This document shows positions 1 to 64,000 of a stretch of 64,000 bases of DNA, piece by piece. Source of the DNA: Wenzhouxiangella sediminis (GTDB lineage Bacteria > Pseudomonadota > Gammaproteobacteria > Xanthomonadales > Wenzhouxiangellaceae); contig NZ_QUZK01000048.1 in NCBI RefSeq assembly GCF_003410055.1, forward strand, positions 1-64,000. The letters run 5' to 3'. Numbering within the stretch: position 1 is the stretch's first letter; the number at the start of each line of letters is the position of its first letter. The notes beneath the pieces are model-generated. The model saw only the letters and a list, made by a program, of their open reading frames with translations, was not told the origin of the DNA and made no database searches. The position numbers were made by a program, and so were the translations under genes.

Positions 1-64
1 TGGTTCGTTGGTTCGTTGGTTCGTTGGTTCGTTGGTTCGTTGGTTCGTTGGTTCGTTGGTTCGG
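1..64. repeat. Octamer tandem array, left arm of a composite element
   Basis: Eight head-to-tail copies of the 8-base unit TGGTTCGT begin at base 1, the last one ending in GG. The array runs off the window edge, so its full length is unknown. The same octamer type (GGTTSGYT) recurs at 17049-17239 and 19025-19161, each time ending in a TTCGGC boundary. An open frame across it encodes only a repetitive RWFVGS peptide and is not a gene. Confidence 0.95.
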
Positions 65-106
65 CAATGGTAACCGCTTGGAAGCGCCGCACCGACGCCT
101 GGCGTC

Positions 107-262
107 GTCCCGGACCCCGATCCGGGACCTCCCGGCCGAAAGCGCCACTGGATGGAAGGCCCCGGATTGACGGGCACCAGTCCGTCATCCCGGCCGTAGC
201 GAAGCGGAGAGCCGGGACCTCCCGACCGAAGGCGCCAACCGATGCAAGGCCCCGGCTCAAGG
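107..262. repeat. REP-like hairpin with two tandem diverged units
   Basis: Two diverged copies of a roughly 50-base unit start at 122 and 212, sharing CCGGGACCTCCC, a GCGCC block and AAGGCCCCGG. Bases 107-114 and 121-128 form a perfect 8-base stem around a 6-base loop. This resembles the GC-rich REP-like palindromes common in proteobacterial intergenic DNA. Confidence 0.6.
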
Positions 263-289
263 CCGGGGCGACGAAGTCGATTGTTTTCC

Positions 290-331
290 TGAAACCTGAA
301 ACCTGAAACCTGAAACCTGAAACCTGAAACC
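290..331. repeat. Heptamer array, 6 x TGAAACC
   Basis: Six perfect head-to-tail copies of TGAAACC. The same heptamer or its complement forms arrays at 11724-11751, 11890-11910, 17875-17902 and 27423-27450. It ends 39 bases before the preferred yhbY start. Confidence 0.95.
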
Positions 332-370
332 AAGTTACCATTGCCCCCTCAAGACCAAGCAGCCCTACCC

Positions 371-667
371 ATGCCCCTGACCAACAGCCAGAAGAAGCAT
401 CTTCGCGGCCTCAGCCACGACCTGCACCCCGTCGTAATGGTGGCCGACAAGGGCCTGAGCGAGAACGTGCTCGCCGAAGTCGAGCAGGCGCTCGAGCACC
501 ATGAACTCATCAAGATCAAGCTCCGCGGCGATCGCGAGCAGCGCGACGCGTGGATCGAGCAGCTGGCATCCACGACCGGGGCAGAGCTGGTGCACCGGAT
601 CGGCCAGGTCGTTTGCCTGTACCGGCGCCACCCCGAAAAACCGAAGATCGAACTGCCGCGCAGGTAG
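371..667 (+). CDS. yhbY: YhbY family RNA-binding protein (CRM domain)
   Basis: A 98-residue single-domain CRM (CRS1/YhbY) protein. Such proteins bind the assembling 50S ribosomal subunit. Typical YhbY features are visible: the QKKHLRGLSHDLHPVV start, the GLSENVLAEVEQALEHHELIKIK core and a C-terminal KIELPRR tail. A TTG start at 341 is possible, but it falls inside the inverted repeat of the upstream element. The ATG at 371 gives the standard YhbY N-terminus, so it is preferred. The next gene follows on the same strand after 12 bases. In many gammaproteobacteria yhbY lies beside rlmE-ftsH, which would be to the left of this window. Confidence 0.93.
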   Translation: MPLTNSQKKHLRGLSHDLHPVVMVADKGLSENVLAEVEQALEHHELIKIKLRGDREQRDAWIEQLASTTGAELVHRIGQVVCLYRRHPEKPKIELPRR

Positions 668-679
668 CCCCTTCCCGCC

Positions 680-1051
680 ATGGAACTGACCGAACACACG
701 GCCGGCAACCATCACCAGATCCGCGGGGTCGAACCCGGGCGGGTTCTGGTTAGCGACCAGTGGTACGCGTCGAGCCTGGTCGTCGGCGCGCGCTACCTGG
801 ACAGCGACTGGCCGGTCACGAGCCTGGACGAGTTGGCGGGGCCTCGGATCGATTCCCTGGTCGAGATGCAGCCGGAACTGGTCATCGTGGGGGCCGGCCA
901 GCACCAGCAGTTCCTGCCGCACGAAACCCAGCTGGCCTTCATCCGGCACGGCATCGGCATCGAATGCATGACGCTCGGCGCGGCGGCCCGCACCTTCAAC
1001 GTCCTGATGAGCGAAAACCGGCGGGCGCTGGCCGCGCTGATTATCGGCTGA
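680..1051 (+). CDS. Mth938-like domain protein (DUF498)
   Basis: A 123-residue protein of the Mth938/NDUFAF3 fold family (DUF498). It is a single small domain with the family pattern: a G-V-x-PGRVLVSDQW strand, a central PELVIVGAGQHQQFLP loop and a GIGIECMTLGAAARTFNVL segment. Its bacterial function is not settled. A eukaryotic relative is a complex I assembly factor, but that role cannot be transferred from sequence alone. It follows yhbY by 12 bases and probably shares its transcript. It converges on the glycosyltransferase operon with 16 bases between the stop codons. Confidence 0.82.
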   Translation: MELTEHTAGNHHQIRGVEPGRVLVSDQWYASSLVVGARYLDSDWPVTSLDELAGPRIDSLVEMQPELVIVGAGQHQQFLPHETQLAFIRHGIGIECMTLGAAARTFNVLMSENRRALAALIIG

Positions 1052-1067
1052 CTGACGGCCAGGGGCC

Positions 1068-1931
1068 CTAACCGCCCTGCGATCCCCGCTGCAGCCACGT
1101 TTGCCGGGCTCCGGGCCCGAACACCACGAAAAGATTCTCGCTGGCGTCTTCCTCCCCGGCCTGCGCCATACGATCGGCAATGGCGCGCAGGCCCGACGCC
1201 AGTTCCTCCACTTCCAGCAGGCGGACCGCACGGCCCGAACGGGCGACAAGAAAGACACAGCCTCCCAACTGGTCGAGCCTGGCCGCGAACTGATCCACGG
1301 AGCAGCCTGCCTGGTGCAGCAGACCGGGTGCGAACTCCATCAGCAGGCACAGTCGCTCCCGATTGCGCTCGATCAGGCCCGTCATGCCGTCGAGAATTCG
1401 TGCCTCGCTGCCCTGGCAGTCCATCTTCACCAGGTCCAGGCCCGCGTGCCCCAGCTGGCTGTCCAGGCTGTCGTACCGGACCGCGACCGACGGTCGCCCG
1501 GCCACCGCATGCAGGCGCTGGTCGCCGGGATTGGTGGGGCTGCGGAACAGTCGCCCCTCGCCCTTGGCGTCCGCGATCGCCAGGCGCCGGACCTCGGCCT
1601 GGTCGCAGGCGTTGGCGAGCAGGTTGGCACACAGCAGCCGGAAATGCGCCGGATCGGGCTCGAAGGCGACCACGCGACCCTCCGGGCCGACGCATTGCGA
1701 CATCAGGACGCTGAAATAGCCGACGTGGGCACCGAGGTCGACAACGCTCATTCCCGGGCGCAGGATGCGCTGCAGAAGCAAGGTCTCGGCCTCCTCCCAG
1801 AACCCCTGATCACGCAGGCAGGGTGCGAAACGCTCGTCGGCCCCGAATGCCACCAGCAGCCGGAACTCGGGCACACCGCCGGGGCGTACCGTCAACAACT
1901 GCAGATCGGACGGCTTCGGTGCGCCGCTCAT
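1068..1931 (-). CDS. FkbM family SAM-dependent methyltransferase
   Basis: A 287-residue FkbM-type methyltransferase. The SAM-binding motif VVDLGAHVGYFSVLM lies at about residues 63-78, followed by the acidic FEPDP loop near residue 90 and the family's LVKMDCQGSE motif near residue 168. FkbM enzymes usually O-methylate sugar or polyketide hydroxyls. The glycosyltransferase neighbours make a glycan target likely (inference). Its ATG overlaps the TGA of the upstream glycosyltransferase (ATGA), making it the last gene of a three-gene minus-strand operon. Confidence 0.85.
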   Translation of the reverse strand: MSGAPKPSDLQLLTVRPGGVPEFRLLVAFGADERFAPCLRDQGFWEEAETLLLQRILRPGMSVVDLGAHVGYFSVLMSQCVGPEGRVVAFEPDPAHFRLLCANLLANACDQAEVRRLAIADAKGEGRLFRSPTNPGDQRLHAVAGRPSVAVRYDSLDSQLGHAGLDLVKMDCQGSEARILDGMTGLIERNRERLCLLMEFAPGLLHQAGCSVDQFAARLDQLGGCVFLVARSGRAVRLLEVEELASGLRAIADRMAQAGEEDASENLFVVFGPGARQTWLQRGSQGG

Positions 1932-2566
1932 ACTTCGACCATCCCCAGGTGCCGCGTGACCAGGGTGGGATCGACATGGACCTCGAAACCGAGCTCGCGC
2001 AGCTCATGGCAGACCCAGTAATCCTCCGACAGGTACTCCTCGCCGACGACGCCGACGCGGAAGATGTCGTAGTGCACCGCGGCGCGCTGGTCCTCACCGC
2101 GAAGATTCGACGATCTCTGATAGACCCGCCCCTCGGAAATCGCCTTTTCGACCAGCGCATCCACCGCCTTGCGCGACAGCAGCAACGCGGCCGTTCCGAC
2201 TCGCTGGACCCGGATCAGTCGCCCCGCTTCGCCGCAACTGCGGCCGAGATTGAACTTGCGGCTGCCGTCCGGGTTGCGCCCCTTGAGCGCGACGGCGGCC
2301 CCGATCACGTCGACATCGGAGGCCAGCATCTGCTGCAGGCCTTCGACCGGAAGGACGACATCGGCGTCCAGGAACAGCAGGTGGGAATGCTCGCGCCGGG
2401 CGTGAAATTCCGAAACAATGCTGTTCCTCGCCCGCGTGATCAGGCTTTCGTTGCCGACGGTCATCAGCGAGAAGGCCAGGCCGGCGTGCTGGTAGCGCAG
2501 CAACTGGTCGACCATGTTGCAGTGCATCATGCCGCCGTAGGCGGGTGTACCGATCAGGAAACTCAT
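1928..2566 (-). CDS. GT-A fold glycosyltransferase, small
   Basis: A 212-residue cytoplasmic glycosyltransferase-like protein. It has an N-terminal GTPAYGG strand, a TRARNSIVSEF helix and a metal/nucleotide-sugar DxD in FLDADVV (residues 65-71), followed by VIGAAVALK. It resembles the short GT-A proteins found in phage and surface-glycan loci. Donor and acceptor cannot be read from sequence. ATGA overlaps join it to the glycosyltransferase upstream and the FkbM gene downstream, so the three products are probably made together. Confidence 0.75.
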   Translation of the reverse strand: MSFLIGTPAYGGMMHCNMVDQLLRYQHAGLAFSLMTVGNESLITRARNSIVSEFHARREHSHLLFLDADVVLPVEGLQQMLASDVDVIGAAVALKGRNPDGSRKFNLGRSCGEAGRLIRVQRVGTAALLLSRKAVDALVEKAISEGRVYQRSSNLRGEDQRAAVHYDIFRVGVVGEEYLSEDYWVCHELRELGFEVHVDPTLVTRHLGMVEV

Positions 2567-3366
2567 GATAGCGGCCGGTACTTGTCGCGGTGGCCGTTGA
2601 GCTGCCGCCTGATTTCCAAGAAACGATCCAGGCGTTCGTCGCTCATGGCCTGGTACTCTGACAGCAAGGTCAGGTTGCTGCGGTAGTGCGGCTGACCGCT
2701 GGTGCTCGATGGGCTGCGAGGGTGATGCAGATGAACCGCGGGGCGCAGGTCGAGCTGGGTGCCCGGAACTCGGGCACGCTCGAGCAGGTAGCTCATGGCG
2801 TCGTCTTCCCCGCCCCAGCCCAGGAAGCGTTCGTCCCAGCCGCCCATTCGATCATAGACGCCTTGCGTCATCATCACTGCCCCGCCGGCGAAGGGCGGGA
2901 ACTCTCCTTTCGCCTCGCGATCGCTCGCCCGCTCCGCTGCCCGTTCCGGCACCCAGTCGAAATCGCCGTCGCGCACGCGGCGGCTTTCGGTCTCATCCAG
3001 GTCGAGAATGCGGACATAGGGCTTGACCACCGAGTAGCCGGCCGCCAGCAGCTCGACCGCGCCAGCCAGCGCCCGGCCAAGCACGATATCGGCATCGGTG
3101 AACATCAGCCAGGGGGAGCGCACCACGCGAACCCCCAGGTTCAGCCCCCAGCTTTTGTTGAACGGGCCCGGATTGTAGGCGAACAGATGCTGGGCCCGTG
3201 GATGGGGCAGGCTTCCCTCCAGTCGCGGGACCGCATCCTGCTCGACGACCACCACGATCAGCTCGGGGTGGCTGGCCAGGCTGCGCAGGAAGGCGTCGAG
3301 GTTGAGGCGACGCGCTTTGCCTTCGCCCTCCCGGTAGGTGAGAATGCAGGCCAACCGCTCTATCAC
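2563..3366 (-). CDS. Galactosyltransferase-type glycosyltransferase (GT2/GT7-like)
   Basis: A 267-residue GT-A enzyme. The DxD is in MFTDADIV (about residue 91). The C-terminal half carries the GWGGEDDAMSYLL motif (about 183) typical of GT7-C/chondroitin-polymerase-like galactosyltransferases, where it contributes to acceptor binding and catalysis. The start is GTG at 3366, supported by an AGGAG Shine-Dalgarno at 3372-3376. It leads a three-gene operon. The divergent glycosyltransferase begins only 17 bases away, so little room is left for separate promoters. Confidence 0.82.
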   Translation of the reverse strand: MIERLACILTYREGEGKARRLNLDAFLRSLASHPELIVVVVEQDAVPRLEGSLPHPRAQHLFAYNPGPFNKSWGLNLGVRVVRSPWLMFTDADIVLGRALAGAVELLAAGYSVVKPYVRILDLDETESRRVRDGDFDWVPERAAERASDREAKGEFPPFAGGAVMMTQGVYDRMGGWDERFLGWGGEDDAMSYLLERARVPGTQLDLRPAVHLHHPRSPSSTSGQPHYRSNLTLLSEYQAMSDERLDRFLEIRRQLNGHRDKYRPLS

Positions 3367-3383
3367 GAGATTCTCCTGCCCGA

Positions 3384-4142
3384 ATGATCAGCGCGCTGAT
3401 GGTAACCCAGCCCGGCCGCACGAGCTCGGCCCTCGCGGCGATGGCCGACTTTGCCGCGCAGACACATCGCGATCGGGAACTCATCGTCGTCCACGACGCC
3501 GATGCCGCCTTCGGCGAGACCCTGAAAGCCGCGGCGGCGCGCCACGGCGATGCCGCGATCCGCATCGTCCGGACCCGGTCGAAGCAGACCCTCGGCGAGC
3601 TGCGCAACCAGAGTCTTGCCGAAGCCCACGGCGAATTCATTTGCCAGTGGGACGACGATGATCGCTACCATCCCGAAAGGCTGGCCATCCAGTGGCAGGC
3701 GCTGCGCGATGCGAGCGCCGATTTCTCCTTTCTCCAGCAGCAAATGCATTTCTTTGTCGATACCGGCGAGATGTTCCTGGTCGACTGGGACGGCGAGGCC
3801 TACCCGATGAACTTCATTCAGGGCAGCATGATGGCGCGACGATCGCGGGTGCCCGAGTACCCGTCGCTGCCGCGAGGCGAGGACACGCCGGTGGTGCGCG
3901 AAATCCTTCGCCGGGGCCACGCGATCGCTCGCGTCGCCGACAGCGCCTGGACCTACGTCTATACCTGCCACACGGCCAATGCCTGGTCGGTCGCTCACCA
4001 CCGGGCGATCGCCCGGTCCAAGGCCGTCGGCCAGGCGCGACTTCTGCAGCTGCGCGCCGGGCTCGAAGCCCGCCTCGGGGCGTTCGATCCGCCCCTTCCG
4101 GCCTTCCGGCTCAGCCATCGGCCTGAGGGATTCATGGCATGA
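3384..4142 (+). CDS. Glycosyltransferase family 2 protein
   Basis: A 252-residue GT2 enzyme with the N-terminal nucleotide-sugar strand (ELIVVHDAD), the ELRNQSLAEAHGEFICQWDD region and a WDDDD metal-binding motif at residues 89-93. It is a soluble protein without membrane segments. It is the only plus-strand gene in the glycan cluster, placed between two minus-strand operons. It starts 17 bases from the divergent gene and has no evident Shine-Dalgarno. Its end lies 20 bases from the end of the convergent GT32-like gene. The specificity is unknown. Confidence 0.8.
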   Translation: MISALMVTQPGRTSSALAAMADFAAQTHRDRELIVVHDADAAFGETLKAAAARHGDAAIRIVRTRSKQTLGELRNQSLAEAHGEFICQWDDDDRYHPERLAIQWQALRDASADFSFLQQQMHFFVDTGEMFLVDWDGEAYPMNFIQGSMMARRSRVPEYPSLPRGEDTPVVREILRRGHAIARVADSAWTYVYTCHTANAWSVAHHRAIARSKAVGQARLLQLRAGLEARLGAFDPPLPAFRLSHRPEGFMA

Positions 4143-4162
4143 TCGAAGATCTTCCCGAACCG

Positions 4163-5008
4163 TCACGCTCCCTCCTCCAGAAAAGGACGTGCCAGGCGCG
4201 CCAGCGTACTCTTACCCTTCAGAATCCAGCCCTCGTCGATCATTCCGGCGTGCACATCGCTCATGTCGCGGCGCGCGGCGTCCCACCAGAGGTGAGCCCA
4301 GAGGTGGATGCTGTACAGATCGGGACGGTCGCCATCGGAATCCTCGAGCAGGGTCGCCAAGCCTTCCGGCGTCGAGCCGTAGCGATAGAAATAGGCGCTC
4401 GGCAGCACGCGCAGCCAGTCGGAATGGCTTTGCCACAGTCGGCCGGCCTCGCGGCAGGAATGGCTGTCCCAGCGGCCGTCGAAGGCGGCCGCCATTCGCT
4501 CGCGCCAGGCCCGCGCGAAGGGATCGCCGGCGCGGGCCATCATCACCGCATTGCACAGTGAAGGCCGCAGGGGCTCTCCGGGCTGGAGCGGCGCATACTC
4601 CTCGCCAATGACGAAACGCCCGGCCAGCCATTCATCCGGGTAGGCGCGGACGAAGAGCGTGTCCATGTCCGCATAGATGCCGCCTTCGGACAGCAGGATA
4701 TCCATTCTCAGGAAATCCGACTCGTGGGCGTAGTCGATGCCCAGCCGGCGGATCATCCGGCCTTCCTGGCTGTCGTCGTAGCGGCCCGGGTCGAAGCCCT
4801 CCGGGATCACGTCGATCTTGCGCAACTCGAGCCGCGGACGGATGCGGTCCCACCAGGGGCCGAACGGCTCGTGCCGGTAGTGGAACACGACCGCCTCGGG
4901 GCGATTGACCGCCAGGCAGGATGCCAGGCAGAGATAGTGCAGCAGGTGAAAGGGCTCGCGCTGTTCGCGCAACCCGAAGACGAAGTGAAAGACGCGCGGA
5001 ATGCTCAC
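4163..5008 (-). CDS. GT32-like glycosyltransferase (DXD sugar-binding)
   Basis: A 281-residue protein of the Gly_transf_sug/OCH1-like (GT32) group. It starts SIPRVFHFVFG and has the hallmark DFLRMDILLSEGGIYADMD block, where DMD (114-116) binds metal and sugar nucleotide. A SLCNAVMMA strand and an HLWAHLWW C-terminal segment follow. The GTG at 5008 overlaps the TGA of the upstream GT4 gene (GTGA). A longer in-frame extension exists, but it would run deep into that gene, so 5008 is chosen. Confidence 0.82.
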   Translation of the reverse strand: MSIPRVFHFVFGLREQREPFHLLHYLCLASCLAVNRPEAVVFHYRHEPFGPWWDRIRPRLELRKIDVIPEGFDPGRYDDSQEGRMIRRLGIDYAHESDFLRMDILLSEGGIYADMDTLFVRAYPDEWLAGRFVIGEEYAPLQPGEPLRPSLCNAVMMARAGDPFARAWRERMAAAFDGRWDSHSCREAGRLWQSHSDWLRVLPSAYFYRYGSTPEGLATLLEDSDGDRPDLYSIHLWAHLWWDAARRDMSDVHAGMIDEGWILKGKSTLARLARPFLEEGA

Positions 5009-6249
5009 GGTGCCGGCTCGGAGGCGGCGCGATCGGCCAGTGCGTGTTCGATCAGCTCGAGCCACTGCCCGGCAATGACCGGCTCGGCAAATCGTTCGAC
5101 GATCTGCTCTCGAATGGCTCGGGCTTCCCGCTCGAACGGTGCGGGATCGCTGAAAACCGAGCGCATCCGCTCGACGGCCGCTTCCGTGTCGACGCTGGCC
5201 CAGCGCTGCGAAGGGAAATAGCTCGGCCTGTGCGGCGGCCACAGCGGCACCTGCGTCATCCGGAAGGGCAAGGCACCCGGCCACTCATCGCCGAGGAAGT
5301 CGGTCTGCCCTCCCCAGGCCGGCGCCAGGACGGGTGTCGCGCGGGTGGCGGCCTCGAAAGCGCCGAGCCCGAACCCTTCGCCGTGACTCACTGTGACGTA
5401 GACATCCCCGATCGCGTGGATCATGTCGAGCTCGGCCGAGTCGAGCTGGTCGGTGTTGAGAATGATGTTGGGTGGCTCTCGACCAAGCTCCCGACCAATC
5501 CCGGATACCACATCGGCAGCAAGCGTCTGTGTCTGCCTCTGCCGGAAATGAGGACCGGCATCCGTGCCCGCGGCATTGGTCTTGACCAGTAAGGTCACCG
5601 GACTCTCGGCCCGGAACGCGCGGGCAAACAGCTCGATCAGTTCCGGCAGGTCCTTGCGCGGGTCCCAGGTGGAGATGGTGTAGAACACGCGGTGGTCCTC
5701 CGGAATGCCGAGGTCGTCCCTAGCCTGGCGGATTTCCGTCGGCGTGTAGTCGTTCCAGGTGTGCCGCCGGATATGCGGCAACAGGGCGACCCGCTGCTGA
5801 GGTAGTGCTGCCTGGAAAACACGCCGGTTGAATTCGCTGGGCACGGCGATGGCGTCCGCCCGGGCCATCAGCGCACGCCAATGAGCCGGTGTACGGCTGG
5901 TCTCCCAGACCGTGCAGCCGATATTGAAGCTGTTGCTGCAAAACAGTCCGGGCCAGGACTCGGGCGGCGCATGGGCAATGACCACATCGGGGTCGATCGG
6001 GCGACGCGTTCGCTCGACCAGCGTCGCGACGTCGGCAAGCGCCGAACCCTTCGCGGTCAGCACCGGCCTCGGTTTGCCCTCGTGATCGTGCCATTGCCCG
6101 GGAATCAGGCGATCCGGCGTCCACTTCAGAGGAACCCACTCAACCGGCACGCCGGCATTGACCAGGGCGCGCACGTTGGCGACGGCGGCCTGGCCGTAAC
6201 CGCTCAGGTCGCCGCCGCCGTAGTAGCGCACGCCATACGGCGCGATCAT
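5005..6249 (-). CDS. Glycosyltransferase family 4 (GT-B) protein
   Basis: A 414-residue GT-B retaining glycosyltransferase. The N-terminal GGGDLSGYGQAAVANVRALV segment is typical of the acceptor domain. TISTWDPRKDLPELIELF marks the start of the donor domain, and EGFGLGAFE (291-299) is the E-x7-E nucleotide-sugar motif. It leads a two-gene operon with the GT32-like enzyme. The secreted tandem-domain protein ends 18 bases upstream on the same strand, so all three may be transcribed together from above 7830. Confidence 0.86.
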   Translation of the reverse strand: MIAPYGVRYYGGGDLSGYGQAAVANVRALVNAGVPVEWVPLKWTPDRLIPGQWHDHEGKPRPVLTAKGSALADVATLVERTRRPIDPDVVIAHAPPESWPGLFCSNSFNIGCTVWETSRTPAHWRALMARADAIAVPSEFNRRVFQAALPQQRVALLPHIRRHTWNDYTPTEIRQARDDLGIPEDHRVFYTISTWDPRKDLPELIELFARAFRAESPVTLLVKTNAAGTDAGPHFRQRQTQTLAADVVSGIGRELGREPPNIILNTDQLDSAELDMIHAIGDVYVTVSHGEGFGLGAFEAATRATPVLAPAWGGQTDFLGDEWPGALPFRMTQVPLWPPHRPSYFPSQRWASVDTEAAVERMRSVFSDPAPFEREARAIREQIVERFAEPVIAGQWLELIEHALADRAASEPAP

Positions 6250-6267
6250 GGGGCCAACATCGATGGG

Positions 6268-7830
6268 CTAACGGAGTCTCCGGAACCCGAGCCAGCCCAG
6301 CAGGAGCGCGAGAAGGCCCAGGCCGCCCGCGCCGGGACCGGGCACGCTGTAGGCCAGCGCGAACCCGAGGCTGACCGATCCCTGCACCTGCGAACCGAAA
6401 GCGTCTTCGGCGGTGAACTGGAACTCGACCGTGCCGGTGAAACCCGGCGGGGCCACGAAGGTGTAGCTGCCGTGGGGGTTGACCGTCAGCGTGCCGATCG
6501 ACGGCTCGGTCCAGCCGGTCACGGTCAAACCGCTGCCCTGGGCGTCGTCGAGCAGGTTGCCGCTGACTTCCTGCTCGGTGCTGCCCGTAACCACCGTGTC
6601 GACCACTACCGGAACGACGACGATGGCGACGTTTGCAGTCGGCGGAGCGCCTCGGAGCGCATCGGTGGCCGAGTAGCTGAATCCGTCCGACCCGCTGAAA
6701 CCGGCATCGGGCGTGTAGGTGAATGCCCCATCGGGATCGAGCACGACATTGCCGTCGGCGGGCGGCGTTGCCAGGCTCGCGCTGAGCGAATCGCCGTTGG
6801 GATCGGAGTCGTTGTCGAATACATTGCCGCTCAGGGACTGGCCCGCGTTCACCTGGTAGCTGTCGTCGACCAGAACCGGCGGCAGGTTGAACACGTCGAC
6901 TTCCACGCTGCCATCCACTTGCGACCCGTTGGTGTCTTCGATGGTGTAGGCGAAGGTGGCCAGGCCGAGAAAGCCCTGGTCGGGCGTGAAGCAGAGCGTG
7001 TCGTCGCCGCTGATCGATACCGTTCCATTCACCGGCTGGGTCACGTTGACCAGGCTCAGGCCGCTGCCCAGGTCGTTGCCGAGGACGTCGATGTTGCAGA
7101 CCTGCTGACCACCCGGGGTGGATGCCGAATCGGTCACGGCCGTGGGCAGAACCAGGACATTGACCTCGGTGTTCCAATCACAACCTGTGTCGGGATCGGC
7201 AGTCAGATAAACGAAGGAATCGTTGCCGCTGAAACCGGGATCCGGCTGATAGGTGAACTGCCCGGTCTGGTTGACGACGCCGGGACTGGACTGGTTGACG
7301 GTGCCGAAGCCCGGTGCCAGGAAGTCGGTGACGTTGAGCTGATCGACCACATTGAGCGGATTGATCGGCATGGGATCGTTCGCCTGGACATCCTCAGTCA
7401 GAGTCTGGCCCGCTTGAACCTGGTAGGTATCGGTCTGGACCGGCGGCAATAGCGTGACCTGCAGTTCAGCAGTCACGTTGAGTCCGCTGTCGTCCTCCAT
7501 TTCGTATTCGAACCGATCTGACGTCGCCGCGCAGCGTCCTTCATACAGGCGGCGGTAAGTCACATCCCCGGACGAGCGGAATACGTAGCCCGCATCCCGG
7601 ACATCGAGACTGCTGATGGAGCGAAAGAACGGATTGACCGCGGTGTCGTTGTCGAACACGTTGCCGGCGGCCTGCCAGACATTTCGCTTGACGACTTCGA
7701 AGTTGTCGTCGACCGCTTCCGGCGGCGTCTGGGCATTCAGCGCGCTGCTCACGGCAACGCCGACCGCCGCACCGATGGGCGCGACCCTGGTGCCGCGCAG
7801 CTTGATGCGCGGCCTGCAGGACTTAGACAT
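6268..7830 (-). CDS. Secreted protein with tandem cadherin-like domains and C-terminal anchor signal
   Basis: A 520-residue exported protein, function unknown. The ATG at 7830 has a GGGAGGA ribosome site. The N-terminus is basic and then hydrophobic (APIGAAVGVAVSSALNA). The body contains about five Ig/cadherin-like repeats, recognisable from recurring G-x-L-x-GNVFDNDSDPNGD linkers and GFSGSDGFSYSATD-type ends. The C-terminus has a short SVPGPGAGG motif, a hydrophobic helix and RRLR. This is the layout of tripartite sorting signals of the PEP-CTERM/IPTL-CTERM class, though the motif matches none exactly. It is probably a surface protein, and the adjacent glycosyltransferases could modify it (inference). 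Confidence 0.8.
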   Translation of the reverse strand: MSKSCRPRIKLRGTRVAPIGAAVGVAVSSALNAQTPPEAVDDNFEVVKRNVWQAAGNVFDNDTAVNPFFRSISSLDVRDAGYVFRSSGDVTYRRLYEGRCAATSDRFEYEMEDDSGLNVTAELQVTLLPPVQTDTYQVQAGQTLTEDVQANDPMPINPLNVVDQLNVTDFLAPGFGTVNQSSPGVVNQTGQFTYQPDPGFSGNDSFVYLTADPDTGCDWNTEVNVLVLPTAVTDSASTPGGQQVCNIDVLGNDLGSGLSLVNVTQPVNGTVSISGDDTLCFTPDQGFLGLATFAYTIEDTNGSQVDGSVEVDVFNLPPVLVDDSYQVNAGQSLSGNVFDNDSDPNGDSLSASLATPPADGNVVLDPDGAFTYTPDAGFSGSDGFSYSATDALRGAPPTANVAIVVVPVVVDTVVTGSTEQEVSGNLLDDAQGSGLTVTGWTEPSIGTLTVNPHGSYTFVAPPGFTGTVEFQFTAEDAFGSQVQGSVSLGFALAYSVPGPGAGGLGLLALLLGWLGFRRLR

Positions 7831-7920
7831 CAGACATCCTCCCTTTGGATACAGCGATGCTACCACCCCGCGTGAAACGGTTCCACAGCTCGTTCCACCT
7901 ATGGCTCCGAACCGAAACCG

Positions 7921-8772
7921 CTATCGCCGCGGCAGGTAGTCCAGCGGATTGACGGGCTCACCGTCGCGGCGGATTTCGAAGTGCAGCATCTCTTCCTGGC
8001 GGTCATCGCGGCCCATCTCGGCAATCTTCTGTCCGCGCTGGACACGGTCGCCCTCCCCCACCATGCGCCGCCGATTGTGCCCGTAGGCTGACAAGAGCTT
8101 GTCGGAGTGCTTGATGATGATCAGCTCACCGTAGCCGATCAGCGCCGTGCCGCTGTAGACCACCTGGCCGGCACCCGCCGCGAAGACATCCTGCCCCTCC
8201 TTGCCGGCCACGCCGATGCCCTTGCGGGTATCCGAGGGGTCGAAGGAGCGCGCAAGACGACCCTGGGTGGGCCACTGCCAGGCCACGCCGGCCACCGTTC
8301 GAGTCTTGTCCGAAGCCGACGGTGCGGCCGCCCTGCTGGCCGCGGGCGTATCCGGCGTCGATTGCGGCGGCGTTTCGGGCGTCGGCTCGCTCACACTGAC
8401 CGGCTCGGGGGATCGGGATCTGGATGGGTTCGAGGAACCGGACGGGCTCGTCGATGCCGACTGACGCGGGGGCGGATCCGGCGGTGCGGTCATGCGCAGC
8501 TCCTGGCCGGGACGAATCGTGTACGGCGCCTGGATGCTGTTCCAGCGCGCGACCTTGCGCCAGTCGAGACCGTAGCGAAAGGCAATCGAATACAGGGTAT
8601 CGCCCCGCCGAACCTGATGGAAGGCCGGCGGACTCGCCACCACGCGCTTTTCGGGACGCGATTCGTGCTGGCGAGAACGCTCCGGACCGGGCTGCCAGGG
8701 AGCGCAGGCGGTCAACAACAGGACCGCCACGACGAGGGCAACCGCGCTTCGCGCGCCTACCAGAGCCACCAC
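7921..8772 (-). CDS. nlpD: NlpD-type LysM/M23 lipoprotein (amidase activator)
   Basis: A 283-residue envelope lipoprotein. The lipobox LLTAC places the lipidated Cys at residue 23. A LysM domain (about 51-94) binds peptidoglycan, a Ser/Pro-rich linker follows, and an M23 (LytM) domain occupies about 175-283. The zinc-ligand positions are degenerate: KGIGVAG replaces the usual HxGxD, and only LHFEIR of the HxH motif remains. This fits NlpD/EnvC, which activate amidases rather than cut murein themselves. It overlaps yqaA by 16 bases in the surE-pcm-yqaA-nlpD operon. No rpoS follows. Confidence 0.92.
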   Translation of the reverse strand: MVALVGARSAVALVVAVLLLTACAPWQPGPERSRQHESRPEKRVVASPPAFHQVRRGDTLYSIAFRYGLDWRKVARWNSIQAPYTIRPGQELRMTAPPDPPPRQSASTSPSGSSNPSRSRSPEPVSVSEPTPETPPQSTPDTPAASRAAAPSASDKTRTVAGVAWQWPTQGRLARSFDPSDTRKGIGVAGKEGQDVFAAGAGQVVYSGTALIGYGELIIIKHSDKLLSAYGHNRRRMVGEGDRVQRGQKIAEMGRDDRQEEMLHFEIRRDGEPVNPLDYLPRR

Positions 8773-9332
8773 ACCAGCCCCCCGAGGGCGGCTGCGGCGA
8801 TCACCAGCCAGCCCAGCAGGTCGACCCAGTTTCGCAGTCTGTCGGCGGCGCGCTCCCCACCGGCCCAGATGACGCCGGCAACCAGATAGAAGCGTGCACC
8901 GCGGCCGATCACGGAGCCGAGGACGAAGCCGAGCATCGGCGTGCCCAGGGCCCCGCCGGCAATCGTGATGATCTTGAACGGAATGGGCGTGAAGCCGGCC
9001 AGCATGACGAACCAGACGCCGTAGGTCTCGAAAGCATCGACGGCGGAATGGTAGGCGTGAAGGTAGCCGACGCGCTCGATGAACGGCAGGATGGCCTCGA
9101 TGGCCAGCCAGCCGATCAGGTAGCCGAACAGACCGCCGATGACTGAAGCGACCGTGGTCAGGAAAGCCAGCCGCCAGGCGGAATTCCGCTCGGCCAGGAC
9201 CATGGGCGCGAGCATGACGTCGGGTGGAATCGGAAAGAACGTGGCCTCGGCGAAGCTCAGGCCGACCAGGTAGCGCCGGGCATGTCGGTGACGCGACCAG
9301 ACCAGCACACGATCATAGAGACGCCGGAACAT
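8757..9332 (-). CDS. yqaA: YqaA family membrane protein (DedA/SNARE-associated type)
   Basis: A 191-residue inner-membrane protein. It has the DedA-superfamily core: FAEATFFPIPPDVMLAPM near residue 27, a GGLFGYLIGWLAI helix and the re-entrant GFTPIPFKIITIAGGALG segment with its conserved arginine context (GRGARFYLVAG). Four to five transmembrane helices are likely. DedA proteins are linked to undecaprenyl-phosphate or lipid handling. For this short YqaA branch the role is not established. It lies between pcm (17-base gap) and nlpD (16-base overlap). Confidence 0.88.
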   Translation of the reverse strand: MFRRLYDRVLVWSRHRHARRYLVGLSFAEATFFPIPPDVMLAPMVLAERNSAWRLAFLTTVASVIGGLFGYLIGWLAIEAILPFIERVGYLHAYHSAVDAFETYGVWFVMLAGFTPIPFKIITIAGGALGTPMLGFVLGSVIGRGARFYLVAGVIWAGGERAADRLRNWVDLLGWLVIAAAALGGLVWWLW

Positions 9333-9349
9333 GGCTAGCGCATCCCTCG

Positions 9350-10012
9350 TCAGTCCAGGCCTTCAAGCAACGGCACGAACGTCACCGCTCCCAGTTCCTC
9401 ACGCTCGAACCCCGTCTCCGTGCGCGTTATCCGCACCAATTGCTGATGCAGGCCGGCGTGTTCGGGTGCCACCAGCACACCGCCCACACCGAGCTGCTCA
9501 CGCAGCTTGTCGGGAATCCGCCCTCCGGCCGTGACGACGATGGCGTCGAACGGCGCCTGGGACGGCCAACCCTCGAGACCATCGGCGTGGCGGGTGTAGA
9601 CATTGTGCAGGCCCAGGCGGTGAAAGCGCTGCCGCGCGCTGCGCTGCAGCTCGCCGATCCGCTCGGTCGTGAAAACCTTGTCGGCCAACAGGGCCAGAAT
9701 CGCGGCCTGGTAGCCCGAACCGGTGCCGATTTCGAGCACCTTGCCCAGCGGCTCGTCGCGCATCACCGCCTGGGTCATCATGGCAACGACGTAGGGCTGT
9801 GAGATCGTCTGGCCCCGCCCGATGGGCAGCGCGGTGTCCTCGTAGGCACGCGAGGACAGCGCCTCGTCGACGAACAGGTGACGCGGCGTGCTGCCGACGG
9901 CTTCGAGTACGCGTTCGTCGCGGATCCCCTTCTCGCGCAGGCGCCGCACCAACCGCTGGCGGGTCCCCTCCGACGTCATACCGATTCCGCTGTGCGCCTT
10001 CGAACTCATCAT
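9350..10012 (-). CDS. pcm: Protein-L-isoaspartate O-methyltransferase
   Basis: A 220-residue repair methyltransferase that uses SAM to methylate L-isoaspartyl residues of aged proteins. Motifs are intact: the [14 protein letters not shown] substrate region, [15 protein letters not shown] (SAM motif I), TERIGELQ (the acidic loop after motif I) and [10 protein letters not shown]. The ATG at 10012 overlaps the surE stop codon (ATGA). A longer open frame continues into surE but is a shadow. Pairing with surE is conserved in gammaproteobacteria as a stress-survival pair. Confidence 0.95.
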
Positions 10013-10791
10013 TGAGCTTGCCGATACCTTCCGCTGTTGAGTTCGTCGATCCAGTGGCTGACGTCGTCGAGCGCCTGGTAGCGCGTCAGGTCGACGTGAA
10101 TCGGCGTGACCGAAACGTAGCGATTGCGCACGGCGTGGAAATCCGTGCCGGGACCGTTGTCTTCCTCGGTTCCGGCCGGACCGATCCAGAAGAACTGGCG
10201 GCCGCGCGGATCCTCGATCGGGATCACGTCTTCGGAGCGGTGGCGGTGCCCCAGGCGCGTGGTCTCGAAGCCCTTGATTTCTTCCCACGGGAGGTCGGGT
10301 ACGTTGACGTTGAGAATGGTGTCGGCCGGCAGCGGCTTTTCCTTGAGCTGCGCCATCAACAGGCAGGCAGCCTCCGCGGCGGTTTCGTAATGATGCGGCT
10401 GGCCCTCGGAGTACACCAGGGAAACGGCCATCGCCGGCAGCCCCAGAAACCGGCCCTCCATGGCGGCCGCCACGGTGCCCGAGTAGAGCACGTCGTCGCC
10501 GAGGTTGGCACCGGCGTTGATCCCGGAGACCACCATGTCGGGCTCGTCGCCCAGCAGGCCGGTAATCGCGATGTGGACGCAGTCGGTCGGCGTGCCGTAG
10601 ACCTTGAAAACGCCGTCACGGCGCTTTTCGACGCGAATCGGCTGGTCGAGGGTGAGCGAGTTGCTGGCACCCGAACGATCCCGGTCCGGCGCCACGACCG
10701 TAACCTGGTCGGAGTGCTCGACCAGTCGCTCGGACAACAGCCGGATGCCGGGCGCGTGCAGCCCGTCGTCGTTGGCAATCAGAATATGCAT
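10009..10791 (-). CDS. surE: 5'/3'-nucleotidase SurE
   Basis: A 260-residue metal-dependent nucleoside monophosphatase. The N-terminal [10 protein letters not shown] holds the metal ligands D8 and D9. The [14 protein letters not shown] loop and the [27 protein letters not shown] block are diagnostic. It is first in the surE-pcm-yqaA-nlpD operon and diverges from the Smr-domain gene across 59 bases, so promoters for both probably lie at 10792-10850. Confidence 0.96.
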
Positions 10792-10850
10792 GCTTGAACC
10801 GGAAGGTCAAAGCCATAACTATAAACGAAGACCGCAGACGAGAAGCGACC

Positions 10851-11384
10851 ATGAGCGAATCCGACAACGACCGAGACCTGTTTCGCTCTGCGGTCGGCCC
10901 CGTGAAGCGGATTCGAAGTGACCGCGACCAATCCAGGCCGGAACCACCCCCGCCCCGGCCAAGCCAGCGCGAACGCGACGAAGCGCGGGTCATGGAGGAC
11001 CTGGCTCACGGCCCGATCGACTTTGCCAGCGTCGAAACCGGCGAGGAGATCAGCTACCTCCGTCCGGGGCTGCAGAAACGCGTGCTCACACGCCTCAGGC
11101 GCGGCCACTGGCGCGTCGAGGACGAACTGGACCTGCACCAGATGAACCTGGAAGCCGCCTCGGCGTCGATACGGCAATTTCTCCGCGAGGCCGAGCGTGA
11201 CGGCATGAGCTGTGTGCGAATCATCCACGGCAAGGGACTCCGCTCCGGCCCGGGCGGCCCGCAGCTCAAGCGCCTGACCGCGAGGCTGCTGAGCCGGCAC
11301 GATCGTGTTGCCGCCTTCGCTTCGGCCCCGCCCCACGACGGGGGCACGGGCGCGGTCTACGTCCTGCTCCGGGCCCGACGGTGA
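10851..11384 (+). CDS. Smr-domain protein (SmrA-like)
   Basis: A 177-residue protein: a charged, proline-rich N-terminal half, then a C-terminal Smr (small MutS-related) domain from about residue 90, with the LDLHQMN and CVRIIHGKGLRSGPGG motifs. Stand-alone Smr proteins are nucleases acting on structured DNA or RNA. The HGKG loop supports nucleic-acid binding. The ATG at 10851 (MSESDND) is preferred over an upstream TTG at 10794, which lies next to the surE start. Its stop overlaps the start of the DUF3301 gene (GTGA). Confidence 0.85.
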   Translation: MSESDNDRDLFRSAVGPVKRIRSDRDQSRPEPPPPRPSQRERDEARVMEDLAHGPIDFASVETGEEISYLRPGLQKRVLTRLRRGHWRVEDELDLHQMNLEAASASIRQFLREAERDGMSCVRIIHGKGLRSGPGGPQLKRLTARLLSRHDRVAAFASAPPHDGGTGAVYVLLRARR

Positions 11385-11716
11385 CGGGGCTCGAAGGGCC
11401 GTTCGGGGCCCTGCTGCTGCTTGGCGCAGCCGTCGTTTTCTGGATCTCGGCCGTCAACGCCCGCGATCGCGCTCGCGAGCTCGCGCGACATTTCTGCAAA
11501 CGTCAGGGATGGCAGTTGCTGGACCAGACGGTCGCACTGAGTTCGCTCAGACCGATTCGCACCAAGGAGGGCCTGCGCTGGCAGCGCCGCTACCGCTTCG
11601 ACTTCAGCCCGGAGGGCACGGGGCGCCGCAGGGGAGAACTGACACTCACCGGCGGGCGGATGATCCGGGTCTGGGGAGAGCTGGAAGACGGCGGGCGGCT
11701 GATCGAGCCGGAATGA
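11381..11716 (+). CDS. DUF3301 small membrane protein
   Basis: A 111-residue protein with one N-terminal transmembrane helix (ALLLLGAAVVFWISAV), a basic juxtamembrane stretch and a cytoplasmic domain containing CKRQGWQLLDQTVAL and RRYRFDFSPEGTGRR. This is the DUF3301 pattern. Its function is unknown. The GTG start overlaps the stop of the Smr gene, so the two are co-transcribed. The gene ends just before the left heptamer array of an intergenic element. Confidence 0.78.
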   Translation: MTGLEGPFGALLLLGAAVVFWISAVNARDRARELARHFCKRQGWQLLDQTVALSSLRPIRTKEGLRWQRRYRFDFSPEGTGRRRGELTLTGGRMIRVWGELEDGGRLIEPE

Positions 11717-11723
11717 AGATTGA

Positions 11724-11910
11724 GGTTTCAGGGTTCAGGTTTCAGGTTTCAGTTCGGAATCTTCCGAGCGATGGTGGGCGGCTTTGCCGCGATTGCTCTG
11801 CGCCCAGTCAGGGTGATAGTTCCTTCCATCCTGAGATCTGGGTTCCGCTGCTAGCTGCCCCGCAAAGCTTGCCGCGGCCGTCCGACCCCTGAAACCTGAA
11901 ACCTGAAACC
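11724..11910. repeat. Intergenic element with inverted heptamer arms
   Basis: Bases 11724-11751 hold four copies of GGTTTCA (one with a T-to-G change). Bases 11890-11910 hold three copies of the complement TGAAACC. The arms flank about 140 bases with no gene. The element fills the space between two convergent genes and could fold into a long stem. It may serve as a transcription end point. Confidence 0.85.
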
Positions 11911-11916
11911 TAACAG

Positions 11917-12327
11917 TTATTTGACGACCTTCAAATTAGGCTTCGACTTGCGATCCGGCTTTTCGCCTTCCGGGGAATCATCGCCTGAATCGTGCTCGGC
12001 CGTACCGTCCTCGTCCTCTTCGTCCACTGGAAACATCATGCCGCGGCCGTTTTCGCGGGCGTAGACGGCCTCGACCGCGCTGATCGGCACGGTCACGGCT
12101 CGCGAAACGCCGCCGAAGCGAGCGACGAAGGTGACCATTTCGCTGTCGATGAGCAGGTCCTTTACGGCGCTCGGCGAAATGTTGAGCACGACGCGGCCAT
12201 CCTGGATGCTGGACTCCGGCACGTCCAGGCCGGGCTGGTCGGCGTCGACCAGAAGGTGCGGCGTCAGGCCGCTGTCGACGATCCACTCGTTTATGGCGCG
12301 GACCAGGTACGGTCGGCTCGAAATCAT
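11917..12327 (-). CDS. sspB: ClpXP protease specificity-enhancing factor
   Basis: A 136-residue adaptor that delivers ssrA-tagged and other substrates to ClpXP. The folded N-terminal domain (SSRPYLVRAINEWI, HLLVDADQPGLDVP, FVARFGGVSRAVTVP) binds substrate. A long acidic flexible linker (DEEDEDGTAEHDSGDD) leads to a C-terminal NLKVVK tail, which matches the ClpX-binding (XB) peptide of known SspB proteins. It lies 3 bases after sspA, as in most gammaproteobacteria. Confidence 0.95.
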   Translation of the reverse strand: MISSRPYLVRAINEWIVDSGLTPHLLVDADQPGLDVPESSIQDGRVVLNISPSAVKDLLIDSEMVTFVARFGGVSRAVTVPISAVEAVYARENGRGMMFPVDEEDEDGTAEHDSGDDSPEGEKPDRKSKPNLKVVK

Positions 12328-12330
12328 GGC

Positions 12331-12945
12331 CTACTCGCCCTCCCGCAGAATGCGCTCCGCTTCGGTCAGGCTGCGCTTGAATGAATCGCGGGCGAACATC
12401 CGCTCCATGTAACGCGTGATGTTGGGGGCCTTCTTGGCGGTCAGATCGACATCATAGGCCGGCAAGCGCCACAGGAGCGGAACCAACGCGCAATCGACCA
12501 ACGACAGCTCGTCACTGAGCAGGAAGCTTCGTAGCCCGAACAGGTCATCGGAGGCGATGATGCTCTCGCGCATCTGCTTCTTGGCCGCCGCGACCTTCTT
12601 CTGGCCGCTGGACGTCTCGATGATCTTCGCTGGCTCGATCCAGTCCCGATTGATGCGGTACATCGCAAGCCGCAGATAGGCGCGCGACAAGGGATCGACC
12701 GGCATCAGCGGGGGGTGCGGGTAGCGTTCGTCCAGATACTCGGTGACCACCCAGGTCCCGTAGAGCTTGAGATCCTTGTCGACCAGGGTCGGCGTTTCCC
12801 CGTAGGGATTGAGCTCGGCCAGATCCGCCGAGGCCGCGCGATCCTGCTCGACGTGGATGATCTCCACGTTGATGCCCTTTTCCGCCAACACGAACCGGAC
12901 CCGGTGACAGTCCAGGCAATTTTCCGATGAATACAGCGCCATCAT
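12331..12945 (-). CDS. sspA: Stringent starvation protein A
   Basis: A 204-residue GST-fold protein that binds RNA polymerase-sigma70 in E. coli and supports stationary-phase and acid-stress transcription. The thioredoxin-like N-terminus (YSSENCLDCHRVRFVLAEKG) and the surface RYPHPPLMPVDPLSRA region, which contains the functional PHP patch, are present. Two adjacent ATG codons (12945, 12942) could start it. It follows petC by 55 bases in the common petABC-sspAB arrangement. Confidence 0.95.
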   Translation of the reverse strand: MMALYSSENCLDCHRVRFVLAEKGINVEIIHVEQDRAASADLAELNPYGETPTLVDKDLKLYGTWVVTEYLDERYPHPPLMPVDPLSRAYLRLAMYRINRDWIEPAKIIETSSGQKKVAAAKKQMRESIIASDDLFGLRSFLLSDELSLVDCALVPLLWRLPAYDVDLTAKKAPNITRYMERMFARDSFKRSLTEAERILREGE

Positions 12946-13000
12946 AAGCCAGCTACTCCCTTGATTCGCGCGCCGCCAAGACGCCCCCGGCTACGCAAAA

Positions 13001-13738
13001 TCACTTCTTGATGTCCTTCCAGAATTCCTGGTAGAGCAGCCAGGCGAGGAAAGTGAAAACGACCAGGAACAGCAGGACCCAGATTCCGATCTTCTCGCGC
13101 TTGAGCACGGCCGGCTCGGCAGCATACTCCATGAACGCGACGAGATCGCGAATGTGATCGCTGTACTCTTCGGGCGAGAGCTTGCCTTCCTGGTCGAGCT
13201 CGAGATCGACGATCTCCACGTGCTCGACGCCCTCGGCATCCGTATGCGACTCCGTGATGGGTCGCTGGATGCCCTGGAGCTCCCAAAGCACGTGCGGCAT
13301 GGAGGCATTCGGCAACACCGTGTTGTTCCAGCCGTCCTCGGTCAGGTAGAACTCCTTGAGGTAGGTATAGATCCAGTCCGGGCCACGCGAACGCGCCGTC
13401 AGGGACAGATCGGGCGGCGCGATGCCGAACCACTCCTCGGCTTCGTCGGCGTTCATGGCACTGAGCATGGGATCACCGATTTCCTGGTCACCGCTCAGGA
13501 GAAACTCCTCGACTTGCGCTTCGCTCAAGCCGATATCCTCGACCAGGCGGTTGTAGCGCAGATATTGCATTGAGTGGCAACCGAGGCAGTAGTTGACGTA
13601 CATCGCCGCACCGCGCTGGAGCGAAGCCTTGTCGTGCACGTTGATGTTGGCATGCTCCAGCCCCTCGCCACCGCCAGCGGCCAAGGAGAAGCCGGAAGCC
13701 AGCATGGCGGCTGCTGCAAGAATGTTTCTGAATCTCAT
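13001..13738 (-). CDS. petC: Ubiquinol-cytochrome c reductase, cytochrome c1 subunit
   Basis: A 245-residue cytochrome c1 of the bc1 complex. A cleavable signal peptide is followed by the covalent haem site CLGCH at residues 51-55. An axial Met candidate and acidic surface loops come next, and a C-terminal transmembrane anchor (KIGIWVLLFLVVFTFLAWLL) ends in a basic tail. It passes electrons from the Rieske centre to soluble cytochrome c. The ATG overlaps the petB TGA by one base (TGATG). An in-frame GTG one codon earlier is possible. Confidence 0.96.
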   Translation of the reverse strand: MRFRNILAAAAMLASGFSLAAGGGEGLEHANINVHDKASLQRGAAMYVNYCLGCHSMQYLRYNRLVEDIGLSEAQVEEFLLSGDQEIGDPMLSAMNADEAEEWFGIAPPDLSLTARSRGPDWIYTYLKEFYLTEDGWNNTVLPNASMPHVLWELQGIQRPITESHTDAEGVEHVEIVDLELDQEGKLSPEEYSDHIRDLVAFMEYAAEPAVLKREKIGIWVLLFLVVFTFLAWLLYQEFWKDIKK

Positions 13739-14982
13739 CACTTGGTCACCCGCTCCGGTTCCGGTTTGGTTTTTTCGAACTTTGTAACAAACGGCATCAG
13801 CGCGAAGAACGCGAAGTAGTAGAACGTCCAGATCCGCGACTCGATGGTCTGTATCGGCGTGCCGTCACCCAGGGCCAGCATGCCCAGCCGGATGAAGCCG
13901 ACCACGAACAGCGCCAGCATGACCTTGCTCGGCCAGCCCTTGTAGCGGATCGAGCGTACCTTCGAGCGATCCAGCCAGGGCAGGAAGAACAACACGAAGA
14001 TTGCCGCACCCATCACCATCACGCCGAAGAGCTTGTCAGGCACGGCCCGCAGCATGGCGTAGAAGGGCGTGAAATACCACACCGGCACGATGTGCTGCGG
14101 CGTGACCAGGGGGTCGGCCGGCACGAAGTTGTCCGGCTCGAGGAACAGGCCGCCGAACTCCGGCGCGTAGAACAGCACGAAGGCGAACAGGATCAGGAAC
14201 ACCCCGGCCCCGAACAGGTCCTTGACGGTGTAATACGGGTGGAAGGGAATGCCGTCCAGCGGACGACCCTTCTCGTCCTTGTGCTTCTTGATCTCGACCC
14301 CGTCGGGGTTGTTGGAGCCCACTTCGTGCAGCGCCACCAGGTGCAGCACGACCAGCGCAAGTAGCGCGAGCGGAAGGGCCACGACGTGCAGCGCGAAGAA
14401 TCGATTGAGCGTCGCATTGGAAATCATGTAGTCGCCGCGAATCCACTCGACGAGGATATCGCCGACCTCCGGGATCGCGCCGAACAGCGAAATGATCACC
14501 TGCGCACCCCAGTAGGACATCTGGCCCCAAGGCAGAACGTAGCCCATGAAGGCCTCGGCCATCAGGACCAGCAGGATGAACACGCCCAGGATCCAGATCA
14601 ATTCGCGGGGCTTGCGGTAAGAGCCGTACAGCAAGGCGCGGAACATGTGCAGGTAGACGACGATGAAGAAGAACGACGCGCCCGTGGAGTGCATGTAGCG
14701 GATGAGCCACCCCCACTCGACGTCGCGCATGATGTACTCGACCGAACTGAACGCCATGTCGGCGTGCGGCGTGTAGAACATGGTCAGGAAGATGCCGGTC
14801 TCCAGCTGGTTGACCAGCACCAGAATCGCCAGCGACCCGAAGAAATACCAGAGATTGAAGTTCTTCGGGGCGTAGTATTCGGTCAGGTGCTCACGCCAGA
14901 CCTGGCCGACCGGCATTCGCTCGTTGACCCAGGCACCGAAGGCCTGCACGTTCTTGCTGAGATTGCTCGCGGGCTTGGCCAT
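13738..14982 (-). CDS. petB: Ubiquinol-cytochrome c reductase, cytochrome b subunit
   Basis: A 414-residue integral membrane subunit carrying the two b haems and the quinol sites. HSTGASFFFIVVYLHMFRALLYGSYRKPREL holds the His pair of helix B, and FFALHVVALPLALLALVVLHLVALHEVGSNNP holds the pair of helix D. The Qo-site PEW-type motif reads APEFGG. The ATG at 14982 follows the Rieske stop after two bases. An upstream TTG (14988) is unlikely. Confidence 0.96.
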   Translation of the reverse strand: MAKPASNLSKNVQAFGAWVNERMPVGQVWREHLTEYYAPKNFNLWYFFGSLAILVLVNQLETGIFLTMFYTPHADMAFSSVEYIMRDVEWGWLIRYMHSTGASFFFIVVYLHMFRALLYGSYRKPRELIWILGVFILLVLMAEAFMGYVLPWGQMSYWGAQVIISLFGAIPEVGDILVEWIRGDYMISNATLNRFFALHVVALPLALLALVVLHLVALHEVGSNNPDGVEIKKHKDEKGRPLDGIPFHPYYTVKDLFGAGVFLILFAFVLFYAPEFGGLFLEPDNFVPADPLVTPQHIVPVWYFTPFYAMLRAVPDKLFGVMVMGAAIFVLFFLPWLDRSKVRSIRYKGWPSKVMLALFVVGFIRLGMLALGDGTPIQTIESRIWTFYYFAFFALMPFVTKFEKTKPEPERVTK

Positions 14983-14984
14983 GA

Positions 14985-15611
14985 TCAAGCTGCTCCTTCG
15001 GCTTCGGGACCGACACCGATCATGACGGTGTTGTCGTCAATGAAATGGTACGGGGGAATCACGAGATTCAGCTGCGCCGGAACGCCGTTGTAGACGCGAC
15101 CTGCCAGGTCGAATCGAGACCGGTGACAGGGGCAGAAAAACCCGCCGCGCCACTCGGCGTCGAAAGGCTGGGCCTCCACTTCAGGCAGGACCTGCGGAAT
15201 GCAGCCCAGGTGCGTGCAGTGGATGTTGGCCACCAGGTACTCGGGCTTGATCGAACGGTGGACGTTCTGCGCATATTGCGGCTGCTGGGACGCCACCTCG
15301 GACTGAGGGTCAGCCAGCTTCTCGTTGAGCGTGGGCAGATCGTTGATCATGCGCTCGCTGCGGCGCATGATGCCGATGGTCTGGCCGCGCCAGACGACGC
15401 GCATGATCTGGCCCGGCTCGAGGTTGCCGATATTGACTTCGACCGGCGCCCCGACGAGACGAGCCTTCGCGCTCGGCTTCCAGGACGCGGCGAACGGCCA
15501 GATCGCCAGACCGGCACCGACGGCACCGACCACGCCCGTCGTCCAGGTCAACAGACGGCGGCGGCCGGGATTTTCCGGCGGCTGCGTGGAAGCAAGATCA
15601 GTTTCCGACAT
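14985..15611 (-). CDS. petA: Ubiquinol-cytochrome c reductase, Rieske iron-sulfur subunit
   Basis: A 208-residue Rieske protein. The N-terminal GRRRLLTWTTGVVGAVGAG segment combines a Tat-like arginine motif with the single membrane anchor. The [2Fe-2S] ligands lie in CTHLGC (132-137) and CPCHRS (160-165), which also supply the disulfide. It oxidises quinol at the Qo site. It is the first gene of the petABC-sspAB operon. A GGGAG ribosome site lies 8 bases before the ATG. Confidence 0.96.
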   Translation of the reverse strand: MSETDLASTQPPENPGRRRLLTWTTGVVGAVGAGLAIWPFAASWKPSAKARLVGAPVEVNIGNLEPGQIMRVVWRGQTIGIMRRSERMINDLPTLNEKLADPQSEVASQQPQYAQNVHRSIKPEYLVANIHCTHLGCIPQVLPEVEAQPFDAEWRGGFFCPCHRSRFDLAGRVYNGVPAQLNLVIPPYHFIDDNTVMIGVGPEAEGAA

Positions 15612-15949
15612 GAAACACTCCCGATTATAAGGATCAAGATCGCAAGATCAGATCTCTAAGATCATTCAAAATCACCCGGCAGGCCCTGTGCTGGCGCCAC
15701 CTGGCGACGCTTCACCCGAAAGCGCCGGCGAGGGCCGTCGAAGGCCACGGCTAACGAAATTCCGGAACTAGAAGACAATCAGCCGACTATTTTAGCGAAA
15801 AATTAAGCAAATACTCAATTCCGGGCTGGTATCCTCCACCCTTTCCGAGGGCACATCGTCGTTCGTCACGCCCCCGCCCGGGGATTCTTCGGCGGGAAGC
15901 CCACAATGTATCAGTTACTTAGCCTGACAGAATCCCCCGAGCCAAGTCC
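15612..15949. other. Divergent intergenic region, petA / DegS-type protease
   Basis: No gene is visible in these 338 bases. It must contain the promoters of the pet operon (minus) and the protease (plus). Features seen: several AGATC repeats at 15631-15665, an AT-rich stretch at 15787-15820, and a TG-n-TATCCT extended -10 candidate ending at 15835 for the protease. No convincing -35 elements were found. Confidence 0.5.
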
Positions 15950-17044
15950 ATGACGCGCATCATTCATTTCGCCGTACAGTTCGTCGTGGTCGGCCTGGCC
16001 GTGGCTTTCGTGCTGGTGTGGCTGTGGCCGCAGCTCCTGCCCGCCTGGCGCCAGCAGGGCGCCGATCCGGTCGCCTCCTACGCCGACGCCGTCAATCGCA
16101 CGGCCCCGTCGGTGGTCAGCGTCTACACGCGAACGATGGTGACCGAACCGCTGGGACTGGAATTCAGCGACCCCTTGTTCAACCGGCTCTACCGGGATCG
16201 CACGATCACCCGACCGCGTCGCGGACTGGGCTCGGGCGTGATCGTTTCCGAAGACGGCCTCGTCTTGACCACGCAGCACGTCATCTCGGGCGTAGACGAC
16301 ATTCTCGTCGCCCTGTGGGACGGGCGAGTCGCCGACGCCAGCGTGGTCGGCGCCGACCCGGCGACCGATCTCGCCCTGCTGCGGATCGAGCTCGACGACC
16401 TGCCGGTGGCCACCCTGGCCGCCGACGACAACCTGAGAACCGGCGATGTCGTGCTCGCCATCGGCAACGCCTTCGGACTGAGCCACACCGTGACCATGGG
16501 CATCGTCAGCGCCACCAGCAGGGGGCATCTCAACCTGGCCTCGTTCGAGGACTTCATCCAGACCGATGCCGCCATCAATGCGGGCAACTCCGGCGGCGCT
16601 CTGATCAACCCGGCCGGCGAAGTCGTGGGCATCAACAGTGCCTCGATGGGCCAGGAGACCGGCGCGCAGGGGATATCGTTCGCCATTCCCGCCTCCGTCG
16701 TGCGGCGCGTGACCGAACAGATCATTGAATACGGCCGCGTCACTCGGGGCTGGATGGGGGCGGAGTTGTCCGACGTCAGTCTGCGTCTGGCCAACGCCGA
16801 AGCCCTGCAGCCCGGTGCCCGGGTCATCCAGGTCCACCGCGGCAGCCCCGCCTGGCAGGCCGGCTTGCAGCGAGGCGATGTCCTGGTCCGCGCCAACGGC
16901 GAGCAGGTCGAAAGCGCGCGCGATCTGATGCAGCGCATCGCCGGTTCCGAACCCGGCTCGGAAATGGAACTCGAGGTCATCCGGGGCAACCAGCTGTTCA
17001 CCACCAGCGTGGAACTGATCCAGCAGCCGCCGCCGCAGGATTGA
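15950..17044 (+). CDS. DegS/AlgW-type periplasmic serine protease (HtrA family)
   Basis: A 364-residue trypsin-like HtrA protease with one N-terminal membrane helix (FVVVGLAVAFVLVWLWP), a protease domain and one PDZ domain (about 265-360). The catalytic triad is H110 (TTQHVIS), D140 (DPATDLALL) and S214 (AGNSGGALIN). A single PDZ and an uncleaved anchor match DegS/AlgW, which sense misfolded outer-membrane proteins and cut the anti-sigma factor RseA. That role is inferred. Only DegP-like proteins have two PDZ domains. It is divergent from petA and followed by an intergenic repeat element. Confidence 0.9.
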   Translation: MTRIIHFAVQFVVVGLAVAFVLVWLWPQLLPAWRQQGADPVASYADAVNRTAPSVVSVYTRTMVTEPLGLEFSDPLFNRLYRDRTITRPRRGLGSGVIVSEDGLVLTTQHVISGVDDILVALWDGRVADASVVGADPATDLALLRIELDDLPVATLAADDNLRTGDVVLAIGNAFGLSHTVTMGIVSATSRGHLNLASFEDFIQTDAAINAGNSGGALINPAGEVVGINSASMGQETGAQGISFAIPASVVRRVTEQIIEYGRVTRGWMGAELSDVSLRLANAEALQPGARVIQVHRGSPAWQAGLQRGDVLVRANGEQVESARDLMQRIAGSEPGSEMELEVIRGNQLFTTSVELIQQPPPQD

Positions 17045-17048
17045 AATT

Positions 17049-17239
17049 GGTTCCCTGGTTGGCTGGTTGGCTTGTTGGCTCGTTTGCTGGTTCGGCTCGG
17101 AAGACATTGCGGGGCCGCGGTGCGGCGATGTCAGGGCGCTGATTCGCGTGCCCGCACCGTTGACGCGGCCATGCCGCCCACCGTTGGGTGACGATGCCGA
17201 ACCAGCAAACGAGCCAACAAGCGAACCAGCCAACCAGCC
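17049..17239. repeat. Intergenic element with octamer arms and 26-base inverted repeat
   Basis: Octamer-like arms (GGTTGGCT type) flank about 100 bases of unique sequence. Bases 17070-17095 are repeated exactly in inverted orientation at 17197-17222, a perfect 26-base pair, with weaker similarity continuing outward. The inner border of the arm is TTCGGC, as at 19052. It lies between the protease and dcd and is non-coding. Confidence 0.9.
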
Positions 17240-17260
17240 GCTAATCCCGTCCCGAAGTCG

Positions 17261-17269
17261 TGCGATAAT
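17261..17269 (+). promoter_or_regulatory. Extended -10 promoter candidate for dcd
   Basis: TGCGATAAT (TG-n-GATAAT) lies 38 bases before the dcd ATG, just after the repeat element. The same nine bases precede metG at 19173. No -35 match is seen, as is common for extended -10 promoters. Confidence 0.4.
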
Positions 17270-17307
17270 CCGGCGCTCGCACGCCGCAACGTGAGCCGCC
17301 GCCGACG

Positions 17308-17877
17308 ATGAGCATCAAGTCCGACCGCTGGATCCGCACCATGGCCGAGGAGCACGGCATGATCGAGCCCTTCGAGCCCGGACAGGTCCGCCACACCGCC
17401 GAGGGGCGCAAGCTGGTCTCCTACGGCACCTCGAGCTACGGCTACGACGGTCGCTGTGCCAACGAATTCAAGATCTTCACCAACATCAACACGGCCATCG
17501 TCGATCCCAAGTCCTTCGACGAGAAGAGCTTCGTGGATTTCACCGGCGACTGCTGCATCATCCCGCCGAACTCCTTCGCGCTGGCCCGGACGGTCGAGTA
17601 TTTCCGCATTCCCCGCAACGTGCTGACCATCTGCCTGGGCAAGTCCACCTACGCGCGCTGCGGCATCATCGTCAACGTCACCCCGCTCGAACCCGAGTGG
17701 GAGGGACACGTCACCCTGGAGTTCTCCAACACCACGCCCCTGCCCGCCCGCGTCTACGCCAACGAGGGCGTGGCGCAGTTCCTGTTCCTCGAGTCCGACG
17801 AGCCCTGCGAGACCAGCTATGCCGACCGCGCAGGGAAGTACATGGGGCAGCGTGGGGTAACCTTGCCCAAGGCCTGA
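17308..17877 (+). CDS. dcd: dCTP deaminase
   Basis: A 189-residue enzyme that deaminates dCTP to dUTP, feeding dTMP synthesis. Family motifs are intact: [19 protein letters not shown] at the start, [11 protein letters not shown], and the catalytic [10 protein letters not shown]...[14 protein letters not shown] region with the active-site Glu. Length is normal. Its TGA stop forms the first three bases of a TGAAACC heptamer array that fills the gap to the convergent mrp gene. Confidence 0.96.
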
Positions 17878-17902
17878 AACCTGAAACCTGAAACCTGAAA
17901 CC
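17875..17902. repeat. Heptamer array (4 x TGAAACC) spanning two convergent stop codons
   Basis: Four perfect TGAAACC units. The first three bases of the array are the dcd stop codon, and its last base is the first base of the mrp stop codon on the complementary strand. The array therefore fills exactly the intergenic space of a convergent gene pair. Confidence 0.95.
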
Positions 17903-18990
17903 TAATCCGTAATTCGGATTTTCGGCATTCGAACCTTCGACTCGCGCGACTGGGTCGACAGGCGGCCGGCCACGCGGCGGGCGATTTCCCGGAACCGGAT
18001 CGCGGCCGGATGATCCGGCTCGGCGACCACGATCGGGGTGCCGCGGTCGGTCGTGCGCCCCACTTCCGACTCCAGCGGCAGCTGGCCCAGGTTGGGCACG
18101 CCGGCTTCGCGGGCGATGCGCTCGCCGCCGCCGCGGCCGAAAACCGGGTCCTCGTGACCGCAGTTGGAGCAGATGTGCGTGCTCATGTTCTCGATCACGC
18201 CCAGCACCGGCACCTTGACCTTGTTGAACATCGCCACGGCACGACGCACGTCGTCGACGGCCACTTGCTGGGGCGTGGTCACCGTCACCGCCCCGGCCAC
18301 CGGGATGCGCTGCGCCAGGGTGAGCTGGATATCGCCCGTTCCGGGCGGAAGATCGATGACAAGATAATCGAGCCCCTCCCACAGCGTCTCGGAGACCATC
18401 TGTTGCAGGGCCTGGGTCGCCATCGGGCCGCGCCAGATCATCGCCTGGTCGGTGTCGACCAGAACGCCGATGCTCATGACCTGCAGCCCGTGCGCCCGCA
18501 TGGGCAGAATGCGGCGGTTGTCGGTCGTCTTCGGACCGCCCTCCAGGCCCAGCATGCGCGGCTGGCTCGGGCCGTAGATGTCGGCGTCGAGCACGCCGAC
18601 AGTCGCGCCCTCGGCGGCCAGCGCCAGCGCCAGATTCGCGCTCACCGTGGATTTTCCAACGCCGCCCTTGCCCGAGGCGACGGCAATCACGTTGCGCACA
18701 CCCTCGATCGGATCGAGCCCGCCCTGCACGGCGTGCTGGGGAATCTGCCAGTCGACGTCGACGGTCACCTCGTCGACCTCGCCGCCGGCGCGAAGCCGGT
18801 CGGAGACCAGGCCGGCCAACTCGTCCTTCCAGCCGGCGGCCGGATAGGACAGCCGGATATCGACGGCCGCGCGCCGGTCGCGGATGACCACACCGCGTAC
18901 GCCATCACCGAGCGGCCGCCCGGTATTGGGATCCTCGATGGCGGCGACAAGCGACTTGCCTTCCTCGTTGTTCATGCCCTGGGAGCTCAT
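17902..18990 (-). CDS. apbC: Mrp/ApbC family iron-sulfur carrier ATPase
   Basis: A 362-residue P-loop scaffold/carrier for Fe-S cluster assembly. An N-terminal DUF59-like domain (to about 90) is followed by the deviant Walker A SGKGGVGKSTVSANLALAL, a DADIYGPSQPRML switch region, DYLVIDLPPGTGD and the cluster-binding CSNC motif (ICSNCGHEDPVFG). Starts at 18990 (MSSQG) or 18975 (MNNEE) are both plausible. A much longer open frame reads through the upstream repeats and is not used. It is divergent from metG. Confidence 0.92.
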   Translation of the reverse strand: MSSQGMNNEEGKSLVAAIEDPNTGRPLGDGVRGVVIRDRRAAVDIRLSYPAAGWKDELAGLVSDRLRAGGEVDEVTVDVDWQIPQHAVQGGLDPIEGVRNVIAVASGKGGVGKSTVSANLALALAAEGATVGVLDADIYGPSQPRMLGLEGGPKTTDNRRILPMRAHGLQVMSIGVLVDTDQAMIWRGPMATQALQQMVSETLWEGLDYLVIDLPPGTGDIQLTLAQRIPVAGAVTVTTPQQVAVDDVRRAVAMFNKVKVPVLGVIENMSTHICSNCGHEDPVFGRGGGERIAREAGVPNLGQLPLESEVGRTTDRGTPIVVAEPDHPAAIRFREIARRVAGRLSTQSRESKVRMPKIRITD

Positions 18991-19024
18991 CGTCAAAACA
19001 GGACTGATATTGTACCGGTTTGAC

Positions 19025-19161
19025 TGGTTGGCTGGTTGGCTGGTTGGCTGGTTCGGCAAAAGGAACGGCTGTCGGCGGCCGTTTCGCGGCACAGCCGCCC
19101 CGCAGTGCAATCAGTTTGCCGAATCAACCAAAACACCAAAAAACCAACGAACCAAAAAACC
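19025..19161. repeat. Intergenic element with octamer arms (mrp-metG)
   Basis: Four copies of TGGTTGGC-type octamers (19025-19056) face degenerate complementary octamers at 19121-19161. The inner borders TTCGGCAAA (19052-19060) and TTTGCCGAA (19115-19123) are a perfect inverted pair. The 54-base core is GC-rich. The element lies between the divergent mrp and metG genes. Confidence 0.88.
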
Positions 19162-19172
19162 ATCCCAGCGCA

Positions 19173-19181
19173 TGCGATAAT
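19173..19181 (+). promoter_or_regulatory. Extended -10 promoter candidate for metG
   Basis: TGCGATAAT, identical to the sequence before dcd, lies 34 bases upstream of the metG ATG and just downstream of the octamer element. No clear -35 is seen. Confidence 0.4.
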
Positions 19182-19215
19182 TTCAGACTGCCTTCAATCA
19201 ACCCGCGACGACACC

Positions 19216-21252
19216 ATGACCACCCCGCGCCGCATCCTGGTCACCGCCGCCCTGCCCTATGCCAACGGCTCGATCCACATGGGCCACATGCTCGAGTACA
19301 TCCAGACCGACATCTGGGCGAGATTTCAGCGCGCAAAGGGCCATGACGTGGTTTTCGCCTGGGCGGACGACGCCCACGGCACGCCGATCATGCTGCGCGC
19401 CGAAAAGGAAGGCATCACGCCCGAGCAGCTCATCGAGCGCATGCACGCAGAGCACCTCAAGGACTTCGAGGACTTCGCGCTTTCGTTCGACAACTTCTCG
19501 TCGACGCATACCGACACCAACCGCAAGCTGGTCGAGCGCATCTGGTCATCGCTCAAGGATCGCGACGCCGTGCGCACCGAAACGATCGAGCAGTACTACG
19601 ACACCGAACGCGAAATGTTCCTGCCCGACCGTTTCATCAAGGGCAGCTGTCCGCGCTGCGGCGCCGAAGACCAGTACGGAGATTCCTGCGAGGCCTGCGG
19701 CGCCACCTACGACCCGACCGAACTGCTTGATCCGCGGTCGGTCGTTTCCGGCACGACGCCGGTGATGAAGAAGACCGAGCACTACTTCGTCACGCTGTCG
19801 GCCTTCAGCGACAGTCTCAGGGAGTGGATGCGCTCGGGCGCCCTGCAGGACGAAGTCGCCAACAAACTCGACGAGTGGTTCACCGACGGCCTGCGCGACT
19901 GGGACGTCACCCGCGACAAGCCCTACTTCGGCTTCCGGATTCCCAACACGGACGACAAGTTCTTCTACGTCTGGATGGACGCGCCCGTCGGCTACCTGGC
20001 CAGCTTCATGGAGCTGTGCGAACGCCACGACTGGGATTTCGAAGACTGGTTGCGCCCCGGCTCGAACGCCGAAATGCACCACTTCATCGGCAAGGACATC
20101 ATCTACTTTCACTGCCTGTTCTGGCCGGCGATGCTCGAGGGCGCTGGCTTCAAGCGCCCCGACGGGGTCTACGCCCACGGCTTCCTGACCGTCAACGGCA
20201 CCAAGATGTCCAAGTCGCGCGGCACTTTCATCATGGCGCGCACCTGGCTCGAGCACCTGCACCCGGACTACCTGCGCTATTACTTCGCCGCCAAGCTGGG
20301 TTCCGGCCTGGTCGACATCGACCTCAACTTCGAGGACTTCCGCTACCGCGTCAATTCCGACCTGGTCGGCAAACTGGTCAATATCGCCAGCCGCTCGGCC
20401 GGCTTCATCCACAAGCTCGGCGGCGGCAAGCTGGCTTCGGAATTGCCGGACCCCGAGCTGCACCAACGCTTCGTCGGCGAGCACCTGGCGGTGATCGATG
20501 ACTTCGAGAATCGCAACTATCACGCCGCGATCCGGCGCATCATGGCGCTGGCCGACGAGGCCAACGCCTACATCAACGACCGGGAACCGTGGAAGCTGGC
20601 CAAGGAAGCGGGCCGCGAAGAAGAAGTGGTCGCCATCTGCACCCAGGCGCTCAACCTGTTCCGCCTCCTGATGACCTGGCTGTCGCCGGTGATCCCGCTG
20701 ACCGCGGAGAAGGCGGCCGAATTCCTGAACACGCGCCTGGACGACTTCAGCCTGGTGGGCGACCCGCTGCTCGACCACGAGATCCGGAAGTTCAAGCCGC
20801 TCCTCCAGCGCGTCGAGGAGAAACACACGGACGCCCTGATCGAGGCCAGCCGCGAATCGCTGGAAGAGACGGAAGCACCGGCGCGCGCCGGAAACAACAA
20901 GCAAAAGGAAGAAGACGCAAGCAATATGATCCAGTTCGACGACTTCATGAAGGTGGAATTGCGCGTGGCTCGCATCGAGAAGGCCGAAGAGGTCGAGGGC
21001 GCCGACAAGCTCCTGCGGCTGCAGCTCGACCTGGGCGAGATGGGCAATCGGCAGGTCCTGGCCGGCATTCGTGGACACTACGACCCGGCCGACCTGGACG
21101 GCCGCCTGACCATGGTCGTGGCCAACCTCGAGCCGCGCAAGATGCGTTTCGGCGTCTCCGAGGGCATGGTCCTGGCCGCCAGCGGCGAAGACGGCAGGCC
21201 GTTCCTGCTCTCGCCCGACAGCGGGGCGAAGCCCGGAATGCGGATCAAATAA
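19216..21252 (+). CDS. metG: Methionyl-tRNA synthetase
   Basis: A 678-residue class I tRNA synthetase. The HIGH signature reads HMGH (21-24). The zinc-knuckle cysteines lie in CPRCGAEDQYGDSCEACG, the KMSKS loop is intact (GTKMSKSRGTF), and a C-terminal tRNA-binding/dimerisation EMAP-II-like domain occupies the last 110 residues (IQFDDFMKVELRVARI). This is the long MetG1 form of gammaproteobacteria. The ATG at 19216 gives the standard MTTPRRILVTAALPYANG start. Upstream in-frame sequence encodes the repeat element and was excluded. Confidence 0.97.
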   Translation: MTTPRRILVTAALPYANGSIHMGHMLEYIQTDIWARFQRAKGHDVVFAWADDAHGTPIMLRAEKEGITPEQLIERMHAEHLKDFEDFALSFDNFSSTHTDTNRKLVERIWSSLKDRDAVRTETIEQYYDTEREMFLPDRFIKGSCPRCGAEDQYGDSCEACGATYDPTELLDPRSVVSGTTPVMKKTEHYFVTLSAFSDSLREWMRSGALQDEVANKLDEWFTDGLRDWDVTRDKPYFGFRIPNTDDKFFYVWMDAPVGYLASFMELCERHDWDFEDWLRPGSNAEMHHFIGKDIIYFHCLFWPAMLEGAGFKRPDGVYAHGFLTVNGTKMSKSRGTFIMARTWLEHLHPDYLRYYFAAKLGSGLVDIDLNFEDFRYRVNSDLVGKLVNIASRSAGFIHKLGGGKLASELPDPELHQRFVGEHLAVIDDFENRNYHAAIRRIMALADEANAYINDREPWKLAKEAGREEEVVAICTQALNLFRLLMTWLSPVIPLTAEKAAEFLNTRLDDFSLVGDPLLDHEIRKFKPLLQRVEEKHTDALIEASRESLEETEAPARAGNNKQKEEDASNMIQFDDFMKVELRVARIEKAEEVEGADKLLRLQLDLGEMGNRQVLAGIRGHYDPADLDGRLTMVVANLEPRKMRFGVSEGMVLAASGEDGRPFLLSPDSGAKPGMRIK

Positions 21253-21262
21253 CCTTAGAACC

Positions 21263-21410
21263 GGAACCACGGAAGACACGGAGTTCAGGGAATACAGCCG
21301 TCGCCCGAAAGAGTGGAAAAACCGATGAATGCTCAGGGTTTTCGAACACCCAAGTCACATAAAGGATTTTTTCTCGTTTTTTCCGTGCATTCCGTGTCTT
21401 CCGTGGTTCC
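21263..21410. repeat. Intergenic element with a perfect 20-base inverted repeat
   Basis: GGAACCACGGAAGACACGGA at 21263-21282 is exactly inverted at 21391-21410. The 108-base interior has no gene, is less GC-rich than its surroundings and carries poly-T runs. Units of the CACGGAA/TTCCGTG type are seen in intergenic DNA of many environmental bacteria. It separates metG from rnfA. Confidence 0.92.
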
Positions 21411-21426
21411 AAGATTTGCCTGAACA

Positions 21427-22005
21427 ATGGACCTGGTGCTGATCGTCATATCGGCCGCGCTGGTCAACAATTTCGTGCTGGTCCAGTTCCTGGGCCTGTG
21501 CCCCTTCATGGGGGTGTCCAACAGCGTCTCTTCCGCCTTCGGCATGGCCGTGGCAACCGCTTTCGTGCTCACGCTGGCCTCGGTGGCCAGCTTCCTGATC
21601 ACCGAATGGCTGCTCGACCCCCTGGGCCTGGAATACCTCCGGATCATCGCCTTCATCCTGGTCATCGCCGCGCTGGTGCAGATCACCGAGCTCTACATGC
21701 GACACTCGGCGCCGATACTCCACCGCGTCCTCGGCGTCTACCTGCCCCTGATCACCTCGAACTGTGCCGTGCTCGGTGTCGCGCTGCTCAACGTGCGCGA
21801 ACAGCACAGCCTGGTCGAGTCGGCCTTCTACGGATTCGGCGCCGCGCTGGGCTTCGGCATGGTGCTGGTCGTTCTCGCGGCCGCGCGAGAACGCATCGCC
21901 ATGGCCGACGTCCCGGAGAGCTTCCGCGGTGCGCCCATCGGCCTGATTACCGCCGGCCTGATGGCTCTGGCCTTCATGGGCTTCGCCGGCTTCGCGAAGC
22001 TGTAA
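21427..22005 (+). CDS. rnfA: Rnf electron transport complex subunit A
   Basis: A 192-residue membrane subunit with six predicted helices. The signature [19 protein letters not shown] and its partner [16 protein letters not shown] contain the two cysteines thought to hold a membrane-embedded Fe-S centre. With RnfE it forms the core of the ion-pumping ferredoxin:NAD+ oxidoreductase (or the Rsx SoxR-reducing complex). rnfB, normally adjacent, lies 3.3 kb downstream behind four unrelated genes. Confidence 0.96.
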
Positions 22006-22061
22006 CCGCTGACTGCTAAGATACTGGCATTACCGGTTTGTCCCCCGGGAGGGAATCTGTC

Positions 22062-23390
22062 ATGAGAAGCATCCTGATCGCTATCAGCCTCATCGCGCTG
22101 GCCGCATGCACTTCCGAGACCGACACGAGCATCGACGAAGATGCAACGGCGTCTGATGCGGGTGGCAGCATCACGGCCGAGCAAGCGCCCGAGGAATCGA
22201 CTTCCGGGCAGCAGGAAACCGCGGCGGACGCGGCGGCACCCGCCCGGACCGAGGAGACCCGCGACCGCGAAGCGCCGCACCTGGAGTCGGCGTTTGCCGG
22301 CCAGACCCGCGCGCCGATTCCTGCCGACAGCACGGACTGGTCCATCGAGACGGTCGCCCGCGGCCTGGAGCACCCCTGGGCCATCGAGTTCCTGCCCGAC
22401 GGCGCGGTGCTGGTTACCGAACGTCCCGGCCGCCTGCGCGTGGTCGGCGCCGACGGCAGCGTCTCCGAACCCGTCGAAGGCGTGCCGGCAGTCGACAATC
22501 GCAACCAGGGCGGCCTTCTGGACGTGGCCATCGCACCCGACTTCGAGTCGACCCGCACCCTGTTCCTGAGCTTCTCGGAGCCGCACGACGACGGAACGAA
22601 CAACACCGCCCTCGCTCGCGCTCGCCTGAGCGAAGACCGCACCGCCCTCGAGGACGTCGAGGTCATCTTCAGCCAGCAGCCGGCCGTGGAATCCACCGGC
22701 CATTACGGCTCCCGCATCGTCTTCCAGGACGAGGATACGCTGTGGCTGACCATGGGCGACCGCCAGGGCCACCCCGTTCGCCGGAACGCACAGGACCCGA
22801 CCAACCACATCGGCACCGTGGTTCGCCTGAGCTTCGACGGCTCCGTGCCGCAGGACAATCCGTTCGTGGGCCATGAGGAGAACCGACCGGAGATCTGGTC
22901 TTACGGGCACCGCAACATCCAGGCCGCGGCCAGGGACGCCCAGGGACAGCTCTGGACGGTGGAACACGGCCCGCGCGGCGGCGACGAGCTCAACCGGCCG
23001 GAGCCGGGCAAGAACTACGGCTGGCCGACCATCTCCTACGGCATCGAGTACCGCGGCGGCGACGTCTACGAGGGCCGCACCGAAGCCGAGGGCATGGAAC
23101 AGCCCGTGTACTTCTGGGATCCGGTCATCGCACCCTCCGGCATGGACTTCTACGACGGCGAGGCCTTCGCAGCCTGGCAAGGCGACCTGTTCGTCGGGGG
23201 GCTGCGCAGCCAGCTCGTCTCACGACTGGTCATCGAGGACGCCCGGGTCGTCGGGGAAGAATGGCTGGAGATCGGCAGCCGCGTGCGCGACGTCAAGACC
23301 GGCCCGGACGGCGCGATCTACCTGGTCACCGACCAGCCCGAAGGGCAGGTCCTGCGGATCGTGCCCGGCGGGGCTGAGGCTGAGGGCTGA
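22062..23390 (+). CDS. PQQ-dependent aldose sugar dehydrogenase-like lipoprotein
   Basis: A 442-residue periplasmic enzyme of the soluble-glucose-dehydrogenase/YliI family, a six-bladed propeller that binds PQQ and Ca2+. The lipobox LAAC marks Cys16. A low-complexity acidic/Ala linker runs to about residue 80. Family motifs follow: VARGLEHPWAIEFLPDG, GGLLDVAIAPDF, LWLTMGDR, YGHRNIQ, and EHGPRGGDELNRPEPGKNYGWP. A GGGAGGGA ribosome site precedes the ATG. It lies between rnfA and rnfB. Confidence 0.9.
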   Translation: MRSILIAISLIALAACTSETDTSIDEDATASDAGGSITAEQAPEESTSGQQETAADAAAPARTEETRDREAPHLESAFAGQTRAPIPADSTDWSIETVARGLEHPWAIEFLPDGAVLVTERPGRLRVVGADGSVSEPVEGVPAVDNRNQGGLLDVAIAPDFESTRTLFLSFSEPHDDGTNNTALARARLSEDRTALEDVEVIFSQQPAVESTGHYGSRIVFQDEDTLWLTMGDRQGHPVRRNAQDPTNHIGTVVRLSFDGSVPQDNPFVGHEENRPEIWSYGHRNIQAAARDAQGQLWTVEHGPRGGDELNRPEPGKNYGWPTISYGIEYRGGDVYEGRTEAEGMEQPVYFWDPVIAPSGMDFYDGEAFAAWQGDLFVGGLRSQLVSRLVIEDARVVGEEWLEIGSRVRDVKTGPDGAIYLVTDQPEGQVLRIVPGGAEAEG

Positions 23391-23434
23391 GGTCGAGTCC
23401 CGGACTTCAGGCATCGGACAAAACGGAGGGAATC

Positions 23435-24007
23435 ATGACGCAACGCAGTCCGGTTCTGCGGCAGGCAGAGATCATGCCCGAGGTCGTTCGTTACCAGACC
23501 TGGAGCGTGTTCTTCCTGCTCCTGTTCATGGTGGTGACGATTCCGCTGATGCCGATCGTGCTGCCGCTTGCCTGGTGGCTGACCAAACGCTACTACGAGC
23601 GCCTGGAGATCGTACTGACACGGCGCGACCTGAAGGTCCGCCGGGGCATCCTCAACGTCGAGGAAAAGAGCATCCCGCTGGAGAAGGTGACCGACCTGGC
23701 CCTCTACCAGGGCCCTTTGATGCGCTTGTTCGACCTCAAGGGAATGAAAGTCGAGACGGCCGGGCAATCGTCCGGCGGCGCCCTGGTCTCGGTGGTCGGC
23801 ATTCGCGATGTGGACGACTTCCGTGACGCCGTGCTCAACCAGCGCGACCGCATCAGCGACCAGGATGACGATGACGGGATGCGCCAGGGGGCCAAACCCA
23901 CCGAATCGGGTGCGGCTGCGGCCAGCGGCGAGAGTCTCGCCCTGCTGACGGAAATCCGCGACAGCCTCCAGCGCATCGAGCGAGGGCTGGCCGACCGCGG
24001 CGACTGA
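23435..24007 (+). CDS. bPH_2 (YdbS-like) PH-domain membrane protein
   Basis: A 190-residue protein. Two adjacent membrane helices (VFFLLLFMVVTIPLMPIVLPLAWWL) are followed by a bacterial PH domain (about 65-135) with LTRRDLKVRRGILNVEEKSIPLEKVTDL, then a polar tail with an acidic run (DQDDDD) and a short helix. Single bPH_2 proteins of this type have no assigned function. It is preceded by AACGGAGGG 14-6 bases before the start. The DUF2189 gene follows after 2 bases, so the two are coupled. Confidence 0.82.
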   Translation: MTQRSPVLRQAEIMPEVVRYQTWSVFFLLLFMVVTIPLMPIVLPLAWWLTKRYYERLEIVLTRRDLKVRRGILNVEEKSIPLEKVTDLALYQGPLMRLFDLKGMKVETAGQSSGGALVSVVGIRDVDDFRDAVLNQRDRISDQDDDDGMRQGAKPTESGAAAASGESLALLTEIRDSLQRIERGLADRGD

Positions 24008-24009
24008 CG

Positions 24010-24795
24010 ATGAACGATCCAGGCGAACGTAATTCGCCCGCTCCGGAAGAACTGCCCTTTGCGGCACCGTGCCGCAAATTGCGGGCCTCCGCCCCGTTCG
24101 GATGGCTACGCCTGGGCTGGGCCGACCTGCGAGCCGCGGCGAGACAGAGCCTGTGCTACGGCGCGGTCATGCTGCTGCTGAGCTATTCGATCACCGCCGC
24201 CACCTGGCTGTTCGGCAATATCGGACTGTACCTGGGCCTGGTGTCGGGATTCGTCTTCGTGGGTCCCTGGCTCGCTTTGACGCTCTATTCGATCAGTCGT
24301 CGGCTCGAAGCCGGGCGCCGGGTCAGCCTCGCCCGCAGCATGGGCGACGCGGCCACTGCAGTAGGCAATGCCCTGGTATTTGCCGTGATTCTCACCGTCG
24401 TCTTCCTCGTCTGGGCGCGGGCGGCGACGATGGTGCACGTTTTCTTCCCGCCGACCGAGGACCCGAGCTGGTCCGACCTTGCCCCCTTCCTGGCCGTCGG
24501 CACCGCCGTCGGGGCCGTATTCAGCGCCTTCGTCTTCGCCGCCAGCGCCTTCTCGCTGCCGATGCTGATGGATCGGCGCACGGACACGGTCACGGCGATC
24601 GTGACCTCGGTCAACGCCGTGTTGAGAAACAAGGGGGCGATGGCAGTGTGGGCGGCCATCATCGTCTCGTGCGTGCTCATCGGCGCGGCCACGGCCTGGC
24701 TGGCATTCGTGGTACTGCTGCCGCTGATCGGCCATGCGACCTGGCATGCCTACCGAGCAACGATCGACGCCGGCCAGTGGCCGGCGCTCGAATAA
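24010..24795 (+). CDS. DUF2189 integral membrane protein
   Basis: A 261-residue protein with about six membrane helices. The N-terminal ADLRAAARQSLCYGAVMLLLSY and GFVFVGPWLALTLYSISRRLEAG blocks are typical of DUF2189. The function is unknown. Later segments include VFSAFVFAASAFSLPMLMDR and a final LAFVVLLPLIGHATWHAYR helix. It begins 2 bases after the PH-domain gene. The next gene (cupin) is on the opposite strand and ends 11 bases away. Confidence 0.85.
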   Translation: MNDPGERNSPAPEELPFAAPCRKLRASAPFGWLRLGWADLRAAARQSLCYGAVMLLLSYSITAATWLFGNIGLYLGLVSGFVFVGPWLALTLYSISRRLEAGRRVSLARSMGDAATAVGNALVFAVILTVVFLVWARAATMVHVFFPPTEDPSWSDLAPFLAVGTAVGAVFSAFVFAASAFSLPMLMDRRTDTVTAIVTSVNAVLRNKGAMAVWAAIIVSCVLIGAATAWLAFVVLLPLIGHATWHAYRATIDAGQWPALE

Positions 24796-24806
24796 CCCCG
24801 GGTGGC

Positions 24807-25175
24807 TCAGGAGGCGTCCGCCTTTGTCGCGTGCTCGGTTCCCGGTTCGTGCTCGGGCGGCGAGTAGGTCGTATAGAGCTTCAGCATTCCCGAGCCGGTG
24901 TTCTTGAAATTGTGCCAGGTGCCCGAAGGCACGATGCTGAGATCGCCGGCCTTGACGGACTCCTCCCGGTCTCCGATCTTGGCCGCGCCCTCGCCGTCGA
25001 CGAACCACAGCAGTTGATCGTGACCCTCGTGCACCTCACCGCCGATCTCGCCGCCCTCGGGCACGGCCATGAGGACGACCTGACTCTTCTCACCGGTCCA
25101 GATCACCTTGCGGAACTCGTCGTTGTCGCGCGCGATCTGCACGATGGGCAACGTCGTCTTGTCGGTTTCCTTCAT
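24807..25175 (-). CDS. Cupin-domain protein
   Basis: A 122-residue single-domain cupin. The metal-binding motif GGEIGGEVHEGHDQLLWFVDGEG (residues about 52-74) supplies the usual His and Glu ligands, and GDLSIVPSGTWHNFKNTG supplies the second His. Small cupins of this kind (mannose-6-phosphate isomerase-like) have varied, often unknown roles. It is the only antisense gene between rnfA and rnfB. The substrate cannot be predicted. Confidence 0.85.
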   Translation of the reverse strand: MKETDKTTLPIVQIARDNDEFRKVIWTGEKSQVVLMAVPEGGEIGGEVHEGHDQLLWFVDGEGAAKIGDREESVKAGDLSIVPSGTWHNFKNTGSGMLKLYTTYSPPEHEPGTEHATKADAS

Positions 25176-25288
25176 AGCGTTCGCTCTCCGTCGAAGTTGT
25201 CGCGATTCATTGTCTTACAAAAGACCTGGCCAGGGTTTGTCCCAGATCAACGGCCACACGACCGATCCACTCGCACTATCATGACGCC

Positions 25289-25846
25289 ATGGTCTCCGCG
25301 ATCCTGACCCTGACCGCCCTGGTGCTGGGCATCGGTGCCTTGCTGCTCTGGCTCGGCCGCCGCCTGGCGCCCGACGAAGGCAGCCTGGTCGAGCGGATCA
25401 ACGGGATCCTGCCGCAGACCCAGTGCGCCCAGTGCGGCTATCCCGGATGTCGCCCCTACGCGCAGGCCGTCGCCGATGGCGAGGCCGACATCAACCAGTG
25501 TCCGCCCGGCGGCGAAGACGGCGTGAAGATGCTGGCCGAATTGCTGGGCGTCGAACCCAAGCCGCTCGACGAGACGCGCGGCGAGCACAAGCCGCCCATG
25601 GTGGCCGTCATCGACGAAGACCGCTGCATCGGCTGCACGCTTTGCATCCAGGCCTGCCCGGTCGACGCCATTCTCGGCGCCCAGCGCCAGATGCACACCG
25701 TCATCGAGGCCGAATGCACCGGCTGCGAATTGTGCATCGAACCCTGCCCGGTCGATTGCATCGACCTGGTCGCAAAGGACGAACCCTGGCGCTGGCCGCG
25801 TCCTGATCCGATCCCGCTGAAGGTCCGGGAGGCCGCGCATGGATGA
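25289..25846 (+). CDS. rnfB: Rnf electron transport complex subunit B
   Basis: A 185-residue membrane-anchored ferredoxin-like subunit. An N-terminal helix is followed by the C46-C49-C54-C71 cluster site (CAQCGYPGC...CPPGG), then two [4Fe-4S] sites, C113-116-119-123 ([12 protein letters not shown]) and C143-146-149-153 ([12 protein letters not shown]). It receives electrons from ferredoxin for the membrane core. It overlaps rnfC by 8 bases. Confidence 0.96.
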
Positions 25847-27380
25847 TGCCCTGCCCGGCGATCGCATCCACGGTTTCCACGGCGGCCTGAAGCTCCAGCA
25901 CCACAAGCAGACGGCCTGCCAGCACCCCGTCGAGCGGCCGCCCCTGCCCGAGCGCCTGTTCATCGCCATGCGCCAGCACCAGGGTGAAACCGGGCGGACG
26001 CTGGTCGAGACGGGCGAACATGTCCTCAAGGGCCAGGCCCTGACGGAAGCGGGCGACGACTTCATCGTGCCCGAACATGCGCCGACGTCCGGAACGATCG
26101 AAGGCGTCATCGATTACCCCGCCGCGATGCCGCCGGGCAGCATGCGCCGAACCATCGTGCTGGTGCCTGACGGCGAGGACCGCCCGGCCCCGCGACAGCC
26201 CCTCGAGGACTGGCAGGAACGGCGCGCGGACGAAATCGTGGATCACCTGCATCGCTCGGGGCTGGCGGGCCTGGGTGGCGCCATGTTTCCCACCGCAGCC
26301 AAGCTGCGCGGCGGCTGGTCAGGGCTGCATACCCTGATTCTCAACGGCGCCGAATGCGAGCCCTGGATCGCCTGCGACGAGATGCTCATGCGCGAGCGGG
26401 CCCGGGATGTCGTCGAGGGCGGGCTGATCCTGGCGCATGCCGCCGGTGCGCGGCAAGTGGTCATCGCCATCGAGGACCGCATGGGCCTGGTCGAGGAGAA
26501 GCTGCGCGAGGCGCGCAGCGCGCTCGGCGCCGAAAGACGAGTGCGTATCCGCAAGGTCTTCACGATCTACCCGGAAGGCGGCGAGCGCCAGATCATCCAG
26601 GCGCTGACCGGCCGGGAAGTACCGCACGACGGTCTGCCCCAGGACCTCGGCGTGGTCGTGCACAACGTGGGCACGGCCGCGGCGGCCCGCGACGCCGTCG
26701 TCGAGGGCCGGCCCCTGGTCGAGCGCATCGTCACAGTCACCGGGCCCGGGATTGCCGATCCGCGCAACCTGTTGGCGCTCGTCGGCACACCCTTCGCCCA
26801 CCTGGTCGAGGCCGCCGGCGGCTATCGCGAAGGCGTCACCCGCCTGGTCCTCGGCGGACCGATGTCGGGTACGGCACTGCCCAGCGACGAGATTCCCGTC
26901 ACCAAGGGCAGCAACTGCGTGCTCGCCCTGACCCGCGAGGAGACGGCACCGACGCAGCCGACCCTGCCATGCATCAACTGCGGCGAATGCGTGCGGGTGT
27001 GCCCCGCCCGGCTGCTGCCGCAGACCCTGTTCAAGCTGGTCGAAGCCGAAAACTACGACGACGCGGCCGACTACGACCTGGCCGACTGCATCGAGTGCGG
27101 TTGCTGTGCAGCCGTCTGCCCCAGCCACATTCCGCTGGTCGATTTCTACAAGCACGGCAAGGACGAGCTGACCCGCCGCCGGCTCGATCGCCGCCGCGCC
27201 GCCCTGGCCAAGCGCCGCTACGAAGCACGCGAGGAGCGACTCGAGCGCGAAAGACAAGCGCGCCGGGCCAAACGACAGGAACGCGAAGAGAAGCTCAAGC
27301 GATCCGAAACGGACGCCAAAAGCGAGATCCAGGCCGCCATCGAGCGAGCGAAGCGCAAGAAGGAGGGTGGCAATGACTAA
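25839..27380 (+). CDS. rnfC: Rnf electron transport complex subunit C
   Basis: A 513-residue NADH-binding subunit. The N-terminal [12 protein letters not shown] and the [13 protein letters not shown] and [16 protein letters not shown] motifs belong to the NuoF-like FMN/NADH region. Two [4Fe-4S] motifs follow, [12 protein letters not shown] and [12 protein letters not shown]. The C-terminus is a highly charged Arg/Lys/Glu helix (about 430-510), shorter than the long repeat tail of E. coli RsxC. The next gene, rnfD, is separated by 102 bases that include a heptamer array. Confidence 0.95.
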
Positions 27381-27422
27381 GCGGCCATGGCGGTTCGAGG
27401 GGCCGACGCCGGGGATGGAAGA

Positions 27423-27450
27423 GGTTTCAGGTTTCGGGTTTCAGGCTTCA
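27423..27450. repeat. Heptamer array (GGTTTCA x4, imperfect) between rnfC and rnfD
   Basis: Four units of GGTTTCA with single changes in the second and fourth. It lies within an operon, between genes normally spaced by a few bases, and ends 22 bases before the rnfD Shine-Dalgarno. No inverted partner is seen. Confidence 0.85.
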
Positions 27451-27482
27451 GGGGCATCGCCTTCGAGCCGACGGAGGCGGTC

Positions 27483-28547
27483 GTGAGGTTCGCGACTTCC
27501 GGGGCGCCCTTTCAGCCGCCCGCGACTACGGTGAGCGGGGTCATGCGACAGGTGCTCTGTGCCCTGGTACCGGCCGTGGTCGCGCACGTCTGGTTCTTCG
27601 GCTACGGCATTCTCTTCCAGCTCGTCCTGGCGGTCGGCTTCGCGCTGGGACTCGAAGCCGCCATGCTCAAGCTGCGGGATCGACCGCTCAAGCCCTTCCT
27701 GTCGGACTACAGCGCGGTGGTCACGGGCGTGCTCTTCGCCCTGTGCATGCCGCCGCTGGCGCCCTGGTGGGTCACCGCCGTGGGGATGGTTTTCGCCATC
27801 GTCATCGCCAAGCATCTCTACGGCGGCCTCGGCTACAACCTGTTCAATCCGGCCATGGTGGGCTTCGCCGCCGTCATCGTCGCCTTCCCGCTCGAACTGA
27901 GCCACTGGCTGCTGCCACGACAACTCTCCCCCGGGCTGCCCGGCCTGGCCGAGACCGCGCAGGCGATCTTGACCGGAGGCCTGCCCGAGTCGCTGAACTG
28001 GGATGCGGTCACCGGTGCCACGCCGCTCGACAGACTTCGGACGGGCGTGACCGAAAACCTGGCAATCGGCGAGATTCGAAATTCGCCGGTCTTTGGCGAC
28101 TTCGGGGGGCTGGGCTGGGAATGGATCGCAAACTTCTACGCCCTGGGCGGGCTCTACCTGATGTGGCGACGGGTCATCTCCTGGCACGTCCCGGTGGCCG
28201 TCATCGCCACGACCATCCTGGTGTCCACGCCGTTATGGCTGCTCGGCCCGGACACCAACCCCTCGCCGATGCAACATGTCTTTTCGGGCGCCCTGGTGCT
28301 CGCCGCCTTTTTCATCGCCACCGATCCTGTCAGCGGCTGCAGCACGCCCAGAAGCAAACTCCTCTTCGGGGCCGGCGTCGCCGTCCTCACTCTGGCCATC
28401 CGCCGCTGGGGCGGGTACCCCGACGGCGTGGCCTTCGCCGTGTTGCTGATGAACATGGCAGCCCCCTTGGTCGACCGCCTTACGCGGCCTCGCACCTACG
28501 GTCACTACCGCTCCCGTAAGGAATCATCGCATCCAGGCGGCGACTGA
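27483..28547 (+). CDS. rnfD: Rnf electron transport complex subunit D
   Basis: A 354-residue membrane subunit. The GTG at 27483 is chosen because GGAGG (27473-27477) lies 5 bases upstream and it gives the conserved VRFATSGAPF start. An upstream in-frame ATG would translate the heptamer array. About nine helices are predicted. AVTGATPLD carries the Thr expected to hold covalent FMN, and the KHLYGGLGYNLFNPAMVGFAAVIVAFP and DPVSGCSTP blocks are characteristic. rnfG, normally next, is 3.6 kb away. Confidence 0.95.
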   Translation: MRFATSGAPFQPPATTVSGVMRQVLCALVPAVVAHVWFFGYGILFQLVLAVGFALGLEAAMLKLRDRPLKPFLSDYSAVVTGVLFALCMPPLAPWWVTAVGMVFAIVIAKHLYGGLGYNLFNPAMVGFAAVIVAFPLELSHWLLPRQLSPGLPGLAETAQAILTGGLPESLNWDAVTGATPLDRLRTGVTENLAIGEIRNSPVFGDFGGLGWEWIANFYALGGLYLMWRRVISWHVPVAVIATTILVSTPLWLLGPDTNPSPMQHVFSGALVLAAFFIATDPVSGCSTPRSKLLFGAGVAVLTLAIRRWGGYPDGVAFAVLLMNMAAPLVDRLTRPRTYGHYRSRKESSHPGGD

Positions 28548-28641
28548 GCTTGCCGCCTCTCGCCCCGTCGGCGGCGCCGAAGGTGGCGCAGCGATGCGAT
28601 GCCGCGGAGTCACTCCAGAATCAGCACGCACCTATACAGAG

Positions 28642-28674
28642 CCGGGCGCGCAGCGGTGTCCGCTGCGCGCCCGG
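28642..28674. terminator. Hairpin terminator between convergent rnfD and a secreted-protein gene
   Basis: A perfect 15-base GC-rich stem (28642-28656 with 28660-28674) around a TGT loop. It lies between the ends of two convergent genes and can act on both strands. The flanking T runs are short, so it is a strong hairpin but a weak classical terminator. Confidence 0.75.
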
Positions 28675-28694
28675 TTTCAGCGCTTGAGGGTGCC

Positions 28695-31600
28695 TCAGAA
28701 CTGGCTGTTGAGCAGCTCGAAGCGGTCGGAGAAGATCAGGTCCGTCGGAGGCGGCGGGTCGCCCATCACCGGATCGTCGACCGGATCGGTCGGCTCCCAG
28801 AACCAGTCGAAGTTCTCGTCGGTGTACCAGACGCGGGCATAGCTCGCGTCCGACAGCGGATCGGGGAACGTCACTTCGGCAGTCGTGAACTGAGCCCAGG
28901 TCGAGTAGAGCGTGTCCCCGGCCGGACTCATCGTCAGGCTGGATTCTTCTGCGGAAACGTCCGAGCCGGTCGTGAGCCTTTCGAACTCGTTGCAGAAGAT
29001 TCCGCCGATGGTCGGTCCCGGCAGGCAGGTCTTCTCCATGTCGTGCTCGTCGGCCGTCACCTGGTAGTGATCACCGTAGCGAACGGCCCGCCCGAAGAAC
29101 AGGTCCAGCGCCTCGGCTTCGCCATCGACAACCGTCGTGTTGTCGCCGGTTTCGTAGACGACGAAGAACCGGGTCGGATTGAACTCGTCGGAGTCGTAGT
29201 CGTAGGAGCCGTCGCCCTCGGTGCCGATGGTCTTCATCGTCGGCGGATCCGGCGCATAGCGCGGATCGAGAATGGTGAACTTGTAAGTCGACGTACCGGT
29301 TTCCGAGCCCTGCAGCTGCGAGACGTTGCGCGCCTGCTCCGGTGCACCCGGCGGATAGTAGGTGCAGCGTTGGGTCGAATCCGGAGCCGTTGCGCCGTCG
29401 CGCATGAACTCGCAGGTCGTGGTGCCGATGCCGAACCCGCTTTCGTTCGATCCCCAGTCCGCGGGGGTGGTCGTCCAGGTCCGGCCGCCGTCGAATGAGC
29501 GGCGGATGTAGAGCTCGTAGCGATCGCTGCCGCTGGTATTGCGCTTCCAGTTGGGCGACCAGGCGTACATCACCACGACCATGTCGTTCCAGATGTAGCC
29601 GCGGTGGCCCTTGGCGACGTCCAGCGGGTTGTACCAGCTCTGGTCGTCCAGGTTACTGCCCAGCGCGACCGACTCGGGGAAGGTGCCGCACAGCGGGGAT
29701 CCCGGGCACTGCGCCCAGGTTTCCATCTTGTCGAAGACGGTCTGGTCGTCCGGGGTATCGCTGGCGATACCGCTCTCGTCGATGGTCGGACACACCCCGT
29801 CGCTGGCATCGTTGTCGCCGCCACCGCCGGTCGCGCAGTTCTCCGGCGTCACGCCCGAGAGATTGATCGCCGGGTCGTTGCAGATCCCCTTGGGATAGTA
29901 GGGATTCGAGTCGTCGATGTAGAGCCGCTCCGCGCAGACGAGGTTGTTGAAGTCGTACGGGTTGGCGGACGCCCCGGCGTCAACGATACGACGGGCCATG
30001 ATGTCGGCCGGACCGCCCTGCTGCATCAGACCCTGCTTGAACAGCGGCAGTGCCGTGAGGTTGCTGCCGGCTGCGTCTGCGCCCGAGCGGGGCTGCACCA
30101 GCAGGCTGCCTCGGCGGGCGATTTCGGTCCGGTAGAGGTCGAAGTTGTAATCGGTACCGCTGGTCACGCCGGTGAAGTCCCACATGTCCACGGTGCTCAT
30201 CCTCGGGAAGGTTTCGCCCGTGCGCCAATCGATCTCCGGCTGGTTGAGCATGTTGCCCTGGGCGACCAGGTTCTTGACCAGGCCGGTCTCGCTGAGATCC
30301 GAGCTGGTCTGCGGCTGCCCCATTTCGAAGGAGAAGTACCAGACGTTCTTGCCGATGTCGGCCGTTTCACAGTCGGCTTCACCCTCGTTGCAGGGAGTGG
30401 CGGTCTCGACGCCGGTCTCGCCGACCTTGAAGAAGAAGCGGCCCAGCCCCTTGCTTTCCTCTGCGATCACGACGACCCAGGCACCGATGGTGTTGCCGAG
30501 TTCGTCCGTGCGCGCCTGCAGGGAGACGCGGGGCCGGGTCGCTGCGGTATTGGCTACGTTGGGAAGCCCGTCCTCGCTGACGCAGACTTCGGTGGTGCCG
30601 CTGCCCTGCCCGGTCGGAATCACCACGGTGTCGACGCACTGGTTCTTGAGGCCGAAATCGAGCGCATCGGCGGTGCAGTACAGGGGGACACCGCCGGTGC
30701 CGTCGCCGCTGCCCGTGCAGCGGGCATTGTTGGTCATGCGCATGGGCACCGCAAAGGGAACGAAGGGCTTCGGCTTTTCGGTATTGGCGGGCCAGTAGGT
30801 CGGCAGGTCGACCGCCGTGCCCGTATCGTCAACGGTCTCGAAATGCGCATCCGGCAGGAAGCTGTACCAGATGTCGGTCTGATTGTTCGCGATGGCGCCG
30901 CTCCAGCCTTCGCCGGGGCCCTCCCCGGAACCGGGCAGCAGACCACCGGGATCCTCCTGCCAGGTGAGCACGACGCCCGCATCCTTGACGAAAGCGATTT
31001 CCACGCGATTGACGTCCCGGCGGCCGGAGGTCAGGCGCTCGGGCTTGTACCAGACCACGTGAAAGGCCTCCGTGGCATCACCGGTGCGGGGATCATCCCC
31101 TTCGACCAGCACGCCGCGAGCCGTCCACAGGCAGTGATACGGCACGACTCCGACCGTGGGATAGCCCTGGGCGTCGTAGTCGACCAGCCCCTGGGAGCCG
31201 GCGACTCCGAATACATCGGTCAGGTACAGATCGGCTGCAGGGTCGATACCCAATTCGGTCGCGACGGCGCTGAGTGTCGGCGTGGTGCCGTCATCGAGCG
31301 TGTATGCAGGCGATCCGGACGAGCAGTAGCGGCTCTGCCAGGCCACCGCGATATGCCGCCCGGCGACCGCGTGCACGATATTGGTGACATCACCGGGATA
31401 GGCGGGCACCGAGGTGGCGAATTCCGCCGCAGATTCGGACAGGTTGGTGGTCTTCCAGGTCTGGCCGTCGTCGAGGCTGATGCCGGCATAGGCGTCGCGC
31501 TTGCCCTTGCCGGTAAATCCGCCGGCATTCTCGTCGCCGACCGGCTCCGCGCCGGCCACCGCGCCGTAGAGAAAGGCGCTGACGACCGGCTTTGCCACCG

Positions 31601-31889
31601 TCCGGGTCTTGACCGTGGTCGCTTCGTCGTCGGTGGTGTAGGGCACGCTGCTGGCCGTCCCGTCGGAGGCCTGGGCGGGCACGTATTCCCTCAGGTACTT
31701 GACGAAAACGTGTTCCGCTTCCGGAGAATGCTGGACTCCGTCGATTTCGAGAAGCCCCGCATCCAGGGTGATGTTCTGGTTGATGTCGCGGTTGATCGAA
31801 TCGCCCGCCTGGGAAAACGCCGTCGACGGCGACAACGCGCCGACAATAGCGGTCACCAGGATCACGGCCGAAAACCTGGAATTGATCAT
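28695..31889 (-). CDS. Large secreted protein with neuraminidase-like repeats and IFSDRFE tail
   Basis: A 1064-residue exported protein of unknown function. The ATG at 31889 has a GGAGG site. The signal peptide is VILVTAIVGALSPSTAFSQA. Early sequence has GISLDDGQTWKTTNLSESA, and late sequence has YIRRSFDGGRTWTTTPADWG; both are Asp-box/BNR-like strands of sialidase-type propellers. Several Cys pairs suggest disulfides. The C-terminus is PPPPTDLIFSDRFELLNSQF, matching the short I-F-x-D-x-F-E endings seen on many exported Xanthomonadales proteins. It lies antisense within the rnf cluster, between rnfD and rnfG. Confidence 0.83.
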   Translation of the reverse strand: MINSRFSAVILVTAIVGALSPSTAFSQAGDSINRDINQNITLDAGLLEIDGVQHSPEAEHVFVKYLREYVPAQASDGTASSVPYTTDDEATTVKTRTVAKPVVSAFLYGAVAGAEPVGDENAGGFTGKGKRDAYAGISLDDGQTWKTTNLSESAAEFATSVPAYPGDVTNIVHAVAGRHIAVAWQSRYCSSGSPAYTLDDGTTPTLSAVATELGIDPAADLYLTDVFGVAGSQGLVDYDAQGYPTVGVVPYHCLWTARGVLVEGDDPRTGDATEAFHVVWYKPERLTSGRRDVNRVEIAFVKDAGVVLTWQEDPGGLLPGSGEGPGEGWSGAIANNQTDIWYSFLPDAHFETVDDTGTAVDLPTYWPANTEKPKPFVPFAVPMRMTNNARCTGSGDGTGGVPLYCTADALDFGLKNQCVDTVVIPTGQGSGTTEVCVSEDGLPNVANTAATRPRVSLQARTDELGNTIGAWVVVIAEESKGLGRFFFKVGETGVETATPCNEGEADCETADIGKNVWYFSFEMGQPQTSSDLSETGLVKNLVAQGNMLNQPEIDWRTGETFPRMSTVDMWDFTGVTSGTDYNFDLYRTEIARRGSLLVQPRSGADAAGSNLTALPLFKQGLMQQGGPADIMARRIVDAGASANPYDFNNLVCAERLYIDDSNPYYPKGICNDPAINLSGVTPENCATGGGGDNDASDGVCPTIDESGIASDTPDDQTVFDKMETWAQCPGSPLCGTFPESVALGSNLDDQSWYNPLDVAKGHRGYIWNDMVVVMYAWSPNWKRNTSGSDRYELYIRRSFDGGRTWTTTPADWGSNESGFGIGTTTCEFMRDGATAPDSTQRCTYYPPGAPEQARNVSQLQGSETGTSTYKFTILDPRYAPDPPTMKTIGTEGDGSYDYDSDEFNPTRFFVVYETGDNTTVVDGEAEALDLFFGRAVRYGDHYQVTADEHDMEKTCLPGPTIGGIFCNEFERLTTGSDVSAEESSLTMSPAGDTLYSTWAQFTTAEVTFPDPLSDASYARVWYTDENFDWFWEPTDPVDDPVMGDPPPPTDLIFSDRFELLNSQF

Positions 31890-32140
31890 TGAAAACCCTC
31901 CTGAGCGCCGGATGGCAAATAAAGTTTGATATCTCGGGTTTCGATGAAAGCTCGACGGCCGAAAAGCCCGCCGATCAAGCGCCTGCACCCATACAACTCT
32001 GGACTGGAAGTCTAGAATCCAGCCAAACCGAACCCGGTGACACAGATCAATAAATTCGCAACTTCTAATGATGCAGTGCACATCCGCATTCGTCGAGGCT
32101 TCCTTAGAATGGGGAGGGTGACTTTCGAGGTGGGCCTTTC

Positions 32141-32779
32141 ATGAAGGAGAGCAGAACCCTAGCACCGGCCCTGGCCGTCTTCGGCGCGCTCGGCCTGGTC
32201 GCGGCGCTGTTGCTGGCCGGACTGAACGCCCTGACCGGGGAGCGGATCGCCCACGAGCGCCGGGATCACGCGCTGCGGGCGGTCTCAGCCATGCTGCCCG
32301 AGGGTCGCTACGACAACGACTTGCTCGACACGGCAGAACGAATCGAAATCCCCGGTCTCGATGAAGCAACGGCCTACACCGCCCGGCTGTCCGGCAATGC
32401 GACGGCGCTCGTGGTCGACGTGGTGACACCGAACGGCTACAGCGGCGACATCAGGCTGCTGGTCGCCGTAAGCGCCGACGGCGCCGTACTCGGCTCGCGC
32501 ATCCTCGAACACAGGGAGACACCCGGCCTGGGCGACCGCATCGAGCACGACAAGAGCGACTGGCTGACACAGTTCGACGGCAGGTCCCTGGGTCGCCCGC
32601 CTGCCGAGGAGTGGGCGCCCGACCGAAGGGGCGGCGCTTTCGACACCGTCACCAGCGCTACCATTAGCTCGGCGGCCGTAGTCGACGCCATCAAGCGCAT
32701 CCTGCTCACGTTCGAGTCGCGAGGGGACGCATTGCGCAGGGAAACCCAAGCCAACGGACCATCCGACGGGAATGACTGA
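32141..32779 (+). CDS. rnfG: Rnf electron transport complex subunit G
   Basis: A 212-residue subunit with one membrane helix (LAVFGALGLVAALLLAGLNAL) and a periplasmic FMN-binding domain. The flavinylation motif TSATISS (171-177) places the FMN-linked Thr at 174. HRETPGLGDRIEHDKSDWLTQF is the family core. Its end overlaps rnfE by 8 bases. Because rnfD is 3.6 kb upstream, this rnfGE-nth part probably has its own promoter in the 251 bases after the divergent secreted-protein gene. Confidence 0.95.
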   Translation: MKESRTLAPALAVFGALGLVAALLLAGLNALTGERIAHERRDHALRAVSAMLPEGRYDNDLLDTAERIEIPGLDEATAYTARLSGNATALVVDVVTPNGYSGDIRLLVAVSADGAVLGSRILEHRETPGLGDRIEHDKSDWLTQFDGRSLGRPPAEEWAPDRRGGAFDTVTSATISSAAVVDAIKRILLTFESRGDALRRETQANGPSDGND

Positions 32780-33461
32780 CATCAATCGAATCTGGCGCGA
32801 CGGTCTCTGGGACAACAACCCCGGCCTCGTGCAGTTGCTCGGCCTCTGTCCATTGCTGGCGGTTTCCAACACGGCCGTCAGCGGCCTTGGGCTGGGACTG
32901 GCGACGCTGATCGTGCTGGTCGTCAGCAGCCTGCTGGTCTCTGCTCTGCGCCACACCTGGCGGCCGGAAACCCGCATTCCGGCCTTCGTACTGATCATCG
33001 CCTCGACCGTTACCGCCATCGACCTGTCGATGCAGGCCTGGCTGCACGAGCTCAGCCGCAGCCTGGGGATCTTCGTGCCGCTGATCGTCACCAACTGCAC
33101 CATCCTGGCCCGGGCCGAGGCCTTTGCTTCAAGGCAGCCGGTCGGCCCCAGTCTGGTGGACGCCCTCGCCCAGGGCACCGGTTTCGCCGCCGTCCTGGTG
33201 GTGCTCGGCGCCGGCCGCGAGGTTGTCGGTCGCGGCACATTGTTCGATGGAGCGGAAATGCTGTTCGGCGAATCGGCCGCGGGCTGGACCATCCCGGTTC
33301 TCCCCTTCGAGCAGGGCCTGCTCCTCGCCGTGCTTCCGCCGGGCGCTTTCATCGGCCTCGGCCTGCTGGTGGCCGCCAGGCAGCACCTGATCAATCGGTC
33401 GCGGGAAGCCGGCGTAAAATCCCGCCCTGCCCCATCGACCGCCGAGCCGACCACACCATGA
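32772..33461 (+). CDS. rnfE: Rnf electron transport complex subunit E
   Basis: A 229-residue membrane subunit paralogous to RnfA. Characteristic segments are GLWDNNPGLVQLLGLCPLLAVSNTAVSGLGLG and SLGIFVPLIVTNCTILARAEAFA, each with the conserved Cys thought to ligate the membrane Fe-S centre. Six helices are predicted. The stop overlaps the nth ATG (ATGA), keeping the rnf-nth linkage of gammaproteobacteria. Confidence 0.95.
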   Translation: MTDINRIWRDGLWDNNPGLVQLLGLCPLLAVSNTAVSGLGLGLATLIVLVVSSLLVSALRHTWRPETRIPAFVLIIASTVTAIDLSMQAWLHELSRSLGIFVPLIVTNCTILARAEAFASRQPVGPSLVDALAQGTGFAAVLVVLGAGREVVGRGTLFDGAEMLFGESAAGWTIPVLPFEQGLLLAVLPPGAFIGLGLLVAARQHLINRSREAGVKSRPAPSTAEPTTP

Positions 33462-34120
33462 ACAAGACCAACCGCGAGGAATTCTTTCGCCGGCTTCGGG
33501 AACTCGACCCCCACCCGACGACTGAACTGGAATACGAAACGCCCTTCGAGTTGCTGGTGGCCGTCATCCTCTCCGCCCAGGCCACGGACGTTGGTGTGAA
33601 CAAAGCCACCCGACGCCTGTTCCCGGTCGCCAACACGCCGCAGAAGATTCTCGAACTGGGCGAGGACGGCCTGAAGGACTACATCAAGACCATCGGCCTG
33701 TTCAATTCAAAGGCGAAGAACATCATCAAGACCTGCCGCGACCTGGTGGACAAGCACGACGGCGTGGTGCCGGACGACCGGGCCGAGCTCGAGGCGCTTG
33801 CCGGCGTGGGCCGCAAGACCGCCAACGTGGTGCTCAACACCGCCTTCGGCCAGCCGACAATGGCGGTCGACACGCACATCTTCCGGGTCGCCAACCGCAC
33901 CGGGCTGGCTCCGGGCAAGACGCCCCTGGCGGTGGAGAAGGCCCTGCTCAAGCGCGTCCCCGAAGCCTATCTGAAAGATGCCCATCACTGGCTGATCCTG
34001 CACGGCCGCTACACCTGCAAGGCGCGCAAGCCGCTGTGCGGTCAATGTCCAGTCTACGACCTGTGCCGATGGCGCCAGAAAGGACGGTATTTCGAAGAAA
34101 CGCAGCCGGTGGGCAGCTGA
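33458..34120 (+). CDS. nth: Endonuclease III (DNA glycosylase/AP lyase)
   Basis: A 220-residue base-excision repair enzyme for oxidised pyrimidines. The helix-hairpin-helix ALAGVGRKTANVVL holds the catalytic Lys120, and VDTHIFRVANR holds Asp138. The [4Fe-4S] ligands C187, C194, C197 and C203 fall at the same residue numbers as in E. coli. It overlaps rnfE by 4 bases. Confidence 0.97.
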   Translation: MNKTNREEFFRRLRELDPHPTTELEYETPFELLVAVILSAQATDVGVNKATRRLFPVANTPQKILELGEDGLKDYIKTIGLFNSKAKNIIKTCRDLVDKHDGVVPDDRAELEALAGVGRKTANVVLNTAFGQPTMAVDTHIFRVANRTGLAPGKTPLAVEKALLKRVPEAYLKDAHHWLILHGRYTCKARKPLCGQCPVYDLCRWRQKGRYFEETQPVGS

Positions 34121-34126
34121 CTTCGA

Positions 34127-34198
34127 TAGGTGAGTCCACCTAGCAAATATTTAACGGTGAAGTGCTAGAGTATTGACGAACATCAAGTTTCGATGTTC
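34127..34198 (+). promoter_or_regulatory. Upstream region of hvfA with two inverted repeats
   Basis: A 6-base stem with AGTC loop (34127-34142) is followed by an AT-rich stretch. A 7-base inverted repeat GAACATC/GATGTTC (34178-34198) lies 30 bases before the hvfA ATG. A TTGACG (34173-34178) could be a -35. The second repeat could be an operator or leader hairpin. Related operons elsewhere are copper-induced through ECF sigma factors. No sigma or anti-sigma gene is present here. Confidence 0.4.
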
Positions 34199-34228
34199 TC
34201 TCTTATTGCATCCGTGGAGGAACCCGTC

Positions 34229-34567
34229 ATGTCCGACAAGAAATACCTGTTGACCGCGATCAGCACCGTTGCCGCCGCTTCGTTTTCCCTGAGCGCGCTG
34301 GCTTCCCAGGACGCCAGCATCGATCCCTTCCAGGCCGAAGACCTGCCGGCCGGCTTCCAGGTCTCCGCCGACGACCACAAGGACGGCGAAGGCAAGTGCG
34401 GTGAAGGCAACTGCGGCGAAGACAAGGACAAGGATGAAGAAGGCAGTTGCGGCGAAGGCAGCTGCGGTGAAGGGGACAGCGACGACGAACACCATGACGA
34501 CGACAAGGACGAGGAAGGCAGCTGCGGCGAGGGATCCTGCGGTGAAGGGTCCTGCGGCAGCGCCTGA
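34229..34567 (+). CDS. hvfA: HvfA-type RiPP metallophore precursor
   Basis: A 112-residue exported precursor peptide. The ATG at 34229 has a GGAGG site 8 bases upstream. A signal peptide (AISTVAAASFSLSALAS, cleavage near residue 26) leads to an acidic spacer and three blocks of EGxCGEGxCG repeats. The seven cysteines are 57, 62, 74, 79, 99, 104 and 109, spaced by five within each block. Blocks are separated by Asp/Glu/His/Lys-rich linkers (e.g. DSDDEHHDDDKDE). In the known HvfA/HvfBC system of Haemophilus, Cys in EGKCGEG motifs become oxazolone-thioamide pairs that bind copper. Modification here is inferred from hvfB and hvfC next door. Confidence 0.88.
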   Translation: MSDKKYLLTAISTVAAASFSLSALASQDASIDPFQAEDLPAGFQVSADDHKDGEGKCGEGNCGEDKDKDEEGSCGEGSCGEGDSDDEHHDDDKDEEGSCGEGSCGEGSCGSA

Positions 34568-34579
34568 ATCGACTGACCG

Positions 34580-35437
34580 ATGCCGCAAGCATCGACCTTC
34601 GATCTGAGCGGGGCCGGGCTGGGCCTCAGACGAGGCCTGCTCGAACCGCTTCGTGAAGCCGATCTCTCCGAGGTCGGCTTCATGGAAGTTGCCCCCGAAA
34701 ACTGGATCGGCGTCGGCGGCCGCCTCGGCCGCCGCTTCGCCGAATACACCGAGCGTTTCCCCTTCGTCTGCCACGGCCTGTCGCTTTCGCTCGGCGCTCC
34801 CGAACCGCTCGATCGCGGCTTTCTGGAGCGCGTCCGCCGCTTTCTCGACCGGCACGACATCCGCGGCTATTCGGAACATCTGAGCTACTGTTCCGAGCAC
34901 GGCCACCTCTACGACCTGATGCCCATCCCGTTCACGGAGGAAGCCGTCGACTGGGTCGCCTCGCGCATTCGCGAAACACAGGACATCGTCGGACGCCGAA
35001 TCGCGGTCGAGAATATTTCCTACTACACGACCGTGGGTGCGGAGATGAGCGAACTGGAGTTCATCAACGCCGTGCTCGAGCGGGCCGACTGCCAGCTGCT
35101 GCTCGACGTCAACAACATCTACGTCAACAGCGTCAACCACCGCTACGACCCCCACGAATTTCTCGCCGGCCTGCCCGCCGAGCGCGTCGCCTACATCCAC
35201 GTCGCCGGCCACCACGACGAGGCCGAGGACCTGATCATCGACACCCACGGTGCGCCGGTGATCGACCCGGTCTGGCAGCTCCTGGCCGAGGCCTACCGGC
35301 GACTGGGCGCCGTGCCGACCCTGCTCGAGCGCGACTTCAACTTCCCGCCGGTCGGGGAATTGCTGGCCGAAGTCTCGCAGATCCGCCGATTCCAGGACGA
35401 TCATGCCCCCGCAGCGCGACAGCAATTCGCCTCCTGA
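34580..35437 (+). CDS. hvfB: DUF692 multinuclear iron enzyme (MNIO), HvfB type
   Basis: A 285-residue TIM-barrel MNIO enzyme, related to MbnB, that oxidatively converts precursor cysteines into oxazolone-thioamide (or related) groups. Likely metal ligands fall in [61 protein letters not shown] and [10 protein letters not shown], all intact. It begins 12 bases after hvfA and overlaps hvfC by 35 bases, so translation is probably coupled. Confidence 0.93.
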
Positions 35438-36185
35438 GAGCCTGCTCGCCCTGCAGCGGCAGTTTGCGGGCCATCTCCGCGATCCGGCCCGCGTGGCGGC
35501 GCCCGAAGGCCTCGAGGAGCGACGACTCGCGATCTACCGCCGCTTGTTCTTCGGCAACCTCAACAACCTGTTCTCGAAGAATTTCCCGGTGCTCTACAAG
35601 CTGGTCGACCGCGAGCGCTGGCAGTCGCTGATTCGCGAGTTCATGGTCGATCATCGCTCGACCACCCCGATGTTCACCGAGATCGGGCGGGAATTCGTAC
35701 GCTTTCTCGAGGAACGACAGTCCGACGGTCTGCCGGCCTTCGCGCTGGAGTTGGCTCACTGGGAGTTTCTCGAGACCCGCGTGCGGCTGGCCGAAGCCGA
35801 CCCCGGCGCGGTTGCCTGCGACACCGCTGGGGACCTTCTGGCCGCCCGGATCGCCCTCAACCCCACCTTGCGCCTGGCGCAGTACAGCTGGCCGGTTCAC
35901 GAGATCTCACCCGGGAACCGGCCTGAAACGCCGCTCGAGCAGCCGCTGATCCTGGCCGCCTGGCGCAAGTTCGACGATCGCCTCGGTTTCATGAAGCTCA
36001 ACGCCGTCACCGCGCGACTTCTGGAGCTCATCGATCGGCAGCCCGAGCTGGCCGGACGGGCGGTACTGGAGAGAATCGCCGAGGAGATGCGTGCGCCGGA
36101 CCCGGCGACCATCGTGCAGTCCGGAGCGACCATGCTCGAGCGTCTGCGCGACCGGGGGATCGTGCTCGGCACCCTGCCTCAGTAG
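35403..36185 (+). CDS. hvfC: DUF2063 precursor-binding partner protein, HvfC type
   Basis: A 260-residue partner of the MNIO enzyme. The N-terminal DUF2063 domain ([59 protein letters not shown]) is typical. The C-terminal part is RRE-like and is thought to present the precursor to HvfB. It starts 35 bases inside hvfB. Its end overlaps the convergent TraB/GumN gene by 7 bases. The DoxX gene (hvfD) that often ends such operons is missing. Confidence 0.9.
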
Positions 36186-37054
36186 ATTTCCTCGACCTTC
36201 CAGCCGCGGTTCCGCAGCAGTGCGACCAGCCCATCGGGCCCGTGCAGGTGCAGCGCACCGACGGCGATGATCAGCCCGCCTTCGGCCAACCAGGGTTCCG
36301 CCCGCTCGAGCATGCGGTGATTGCGCGCATCGAGGCCCTGCTCGTCGAAATAGCGCCCGATGTGCTCTTCCAGGCCGGCCATCTGCTCTTCAGCTACTGC
36401 GTCCAGTCGATCCAGGTCACCGTCCACGTAGGCCGACACGAGCTCGTCGAAGACGGCCTCGTAGGCGTCGTGATCGGCGACCGTCGCCCGAATCAGGCTG
36501 ACCTGGTCATCGAGCGGCATGCCGGCAAGGAAATCGACTTGTTCGTCGATGGTCTCCAGCGCGACCACCTCCAGACCCGCACCCTGCGCCCGGTAGGAGA
36601 GCATCAGGTCCATGTACATGCCCGTCTCGGGCGGCCGGGTCGCCAGGGTCAGGGCCACGGCCCAGGGCTTCATGCGGTTGACGGCCGGCTCCGTCATTCC
36701 GTATTTCTCGGTCAGCACGCTCACCACCCAATCATGAAGCGCCGGCTCCAGCACCTCGTCGAGCGATTGTTCGCTCGAAACCATTGCCTGCCGCAGTCGC
36801 TCGAGCATGCCGGCGTCCGGCACCAGTTCCAGCGCGATCCGGTCGGCCCGGGTCAGCGCGTCCACCAGCGGGGCCGGCCACTCCAGGAGGCGCGGATCTT
36901 CGCTGTGCATGGTGCCCAGCAACCAGTTCTGTCGACCGGCCTCGTCGGTGACCGACCAGAAAACCGCCGCGAAAGCCAGGCTCGGCAGCAGCGCGAGCGC
37001 GAACACGACGCCGCGGGCCCATGAACGCCGGTGGTCAAACCGGTGACGGTGCAT
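36179..37054 (-). CDS. TraB/GumN family protein
   Basis: A 291-residue exported protein with an N-terminal signal segment ([15 protein letters not shown]) and one TraB/GumN domain. The family's metalloprotease-like motifs are present: [12 protein letters not shown] near the N-terminus, [15 protein letters not shown], and the C-terminal [27 protein letters not shown]. The bacterial function is not settled; distant relatives (Tiki) are proteases. The ATG at 37054 follows an AGGATA site. Confidence 0.88.
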
Positions 37055-37086
37055 TATCCTGCCTCTTTTGCCCATTCGCGTTCTTC

Positions 37087-37707
37087 ATGCCTTCAATCGT
37101 CAACCGTTTCCGCGGTTTTCAGCCCGTGGTCGTCGATGTCGAAACCGGCGGTTTCAATGCCCGCACCGACGCCCTGCTCGAACTGGCCATGTGCATCATC
37201 GAAATGGACCCTGACGGCTGGCTGTCCCCGGGCGAAGTCATGATGCAGCATATCAAGCCCTTTGAGGGCGCGAACATCGAAGAGGCCGCGCTGGAATTCA
37301 ACGGCATCCGCCCGGATCACCCGCTGCGGCCCGCGGTGACCGAACGCGAGGCCCTGAAACACCTGTTTCTCCCGGTTCGCCAGAGCCTGCGCGAGACCGG
37401 CTGCAAGCGCGCCGTCCTGGTCGGCCACAACGCGCATTTCGATCTCGGCTTTCTCAACGCGGCCGTGGAGCGCACGAGCTACAAGCGCAATCCCTTTCAT
37501 CCGTTCAGCTGCTTCGACACGGCCACGCTCGGCGGCCTGGCCTACGGACAGACGGTACTGGCCCGGGCGGTCAGCGCCGCGGGACTCGACTGGGACAAGA
37601 GCCGCGCCCACTCGGCCGCCTACGACACCGAACGCACGGCCGCGCTGTTCTGCAACATCGTCAACCGCTGGCGCCACCTCGAGGAAATCGAGGAAGACAG
37701 CGGCTGA
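37087..37707 (+). CDS. rnt: Ribonuclease T
   Basis: A 206-residue DEDDh exoribonuclease that trims tRNA and other RNA 3' ends. The acidic residues are in [11 protein letters not shown] (D17, E19), [12 protein letters not shown] and [12 protein letters not shown], where the His precedes the last Asp. The ATG at 37087 gives the usual compact RNase T start. An upstream in-frame ATG at 37021 would overlap the divergent TraB/GumN gene's start. Confidence 0.95.
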
Positions 37708-37724
37708 CCCGAAGTCCCGAGGTT

Positions 37725-37755
37725 TTGCACGCCCTTGAAACGAAGGGTTTATCAT
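37725..37755 (+). promoter_or_regulatory. Promoter candidate for sodB
   Basis: TTGCAC at 37725 and TATCAT at 37750 with a 19-base spacer, upstream of sodB. The spacer is longer than ideal. TTGAAA at 37735 is an alternative but too close. Confidence 0.3.
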
Positions 37756-37799
37756 TCCCATCTATTCTTTTACATCCGCACGCAATGGAGGACCGCACA

Positions 37800-38381
37800 A
37801 TGGCTTTTGAGCTTCCCGACCTGCCCTACGCGATGGATGCCCTGGCGCCGAACATTTCCCGCGAAACGCTGGAATACCATTACGGCAAGCATCATCAGAC
37901 CTACGTCAACACGCTCAACGACATGATCGGCGGCACCGAGTTCGCCGACATGGAACTCGAGGACATCGTGCGCAAGTCCTCCGGCCCGATGTTCAACAAC
38001 GCCGGCCAGATCTGGAACCACAATCTCTACTGGCGCTGCATGTCGCCCGACAGCGGCAAGGAGCCGGAAGGCAAGCTGGGCGAACTGATCCAGCGCGACT
38101 TCGGCGACTACAACCGTTTCGTCGACGAATTCACCCAGGCCTGCGTCAAGCGCTTCGGCTCGGGCTGGGGCTGGCTGGTGCAGACGCCGGACGGCAAGCT
38201 GGAAGTCACCTCCACACCGAATGCCGAGAATCCCCTGCTGACCGACAGCACCGCCCTGCTGGGCTGCGACGTGTGGGAACACGCCTACTACATCGACTAC
38301 CGCAACGCGCGGCCGAAGTACGTCGAGGCCTTCCTGGAGATCGTCGACTGGGACTTCGTCGCTTCCCGCCTCAAGGGCTGA
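37800..38381 (+). CDS. sodB: Superoxide dismutase (Fe type)
   Basis: A 193-residue cytoplasmic Fe/Mn superoxide dismutase. Metal ligands are His27 (YHYGKHHQTYV), a His in IWNHNLYW, and Asp and His in DVWEHAYYIDYRN. GPMFNNAGQIWNH, with Gln in the helix before the second His, favours the iron form. TGGAGGA lies 9 bases before the ATG. A strong hairpin follows at 38400. Confidence 0.95.
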   Translation: MAFELPDLPYAMDALAPNISRETLEYHYGKHHQTYVNTLNDMIGGTEFADMELEDIVRKSSGPMFNNAGQIWNHNLYWRCMSPDSGKEPEGKLGELIQRDFGDYNRFVDEFTQACVKRFGSGWGWLVQTPDGKLEVTSTPNAENPLLTDSTALLGCDVWEHAYYIDYRNARPKYVEAFLEIVDWDFVASRLKG

Positions 38382-38399
38382 ACGACGCGCTCCGCACTC

Positions 38400-38429
38400 C
38401 GACCGGCGGCGCCCACCCGCCGCCGGTCG
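38400..38429 (+). terminator. Hairpin terminator after sodB
   Basis: A 12-base perfect stem (38400-38411 with 38418-38429) and CCCACC loop, 19 bases after the sodB stop, followed by ACTTTC. A TAGAAT -10 candidate for argD comes right after it, at 38441. Confidence 0.65.
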
Positions 38430-38476
38430 ACTTTCAGCGGTAGAATGGCCGCTCTTTCCAATCCCCAACGGGTGTG

Positions 38477-39652
38477 ATGACGCATCTGTTCAACACCTAT
38501 GCGCGCATGCCGGTGCGCATCGTCCGCGGCGAAGGCGCCTGGCTGATCGACGACCAGGGGCGGCGCCATCTCGACGCCATCTCCGGCATCGGCGTATGCA
38601 GCCTGGGTCATGCGCATCCCAAGCTGGCCGACGCCATCGCCGACCAGGCGCACAAGCTGATCCACACCGCCAACATCGTCGAACTGCCGCTGCAGGAACA
38701 GCTTGGTGACGCCCTGGCCGAAATCAGCGGCCTGGAGCGCGCCTTCATCGCCAACTCCGGCGCCGAGGCCATCGAGTGTGCCCTGAAGCTCTCGCGTCTC
38801 CACGCCCATGAAAGGGGCATCGAACGGCCCGCTGTTCTGGTCGCCGAGCACGGCTTCCACGGCCGCACGCTGGCGGGCATCAGCGCGTCGGGCAACCCGT
38901 CCATCCAGGCCGGCTACGCGCCGCTGGTCGACGGCTTCGTGCGCGTCCCCTTCGGCGACACGGCCGCGGCCGAGCGCGCCCTGGCCGACCACCCGAACAT
39001 CGTCGCCGTCCTGGTCGAATCGGTGCAGGGCGAAGGCGGCGTGCACGTGCCGCCGGACGACTACCTGCCGGGCCTGCGACGAGCCTGCGACGAGCACGGC
39101 GCCCTGCTGATGCTCGACGAGATCCAGAGTGGGATGAACCGCACCGGCCACTGGTTCGCCTTTCAGCACCATGCCGGCCTGAAACCCGACGTCGTGACGG
39201 TCGCCAAGGCGCTCGGCAACGGCGTACCCGTCGCCGCCTGCCTGGCGCGCGAGGAAGTGGCCGCACTGATGAAACCCGGCAGCCACGGCACGACATTCGG
39301 CGGCAATCCGCTCGCCTGCCGTGCCGCCCTGACCGTCATCGAACTCATGCGTGACGAAAACATCGGCGAGCGGGCCGCTCGAGCCGGCCGTCGCCTCGTC
39401 GACCGGCTACGGCAAGGGCTGGAAGGCCTCGCGCCGGTGCGGGAGATCCGCGGCCGCGGGCTGATGGTCGGCATCGAACTCGATCGCGATTGCGCCGAGC
39501 TCAAGTCCGACGCCCTGGAAGGCGGCGTGATCATCAACGTCACACGCGGGCGGACCGTTCGCCTGCTGCCGCCCCTGATCGTCAGCGACGAGGAGGTCGA
39601 CCGCATCGCCGAGGTCGTCGTTGCCAGCGTCCGCAAGCGCTACTGCCCATGA
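38477..39652 (+). CDS. argD: Acetylornithine aminotransferase family protein
   Basis: A 391-residue class III PLP aminotransferase, usually converting N-acetylglutamate semialdehyde to N2-acetylornithine in arginine synthesis. Motifs: FIANSGAEAIECALKLSR, EHGFHGRTLAG, VLVESVQGEGGV, LLMLDEIQSGMNRTG and the PLP-binding Lys in TVAKALGNGVP. No other arg gene is adjacent, so a succinyldiaminopimelate or related role cannot be excluded. The stop overlaps the ABC ATPase start (ATGA). Confidence 0.88.
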   Translation: MTHLFNTYARMPVRIVRGEGAWLIDDQGRRHLDAISGIGVCSLGHAHPKLADAIADQAHKLIHTANIVELPLQEQLGDALAEISGLERAFIANSGAEAIECALKLSRLHAHERGIERPAVLVAEHGFHGRTLAGISASGNPSIQAGYAPLVDGFVRVPFGDTAAAERALADHPNIVAVLVESVQGEGGVHVPPDDYLPGLRRACDEHGALLMLDEIQSGMNRTGHWFAFQHHAGLKPDVVTVAKALGNGVPVAACLAREEVAALMKPGSHGTTFGGNPLACRAALTVIELMRDENIGERAARAGRRLVDRLRQGLEGLAPVREIRGRGLMVGIELDRDCAELKSDALEGGVIINVTRGRTVRLLPPLIVSDEEVDRIAEVVVASVRKRYCP

Positions 39653-40719
39653 TCCTCGAAGTCGACGACATCTGGCTGGGCTACGAGGAGACCAGCGTCA
39701 TCCGCGGCCTCAGCTTCGGTCTCGACACCGGCGAGATCGGCTGCCTGCTGGGCGCGTCCGGCTGCGGCAAGACCACCGCCCTGCGCGCCATCGCCGGATT
39801 CGAACCGCTGCGGGCCGGCGAGATCCGCATCGGCGGCAAGGTGGCCTCCACGCCGAGCTTCCGCCTGGCGCCGGAGAAACGCAGCGTCGGAATGGTCTTC
39901 CAGGATCACGCCCTGTTCCCGCACCTGGACGTGGCCGGCAACGTGGGCTTCGGCCTGCGGCGGCTGTCGAAGAAGGAGCGGGAGCGGCGAATCGGCGAGT
40001 TGCTCGATCTGACCGGCCTCGACGGATACTCCCACCGCTACCCGCACGAGCTCTCGGGCGGGCAACAGCAGCGCGTTGCTCTGGCCAGGGCGCTGGCGCC
40101 CGAGCCGGATGTCCTGCTGATGGACGAGCCCTTTTCCAACCTGGATGCGCGGCTGCGGCGGCATGTCGGCGAGGAAGTGCGCAACATCCTCAAGAACCGC
40201 GGCACCGCCACGCTGATGGTCACCCACGACCAGCAGGAAGCCTTCGCGCTGGCCGACCGCGTCGGGCTGCTCAAGGATGGCCGCATGTTGCAGTGGGACT
40301 CGCCTTACCAGCTCTATCACCGGCCGGCGAGCCACTACGTGGCGGCCTTCACCGGCCGCGGTTCCTACCTGCGGGCGCACGTCGAAGCCGACACGCTCGT
40401 CCACGGGCTGGGGCGCTCCCCGGTGCCGGCGGATCGGCCCGAGGGCGACGAGCTGGCGCTGCTGATCCGCCCCGACGACATCCGCCCGGACGCCGACGGT
40501 CCGCGGGCTCGGGTCATTGCCCGCCAGTTCCAGGGTGCCCAGATCCTCTACCGCCTGGCCCTCGACTCGGGCGAGGAAATCGCCGCGCTGTTTCCCAGCC
40601 ACGACGACTACGCGGTCGACCAGACCATCGGCGTGACCCTCGATGCACGCCATCTGGTGCTGTTCCCGACCGCGCAGGCCGAACCCTTCATCACGCCGAC
40701 GAATCACAATGGCAACTGA
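39649..40719 (+). CDS. ABC transporter ATP-binding protein (FbpC/PotA type)
   Basis: A 356-residue ABC ATPase of the iron/sulfate/polyamine (CUT1/FbpC) group. Walker A GASGCGKTT, Q-loop VFQDHALFPHLDVAGN, signature LSGGQQQRVALARAL, Walker B VLLMDEPFSNLD and switch His VTHDQQEAF are all intact. The C-terminal TOBE-like domain (from about 240) ends in ARHLVLFP. No permease or binding protein lies beside it. The ATGA overlap with argD and 11-base overlap with the next gene imply one transcript. Confidence 0.88.
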   Translation: MILEVDDIWLGYEETSVIRGLSFGLDTGEIGCLLGASGCGKTTALRAIAGFEPLRAGEIRIGGKVASTPSFRLAPEKRSVGMVFQDHALFPHLDVAGNVGFGLRRLSKKERERRIGELLDLTGLDGYSHRYPHELSGGQQQRVALARALAPEPDVLLMDEPFSNLDARLRRHVGEEVRNILKNRGTATLMVTHDQQEAFALADRVGLLKDGRMLQWDSPYQLYHRPASHYVAAFTGRGSYLRAHVEADTLVHGLGRSPVPADRPEGDELALLIRPDDIRPDADGPRARVIARQFQGAQILYRLALDSGEEIAALFPSHDDYAVDQTIGVTLDARHLVLFPTAQAEPFITPTNHNGN

Positions 40720-41272
40720 TAACGACCGCAACCTCGCGCTGTTCGTCGTTTGCCTGGGCGGCGGCGCCGCCGGCAGCAACGTCGAGCTGCACGACGTGGT
40801 TTTCGCCGTGGGCACGGACCTCGAATCCACGCACGAGCAATTGCTCGACCAGTGGTTCGGCCTGCCCGACGGCTTGCACGTCGATGCCTGGGCACGCGTC
40901 GAGCAGGTTCCGGGCTACCGGGTGCGCCTGACGCGCGAAGCCCCGGCCAACGACATGCGGCTGTATTTCGTCAACATCGGCGGATACGCGCCGGGCGAGC
41001 TGTGGGAGCGACACGCCTATGCGCTCTACCCGGCTCGCTCGCCGGCCGAGGTCAAGGCACGCGCCAGGAAGGAACTGCTGGTGGGCCGCGAATCGGTCCA
41101 CCGCGACGATCTCTACGACATCGACGATGTGCTCGAGGTACGGCCGGGCGGGAACTGGCACGTGGCCCTCGAGGCCGACCCCGAGGCCGGCGAGCCGGAA
41201 GTCACCAACGGCTACTTCCCGATTCCGCGCGGCACGATCGCCGAATGGCGTTCACGCCGCACCAGCGAGTGA
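40709..41272 (+). CDS. DUF1543 domain protein
   Basis: A 187-residue protein of unknown function with two related halves. LALFVVCLGGGAAGSNVELHDVVFAVG is the DUF1543 signature, and RLYFVNIGGYAPGELWERH repeats the pattern. No membrane segments are seen. It starts inside the last 11 bases of the ABC ATPase and ends 7 bases from the end of the convergent purK. Its context does not indicate a pathway. Confidence 0.85.
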   Translation: MATDNDRNLALFVVCLGGGAAGSNVELHDVVFAVGTDLESTHEQLLDQWFGLPDGLHVDAWARVEQVPGYRVRLTREAPANDMRLYFVNIGGYAPGELWERHAYALYPARSPAEVKARARKELLVGRESVHRDDLYDIDDVLEVRPGGNWHVALEADPEAGEPEVTNGYFPIPRGTIAEWRSRRTSE

Positions 41273-41279
41273 AAGACGC

Positions 41280-42404
41280 TCAGATCGAGACGAGCTTGTC
41301 GAGCAGGCGGTCGAGCGGCTGCGGCAGATCTTCCTTCAATTCCAGCGCCACCGGCACCAGCGCCGGCCAGGTCTCGGCCAGCAACGTGGCGTGACCCACC
41401 TTGCGGCCCGGCCGTGACTGCTTGCCGTAGTCGTGCCAGTGCAGGTCGGGCACGTTCAGCAACGCGTCCGTCGACGGCATCGCACCGATCCAATTGAACA
41501 TCAGGGCGGGCGCGCGCAGCGCGGTCGCGCCCAGCGGCAGGTCGCAGACCGCCCGGATGTGGTTCTCGAACTGCGAGCAGACCGCGCCCTCGATGGTCCA
41601 GTGGGCGGAATTGTGGACGCGCGGCGCGAACTCGTTGCCCAGGATCCGGTCCCCGGCCACGAACAGCTCCAGGGTCAGGCATCCGACATAATCCAGGTGT
41701 TCGGCCAGCAGTCGCCCGCAGGCCTCGGCGCGTTCGCGCAGGCCCGCATCCACGTTGGCGGGCGCGGCCGCCAACCTCAGCATGCCGTCGGCGTGTACGG
41801 TGCGCGAGAGCGGATAGCAGCGCATTTCGCCTTCTGCATTGCGGACCACCGTGATGGCGCACTCGAAATCGAAATCGACCCAGCCTTCGAGAATCAGCTC
41901 GTGGTCGCCGAGCTCGGCCCAGGCCGGCTCCAGGTCCTCGGGCGTGCGAAGCAGGTACTGCCCCTTGCCGTCGTAGCCCATGCGCCGCGTCTTGAGCAGG
42001 GCCGGATAGCCGATGCGATCCAGCGCGTCGAGCAGGTCGGTGCGCCCGGAGACCGGCGCGAAGGGCGCGACCTCGATGTCGAGGGACTCGAACAGGCGCT
42101 TTTCGGTCAGGCGGTCCTGCGCGGCGGCGAATGCATTGGCCGCCGGACGCACCGGATGCCCGGCATCGGCCAGGCGCTCGAGCACGGTCGCGGGAACGTT
42201 TTCGAAATCGCAGGTGATGCGGTCGCAGGCCGACAGCCGATCAAGCGCGCTGGCGTCCTCCCATTCGGCGACGACCAGTTCACCCAGCTGGCCGGCGCAG
42301 GCGTCGGCCTTGGGATCGAGAAAGACGAACTCGCAGCCCAGGGGGATCCCGGCCTGGGCCATCATTCGCGCAAGCTGTCCGCCGCCGAGGATGCCGACCT
42401 TCAT
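41280..42404 (-). CDS. purK: N5-carboxyaminoimidazole ribonucleotide synthase
   Basis: A 374-residue ATP-grasp enzyme that carboxylates AIR with bicarbonate and ATP, the first half of the two-step CAIR route. The start [33 protein letters not shown] (ATP site) and [30 protein letters not shown] are diagnostic. The ATG at 42404 overlaps the purE stop (ATGA). Longer upstream frames are shadows of purE. Confidence 0.96.
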
Positions 42405-42898
42405 GACTGGCGGGGATCCGTCGCCGCCAGCACCGCGTCGGACTGGCTTCGGCGCCACTGGCGGTAGCGCTCGCGGATTTCGGGATGGGACTGGCCGACC
42501 ATCGAGGCGGCCAGCAGGCCGGCGTTGATGGCCCCCGCCTTGCCGATGGCCAGGGTGCCCACGGGCACGCCGCCGGGCATCTGCGCGATCGACAGCAGGG
42601 AGTCGAGGCCGTTGAGCGTGCGCGACTGCACCGGCACGCCGAGAACGGGCAGTACGGTCTTGGCCGCGATCATGCCCGGCAGGTGGGCCGCACCGCCCGC
42701 GCCGGCGATGATCACCTCGAGGCCGCGCTCTTCTGCGGTCTCGGCGTACTCGAACATGGCATCCGGTGTGCGGTGCGCGGAGACGACCTTGACCTCGTGA
42801 GGGACTTCCAGGGCCTCGAGCACTTCGGCGGCGTGGGACATCGTCTCCCAGTCGCTCTTCGAACCCATGATGATGCCGATCAGGGGGGCTTGGGCCAT
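42401..42898 (-). CDS. purE: N5-carboxyaminoimidazole ribonucleotide mutase
   Basis: A 165-residue mutase that converts N5-CAIR to CAIR in purine synthesis. The class I PurE motifs [29 protein letters not shown] and [19 protein letters not shown] are all present. It is first of a purE-purK pair overlapping by 4 bases. An intergenic stretch of 103 bases separates it from the divergent Trm112-like gene. Confidence 0.96.
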
Positions 42899-43001
42899 GG
42901 GGCGGTGCCTCCGCTTGAGGGAAAACAGGGAATACTAGCAGCGCCGCCTCCCCGAGTAAACGCGCTTCCAGCCTTTGCGCAGAGCGGCTACAATCACCGG
43001 C

Positions 43002-43271
43002 ATGGCTATCGCTGACCCCCTTCTCGACATTCTCTGCTGCCCGGTGAGCCACCAGCCGCTACGGCCGCTGGAAAAAAGCCGGCTGAAGAAGCTCGCCGAT
43101 CGCATCGCCGAAGGCGGCGTCCAGTACGTCGATCACAGCCCGGTGGATGAAAAGCCGCGCGAGGCGCTGATCACCCGCGACGACAAGGTCGTCTACCTGG
43201 TCGTCGACGGCATTCCGGTCCTGCTGCCCGACCGCGGAATCGGCACCGCGCAGTTCACCGACCCGATCTGA
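43002..43271 (+). CDS. Trm112-like small protein (YcaR family)
   Basis: An 89-residue protein with ADPLLDILCCPVSHQPLRPL at the start and KVVYLVVDGIPVLLP near the end, the two conserved parts of the Trm112/YcaR family. Of the usual zinc cysteines only the first pair (ILCCP) is kept. The ATG at 43002 is preferred. A TACAAT -10 candidate lies just upstream at 42989. It may stabilise methyltransferases, as Trm112 does in eukaryotes, but bacterial roles are unclear. Confidence 0.82.
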   Translation: MAIADPLLDILCCPVSHQPLRPLEKSRLKKLADRIAEGGVQYVDHSPVDEKPREALITRDDKVVYLVVDGIPVLLPDRGIGTAQFTDPI

Positions 43272-43284
43272 GCGAGGCGCTCAG

Positions 43285-44814
43285 TCAGAGCTCGTCGACG
43301 CGGCGCTTGACGAACGCCGCCCGCTGCGCCACCGCACGTTGCCGCTCGTCGCTCATCCGGTCGACGTGCCGATACATCATCTTCATCCTGCCGTTCGATT
43401 CGAAGTGCCGCCTGTGGCGCATCAGGAAGTCCCAGTACAGGGCATTGAACGGACATGCGTCGTCGCCGGTTGTTTCCTTGACCTTGTAGCGGCAGCCGGC
43501 GCAGTAGTCGCTCATGCGATCGATATACTTGCCGCTGGCCGCATACGGCTTGGAACCCAGCAATCCGCCGTCGGCGTGCATCACCATGCCCAGGGTGTTG
43601 GGCAGTTCCACCCAGTCGAAGGCGTCGGCGTAGACGGCCAGGTACCAGTCGCAGATCTGCTCCGGCAACACGCCCAGCAGCAGCGCGAAGTTGCCGGTGA
43701 CCATCAGTCGCTGGATGTGATGCGCGTAGGCATTGCGGCGCGTGCCGCGGATGGTTTCGCGCAGGCAATTCATGCCGGTCTGGCCGCTCCAGTAGAAGTC
43801 CGGCAGGTCGCGATCATTGCCCAGCCCGTTGCGCTTGGCATACCCGGGCATCTCGCGCCAGTAGATGCCGCGAACGAACTCCCGCCAGCCGATGATCTGC
43901 CGGATGAAGCCTTCCGCGGCGTTGAGCGGCATGTCGCCGTCACGCCAGGCCTGCTCCACGGCATCGCAGACTTCCACGGGCGTGAGCAGGCCGATGTTCA
44001 GGCTCGACGAGAGCCGGCTGTGGAACAGCCACTCGGAATCGCTGTGCATGGCGTCCTGGAAGTCGCCGAAGTGGGCGGCCGCCGAGCGGATGAAATGAGC
44101 CAGCGCCCGGCGGGCCTGGGCGATCGTCACCGGGTAGTCGAACCCCTCAATCTCCCCGAAGGCGTCGATGTGCCGCGAAACCGTCTCGATCACCTCGCGC
44201 GTGATGCCGTCTGGGGAGAACGACATCGGACTGGCGGCCGGCGGGTCGCCCTTCCAGGCCTTGCGGTTGGACTTGTCGAAGTTCCAGTCGCCGCCGGCCG
44301 GGACATCACCATCCATCAGGTAGCCGGTCTTCTTGCGCATCCTCCGATAGAAGAATTCCATGCGCAACTGGCGCCGATCGCTCGCCCAGCGGTTGAATTC
44401 TTCCAGACCGCAGACGAAACGTGAATCGGGAAGGATGGTGACGTTCACGCCGAAGCGCGAAGTCCAGCCCTGGATCTCCTCGAGCACCCGCCACTCCCCG
44501 GGCCAGCTCACGACGATCTCGTCGACTTCGTGGCACCGGCAGGCGCGCTCGACGAGGTCCGAGAAGCTGGCGACTTCGCTTTCCGCATCGAATCGGTGAT
44601 AGTCGACGGTCCAGCCGGCCTCCCCGGCCGCCTCGGCGAAGTGGCGCATGGCCGAGAGCACCAGCACGATCTTCTTGGCGTGGTGCCAGACATAGCCGGT
44701 CTCGTTGGCAAGCTCGCCCATGATGAGCCGGTCGCGCCGCGGATCCAGCGCCTCGCAGACCGGGTTGGGCCAGTGCAGCTGGTCGCCGCAGATCAGGCCG
44801 AGACGGATACCCAT
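43285..44814 (-). CDS. Cryptochrome/photolyase-related protein (FeS-BCP, PhrB type)
   Basis: A 509-residue protein of the prokaryotic (6-4) photolyase family, which repairs UV (6-4) photoproducts using FAD and carries a [4Fe-4S] cluster. The N-terminal LGLICGDQLHW is typical. The FAD-binding half contains GFIRQIIGWREFVRGIYW, NAYAHHIQRLMVTGNFALL and DWVELPNTLGMVMHADGGL. Candidate cluster cysteines are in GMNCLRE, EQICDWY, DYCAGC and DACPFNALYWDF. It is divergent from metX. Confidence 0.92.
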   Translation of the reverse strand: MGIRLGLICGDQLHWPNPVCEALDPRRDRLIMGELANETGYVWHHAKKIVLVLSAMRHFAEAAGEAGWTVDYHRFDAESEVASFSDLVERACRCHEVDEIVVSWPGEWRVLEEIQGWTSRFGVNVTILPDSRFVCGLEEFNRWASDRRQLRMEFFYRRMRKKTGYLMDGDVPAGGDWNFDKSNRKAWKGDPPAASPMSFSPDGITREVIETVSRHIDAFGEIEGFDYPVTIAQARRALAHFIRSAAAHFGDFQDAMHSDSEWLFHSRLSSSLNIGLLTPVEVCDAVEQAWRDGDMPLNAAEGFIRQIIGWREFVRGIYWREMPGYAKRNGLGNDRDLPDFYWSGQTGMNCLRETIRGTRRNAYAHHIQRLMVTGNFALLLGVLPEQICDWYLAVYADAFDWVELPNTLGMVMHADGGLLGSKPYAASGKYIDRMSDYCAGCRYKVKETTGDDACPFNALYWDFLMRHRRHFESNGRMKMMYRHVDRMSDERQRAVAQRAAFVKRRVDEL

Positions 44815-44907
44815 GCCATTGCTTCCCGTAACGAAGACCCGCGAACGCTAGCACGGCCCGCGTGCCCGGCCCGTCATGCCACCACCCTGCCCGATTCGGG
44901 AATGCGT

Positions 44908-44913
44908 TATAGA
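44908..44913 (+). promoter_or_regulatory. -10 candidate for metX
   Basis: TATAGA(AT) lies 29 bases before the metX ATG. Spacing fits a -10, but no good -35 is seen. No SAM-type riboswitch is apparent in the 128-base intergenic region. Confidence 0.3.
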
Positions 44914-44942
44914 ATGGGCGTTTTAGACTACTGAGATTTCGC

Positions 44943-46028
44943 ATGGGTCCGGCCACCCACTATTTCGACCTCGAGCAACCGTTCCCGCTCTACCGCGGCG
45001 GGCGCCTGCCCCACGTGCGCCTGGCCTGGGAATTCTGGGGCGAGCTCGACGCCGACAAGTCCAATGCCGTGCTGATCTTCACCGGGCTCTCGCCCGGGGC
45101 GCACGCCGCCTCCAGCGCACAGGATCCCGAACCGGGCTGGTGGGAAGGCATGATCGGGCCGGGCAAGTACATCGACACCGACCGATACTTCGTGCTCTGC
45201 GTCAACTCGCTCGGCTCGTGCATGGGCTCGACCGGCCCGGCCAGCATCAACCCGGAAACGGGCAAGCCCTGGCGCCTGGCCTTTCCCGAGCTGGCCATCG
45301 AGGACATCGCCCGCGCCACGCGCCTGGTGGTCGAGCATCTCGGCATCGAGACCCTGCACGCGGTGATCGGGCCGTCGATGGGCGGGCTGACCGCGCTGGC
45401 CTGGCTCAAGCAGTACCCGCAGAGCGCGCGCAAACTGGCACTGATCTCGACGGCCTGCTCGGCCACACCGATGGCCATCGCCATCCGCTCGCTGCAGCGC
45501 GAGGCGATCGTCACCGACCGCAATTTCCGAGACGGCAACTACACCGAGGACGATTGGCCGGAAGTGGGCATGCGCCTGGCCCGCAAGCTGGGCATGATTT
45601 CCTACCGCTCGGCCACCGAATGGCAGCAGCGATTCGGCCGACAAAGCCAGGACTACTTTCCGCCGACGCTGTTCGGCATGCGCTTCGCCGTCGAATCCTA
45701 CCTGGAGACTCACGCGCGCAAGTTCGTCGGCCAGTTCGACCCCTGCAGCTACCTCTACCTGTCGCGCGCCATGGACAATTTCGACTTCTGCGACAGCTCC
45801 GAGACGCTCAAGCGCATGTTCGATCGCTGCTTCTCGGGCGAGGCGCTCGTGCTGGGCGTCAAGACGGACATCCTGTTCCCGCTGACACAGCAAAAGGACC
45901 TGGCCGCGGCCCTGGAGGCCAGCGGCAACGACGTCACCTACCAGGCACTGCCCTCCGTCCAGGGGCACGACGCCTTCCTGGCCGACGTCCCGACATTTGG
46001 CAAACCGATCAGGAAGTGGTTGCAATGA
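44943..46028 (+). CDS. metX: MetX family O-acyltransferase
   Basis: A 361-residue alpha/beta-hydrolase-fold acyltransferase. The nucleophile is S145 in VIGPSMGGLTAL. The remaining catalytic Asp and His are in VLGVKTDILFPLTQQ and SVQGHDAFL. It resembles homoserine O-acetyltransferase, but MetX relatives in Xanthomonads act as homoserine or serine O-succinyltransferases, so donor and acceptor need testing. The stop overlaps the thiol dioxygenase start (ATGA), linking it to sulfur amino-acid metabolism. Confidence 0.9.
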   Translation: MGPATHYFDLEQPFPLYRGGRLPHVRLAWEFWGELDADKSNAVLIFTGLSPGAHAASSAQDPEPGWWEGMIGPGKYIDTDRYFVLCVNSLGSCMGSTGPASINPETGKPWRLAFPELAIEDIARATRLVVEHLGIETLHAVIGPSMGGLTALAWLKQYPQSARKLALISTACSATPMAIAIRSLQREAIVTDRNFRDGNYTEDDWPEVGMRLARKLGMISYRSATEWQQRFGRQSQDYFPPTLFGMRFAVESYLETHARKFVGQFDPCSYLYLSRAMDNFDFCDSSETLKRMFDRCFSGEALVLGVKTDILFPLTQQKDLAAALEASGNDVTYQALPSVQGHDAFLADVPTFGKPIRKWLQ

Positions 46029-46597
46029 CGCTTGAATTCCCCGGAAAGTCGCGGATGATCGAAAAGATCCACCGCGCCGTGTCGGCCGATTGCGCCGAAG
46101 ACATCACCGAAAACCTGCGACGCTGCCTGTGCGAGCTGGTCGCCGACGAGAGCATCCAGCTGCCCGACTGCGTCTACGACTACAGCGCGGACCACTACTG
46201 TCGCAGGCTGCTGCACCAGGACGAGGAGCTGGGTTATACCGTGTTGGCCATGACCTGGGGGCCCGGCCAGGGCACCCCGCTCCACGACCATGCCGGCATG
46301 TGGTGCGTCGAGGCCGTCTGGCACGGGGAAATCGAGGTCGTCCAGTACGAGCTGGTCGAACGCGGCAAGGACGAGTTCCGGCTGGAGCCGCGCACCACGA
46401 TGCGAACGGGCGTGGGCAGCGCGGGCAGCCTGATTCCGCCGCACGAACACCACACTATCGCCAATCCCAGCGAGACGGAGCCGGCCATCACCGTCCACAT
46501 CTACTCCGGCGTGATGGACGAGTGCTGCGTGTTCAGGCCCGTCGAGGGCCACTGGTATCGCCCGAAGCCGACCCCCTTGAGCCTCGACTCGGACTAG
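46025..46597 (+). CDS. Cysteine dioxygenase-type thiol dioxygenase
   Basis: A 190-residue cupin that oxidises a thiol to a sulfinate using non-haem iron. The iron ligands are the His pair of GTPLHDHAGMWC and the His in PPHEHHTIANP. The family's WCVEAVWHGEIEV strand is present. Bacterial members may prefer cysteine or 3-mercaptopropionate; the sequence alone does not decide. The 4-base overlap with metX suggests coordinated control of sulfur flux. Confidence 0.88.
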   Translation: MTLEFPGKSRMIEKIHRAVSADCAEDITENLRRCLCELVADESIQLPDCVYDYSADHYCRRLLHQDEELGYTVLAMTWGPGQGTPLHDHAGMWCVEAVWHGEIEVVQYELVERGKDEFRLEPRTTMRTGVGSAGSLIPPHEHHTIANPSETEPAITVHIYSGVMDECCVFRPVEGHWYRPKPTPLSLDSD

Positions 46598-46635
46598 ACA
46601 CGGGCCAGCAAGATCACGACAATAAGCAGCCCGCT

Positions 46636-46722
46636 GCCGGGATGGCGGAACTGGTAGACGCGACGGACTCAAAATCCGTTTGCCGAAAGGCAGTGCGGGT
46701 TCGATTCCCGCTCCCGGCACCA
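46636..46722 (+). tRNA. tRNA-Leu (CAA)
   Basis: An 87-base tRNA with acceptor GCCGGGA/TCCCGGC, a class II variable arm and the anticodon loop CTCAAAA (anticodon CAA, codon UUG). CCA is encoded. It lies between the thiol dioxygenase and the SQR-like gene. Confidence 0.95.
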
Positions 46723-46735
46723 CTCCCTGTTTGCG

Positions 46736-48013
46736 CTACTTTCCGGTCAGGCGCGTGATGCCCAGGGCCTTGAGCACGTAGCGCTCGTAGACGGGCTCGG
46801 CATGGCCCTTGCGAACCTTGCGCAGGAAGTACTTCTCGAAGGCTATCTTGGCCCAGTGTACCCACTTGCCCTGCTTGGCCCAGGTGACGTTGCGCGGCGG
46901 AATCTGGGGCAGGGCCACGAAAGCCACCCCGGAATCGCCGAGATCGGCCAGGCAGATGGCGTTCCAGGTCGCTTGCGACTCGACCGGCTTGCCTTCGATA
47001 TCGGCGGCGATGTTGTGGACGATCGCCGTGATCATCGATTCGATCATGTAACCGGTCTTCGGCGCGCCGACAGGCAGCGGTGTTTCCTCAACCGGGGGGA
47101 TGGCCACGCACACGCCGGCCGAGTAGATGTTCGGGTAGTTGGGATTGCGCTGATAATCGTCGATGTTGACGAACCCCTTGGGGTTGCACAGCCCTTCGAC
47201 GTTGGCCACGGCGGGTACGCCGCGGAAAGACGGCAGCATCATCGCGAACTTGAACGGCAACTCCTGGCTGCGGCGGTCCTCGCCGTCTTCGTTCACTTCG
47301 GTGATATGCATGCCGTCGGCCGCGACGCGATCGACGCGTGCATTGGTGACCCAGCGGATATGGCGCTCACGAAGCTCGTGCTCCATGAGGCTCTTGGAGT
47401 CTCCGACGCCGCCGAGGCCGAGGTGTCCAATATACGGCTCGCTGGTTACGAAGGTGATCGGCACTTTGTCGCGAAGCTTGCGTTTGCGCAGGTCGGCATC
47501 GACGATCATCGCGAACTCGTACGCCGGGCCGAAGCAGCTAGCGCCCTGGACCGCTCCGATCACGATCGGGCCGGGATTCTCCAGAAATCGCTGGTAATCC
47601 GCCCAGGCCTTCTCTGCGTGTGCCAGAGTGCAGATGGAATGGGTGTGGCCATTCTCCGGCCCCAGCCCCTCGATGGCATCGAAAGCCAGTTCAGGCCCCG
47701 TCGTGATGACCAGGTAGTCATACTCCAGCGAATCTCCGCCGGACAGCTCGACTGTCTGATTTTCGGGATCGATCCTGCTGGCCGTGTCGTGGACGAAACG
47801 AATGCCGCGCTTTTCCATCGGCCCGGCCAGGTCGACGGTAATGGCTTCGGCATCTCGCCAGCCGACGGCCACCCAGGGATTGGACGGCACGAACTGAAAA
47901 TACGGCTGGGAGCCGACAACAGTGATCTCGTGCGCCGAACCCAGCCGGTCGCGCAATTCGTAGGCTGCCGGTACGCCGCCGATGCCGGCACCAATGATGA
48001 CGATTCTGGCCAT
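46736..48013 (-). CDS. Sulfide:quinone oxidoreductase-like flavoprotein
   Basis: A 425-residue FAD-dependent oxidoreductase. The N-terminal dinucleotide fold is RIVIIGAGIGGVPAAYELRD. DYLVITTGPELAFDAI and IYSAGVCVAIPPVEE are shared with the SQR/flavocytochrome c sulfide dehydrogenase group. Cysteines in QGASCFGPAYEF and elsewhere could form the sulfide-oxidising disulfide. Whether all catalytic cysteines align with true SQR needs comparison. It is transcribed alone. A palindrome lies 75 bases upstream. Confidence 0.85.
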   Translation of the reverse strand: MARIVIIGAGIGGVPAAYELRDRLGSAHEITVVGSQPYFQFVPSNPWVAVGWRDAEAITVDLAGPMEKRGIRFVHDTASRIDPENQTVELSGGDSLEYDYLVITTGPELAFDAIEGLGPENGHTHSICTLAHAEKAWADYQRFLENPGPIVIGAVQGASCFGPAYEFAMIVDADLRKRKLRDKVPITFVTSEPYIGHLGLGGVGDSKSLMEHELRERHIRWVTNARVDRVAADGMHITEVNEDGEDRRSQELPFKFAMMLPSFRGVPAVANVEGLCNPKGFVNIDDYQRNPNYPNIYSAGVCVAIPPVEETPLPVGAPKTGYMIESMITAIVHNIAADIEGKPVESQATWNAICLADLGDSGVAFVALPQIPPRNVTWAKQGKWVHWAKIAFEKYFLRKVRKGHAEPVYERYVLKALGITRLTGK

Positions 48014-48088
48014 GAACTCCTCCTCGGTATCGGGCTCGTTCGCCCAGTCCCATCACGGGGCGCATCGAACACCGTAAATATCCTGTTT

Positions 48089-48102
48089 GTCTAATATAAG
48101 AC
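48089..48102. promoter_or_regulatory. Operator-like palindrome upstream of the SQR-like gene
   Basis: GTCTAATATAAGAC is palindromic at six of seven positions and lies in an AT-rich patch 75 bases before the start codon, in promoter position. Sulfide-responsive ArsR-type repressors often control such genes, but no regulator is present here and the site is a candidate only. Confidence 0.35.
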
Positions 48103-48161
48103 TTTGCTAAATCTAGCGCAAGCAGGATCGCCGGAAAGCGGAGGGAAAAGCGGGGAGGATC

Positions 48162-48186
48162 GGACCGGGCCCGGCGGGCCCGGTCC
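48162..48186 (-). terminator. Hairpin terminator after the SUMF1-domain gene
   Basis: An 11-base perfect GC stem (48162-48172 with 48176-48186), GGC loop, 15 bases after the stop of the minus-strand gene. Only short pyrimidine-rich sequence follows. Confidence 0.6.
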
Positions 48187-48201
48187 ATGCAGGGAGCGGT
48201 A

Positions 48202-50034
48202 TTACAGGTCGCGAGCGACGCGGAAGCCGACACGCATGTCGGTGCTGGCCGTGGAACTGGAGATCCGGAAGGCCGAACGCGACATCGACGGCGTGCTGGA
48301 CCAGGAAGCGCCCTTGATCACCCGCCGTTCGCAGCCGGGGTTGACCCAGGCCGAACCGTCGTCGGGCGCACGCACGAAACTGTCATGCCAGCAGTCCTCG
48401 ACCCACTCCATGACGTTGCCGCCCATGTCGTTGAGCTCAAAGGGATTGCGCATCAGCGTGCCGACCGGCGCCGGCCCCCAGTGGCCGTCGGAATAGCGGC
48501 GGAACGCGACGTTCCAGCGCGCCCCGGTCGGCGAGACATCACGATCGCCGGTGACGTTCTCCATGTCGTTCTCCGGCGGGGAGCCGTCGCCCCACCAGTA
48601 AGGCGTCTGGGTGCCGGCACGCAGGGCGTACTCGAACTCGGCTTCCGAGGGCAGGCGGTAGCTGCGGCCGGTTTCCTGGGAGAGCCATTCGACGTAGGCA
48701 TTGGCGTCTCGCCAGGAAATATGGATGACCGGCAGGTTGTCGTCGGCCTCCGCACCGGAATAGTCGAGCCGCCAATTGACTTCGCTACGCTCGTCCATGC
48801 GACCGGTATCCAGGTCGTAGACCCGGGACGCGCCGGAGATCTCGGCGTCGGTACGGTAGCCGGTTGCATTCACGAACTCCGCGAACTGGCCGACCGTGAC
48901 CTCCGTGCGTGAAAGCGCGAAGCCCCGATCGAAGGTCACGCGATGCTGCGGGCCTTCGTTGGCCATGCGATCGTCCTCATCCTCGGGCGAGCCCATCATG
49001 AAGCTGCCGGCGGGCAGGACGACCATTTCAGGGCCCGAGCGGCCGAGTCGTTCGACCTGGTCACTGAAGACCTGCCCTGGTTCAAAACTGCCGTACAGGC
49101 GCGCGTCGGCGAGGGACGCCTGCAGCGACTCGACGCGCTCTCGCTCGTGGCCCAGAGCGACGAGTTCAGTGATGGCTTCCTCGGCCTGGTCGTAGCGACC
49201 CTCGTCGATATGCGTGAGAACGGACTGATGAAGTTCCTCGATATGACGCTCGCGGAACTGCGCGATGCTGTCACGCGCCTCGGCGACCGCTTCCGGCGAC
49301 TCGTGGACGCCTTCGGCCTGGACCAGCCGGGCCTCGGCACCTTCGAAATCCATATCCTCGCGCGCCATCGACACGGCGTCGGCGACGATGGCCTGGTGGG
49401 TTTCCACCAGCCCGGCCTGGGCCGTCTCGTTGCCGGGCTCCATTTCCAGCACCTGGCCGAACAGCTCTGCGGCATTGTCGCCGGCCGGTTCGGTCAGGCG
49501 GCCCGCCTCGAGTGCGGCCGCGGCTTGCTGGAGCGTCTGTCCGATGGAGTTCTCCCGCTCCACGGCGGCCTGGACCTCACCGATAATGGCACGATCGGGC
49601 TCGACCTCGGTCATAACCCCGGCCAACTGCTGGGCCAGCGCGAGGTCCCCCTGGGCCAGCGCCTCGTCGATATCGGCCTCGACCTGGTCGAGCAGATCGC
49701 TCAAGGCATCCAGCGTTTCCTGGTCATTGGGCACGAATGCAAGCTGACGAAGCAGTCGCTGCAATTCCGCGTCCTGCTCGGGATCGGGCAGGCTCACTTC
49801 CGGTACATCTTCGACCGGCTGTGCGGGCATATCGAGATTCTCGAAATCGATGTCGAACTCGTCGGTATCCGAGCCCACCATGTCGCCCAGCCGGCGAACC
49901 CGCCGTTGCTCTTCCGATTCCTCGGCCTGCGCCTCGGCTTCGGCCCCTTCCGTCGACCCGGATTCGTCCTGGGCACTGACCGCCCAAGGAGCGAGCATCA
50001 GGACAACGCTCGTTGCAAACAGCAGAAATCTCAT
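48202..50034 (-). CDS. SUMF1/FGE-fold domain protein with helical N-terminal region
   Basis: A 610-residue exported protein. The ATG at 50034 is preceded by AGGAG. A signal peptide (LLFATSVVLMLAPWAVSAQ) and an acidic, Glu/Gln/Ala-rich helical region with TPR-like repeats occupy the first 340 residues. A formylglycine-generating-enzyme-fold domain (about 350-610) follows: MVVLPAGSFMMGS, YRLPSEAEFEYALRAG, ELNDMGGNVMEWVEDCW, RVIKGASWSS. The catalytic Cys pair of true FGE (after GGSY-type sequence) is absent. A binding or EgtB/PvdO-like role is possible. Confidence 0.83.
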   Translation of the reverse strand: MRFLLFATSVVLMLAPWAVSAQDESGSTEGAEAEAQAEESEEQRRVRRLGDMVGSDTDEFDIDFENLDMPAQPVEDVPEVSLPDPEQDAELQRLLRQLAFVPNDQETLDALSDLLDQVEADIDEALAQGDLALAQQLAGVMTEVEPDRAIIGEVQAAVERENSIGQTLQQAAAALEAGRLTEPAGDNAAELFGQVLEMEPGNETAQAGLVETHQAIVADAVSMAREDMDFEGAEARLVQAEGVHESPEAVAEARDSIAQFRERHIEELHQSVLTHIDEGRYDQAEEAITELVALGHERERVESLQASLADARLYGSFEPGQVFSDQVERLGRSGPEMVVLPAGSFMMGSPEDEDDRMANEGPQHRVTFDRGFALSRTEVTVGQFAEFVNATGYRTDAEISGASRVYDLDTGRMDERSEVNWRLDYSGAEADDNLPVIHISWRDANAYVEWLSQETGRSYRLPSEAEFEYALRAGTQTPYWWGDGSPPENDMENVTGDRDVSPTGARWNVAFRRYSDGHWGPAPVGTLMRNPFELNDMGGNVMEWVEDCWHDSFVRAPDDGSAWVNPGCERRVIKGASWSSTPSMSRSAFRISSSTASTDMRVGFRVARDL

Positions 50035-50192
50035 CTGAATCACAGCTCCTGTTGCTGGTAAAAATGAAGGATCGGCGCTTCCCTTTGAGACTGTCCCCTG
50101 CCCACTCGCAATGGCAGGCACACCGACCGAATGTGTGAAAATAGCGTATCGAGACGCCTGCGACAACCACCGCACCGAACGGAGATCCACCA

Positions 50193-51353
50193 TTGAAGCA
50201 TGTTGAATTGCCCCCCCAACCGGTAGCGGAGGAGACGGTCCAGGCCGCGCACCGGGCAGTCGAGGAAGCCAACTACCTCGACACCGCGCACTCCATCGAA
50301 GAAGCATGCGAGAAGTGTGCCGAAAATCACGCTCTCGGCCTGGATACCGAGTTCGTGCGCGAACGGACGTTCTACGCTCGCCCCGGCCTGGTTCAGGTCA
50401 GCGACGGTCGGCAAGTCTGGCTGATAGATGTCGTTGCCGTACCCCACTCCGAAGCGCTGGGCGCCCTTTTGGCGTCGGCGGACACCGTAAAGATACTCCA
50501 CAGCGTGGGCGAGGATCTCGAGATCCTGCACACTGTCGGCGGACGCTGGCCGAAACCGCTTTTCGATACCCAGGTTGCCGCGGCGATGCTCGGGTTGCCG
50601 CTACAACAGCGATACGAACACCTGGTCGAGGCCGTTCTGGGCGTCGAACTCGATGGCGGCAAGGCCCGCAACGACTGGTGCAAGCGCCCGCTGGCCCGAG
50701 ACCTGCTGCACTATGCCGCCGAAGACGTGATCTGGCTGCCGCGGCTGAAGGAGCGACTCGAGGAACTGCTCGATCGCGCCGGAAGGCTCGAATGGCACCG
50801 CGAGGACTGTGCCCGCATCGTCGAACGCGCGCGAGCCGGGGATACTGCGCCGGCGCTCGGTCGGGTGAAGGGCGCGGGCCGCCTTGAAACCCCGGCCCTG
50901 GCCAGACTGCAGGCGCTGGCCGACTGGCGCGAAGAGGTCGCACGCGAACGGGATCTTCCGCGCCGCTTCGTCATGGCCGACGATACGCTGACCGAGCTCG
51001 CCCAGGCCAGCGCAGGCCAACTGGACAATCTCATCCGGAAACTTCCGGGCGGCCAACGCCGGCGCTTCGGCCCGGCCATCGAGGAGCGCCTGGCAAGCGC
51101 TGATGCTGCGGGCTTCGAACGGCCGGAATGGATCGACCCGCTCACCCCCGAGGACCGAGAACGCGTGGCGGTGGCGCAGAAGGCGGTCCGGTCGATCGCC
51201 GAGGAGCTGGCGATCGAGCCGGCGGTCATCGCCAGCAAGAAAGAGCTCACACGACTGGTCCGAGGCGAGCGGCCGGACTGGCTGGACGGCTGGAGAGGCC
51301 GCTTTCTCGCCGGGCGTCTCGAGGACGCTTCTGTTAGTATTTCGGCTCCCTGA
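50193..51353 (+). CDS. rnd: Ribonuclease D
   Basis: A 386-residue 3'-5' exoribonuclease in tRNA 3' processing. DEDDy residues: LGLDTEFVRE, SVGEDLEIL and YAAEDVIWLPRL. RNase D-type HRDC domains follow (ALADWREEVARERDLPRRFV). The start is TTG at 50193, supported by GGAG 8 bases upstream; no in-frame ATG fits. It diverges from the SUMF1-domain gene, and a tRNA-Arg lies 22 bases downstream. Confidence 0.94.
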   Translation: MKHVELPPQPVAEETVQAAHRAVEEANYLDTAHSIEEACEKCAENHALGLDTEFVRERTFYARPGLVQVSDGRQVWLIDVVAVPHSEALGALLASADTVKILHSVGEDLEILHTVGGRWPKPLFDTQVAAAMLGLPLQQRYEHLVEAVLGVELDGGKARNDWCKRPLARDLLHYAAEDVIWLPRLKERLEELLDRAGRLEWHREDCARIVERARAGDTAPALGRVKGAGRLETPALARLQALADWREEVARERDLPRRFVMADDTLTELAQASAGQLDNLIRKLPGGQRRRFGPAIEERLASADAAGFERPEWIDPLTPEDRERVAVAQKAVRSIAEELAIEPAVIASKKELTRLVRGERPDWLDGWRGRFLAGRLEDASVSISAP

Positions 51354-51375
51354 CAAGTGCACTCCACGCTTGAAC

Positions 51376-51452
51376 GCCCCGGTAGCTCAGCAGGATAGAG
51401 CAGCCGCCTCCTAAGCGGCAGGTCACAGGTTCGACTCCTGTCCGGGGCGCCA
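51376..51452 (+). tRNA. tRNA-Arg (CCT)
   Basis: A 77-base tRNA with acceptor GCCCCGG/CCGGGGC, anticodon stem GCCGC/GCGGC and loop CTCCTAA (anticodon CCT, codon AGG). CCA is encoded. A T6 run follows immediately. Its 3' 19 bases are repeated 41 bases downstream. Confidence 0.96.
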
Positions 51453-51493
51453 TTTTTTCGCCAGGCCGCGCAGTACTCCTGTCCGGGGCGCCA
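51434..51493. repeat. Direct repeat of the tRNA-Arg 3' end (att-like)
   Basis: The last 19 bases of the tRNA, including CCA (51434-51452), recur exactly at 51475-51493. Duplicated tRNA 3' ends are the usual footprint of tyrosine-recombinase integration. No integrase is in the window, and only 22 bases separate the copies, so this is a scar or a tandem att site rather than a full island. Confidence 0.75.
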
Positions 51494-51506
51494 CTTCTTT
51501 CGGAAG

Positions 51507-53456
51507 TCAGGAGTCGGGCACGAGGGCCTCGAGCTCCTCGATCCAGCCGATGCGGTCGACTCGCCCGGCGAAGAAGCGGGCGCCCTGCAGGGTGTGGTGA
51601 CCGTAGTCGTAGAAGTGCTTCCGGTACTGTTTGTCGATGGCGTGACACAGCTCCTCGGCGCGAGCGCACACGTAATCCATACGGTCGAGGTACGGCAGCG
51701 CGTGCGCTTCGGCAACGGCCTGCAGCGATCGGTTGATCTGCTCGAGTCCGGGCCGCCTGCCCTCGCCCGCGCGGTAGCTATCGAAGTGCGCCTGGTTGAC
51801 ACGTCGCACCATGTCCACATTGCGCAGTTCGATTCCGGGATCGTGATAGGCCTCGAGCAACATCACGTCGGCCATTGTCCGATCGCCGTACTCCTCGAAC
51901 TCGAAGATGTTGTTGACGATAAGGACCTGTTTGTCGTCGGCCTGGATCACCCCGAGCACCTCATCGAGTGCAGCGACATCGTCACGCTTGTAGCGCGACG
52001 CGATGATCACCACCCGAGCGTGGCGATAATTCTCGCTCGCGTAGAGCTCATGCGAAGGGTCGTCGAGGTCCGTCAACTGCGCGCCGAAACGAGCCAGCTG
52101 GAAACGCGCCTTGAAGTCCTCGCTGAAGCTCAGGATGTTGTAGATGTCCTTGGAGTGCGAATTGCCGACGACCAGAACCGGTACGCGATTATCCGAGGGG
52201 TCGAACCACGGGTGTCGGTCGAAGGGGTTGCCCTCGACGTTGTAGTTCGGATCGCCCGACCGGGCTCTCAACGGCTGCCAGCTTTCCTCCTGCAGTGCCC
52301 GATTGTCGGGCCTGAATTGCCTGAGCTCCGGCATGTCGTAGTCACGAGGCATGACGCCGTTATTGATGTGGGCGTAGAAGCCCACGCCGGAGAATGCGGC
52401 AATCAGAACAGCCGAAGCACCGAAGATGAACCGCCGGGAAAAGCGCGCCCGATCGCGAAAGGGACGTTCGACGAAACGCCAGCTAACCCAGGCGGCGAGC
52501 AGTGAGCACACTGCCAACAGCAAAAGCACCGTCGTGGAAGCTTCCCCTAGATGGTGGTGCCGGTAGAAGGCAAACGCTGGCTGGTGCCAGAGATAGGCGC
52601 TGTAGCTGATCAGGCCGATCCCCACGAGCATTCGCCGGCTGAGCAGACGCTGCACGAGGGACCCTTCCCGGGCGAACAGGATGACCATCGCCGTGCCCGC
52701 CGTCGGCACCAGCGCATGCACGCCCGGGAATGGTGTTTCGGCGTCGAAGGCGAAGACCGCACCCAGGATCAGAAGTAACCCTGAGAAACCGAAAAGATCA
52801 TCGAATCCCGGACGCGCGGTCATCCGGGGCGCGAGGAAGGCGCAAAAGGATCCGAGCAACAATTCCCAGCCGCGGAAGGGAATCAGGTAGAAGCCGGCCA
52901 TCGGGGCATGCGCAGCCGCCCACCCGGATGCGCCGAGACTGAGGAAGAAGAGAACGGCCAGGCACGCCAGCAGGCTGCGCGTGCCGAAGCGCCACACCAG
53001 CATGAGCAGCAACGGAAACAGGATGTAGTACTGTTCCTCGACCGCCAGGCTCCAGGTATGGAGTAGCGGGTTCATCTCCGAGGCCGTCGCGAAATAGCCG
53101 CTCTTGAGCCACAAGAGAAGATTGGACGAGAACAAGGCCGTGGCGGTGACGTTCTGCCCGAACGCCTCCATCTGGCTCGGGTACAGCAGGAGCCAGGCCA
53201 GCGGCAAGCAACAGGCCATGACCAGGAACAGCGCCGGCAGGATCCGTCGCGCTCGTCGCTCGTAGAAGTGGACCAGGCTGAAGCGCCCCTGGCTCATCTC
53301 GCGCGTGATGATGGTCGTGATGAGGTAGCCGCTGATCACGAAAAAGACATCCACGCCCACGTAGCCGCCGCTGAATGGCGGCAGGCCGGCGTGGAAAAGA
53401 ATGACGGGAAGTACGGCAACGGCTCGCAGGCCGTCGACCTCAGCGCGATATTTCAT
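51507..53456 (-). CDS. Acyltransferase-3 with C-terminal SGNH domain (OafA/YrhL type)
   Basis: A 649-residue membrane O-acyltransferase. The N-terminal ten-helix AT3 domain has YRAEVDGLRAVAVLPVILFHAG, GVDVFFVISGYLIT and FYERRARRILPA. The C-terminal periplasmic SGNH domain has VVGNSHSKDIYN, and HYDYGHHTLQGARFF-like sequence carries the DxxH. Such enzymes acetylate O-antigen or other surface sugars. The gene sits right after the duplicated tRNA end. The ATG at 53456 has only a weak ribosome site. Confidence 0.9.
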   Translation of the reverse strand: MKYRAEVDGLRAVAVLPVILFHAGLPPFSGGYVGVDVFFVISGYLITTIITREMSQGRFSLVHFYERRARRILPALFLVMACCLPLAWLLLYPSQMEAFGQNVTATALFSSNLLLWLKSGYFATASEMNPLLHTWSLAVEEQYYILFPLLLMLVWRFGTRSLLACLAVLFFLSLGASGWAAAHAPMAGFYLIPFRGWELLLGSFCAFLAPRMTARPGFDDLFGFSGLLLILGAVFAFDAETPFPGVHALVPTAGTAMVILFAREGSLVQRLLSRRMLVGIGLISYSAYLWHQPAFAFYRHHHLGEASTTVLLLLAVCSLLAAWVSWRFVERPFRDRARFSRRFIFGASAVLIAAFSGVGFYAHINNGVMPRDYDMPELRQFRPDNRALQEESWQPLRARSGDPNYNVEGNPFDRHPWFDPSDNRVPVLVVGNSHSKDIYNILSFSEDFKARFQLARFGAQLTDLDDPSHELYASENYRHARVVIIASRYKRDDVAALDEVLGVIQADDKQVLIVNNIFEFEEYGDRTMADVMLLEAYHDPGIELRNVDMVRRVNQAHFDSYRAGEGRRPGLEQINRSLQAVAEAHALPYLDRMDYVCARAEELCHAIDKQYRKHFYDYGHHTLQGARFFAGRVDRIGWIEELEALVPDS

Positions 53457-53534
53457 GGGTATCGATTTTTCCGGGGCGCGGGCATCATACGCCAAGCGCT
53501 CCGTCGCTGCAGGCGACCCGAAACGCCTTGCGAC

Positions 53535-54074
53535 CTATCCGGTGAAGGCCCTGAAGCTCTCGATCCAGCGATCGACCTGACTTGCCAGTTTCTGTTCGAC
53601 CGAACCGCCGTCACCGAACAGGTCGCCGGCGCGGGAAACCCGGAGATAGCCGGGATGCAAGTGGCAGCCCAGCTGACGGAGGTTGATCAAGGCACCCGCC
53701 TGGGCGAAGGCCGTCCCCCAAGCGCCGGGCGTCGCGCCGACGAGCCCGGTCGGCCGACCGCCGAACGTCGGCTTCATTTCGTCGCCGGGTCGCGTCAACC
53801 AATCGAGCGCATTCTTCAGCACCCCCGGCATCGACGCGTTGTACTCCGGGGTGACGATGATCAGCCCGTCGGCGGCCTTGATGTGCGACCGCAGGGACTC
53901 GACCGCGGCGGGTATGCCGCTCGACGCCTCCAGGTCCCCATCGTAGAGCGGGATGCCGTGAAGCGTTTGCACACTGACACTGACTTCCGGCGATGCGCGA
54001 TCGGCAATCAGGTGCGCCAGTCGCGTGTTGAAGGAATCTTTCCGGAGGCTGCCGGAAATCGCGATCCACTGCAT
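53535..54074 (-). CDS. NADPH-dependent FMN reductase
   Basis: A 179-residue flavodoxin-fold reductase. AISGSLRKDSFNTRLAHLI binds the FMN phosphate, and IIVTPEYNASMPGVLKNALDWLTRP is the family signature. It uses NADPH to reduce FMN or quinones and azo compounds. It begins 1 base after the stop of the RND pump gene and probably belongs to that operon's transcript. Confidence 0.92.
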   Translation of the reverse strand: MQWIAISGSLRKDSFNTRLAHLIADRASPEVSVSVQTLHGIPLYDGDLEASSGIPAAVESLRSHIKAADGLIIVTPEYNASMPGVLKNALDWLTRPGDEMKPTFGGRPTGLVGATPGAWGTAFAQAGALINLRQLGCHLHPGYLRVSRAGDLFGDGGSVEQKLASQVDRWIESFRAFTG

Positions 54075-54075
54075 G

Positions 54076-57000
54076 TCAGGACTCCGTCGAAATGTCTGTT
54101 GTCGATCGTCGCCGCCCGAGCCGGCCTTCGACCAGCGAATAGGCAGCCGGTACGACGACCAGGGTCAGCAAGGTCGAGCTCAGCATACCCCCGATGACCG
54201 CGACCGCGAGCGGTCCGTTGGTATCGGCACCGGCACCCAGGCCGAGCGCGGGTGGTAGCAGGGCCAGGATCACCGTGAACGACGTCATCAGGACCGGCCT
54301 GAGTCGAACCGGGCAAGCATTGCGCAAGGCTTCATCCACATCCTGACCCCGCTCACGATACTGATTGGCCAGGTCGACGAGGAGAATGGAGTTCTTCGCA
54401 ACCAGCCCGACCAGCAACACCATGCCGATCATCGAGTAGATATTGAGTGAATGGCCGGTCAGCCAGAGCAGGAATACGCCCCCGATGACGGCAAGGGGCT
54501 GGGCGGTCATCACGATCAAGGGCTGGATGAATGAATTGAACTGGCTCGCGAGCACGATATAGACGAGGACCACGGCCAGGACGAAGGCAAAGAGGACGTA
54601 GCCGACAGTCTGCTGGAACTCGCGAGCCTGCGCCTTGTAGGCCACCTGGTAACCCAGCGGCAGGATGTCTTCAGCCGCTGCATCGATGGCATTGACGGCC
54701 TCGCCGAGCGGTATGTCCGGGTTGCCGTAGAAGTCGGCGGAGTAGTTGAGATCGAAGCGGGTGATCACTGCCGGCCCCACCGTTTCGCGCGCCGTGGCCA
54801 GCGAATCGAAGCGCACCAGCGCACCCTCGGGCGATCGCAGGTAGATCCGCCCCAGGTCGGCAGGCCGGGTTACCTCGCCTTCACCGGCCTTGACCCGGAT
54901 ATCGTAGCGCTCCCCGTCCCCGGGCTCGTCGTTGTAGCGGGCGATGTCGTATCCACCGACGAGCATGTTGACCGCGAAGGCGACGTCCGCCGAACTCAGG
55001 CCGGCTTCGGCCGTCCGCACGCGGTCGACCTCGATGTCGAGCTGGGGCAAATCGAGCTGCAGGTCCAGGTCGAGCCGCCCCATACCTTCGATATCTTCGA
55101 GCCGCTGGCGCATGCGTCCGGCCAGTTCGGAGACGCGTTCGAGATCCGGTCCGTTTATGACGAATTGCAGGGGATCGCCTCTCTGACCGCCCACGATCGA
55201 GGGCGGTGCGGCAAAGGCCAGTACGCCGGGAATACCGGCCAGCTCCGCTCTAAGCTCGTCCAGGAAGACCTGCTGCGAGACGTCCCGCTCGGCGCGATCG
55301 ACCATGCGAACAAACGCGATGCCTCGATTGACTTCGCCGGCCTCGCCCAGACCGATCGCGGTAAAGTAGGTTCGGATCTCCTCGTGGCCGCCGAGTACCT
55401 GCTCGATTCGCCCCAGATAACGATCGGTCGCCTCGATGCCGGTCCCGAGGGGTGCCCGGAAGGAAACCACGAATCGGCCTTCGTCTTCTTCCGGCACGAA
55501 CTCCTTGTCGATGTCGGCGAGGAAAAAGCCTGAGGTCAGCACGACCAGCGTAGCTATGAGCAGCACGCCCCAGCGACGGTGCAGACTCCACCCGAGCGCC
55601 CGCTTGTAGCCTCCGTTCATGGATTCGAAAAAGCGATCCAGGGCGTGGTAGAGGCGCCCGTGCTCCTCACCCTTGCGACGCACCCTCAGAAAGCGGGAAC
55701 TGAGCATGGGGGTGAGCGTCAGCGACACCACGGCCGAGGCCAGCACGCCCACGGTCACCGTCACGGCGAAGGACTCGAAGAACCGGCCGATGATGCCACC
55801 AAGGAAGATCACCGAGGCGAAGATCGAAACCAGGGTCAGTGTGGTGGCGATGATCGCGAAGAAGACCTGGTTGCTGCCGCCGATGGCGGCCTCGATCGGA
55901 TCCGGGGTTTCTTCTTCGCGGAATCGGTAGATGTTTTCCAGCACCACGATCGCATCGTCGACGACCACGCCGATCAACAGCAGTAATCCAAGCAGAGTCA
56001 TGGTGTTGAAGGTATAGCCCAGTGCGTAGATTGCCGCGACGGCCGCCAGCAACGAAACCGGAATGGCCAGCGCGATGATCACGGTGCCTCGCCAGGTTCG
56101 CAGGAAAAACAACACCACCAGGGCGGCCAGCAGGGTCCCTTCAAGCAGATGATCCTCGAGGGCCTGGACGATCTCCTCGATCAGCTCGGAATCGTCGGAT
56201 GCAATCTTGATGGTCATGCCGGGCGGGAGCTGGGGAATGATCTGCTCATCGAGCCTGCGCCGGACTTCTTCGACGATGGCCACGGTGTTGGTGCCGGCAA
56301 TCTTGACGATGCCCAGGCCCACGGTGGGCTCCCCCATGAAGCGTGCGATGGAACGATTGTCTGCCAGGCCGTCGACCACCTCGGCAAAGTCGGAAATGCG
56401 AATGGGCGCACCGTCGACATGGCGCACGACCATGTTCTCCAGCGCCTGCGGAGAGTGATACTCGAGGTCGAGCTTGACCAGGGACTCGGTCGATCCGGAC
56501 ACCAGGAAGCCGCCCGGAAACTGAACGTGTTCGGTGGCGAAGGCCGTTCGGATATCCTGCGCCGTCACCCCGAGCGCGGCCATTCGCTCGAGGTCCACCT
56601 CCACCCGAATGGTGCGCGCCCGCCGCCCCCCGATGCGGACTTCACCCACACCGTCGATCGTTTCGAGTCGCTTGCGTATGACGTTGTCGGCGTACTGGTT
56701 GAGCTGCTGCAGCGTGCGATCGCCCTGAAGGGAAATCCACATGATGGCGCTGGCACCGGCCTCGACCTTGGCGACGACCGGCGGATCGGCATCCTCGGGC
56801 AACTCGCGAACGACCTGGTTGACCTTGGCCTGAACCTCGTTGAACGCCACGTCGATATCCTTGGCCAGGTTGAAGGTGACGATGACGTTGGACACGCCCG
56901 GCGAGGAGTTGGACTGGATGTAGTCGATCCCGGGTACGCTGTTGACCGAGCCCTCGACGATGTTGGTGATGCTGGCATCGACGATCTCCGGGCTGGCGCC

Positions 57001-57156
57001 CGGCAGTACCGTCGTGATGGAGACAACCGGAAACTCGATCTCGGGGAAACGATCAACGCCGATGGAGCGAAAGCCGATCAGGCCGAAAAGGACCATGACG
57101 GCCGAGATCATCCAGGCCAGCACATGCCGCCGGATGGACAACTCCGGCAGCGTCAT
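54076..57156 (-). CDS. RND efflux transporter, HAE1 family
   Basis: A 1026-residue inner-membrane proton-driven efflux pump. The N-terminal LSIRRHVLAWMISAVMVLFGLIGF start is common in MdtB/MexF-like pumps. Two sets of six helices surround periplasmic domains. GVVVDDAIVVLENIYR holds the paired Asp residues of helix 4, and GADTNGPLAVAVIGGMLSSTLLTLVVVPAAYSL closes the protein. Its ATG overlaps the adaptor's stop. No TolC-type outer-membrane gene is present. Confidence 0.95.
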   Translation of the reverse strand: MTLPELSIRRHVLAWMISAVMVLFGLIGFRSIGVDRFPEIEFPVVSITTVLPGASPEIVDASITNIVEGSVNSVPGIDYIQSNSSPGVSNVIVTFNLAKDIDVAFNEVQAKVNQVVRELPEDADPPVVAKVEAGASAIMWISLQGDRTLQQLNQYADNVIRKRLETIDGVGEVRIGGRRARTIRVEVDLERMAALGVTAQDIRTAFATEHVQFPGGFLVSGSTESLVKLDLEYHSPQALENMVVRHVDGAPIRISDFAEVVDGLADNRSIARFMGEPTVGLGIVKIAGTNTVAIVEEVRRRLDEQIIPQLPPGMTIKIASDDSELIEEIVQALEDHLLEGTLLAALVVLFFLRTWRGTVIIALAIPVSLLAAVAAIYALGYTFNTMTLLGLLLLIGVVVDDAIVVLENIYRFREEETPDPIEAAIGGSNQVFFAIIATTLTLVSIFASVIFLGGIIGRFFESFAVTVTVGVLASAVVSLTLTPMLSSRFLRVRRKGEEHGRLYHALDRFFESMNGGYKRALGWSLHRRWGVLLIATLVVLTSGFFLADIDKEFVPEEDEGRFVVSFRAPLGTGIEATDRYLGRIEQVLGGHEEIRTYFTAIGLGEAGEVNRGIAFVRMVDRAERDVSQQVFLDELRAELAGIPGVLAFAAPPSIVGGQRGDPLQFVINGPDLERVSELAGRMRQRLEDIEGMGRLDLDLQLDLPQLDIEVDRVRTAEAGLSSADVAFAVNMLVGGYDIARYNDEPGDGERYDIRVKAGEGEVTRPADLGRIYLRSPEGALVRFDSLATARETVGPAVITRFDLNYSADFYGNPDIPLGEAVNAIDAAAEDILPLGYQVAYKAQAREFQQTVGYVLFAFVLAVVLVYIVLASQFNSFIQPLIVMTAQPLAVIGGVFLLWLTGHSLNIYSMIGMVLLVGLVAKNSILLVDLANQYRERGQDVDEALRNACPVRLRPVLMTSFTVILALLPPALGLGAGADTNGPLAVAVIGGMLSSTLLTLVVVPAAYSLVEGRLGRRRSTTDISTES

Positions 57157-58226
57157 GCCCCTGCTCCCCGATCGCGAACCTCCAGAAGCGCACCGTCGGT
57201 CAGGAAGCCGGCACCGTCGACGACGACGGTTTCACCGGCATCGAGCCCCTCGGCGATTTCCACCCAGCCGTCGCCACGCAGGCCCACTCGAACCGATCGC
57301 GCTTGGGCGCGTCCGCCCTCGACCACGTAGACGACCTCTCCTGCCGACCGGCGGACCACGCTCGCCGGCGGTACCACAAGGCCTTCATGGCGCTCGAGAA
57401 TCACCCGTCCGGTGACCGACCCGCCCGCCCGCCAGCCGCCCGGGTTGTCGAGCGCCACGATCAGCTCGATTGCACGCGAGCCCTCGCCGATGACCGGCCT
57501 CAGGTCGGTCACTTCCGCCTCGATCCAGTCGTGGGGACGCGCGGGAGACGCCAGACGAACCGGCTGTCCCAACTCGACCTCCCCCTGAAGGTGCTCCGGC
57601 AGCGGCAGAAAGGCCTGCAGAGCCTGGCCGGAAACCAGTTCGAAGACGCGCATTCCGGGCGTCACATAGTCGCCGACACTGATGAATCGAGACTGGATCC
57701 GACCGCTGACCGGGCTGGCGATCGTGGTCTGGCGCAGGTTGTACTCGGCATCGTCGAGCCTGGCTTGGGCGGCATCCAGCTGCGCCTTGAGCGACTCGAC
57801 CGCCGTCCTTGCTTCATCGAGCTGATCCTGTGCGATGGACTGTGAGTCTGCGAGGTCGCTCAGTCGGCGCACGCGACGCCGCTCATTGTCCAGAAGTGCC
57901 TGGATCCTGGCGATTTCGGCCCGGCCGGAGTTGACGGCGATCTGCTGCACCTCGGCATCGATGCCGGCCAGCGCCTGGCCGGTCTCGACCGTATCGCCCA
58001 CATCCACGTGAACCTCTCGGATGCGCCCGCCCGTCTCGGCCGAGACCGCCGGCGCCGAATTGGCCCGAAGCCGGCCGACGGACAGCTCGACCCGCTCCAC
58101 GACTCTGGCCTCCGCTGCCGTGGTCGTGACCGGGGTGGCGCGCTCCTGCTGTCCCCCCTCCTCCGACTCGCCGCAGGCGGCCAGGACGAGGCCCAGGAAA
58201 ACGATCGAAACGAATCTCTGTTTCAT
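57153..58226 (-). CDS. RND efflux periplasmic adaptor (MFP) lipoprotein
   Basis: A 357-residue membrane-fusion protein. The lipobox LAAC gives lipidated Cys18. A lipoyl domain (HVDVGDTVETGQALAGID), a coiled-coil hairpin (about 85-150, ELDEARTAVESLKAQLDAAQARL-like heptads) and beta-barrel domains follow. It bridges the RND pump and a TolC-like channel encoded elsewhere. ATGA overlaps join it to both tetR and the pump gene. Confidence 0.95.
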   Translation of the reverse strand: MKQRFVSIVFLGLVLAACGESEEGGQQERATPVTTTAAEARVVERVELSVGRLRANSAPAVSAETGGRIREVHVDVGDTVETGQALAGIDAEVQQIAVNSGRAEIARIQALLDNERRRVRRLSDLADSQSIAQDQLDEARTAVESLKAQLDAAQARLDDAEYNLRQTTIASPVSGRIQSRFISVGDYVTPGMRVFELVSGQALQAFLPLPEHLQGEVELGQPVRLASPARPHDWIEAEVTDLRPVIGEGSRAIELIVALDNPGGWRAGGSVTGRVILERHEGLVVPPASVVRRSAGEVVYVVEGGRAQARSVRVGLRGDGWVEIAEGLDAGETVVVDGAGFLTDGALLEVRDRGAGA

Positions 58227-58870
58227 GCTGCAGCTCCGTTGGAGGCATCGGGCTCGAGCCCGTGGTAGATCAGATCGATGACGGCCTTGGCGATTTCGTC
58301 GGGCCGTTCGACCAGACCGAGACCAGGCAGACCGGCGAGCTCCCCGGCGTGCTGGAAGAGGAAAGCATTGGTTGCGAACAGCGCCAGGGCCGCGACATGA
58401 CAGTGCGCCGTTCGCCGAATGTCACCGGCTTCGCGGGCCGACTCGAGCTGGCGGACCAGTCGGGTGAAATTGGTCGAAAGCAGCTCGAGAATCAGGGGGC
58501 GCCGGTGGTCGAGGGCGGGGTCCTGCAGTTCTCGCATGATCAGGCGCACGACCTGCCGGTGGCGGGCCATGTGGCGAAGATGCTCTTCCTGAAAGCCCCG
58601 CAGCGCAGCGGCGACACCGCCGGACGCGGAAAAGTAACGGTCGAGCCGTTCACCGAAATCATCCACGGCCTCACCGATCACCGCCAGGTACAGCGCCTCC
58701 TTGGACGGAAAGTGGTGGAACACCGTTGATTTGCTCATGCCGGCGCGACGCGCGATCGCCGCAATGGAAGAGGCAGCGTAACCGCTCTCCGAAAACGCGC
58801 CGGCCGCGGCCTCGAGCAAGCGTTGACGGCCACCGGCAGAATCCTCTTTGCGCTTGGCGCTGACGGGCAT
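58223..58870 (-). CDS. TetR family transcriptional regulator
   Basis: A 215-residue regulator. The N-terminal helix-turn-helix is LLEAAAGAFSESGYAASSIAAIARRAGMSKSTVFHHFPSKEALY. The C-terminal ligand-binding domain is variable. The start at 58870 has GGAGGAAG upstream. It is first in the tetR-MFP-RND-FMN reductase operon. A palindromic operator 21 bases before its start suggests autoregulation, which is typical for efflux repressors. Confidence 0.93.
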   Translation of the reverse strand: MPVSAKRKEDSAGGRQRLLEAAAGAFSESGYAASSIAAIARRAGMSKSTVFHHFPSKEALYLAVIGEAVDDFGERLDRYFSASGGVAAALRGFQEEHLRHMARHRQVVRLIMRELQDPALDHRRPLILELLSTNFTRLVRQLESAREAGDIRRTAHCHVAALALFATNAFLFQHAGELAGLPGLGLVERPDEIAKAVIDLIYHGLEPDASNGAAA

Positions 58871-58891
58871 GCTTCCTCCACGGAACAAGAG

Positions 58892-58911
58892 CCGACCGAC
58901 CGGTCGGTTGG
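58892..58911. promoter_or_regulatory. TetR operator (palindrome)
   Basis: A 14-base perfect palindrome ACCGACCGGTCGGT (58895-58908), extended by two further pairs on each side (CC...GG) after one mismatch. It lies between the regulator's start and fabI. This is the classical shape and place of a TetR-family binding site. Confidence 0.7.
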
Positions 58912-58979
58912 TGTCATTCTAGCATGGGCGCCGTTACAATCTGCCCACTCCCGGAACTCACAAGAAGGAAAACGGAATC

Positions 58980-59765
58980 ATGGGCATGCTCGAAGGCAAG
59001 AAAGCCTTGATCGTCGGGGTTGCAAGCCCCCGCTCCATCGCCTGGGGAATCGCCGAAGCGATGCATCGTGAAGGTGCGGAACTGGCGTTCACCTACCAGA
59101 ACGAGAAGCTGCAGTCGCGCGTCCAGAAAATCGCCGACCAGACCGGCTCGAGCCTCACGATGCCGCTGGACGTCGCAAGCGACGAACAGATCGAAGCCGT
59201 GTTCGACACCATCGAGAAGGAATGGGGTGCACTCGACATCATCGTGCATGCGGTCGGCTACGCGCCACGCGAGCAGCTCGAGGGCGAGTTCGCCGACGTG
59301 GTCGATCGCGAGGGCTTCCGAATCGCCCACGACATCTCGGCGTACAGCTTCCCGGCCCTGGCACGCGCCGGCCGTCATCTCATGAAGGACCGCAACGCGG
59401 CGCTGCTGACACTCAGCTACCTGGGTGCCGTTCGCGCCATGCCCAGCTACAACGTCATGGGGCTGGCCAAGGCTTCGTTGGAGTCATCCGTTCGCTATCT
59501 GGCCCACGGCCTGGGCGCGGACGGCATTCGCGTCAACGGCATTTCGGCCGGTCCGATCAAGACCCTGGCCGCCTCCGGCGTGTCCAAGCTCCGCTCCATG
59601 CTCGAGCACGTCGAGGAAACCTCGCCGATCCGCCGCAACGTCACCAAGGAAGACGTCGGCAACGCCGCAGCATTCCTGTGCTCCGACCTGGCCGCAGGCA
59701 TCACCGGCGAAATCACCTACGTCGACGGGGGCTACAGCACCGTCGGGATGGCCGGCCTGGACTGA
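58980..59765 (+). CDS. fabI: Enoyl-ACP reductase (NADH), FabI
   Basis: A 261-residue SDR-fold enzyme of the last step of fatty-acid elongation. The NADH-binding [25 protein letters not shown] and the catalytic Tyr/Lys in [13 protein letters not shown] are intact. [16 protein letters not shown] is the substrate-loop region. AAGGAAAA serves as the ribosome site. It converges on ppiD, with a shared terminator between them. The ppiD-fabI neighbourhood is also known from pseudomonads. Confidence 0.97.
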
Positions 59766-59797
59766 GCCGACCGCCCGGCGGGATACCGAGCCACAAA

Positions 59798-59820
59798 AAA
59801 GCCGGGCTGAGCCCGGCTTT
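59798..59820. terminator. Bidirectional terminator between fabI and ppiD
   Basis: A 10-base perfect stem (59798-59807 with 59811-59820) with TGA loop and A and T runs on both sides. It serves both the plus-strand fabI and the minus-strand ppiD. Confidence 0.88.
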
Positions 59821-59847
59821 TTCGTTCATGCACGGTGGGAACCGGAC

Positions 59848-61752
59848 CTAGAGCCGATCCTCGACCACACTGATCTCGGTTTCTTCGCGCAACCGCGCGA
59901 TCAGTCCTTCGAGCGCCTCCTGCGTTCTGGTCGAGCGAAGCTGGCGACGCATCATGTCGCGTTCTGTTTCGCTCGCTTCGGCCGGATTGCCCGCCCGAAC
60001 GCCCTCGAGGCGGACAAGTGCATACCCGCCCTGCCTGGGCAGGACATGCAGAGTGGGCTCCTCGCCCGGCGCAGGCAGGCGGAAGACTTCGCGCAGGAAA
60101 GCCGGTCCCTGCTGGAAATCACGCCGACCGAGCGAATCGATGGAGACGAGATCCAGCCCTTCCGACTCGGCCAGGGACTCCAACGTAGAACCGTCCGAGC
60201 CAACGCGCTCGAGCAGGGCCTCAGCGCGCTCCTCGGCCATCTCGCGGCTGCGCTCCGTCACCAGGCGCTGACGGATGCGGTCGGAAACCTCTTCGAGCGG
60301 ACGCGGCTCCGCCGGCTCGTGTTCGAGCACCTTGACCGCCACCATGTGATTGCGGTCGATCTCGATGGGATCCGACACGGCCTCGTCGAGTAGCACCAGG
60401 TCGGAAAATGCCGCCTGAACCACTTCTTCGTTGGAAGCAATACCGTTTTCGGCGCCGGCCCGGGTAAACCAGTCGGTTTCCTTGATCTCAAGGCCGAGTT
60501 CCTCCGCGAGCGGATCCAGGCTGCTGTCGTCGGCATAGACCAGGTCGACCATCCGCTCCGACAGTTCGATGTAGAGATCTTCGCGCTGACGCTGGAGATG
60601 TTCCTCGAGAATCTCCGGGCGGGCTTCTTCGAAACTCATGCCCTGCGGCGGACGAATCTCGTCGAGGCGGATGATGTGCCAGCCGAACTGCGTCTCCACG
60701 GGATCGCTGACATCGCCGGCCGCCGCAAGATCGTAGAGCGCTTCCTCGAAGGGCGCCACCATGTCTTCCGGCTCGATCCAGCCGAGATCCCCGCCCTGCT
60801 CGGCCGACACCGGATCGTCGGAATACTCGGCGGCGAGTTCCTGGAAAGATTCGCCCTCGGCGATACGCTCACGCAATTCCGTCGCCAGCGCTTCGGCGGA
60901 CTCGGCATCACCGGCCCCTTCGGACGTGATCAGGATATGGGATGCACGACGCGCCTCCGGCGTCAGGTAGCGCTGACGCGCGCTCTCGTAGCGCTGCCGA
61001 AGTTCCTCCTCGCTGAGCTCTGCCTCTTCGATGAGCGCCTCGGGCTGGAGTTCGACATAGGCCAGGCGCACGCGCTCCTCGGTCGTGAATCTGTCGATAT
61101 TGTCCTGGTAATAAGCCTCGACGTCCTCCTCGGAGACTTCGACCTGATCTTCGAACTCCGCGGCCGGCACCTGCACGAGGCTGACTTGCCGGGTCTGGCG
61201 CTGCAGGCTGATCAGGCGGTCGACTTCGGTTTCGGTCACTACCGCCGAGCCGGACAGGGCCTGCGGAATCAGGCTGGTCTGAATGTCTTCACGAAGGGTC
61301 TGCTCGAAGCTGCGCGGCGTTTCCCCCGCCCCGCGCAGGGCCTGCATGTAGACGTCCTGGTTGAACTGCCCCTCGATCTGGAAAGCCGGAATGTCCCGGA
61401 TGACCTGGGCCAGCGCCTGGTCGCTCACGCGCAAACCGAGATCCTCGGCGTACTGGCGCAGCAGCAACTGGTCGATCATGCCTTCCAGGTGCTCGCGTCG
61501 TACTGCGGGCTGGTTGGTGTCGAGTTCGCTGTAGCGATCGCCGAGCTGCTGCCGGAGGCGCTGGCGATACTGCGCGAAACTGGTCTGGAACTCGCTCGAC
61601 GAGATTTCGGCATCCCCGACAACGGCGACCGCGTCCTGCGGCACACCGCGCATGTAGCTGTCGAGCCCGAAAAAGAGGAAGGGAACGGCCAACAGGCCGA
61701 GCACGAAGATGGCGACGATCCCGGTTACGCGATCACGAATGGCCTGAAGCAT
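59848..61752 (-). CDS. ppiD: PpiD-type periplasmic folding chaperone
   Basis: A 634-residue inner-membrane-anchored chaperone near the Sec translocon. An N-terminal helix ([22 protein letters not shown]) is followed by a SurA/PpiD-type N domain and a parvulin domain (about 265-365: [10 protein letters not shown]...[13 protein letters not shown]...[11 protein letters not shown]). PpiD parvulin domains are often inactive as isomerases. The ATG at 61752 has AAGGATC upstream. Two tRNA genes and hupB precede it on the same strand. Confidence 0.94.
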
Positions 61753-61798
61753 GATCCTTGTATGACCCCGGTTGTAGTTTCGATTGTCAGAAATGAAC

Positions 61799-61819
61799 AG
61801 GGCGCCCATCGGGCGCCCT
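61799..61819 (-). terminator. Hairpin after tRNA-Asp
   Basis: A 9-base perfect GC stem (61799-61807 with 61811-61819), ATC loop, 10 bases after the tRNA-Asp 3' end and before ppiD. It may end or attenuate the hupB-tRNA transcript. The T run is weak. Confidence 0.6.
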
Positions 61820-61828
61820 GCTGATTAG

Positions 61829-61905
61829 TGGCGGAGTGGACGGGACTCGAACCCGCGACCCCCGGCGTGACAGGCCGGTATTCTAACCAACTGAACTACC
61901 ACTCC
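61829..61905 (-). tRNA. tRNA-Asp (GTC)
   Basis: A 77-base tRNA with acceptor GGAGTGG/CCACTCC and anticodon loop CTGTCAC (anticodon GTC). CCA is encoded. It lies 6 bases after tRNA-Val. Confidence 0.96.
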
Positions 61906-61911
61906 TAATCC

Positions 61912-61987
61912 TGGTGGGTGCTGGAGGGCTCGAACCTCCGACCCTCGCCTTGTAAGGGCGATGCTCTCCCAGCTGAGCTAAGCACCC
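61912..61987 (-). tRNA. tRNA-Val (TAC)
   Basis: A 76-base tRNA with acceptor GGGTGCT/AGCACCC and anticodon loop CTTACAA (anticodon TAC). CCA is encoded. It lies 15 bases after hupB and is probably cut from the same transcript as hupB and tRNA-Asp. Confidence 0.96.
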
Positions 61988-62002
61988 CGGGCAACAAGCC
62001 CG

Positions 62003-62275
62003 TTATTTTATCGCGTCTTTGAAACCTTTGCCAGCCTTAAATGCAGGAGTTTTCGACGCCTTGATCTTGATCGTCTCACCGGTGGCCGGATTACGGCCGG
62101 TGCGAGCCGCACGCTTCTTGACCGAGAACGTGCCGAATCCAACCAGCGACACCGTGTCTCCCTTCTTCAGTGCCTTGGTGATGGACTCGATCGTGGAATC
62201 CAGGGCGCGCTGAGCGTCGGCCTTCGACAGGCTTGCGCCATCAGCGATGCTGTCAATCAGTTCAGATTTATTCAT
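62003..62275 (-). CDS. hupB: DNA-binding protein HU-beta
   Basis: A 90-residue nucleoid protein. [26 protein letters not shown] and the DNA-binding arm [22 protein letters not shown] are standard. The ATG at 62275 gives the exact HU length. A longer upstream frame exists but has no support. It is in the conserved lon-hupB-ppiD order, here with two tRNA genes inserted. Confidence 0.97.
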
Positions 62276-62435
62276 ATTACTGTCGCTCCAGACATTATCT
62301 GTTCGTTGTGGGTGGCAGCGGCCAGTCCCCGCGCTGCTGCGTGAGTCGACCCCCATGGGCAGCAACCGACCGTCTGTTGGCCAACGATGGTATATCAGCC
62401 GCCCCCGCTCATCAATAGGATGAGCCAGAAAAATC

Positions 62436-62467
62436 GCCGGAAATGCCCGTTTTCAGGCATTTCCGGC
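62436..62467 (-). terminator. Terminator of lon
   Basis: A perfect 12-base stem (62436-62447 with 62456-62467), 8-base loop, followed on the minus strand by GATTTTT. It lies 29 bases after the lon stop, before the hupB promoter region. Confidence 0.88.
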
Positions 62468-62495
62468 AATCCCGGGGTGTTTTTTGGCCGTTCAA

Positions 62496-64000
<1,505 letters not shown>

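Follow-up and report, generated by a model that had tools for sequence, protein, structure and literature searches.

The locus and the question it raises

The hvfABC operon of this Wenzhouxiangella genome raises the question of whether a precursor that has lost most of the lysines standing before its motif cysteines can still be matured into a copper-binding product. The operon is real and correctly placed: in the 64,000-nucleotide stretch of DNA analysed (the window), its coordinates, reading frames and plus-strand gene order (precursor, MNIO, partner) are as a preliminary description had given them, with a 12-nt gap between hvfA and hvfB and a 35-nt overlap between hvfB and hvfC. The genes and the parts of the precursor are as follows.

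33458-34120, plus strand: nth (endonuclease III), upstream neighbour
34229-34567, plus strand: hvfA, precursor of 112 aa with seven EGxCG motifs (NF050137, orthologues, codon comparison)
34328-34357, plus strand: leader element FQAEDLPAGF of HvfA, after the signal peptide (conservation)
34388-34420, plus strand: HvfA block 1, EGKCGEGNCGE
34439-34474, plus strand: HvfA block 2, EGSCGEGSCGEG, core EGSCGEGSCG
34514-34558, plus strand: HvfA block 3, EGSCGEGSCGEGSCG, with three Cys
34580-35437, plus strand: hvfB, MNIO (DUF692) maturase of 285 aa (NF003818, PF05114, alignment to 3BWW, residue invariance)
35403-36185, plus strand: hvfC, DUF2063 / NGO1945_C partner with a PqqD-like (RRE) C-terminus (NF050145, Pfam, match to 3DEE)
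36179-37075, strand opposite to hvfABC: TraB/gumN-family gene, downstream neighbour

Because the TraB/gumN-family gene is on the opposite strand, the operon ends at hvfC. HvfB matches PF05114 (E 3.9e-106) and the NCBIfam HvfB family NF003818 (441.7 bits, cut-off 360), aligns to structure 3BWW, and retains R17/R18, D252-F253 and the His, Asp, Glu and Asn positions conserved in the family; it scores under the cut-off for the bufferin maturase BufB (NF050167; 274.2 vs 310 bits). HvfC matches NCBIfam NF050145 (276.2 bits, cut-off 142), PF09836 (DUF2063), PF22106 (NGO1945_C) and structure 3DEE. The order described previously, a DUF692 MNIO and a DUF2063 partner after the precursor, is thus borne out, and these NCBIfam, Pfam and structural matches support the prediction of an HvfABC-type copper-binding RiPP pathway. 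Genome-wide, HvfB is the sole PF05114 protein in 3.5 Mb and HvfA the sole KCGExKCG_twice match. The nearest named genome is that of Wenzhouxiangella sp. 15190 (HvfB identity 92%); HvfB occurs in 32 of 43 Wenzhouxiangellaceae genomes with a precursor upstream, and nearly all relatives for which upstream sequence was examined carry the same kind of repeat precursor before the MNIO gene.

The precursor

The hvfA frame starts with ATG at 34229, preceded by GGAGG at 34216-34220. By eye, its N-terminus MSDKKYLLTAISTVAAASFSLSALAS reads as a Sec-type signal peptide, and a signal-like arrangement of MSDKK, a hydrophobic stretch and ALAS is seen in HvfA and its relatives. The leader that follows, DPFQAEDLPAGFQ, includes an F-x4-L-x2-G-[YF] element that recurs across bacterial families in most of the precursors compared and is a candidate site for recognition by the partner protein HvfC (through its RRE). 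The same element was also found in precursors containing EF hands.

As the preliminary description had it, HvfA has seven Cys in three blocks (2+2+3), the third with three Cys, and the Lys before Cys (position 3 of the motif) is mostly replaced: the blocks read K,N, then S,S, then S,S,S, for totals of one K, one N and five S. Since its score against NCBIfam NF050137 (E 1.3e-12, 47.2 bits over two stretches) exceeds the cut-off of 19.5, HvfA is not a chance low-complexity frame. It falls below the cut-off of the HvfA equivalog NF050188 (40.8 vs 95 bits) and had no Pfam match, DUF2282 included. Repeated Lys-Cys 5-mers are lacking, with Lys in one of seven motifs, so HvfA is atypical for the "Lys-Cys" (EGKCG) subgroup.

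Compared with its closest relative (94% identical in HvfB), hvfA differs synonymously at 19 codons and non-synonymously at 2, both of these outside the motifs, a ratio that indicates purifying selection on hvfA. AGY and TCC Ser codons are both used at position 3 within the gene, block 3 included, and for this reason the repeats look maintained at the protein level, unlike a recent DNA duplication. The linkers had been called Asp/His-rich; they are rich in Asp, Glu and Lys (family median net charge -0.47 per residue), and His is not conserved in the closest relatives, the one linker with two adjacent His here having a single His in the nearest relative and lacking His in another (L004).

Comparison with characterised systems

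Captophorin is the class name covering oxazolin, gonophorin and fontiphorin, and most MNIO genes lie in captophorin-type clusters (PMC12668002). The locus has the marks of the captophorin / Buf_EGKCG-oxazolin (MNIO-PME1) class: an HvfB-family MNIO, an adjoining RRE-like HvfC partner (PME1) and a Cys-rich precursor upstream. The pathway had been likened to one making oxazolone-thioamide pairs, an assignment now outdated, as oxazolin and gonophorin carry 5-thiooxazole (PMC12668002) and the Haemophilus group accepts the reassignment, with a mixed-valent diiron cofactor (PMC13419390).

Nor is a three-block precursor unusual. Fontiphorin, from fonABC of Fontimonas thermophila, has seven 5-thiooxazoles on three repeat blocks with Cys arranged 2+3+2, and its cluster, like hvfABC, is a minimal precursor-MNIO-DUF2063 set without DoxX (PMC12668002). 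FonA and HvfA share the seven Cys, the three blocks of tandem 5-mers and the same enzyme families; they differ in that FonA repeats Lys before Cys (E[AG]KCG) where HvfA has K, N or S, and in that three Cys fall in the middle block of FonA but in the last block of HvfA (PMC12668002). Oxazolin, from hvfABCX of nontypeable Haemophilus influenzae, shares the NCBIfam HvfB and HvfC equivalogs and a precursor of exported type carrying three paired motifs, but its six Cys are all in AEGKCGEGKCG, and its cluster includes hvfX whereas the Wenzhouxiangella cluster does not (PMC13419390). Another such product, bulbicupramide, has 5-8 Cys and comes from mmrABC of the marine genus Microbulbifer; its ABC cluster, repeated 5-mers and conserved leader resemble those here, as does Cu(I) binding, predicted here from the genes, but it belongs to another genus and its motif, EGKCG, has Lys (PMC12538549). 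Bufferin 1 of Caulobacter is similar in its MNIO and DUF2063 partner and in its exported precursor, thiooxazole and association with copper, which are predicted for hvfABC; hvfABC does not match its DUF2282 precursor with four conserved Cys or the ECF sigma/NrsF genes of many of its clusters (PMC12452194).

HvfX is DoxX-like (NCBIfam NF050144). Queries with PF07681, NF050144 and a relative's HvfX found no HvfX/DoxX in the cluster or anywhere in the genome (99.8% complete), so the absence noted at the locus holds genome-wide. However, in 17 Wenzhouxiangellaceae genomes hvfX follows downstream of hvfB in the same orientation, and in three near relatives (G016, G034 and G035) it is located elsewhere or on another contig. 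Because most relatives carry it downstream, its absence here is best explained by a loss within the lineage; as DoxX content varies within the family, we rejected the proposal that this absence defines a different system. EGKCG-type clusters combine precursor, MNIO, DUF2063 and DoxX genes in varying ways, and sigma-factor genes are carried by Buf1 clusters (PMC12452194), so that the lack of an ECF sigma gene is no mark of a variant either. Since published clusters vary likewise, block number, Cys number and a missing DoxX or sigma gene are not distinctive. In one relative (locus L008, genome G036), read on the minus strand, hvfX directly follows hvfB by coordinates, and hvfC was not found on the minus strand of the stretch examined, which points to another gene order or to a partner gene located elsewhere.

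Loss of the motif lysine in Wenzhouxiangellaceae

We collected precursors as frames before HvfB-type genes from the family, the order and a scan of named genomes, using a motif pattern that left position 3 free; the survey describes recognised precursors, and other motifs may occur at the loci that yielded no precursor, some of which lie at contig ends. Outside Wenzhouxiangellaceae, Lys occupies position 3 in 699 of 724 paired motifs (96.5%) from 130 non-redundant precursors, none of which is without Lys in all its paired motifs. Among 33 precursors of the family the figure is 16 of 246 paired motifs; Ser (111), Ala (90), Thr (13) and Asn (11) are found there, and 24 of the 33 precursors are free of Lys motifs. 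One member, L020, has kept a Lys-rich precursor (5 K, 2 R, 1 N). The alignment across homologues thus shows the replacement of Lys by Ser or Asn to be real and clade-wide. A search of the literature for EGSCG and EGNCG motifs returned unrelated sequence matches only, and by these alignments the Lys-poor motif is a clade-wide feature of the predicted Wenzhouxiangellaceae captophorins that we did not find described in the captophorin literature surveyed. Of the grounds on which the operon had been called a distinct variant, this one stands, and the His-rich linkers and the absence of DoxX and sigma genes do not.

On a quick HvfB tree, Wenzhouxiangellaceae split into two groups. A single group was not rejected (p-AU 0.63), so one origin of the Lys loss is possible, and with that constraint acceptable we dropped the proposal of two independent losses.

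Among 292 isolated EGxCG motifs outside the family, Ser (133) and Lys (130) are about equally common, whereas paired motifs nearly always have Lys; this pattern, seen in many Gammaproteobacteria, too, we did not find described in the captophorin literature surveyed.

Residues of the maturase

R17, R18, D252 and F253 do not vary among the 108 enzymes compared, whether the precursor has lost or kept its Lys. Matched by motif context, they appear to correspond to Arg15, Arg16, Asp249 and Phe250 of FonB. From the description of FonB we take all four to face the substrate at motif position 3, D252 being the catalytic Asp with F253 next to it. By this match HvfB has the Arg-Arg and Asp-Phe pairs that characterise the MNIO of the Lys-Cys subgroup of captophorins. 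Among the same 108 enzymes we found no substitution common to both Lys-free groups. Four residues of HvfB (A73, E106, W125 and I146) mark the Wenzhouxiangella group; they are present in Lys-rich L020 as well, so these sites follow ancestry and not the motif, and the second Lys-free group does not share them. The comparison thus revealed no enzyme change that goes with the loss of Lys. The genes, their families and conservation, the clade-wide loss of Lys and the invariant enzyme residues are directly established.

When FonBC was given position-3 variants, Ala, Arg and Thr were processed and Phe and Glu impaired processing (PMC12668002); Ser and Asn are not among the variants in the part of that published set that we surveyed. 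Given the invariant substrate-facing residues and this tolerance of Ala, Thr and Arg, motifs with Ser, Asn or Ala would be expected to be modified. Some non-cognate substrates were modified by FonBC at one of two sites (PMC12668002), and full modification of all seven Cys is therefore not assured. The Lys-poor HvfA most likely still undergoes modification at the majority, if not all, of its seven Cys and sequesters Cu(I).

Interpretation

We consider it highly probable that hvfABC makes a captophorin, in which Cys are converted to 5-thiooxazoles and which is exported and sequesters Cu(I) despite the loss of Lys. In this account, HvfC would bind the HvfA leader and present it to HvfB, which, as a mixed-valent diiron MNIO, would convert motif Cys to 5-thiooxazoles one after another with the loss of four H per Cys; the modified, acidic HvfA would leave through Sec and sequester Cu(I) in the cell envelope against copper stress. 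The residue before Cys would have shifted in Wenzhouxiangellaceae from Lys to Ser, Ala, Thr or Asn, with enzyme tolerance probable because the enzyme relies on Cys, the small residue after it and the motif Glu over the Lys side chain. The chemistry, the number of modified Cys, copper binding, export and role are here inferred from the characterised relatives, through the published chemistry of FonBC, HvfBC, NgoBC and bulbicupramide (PMC12668002, PMC13419390, PMC12538549). Apart from its motif, hvfABC is unexceptional within a widespread copper-stress system.

The extent of modification is where the nearest competing account departs from this one: Cys behind Lys or in the first block would become 5-thiooxazoles and many Ser-preceded Cys would stay free thiols, giving a mixed chelator. 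The contrast between paired motifs (96.5% Lys) and isolated ones (133 Ser vs 130 Lys) means that the two motif contexts are not equivalent, which speaks for such an outcome, as do the FonBC substrates modified at one of two sites (PMC12668002). However, the 24 of 33 family precursors without a Lys motif retain the operon, and FonBC processes Ala and Thr at position 3 (PMC12668002), so we regard partial modification as unlikely. The cause of the motif change is a separate matter, and there a reading compatible with captophorin production holds that Lys was lost as a by-product of acidification in a salt-tolerant lineage, irrelevant to modification. Linkers are indeed more acidic in Wenzhouxiangellaceae (median charge -0.47 per residue vs +0.05 elsewhere) and poorer in Lys (0.13 vs 0.24), yet motif Lys drops about 15-fold and linker Lys about twofold, and in 12 precursors from elsewhere whose linkers are also acidic, 62 of the 73 paired motifs retain Lys, one precursor (L056) accounting for 8 of the 11 that do not. 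Acidification as the lone cause is thereby weakened, although it may have contributed; we hold this reading possible, if somewhat doubtful.

Two further readings would set the operon apart altogether. Were the changed residue to bring a different modification or another metal, the Wenzhouxiangellaceae operon would be functionally distinct, as the near-completeness of the clade-wide change and the absence from this genome of HvfX, which is linked to copper RiPP maturation, might suggest; but the catalytic and substrate-facing residues are unaltered, it is the backbone carbonyl of the preceding residue, not the side chain, that supplies the thiooxazole oxygen (PMC12668002), and many relatives with Lys-free precursors have hvfX beside the operon, which makes this improbable. 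That the operon is decaying, its repeats degenerate and unmodified, could be read from the loss of both hvfX and motif Lys, but is contradicted by the 19:2 ratio of synonymous to non-synonymous codon differences, both non-synonymous ones falling outside the motifs, and by three intact frames with conserved motif Cys and Gly; we give it hardly any weight.

More speculatively, the Wenzhouxiangellaceae captophorin may be Lys-poor or Lys-free and polyanionic, with thiooxazoles behind Ser or Ala and with copper binding or aggregation unlike that of characterised members, a proposal we find rather unlikely. If it is true, Lys would be dispensable for the enzyme and selected elsewhere for charge, protease cutting or the metal network. 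A family that dropped Lys with its enzyme residues unchanged is a natural experiment: set against fontiphorin, its product would separate the needs of the enzyme from those of the copper-binding product.

The 5' region of hvfA and a neighbouring frame

Two elements conserved among relatives precede hvfA.

34163-34171, plus strand: TGCTAGAGT, extended -10-like element (invariant alignment columns in nine relatives)
34178-34198, plus strand: inverted repeat GAACATC-N7-GATGTTC, a short way after the -10-like element (arms covary in relatives)

Across the window and the nine aligned relatives (L003-L007 and L009-L012) the first reads TGCTAGAGT or TGCTAGGAT, with TTTAAC upstream of it in most of the relatives; we interpret it as a putative promoter, and a consensus scan upstream of hvfA returned no sigma-70 sites. 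In the same sequences the arms of the inverted repeat change together, from GC to AU at two pairs, and pairing holds in 91.7% of cells, against 26.7-48.3% when the arms are slid. A hairpin in the 5' UTR and an operator are both conceivable roles for the repeat, whose compensatory changes may represent one event.

Elsewhere in the window, the minus strand at 28695-32081 encodes a long predicted protein (1128 aa) that matched nothing in Pfam at E 1e-4; a signal-like stretch follows its extended start, and its C-terminus reads ...DLIFSDRFELLNSQF.
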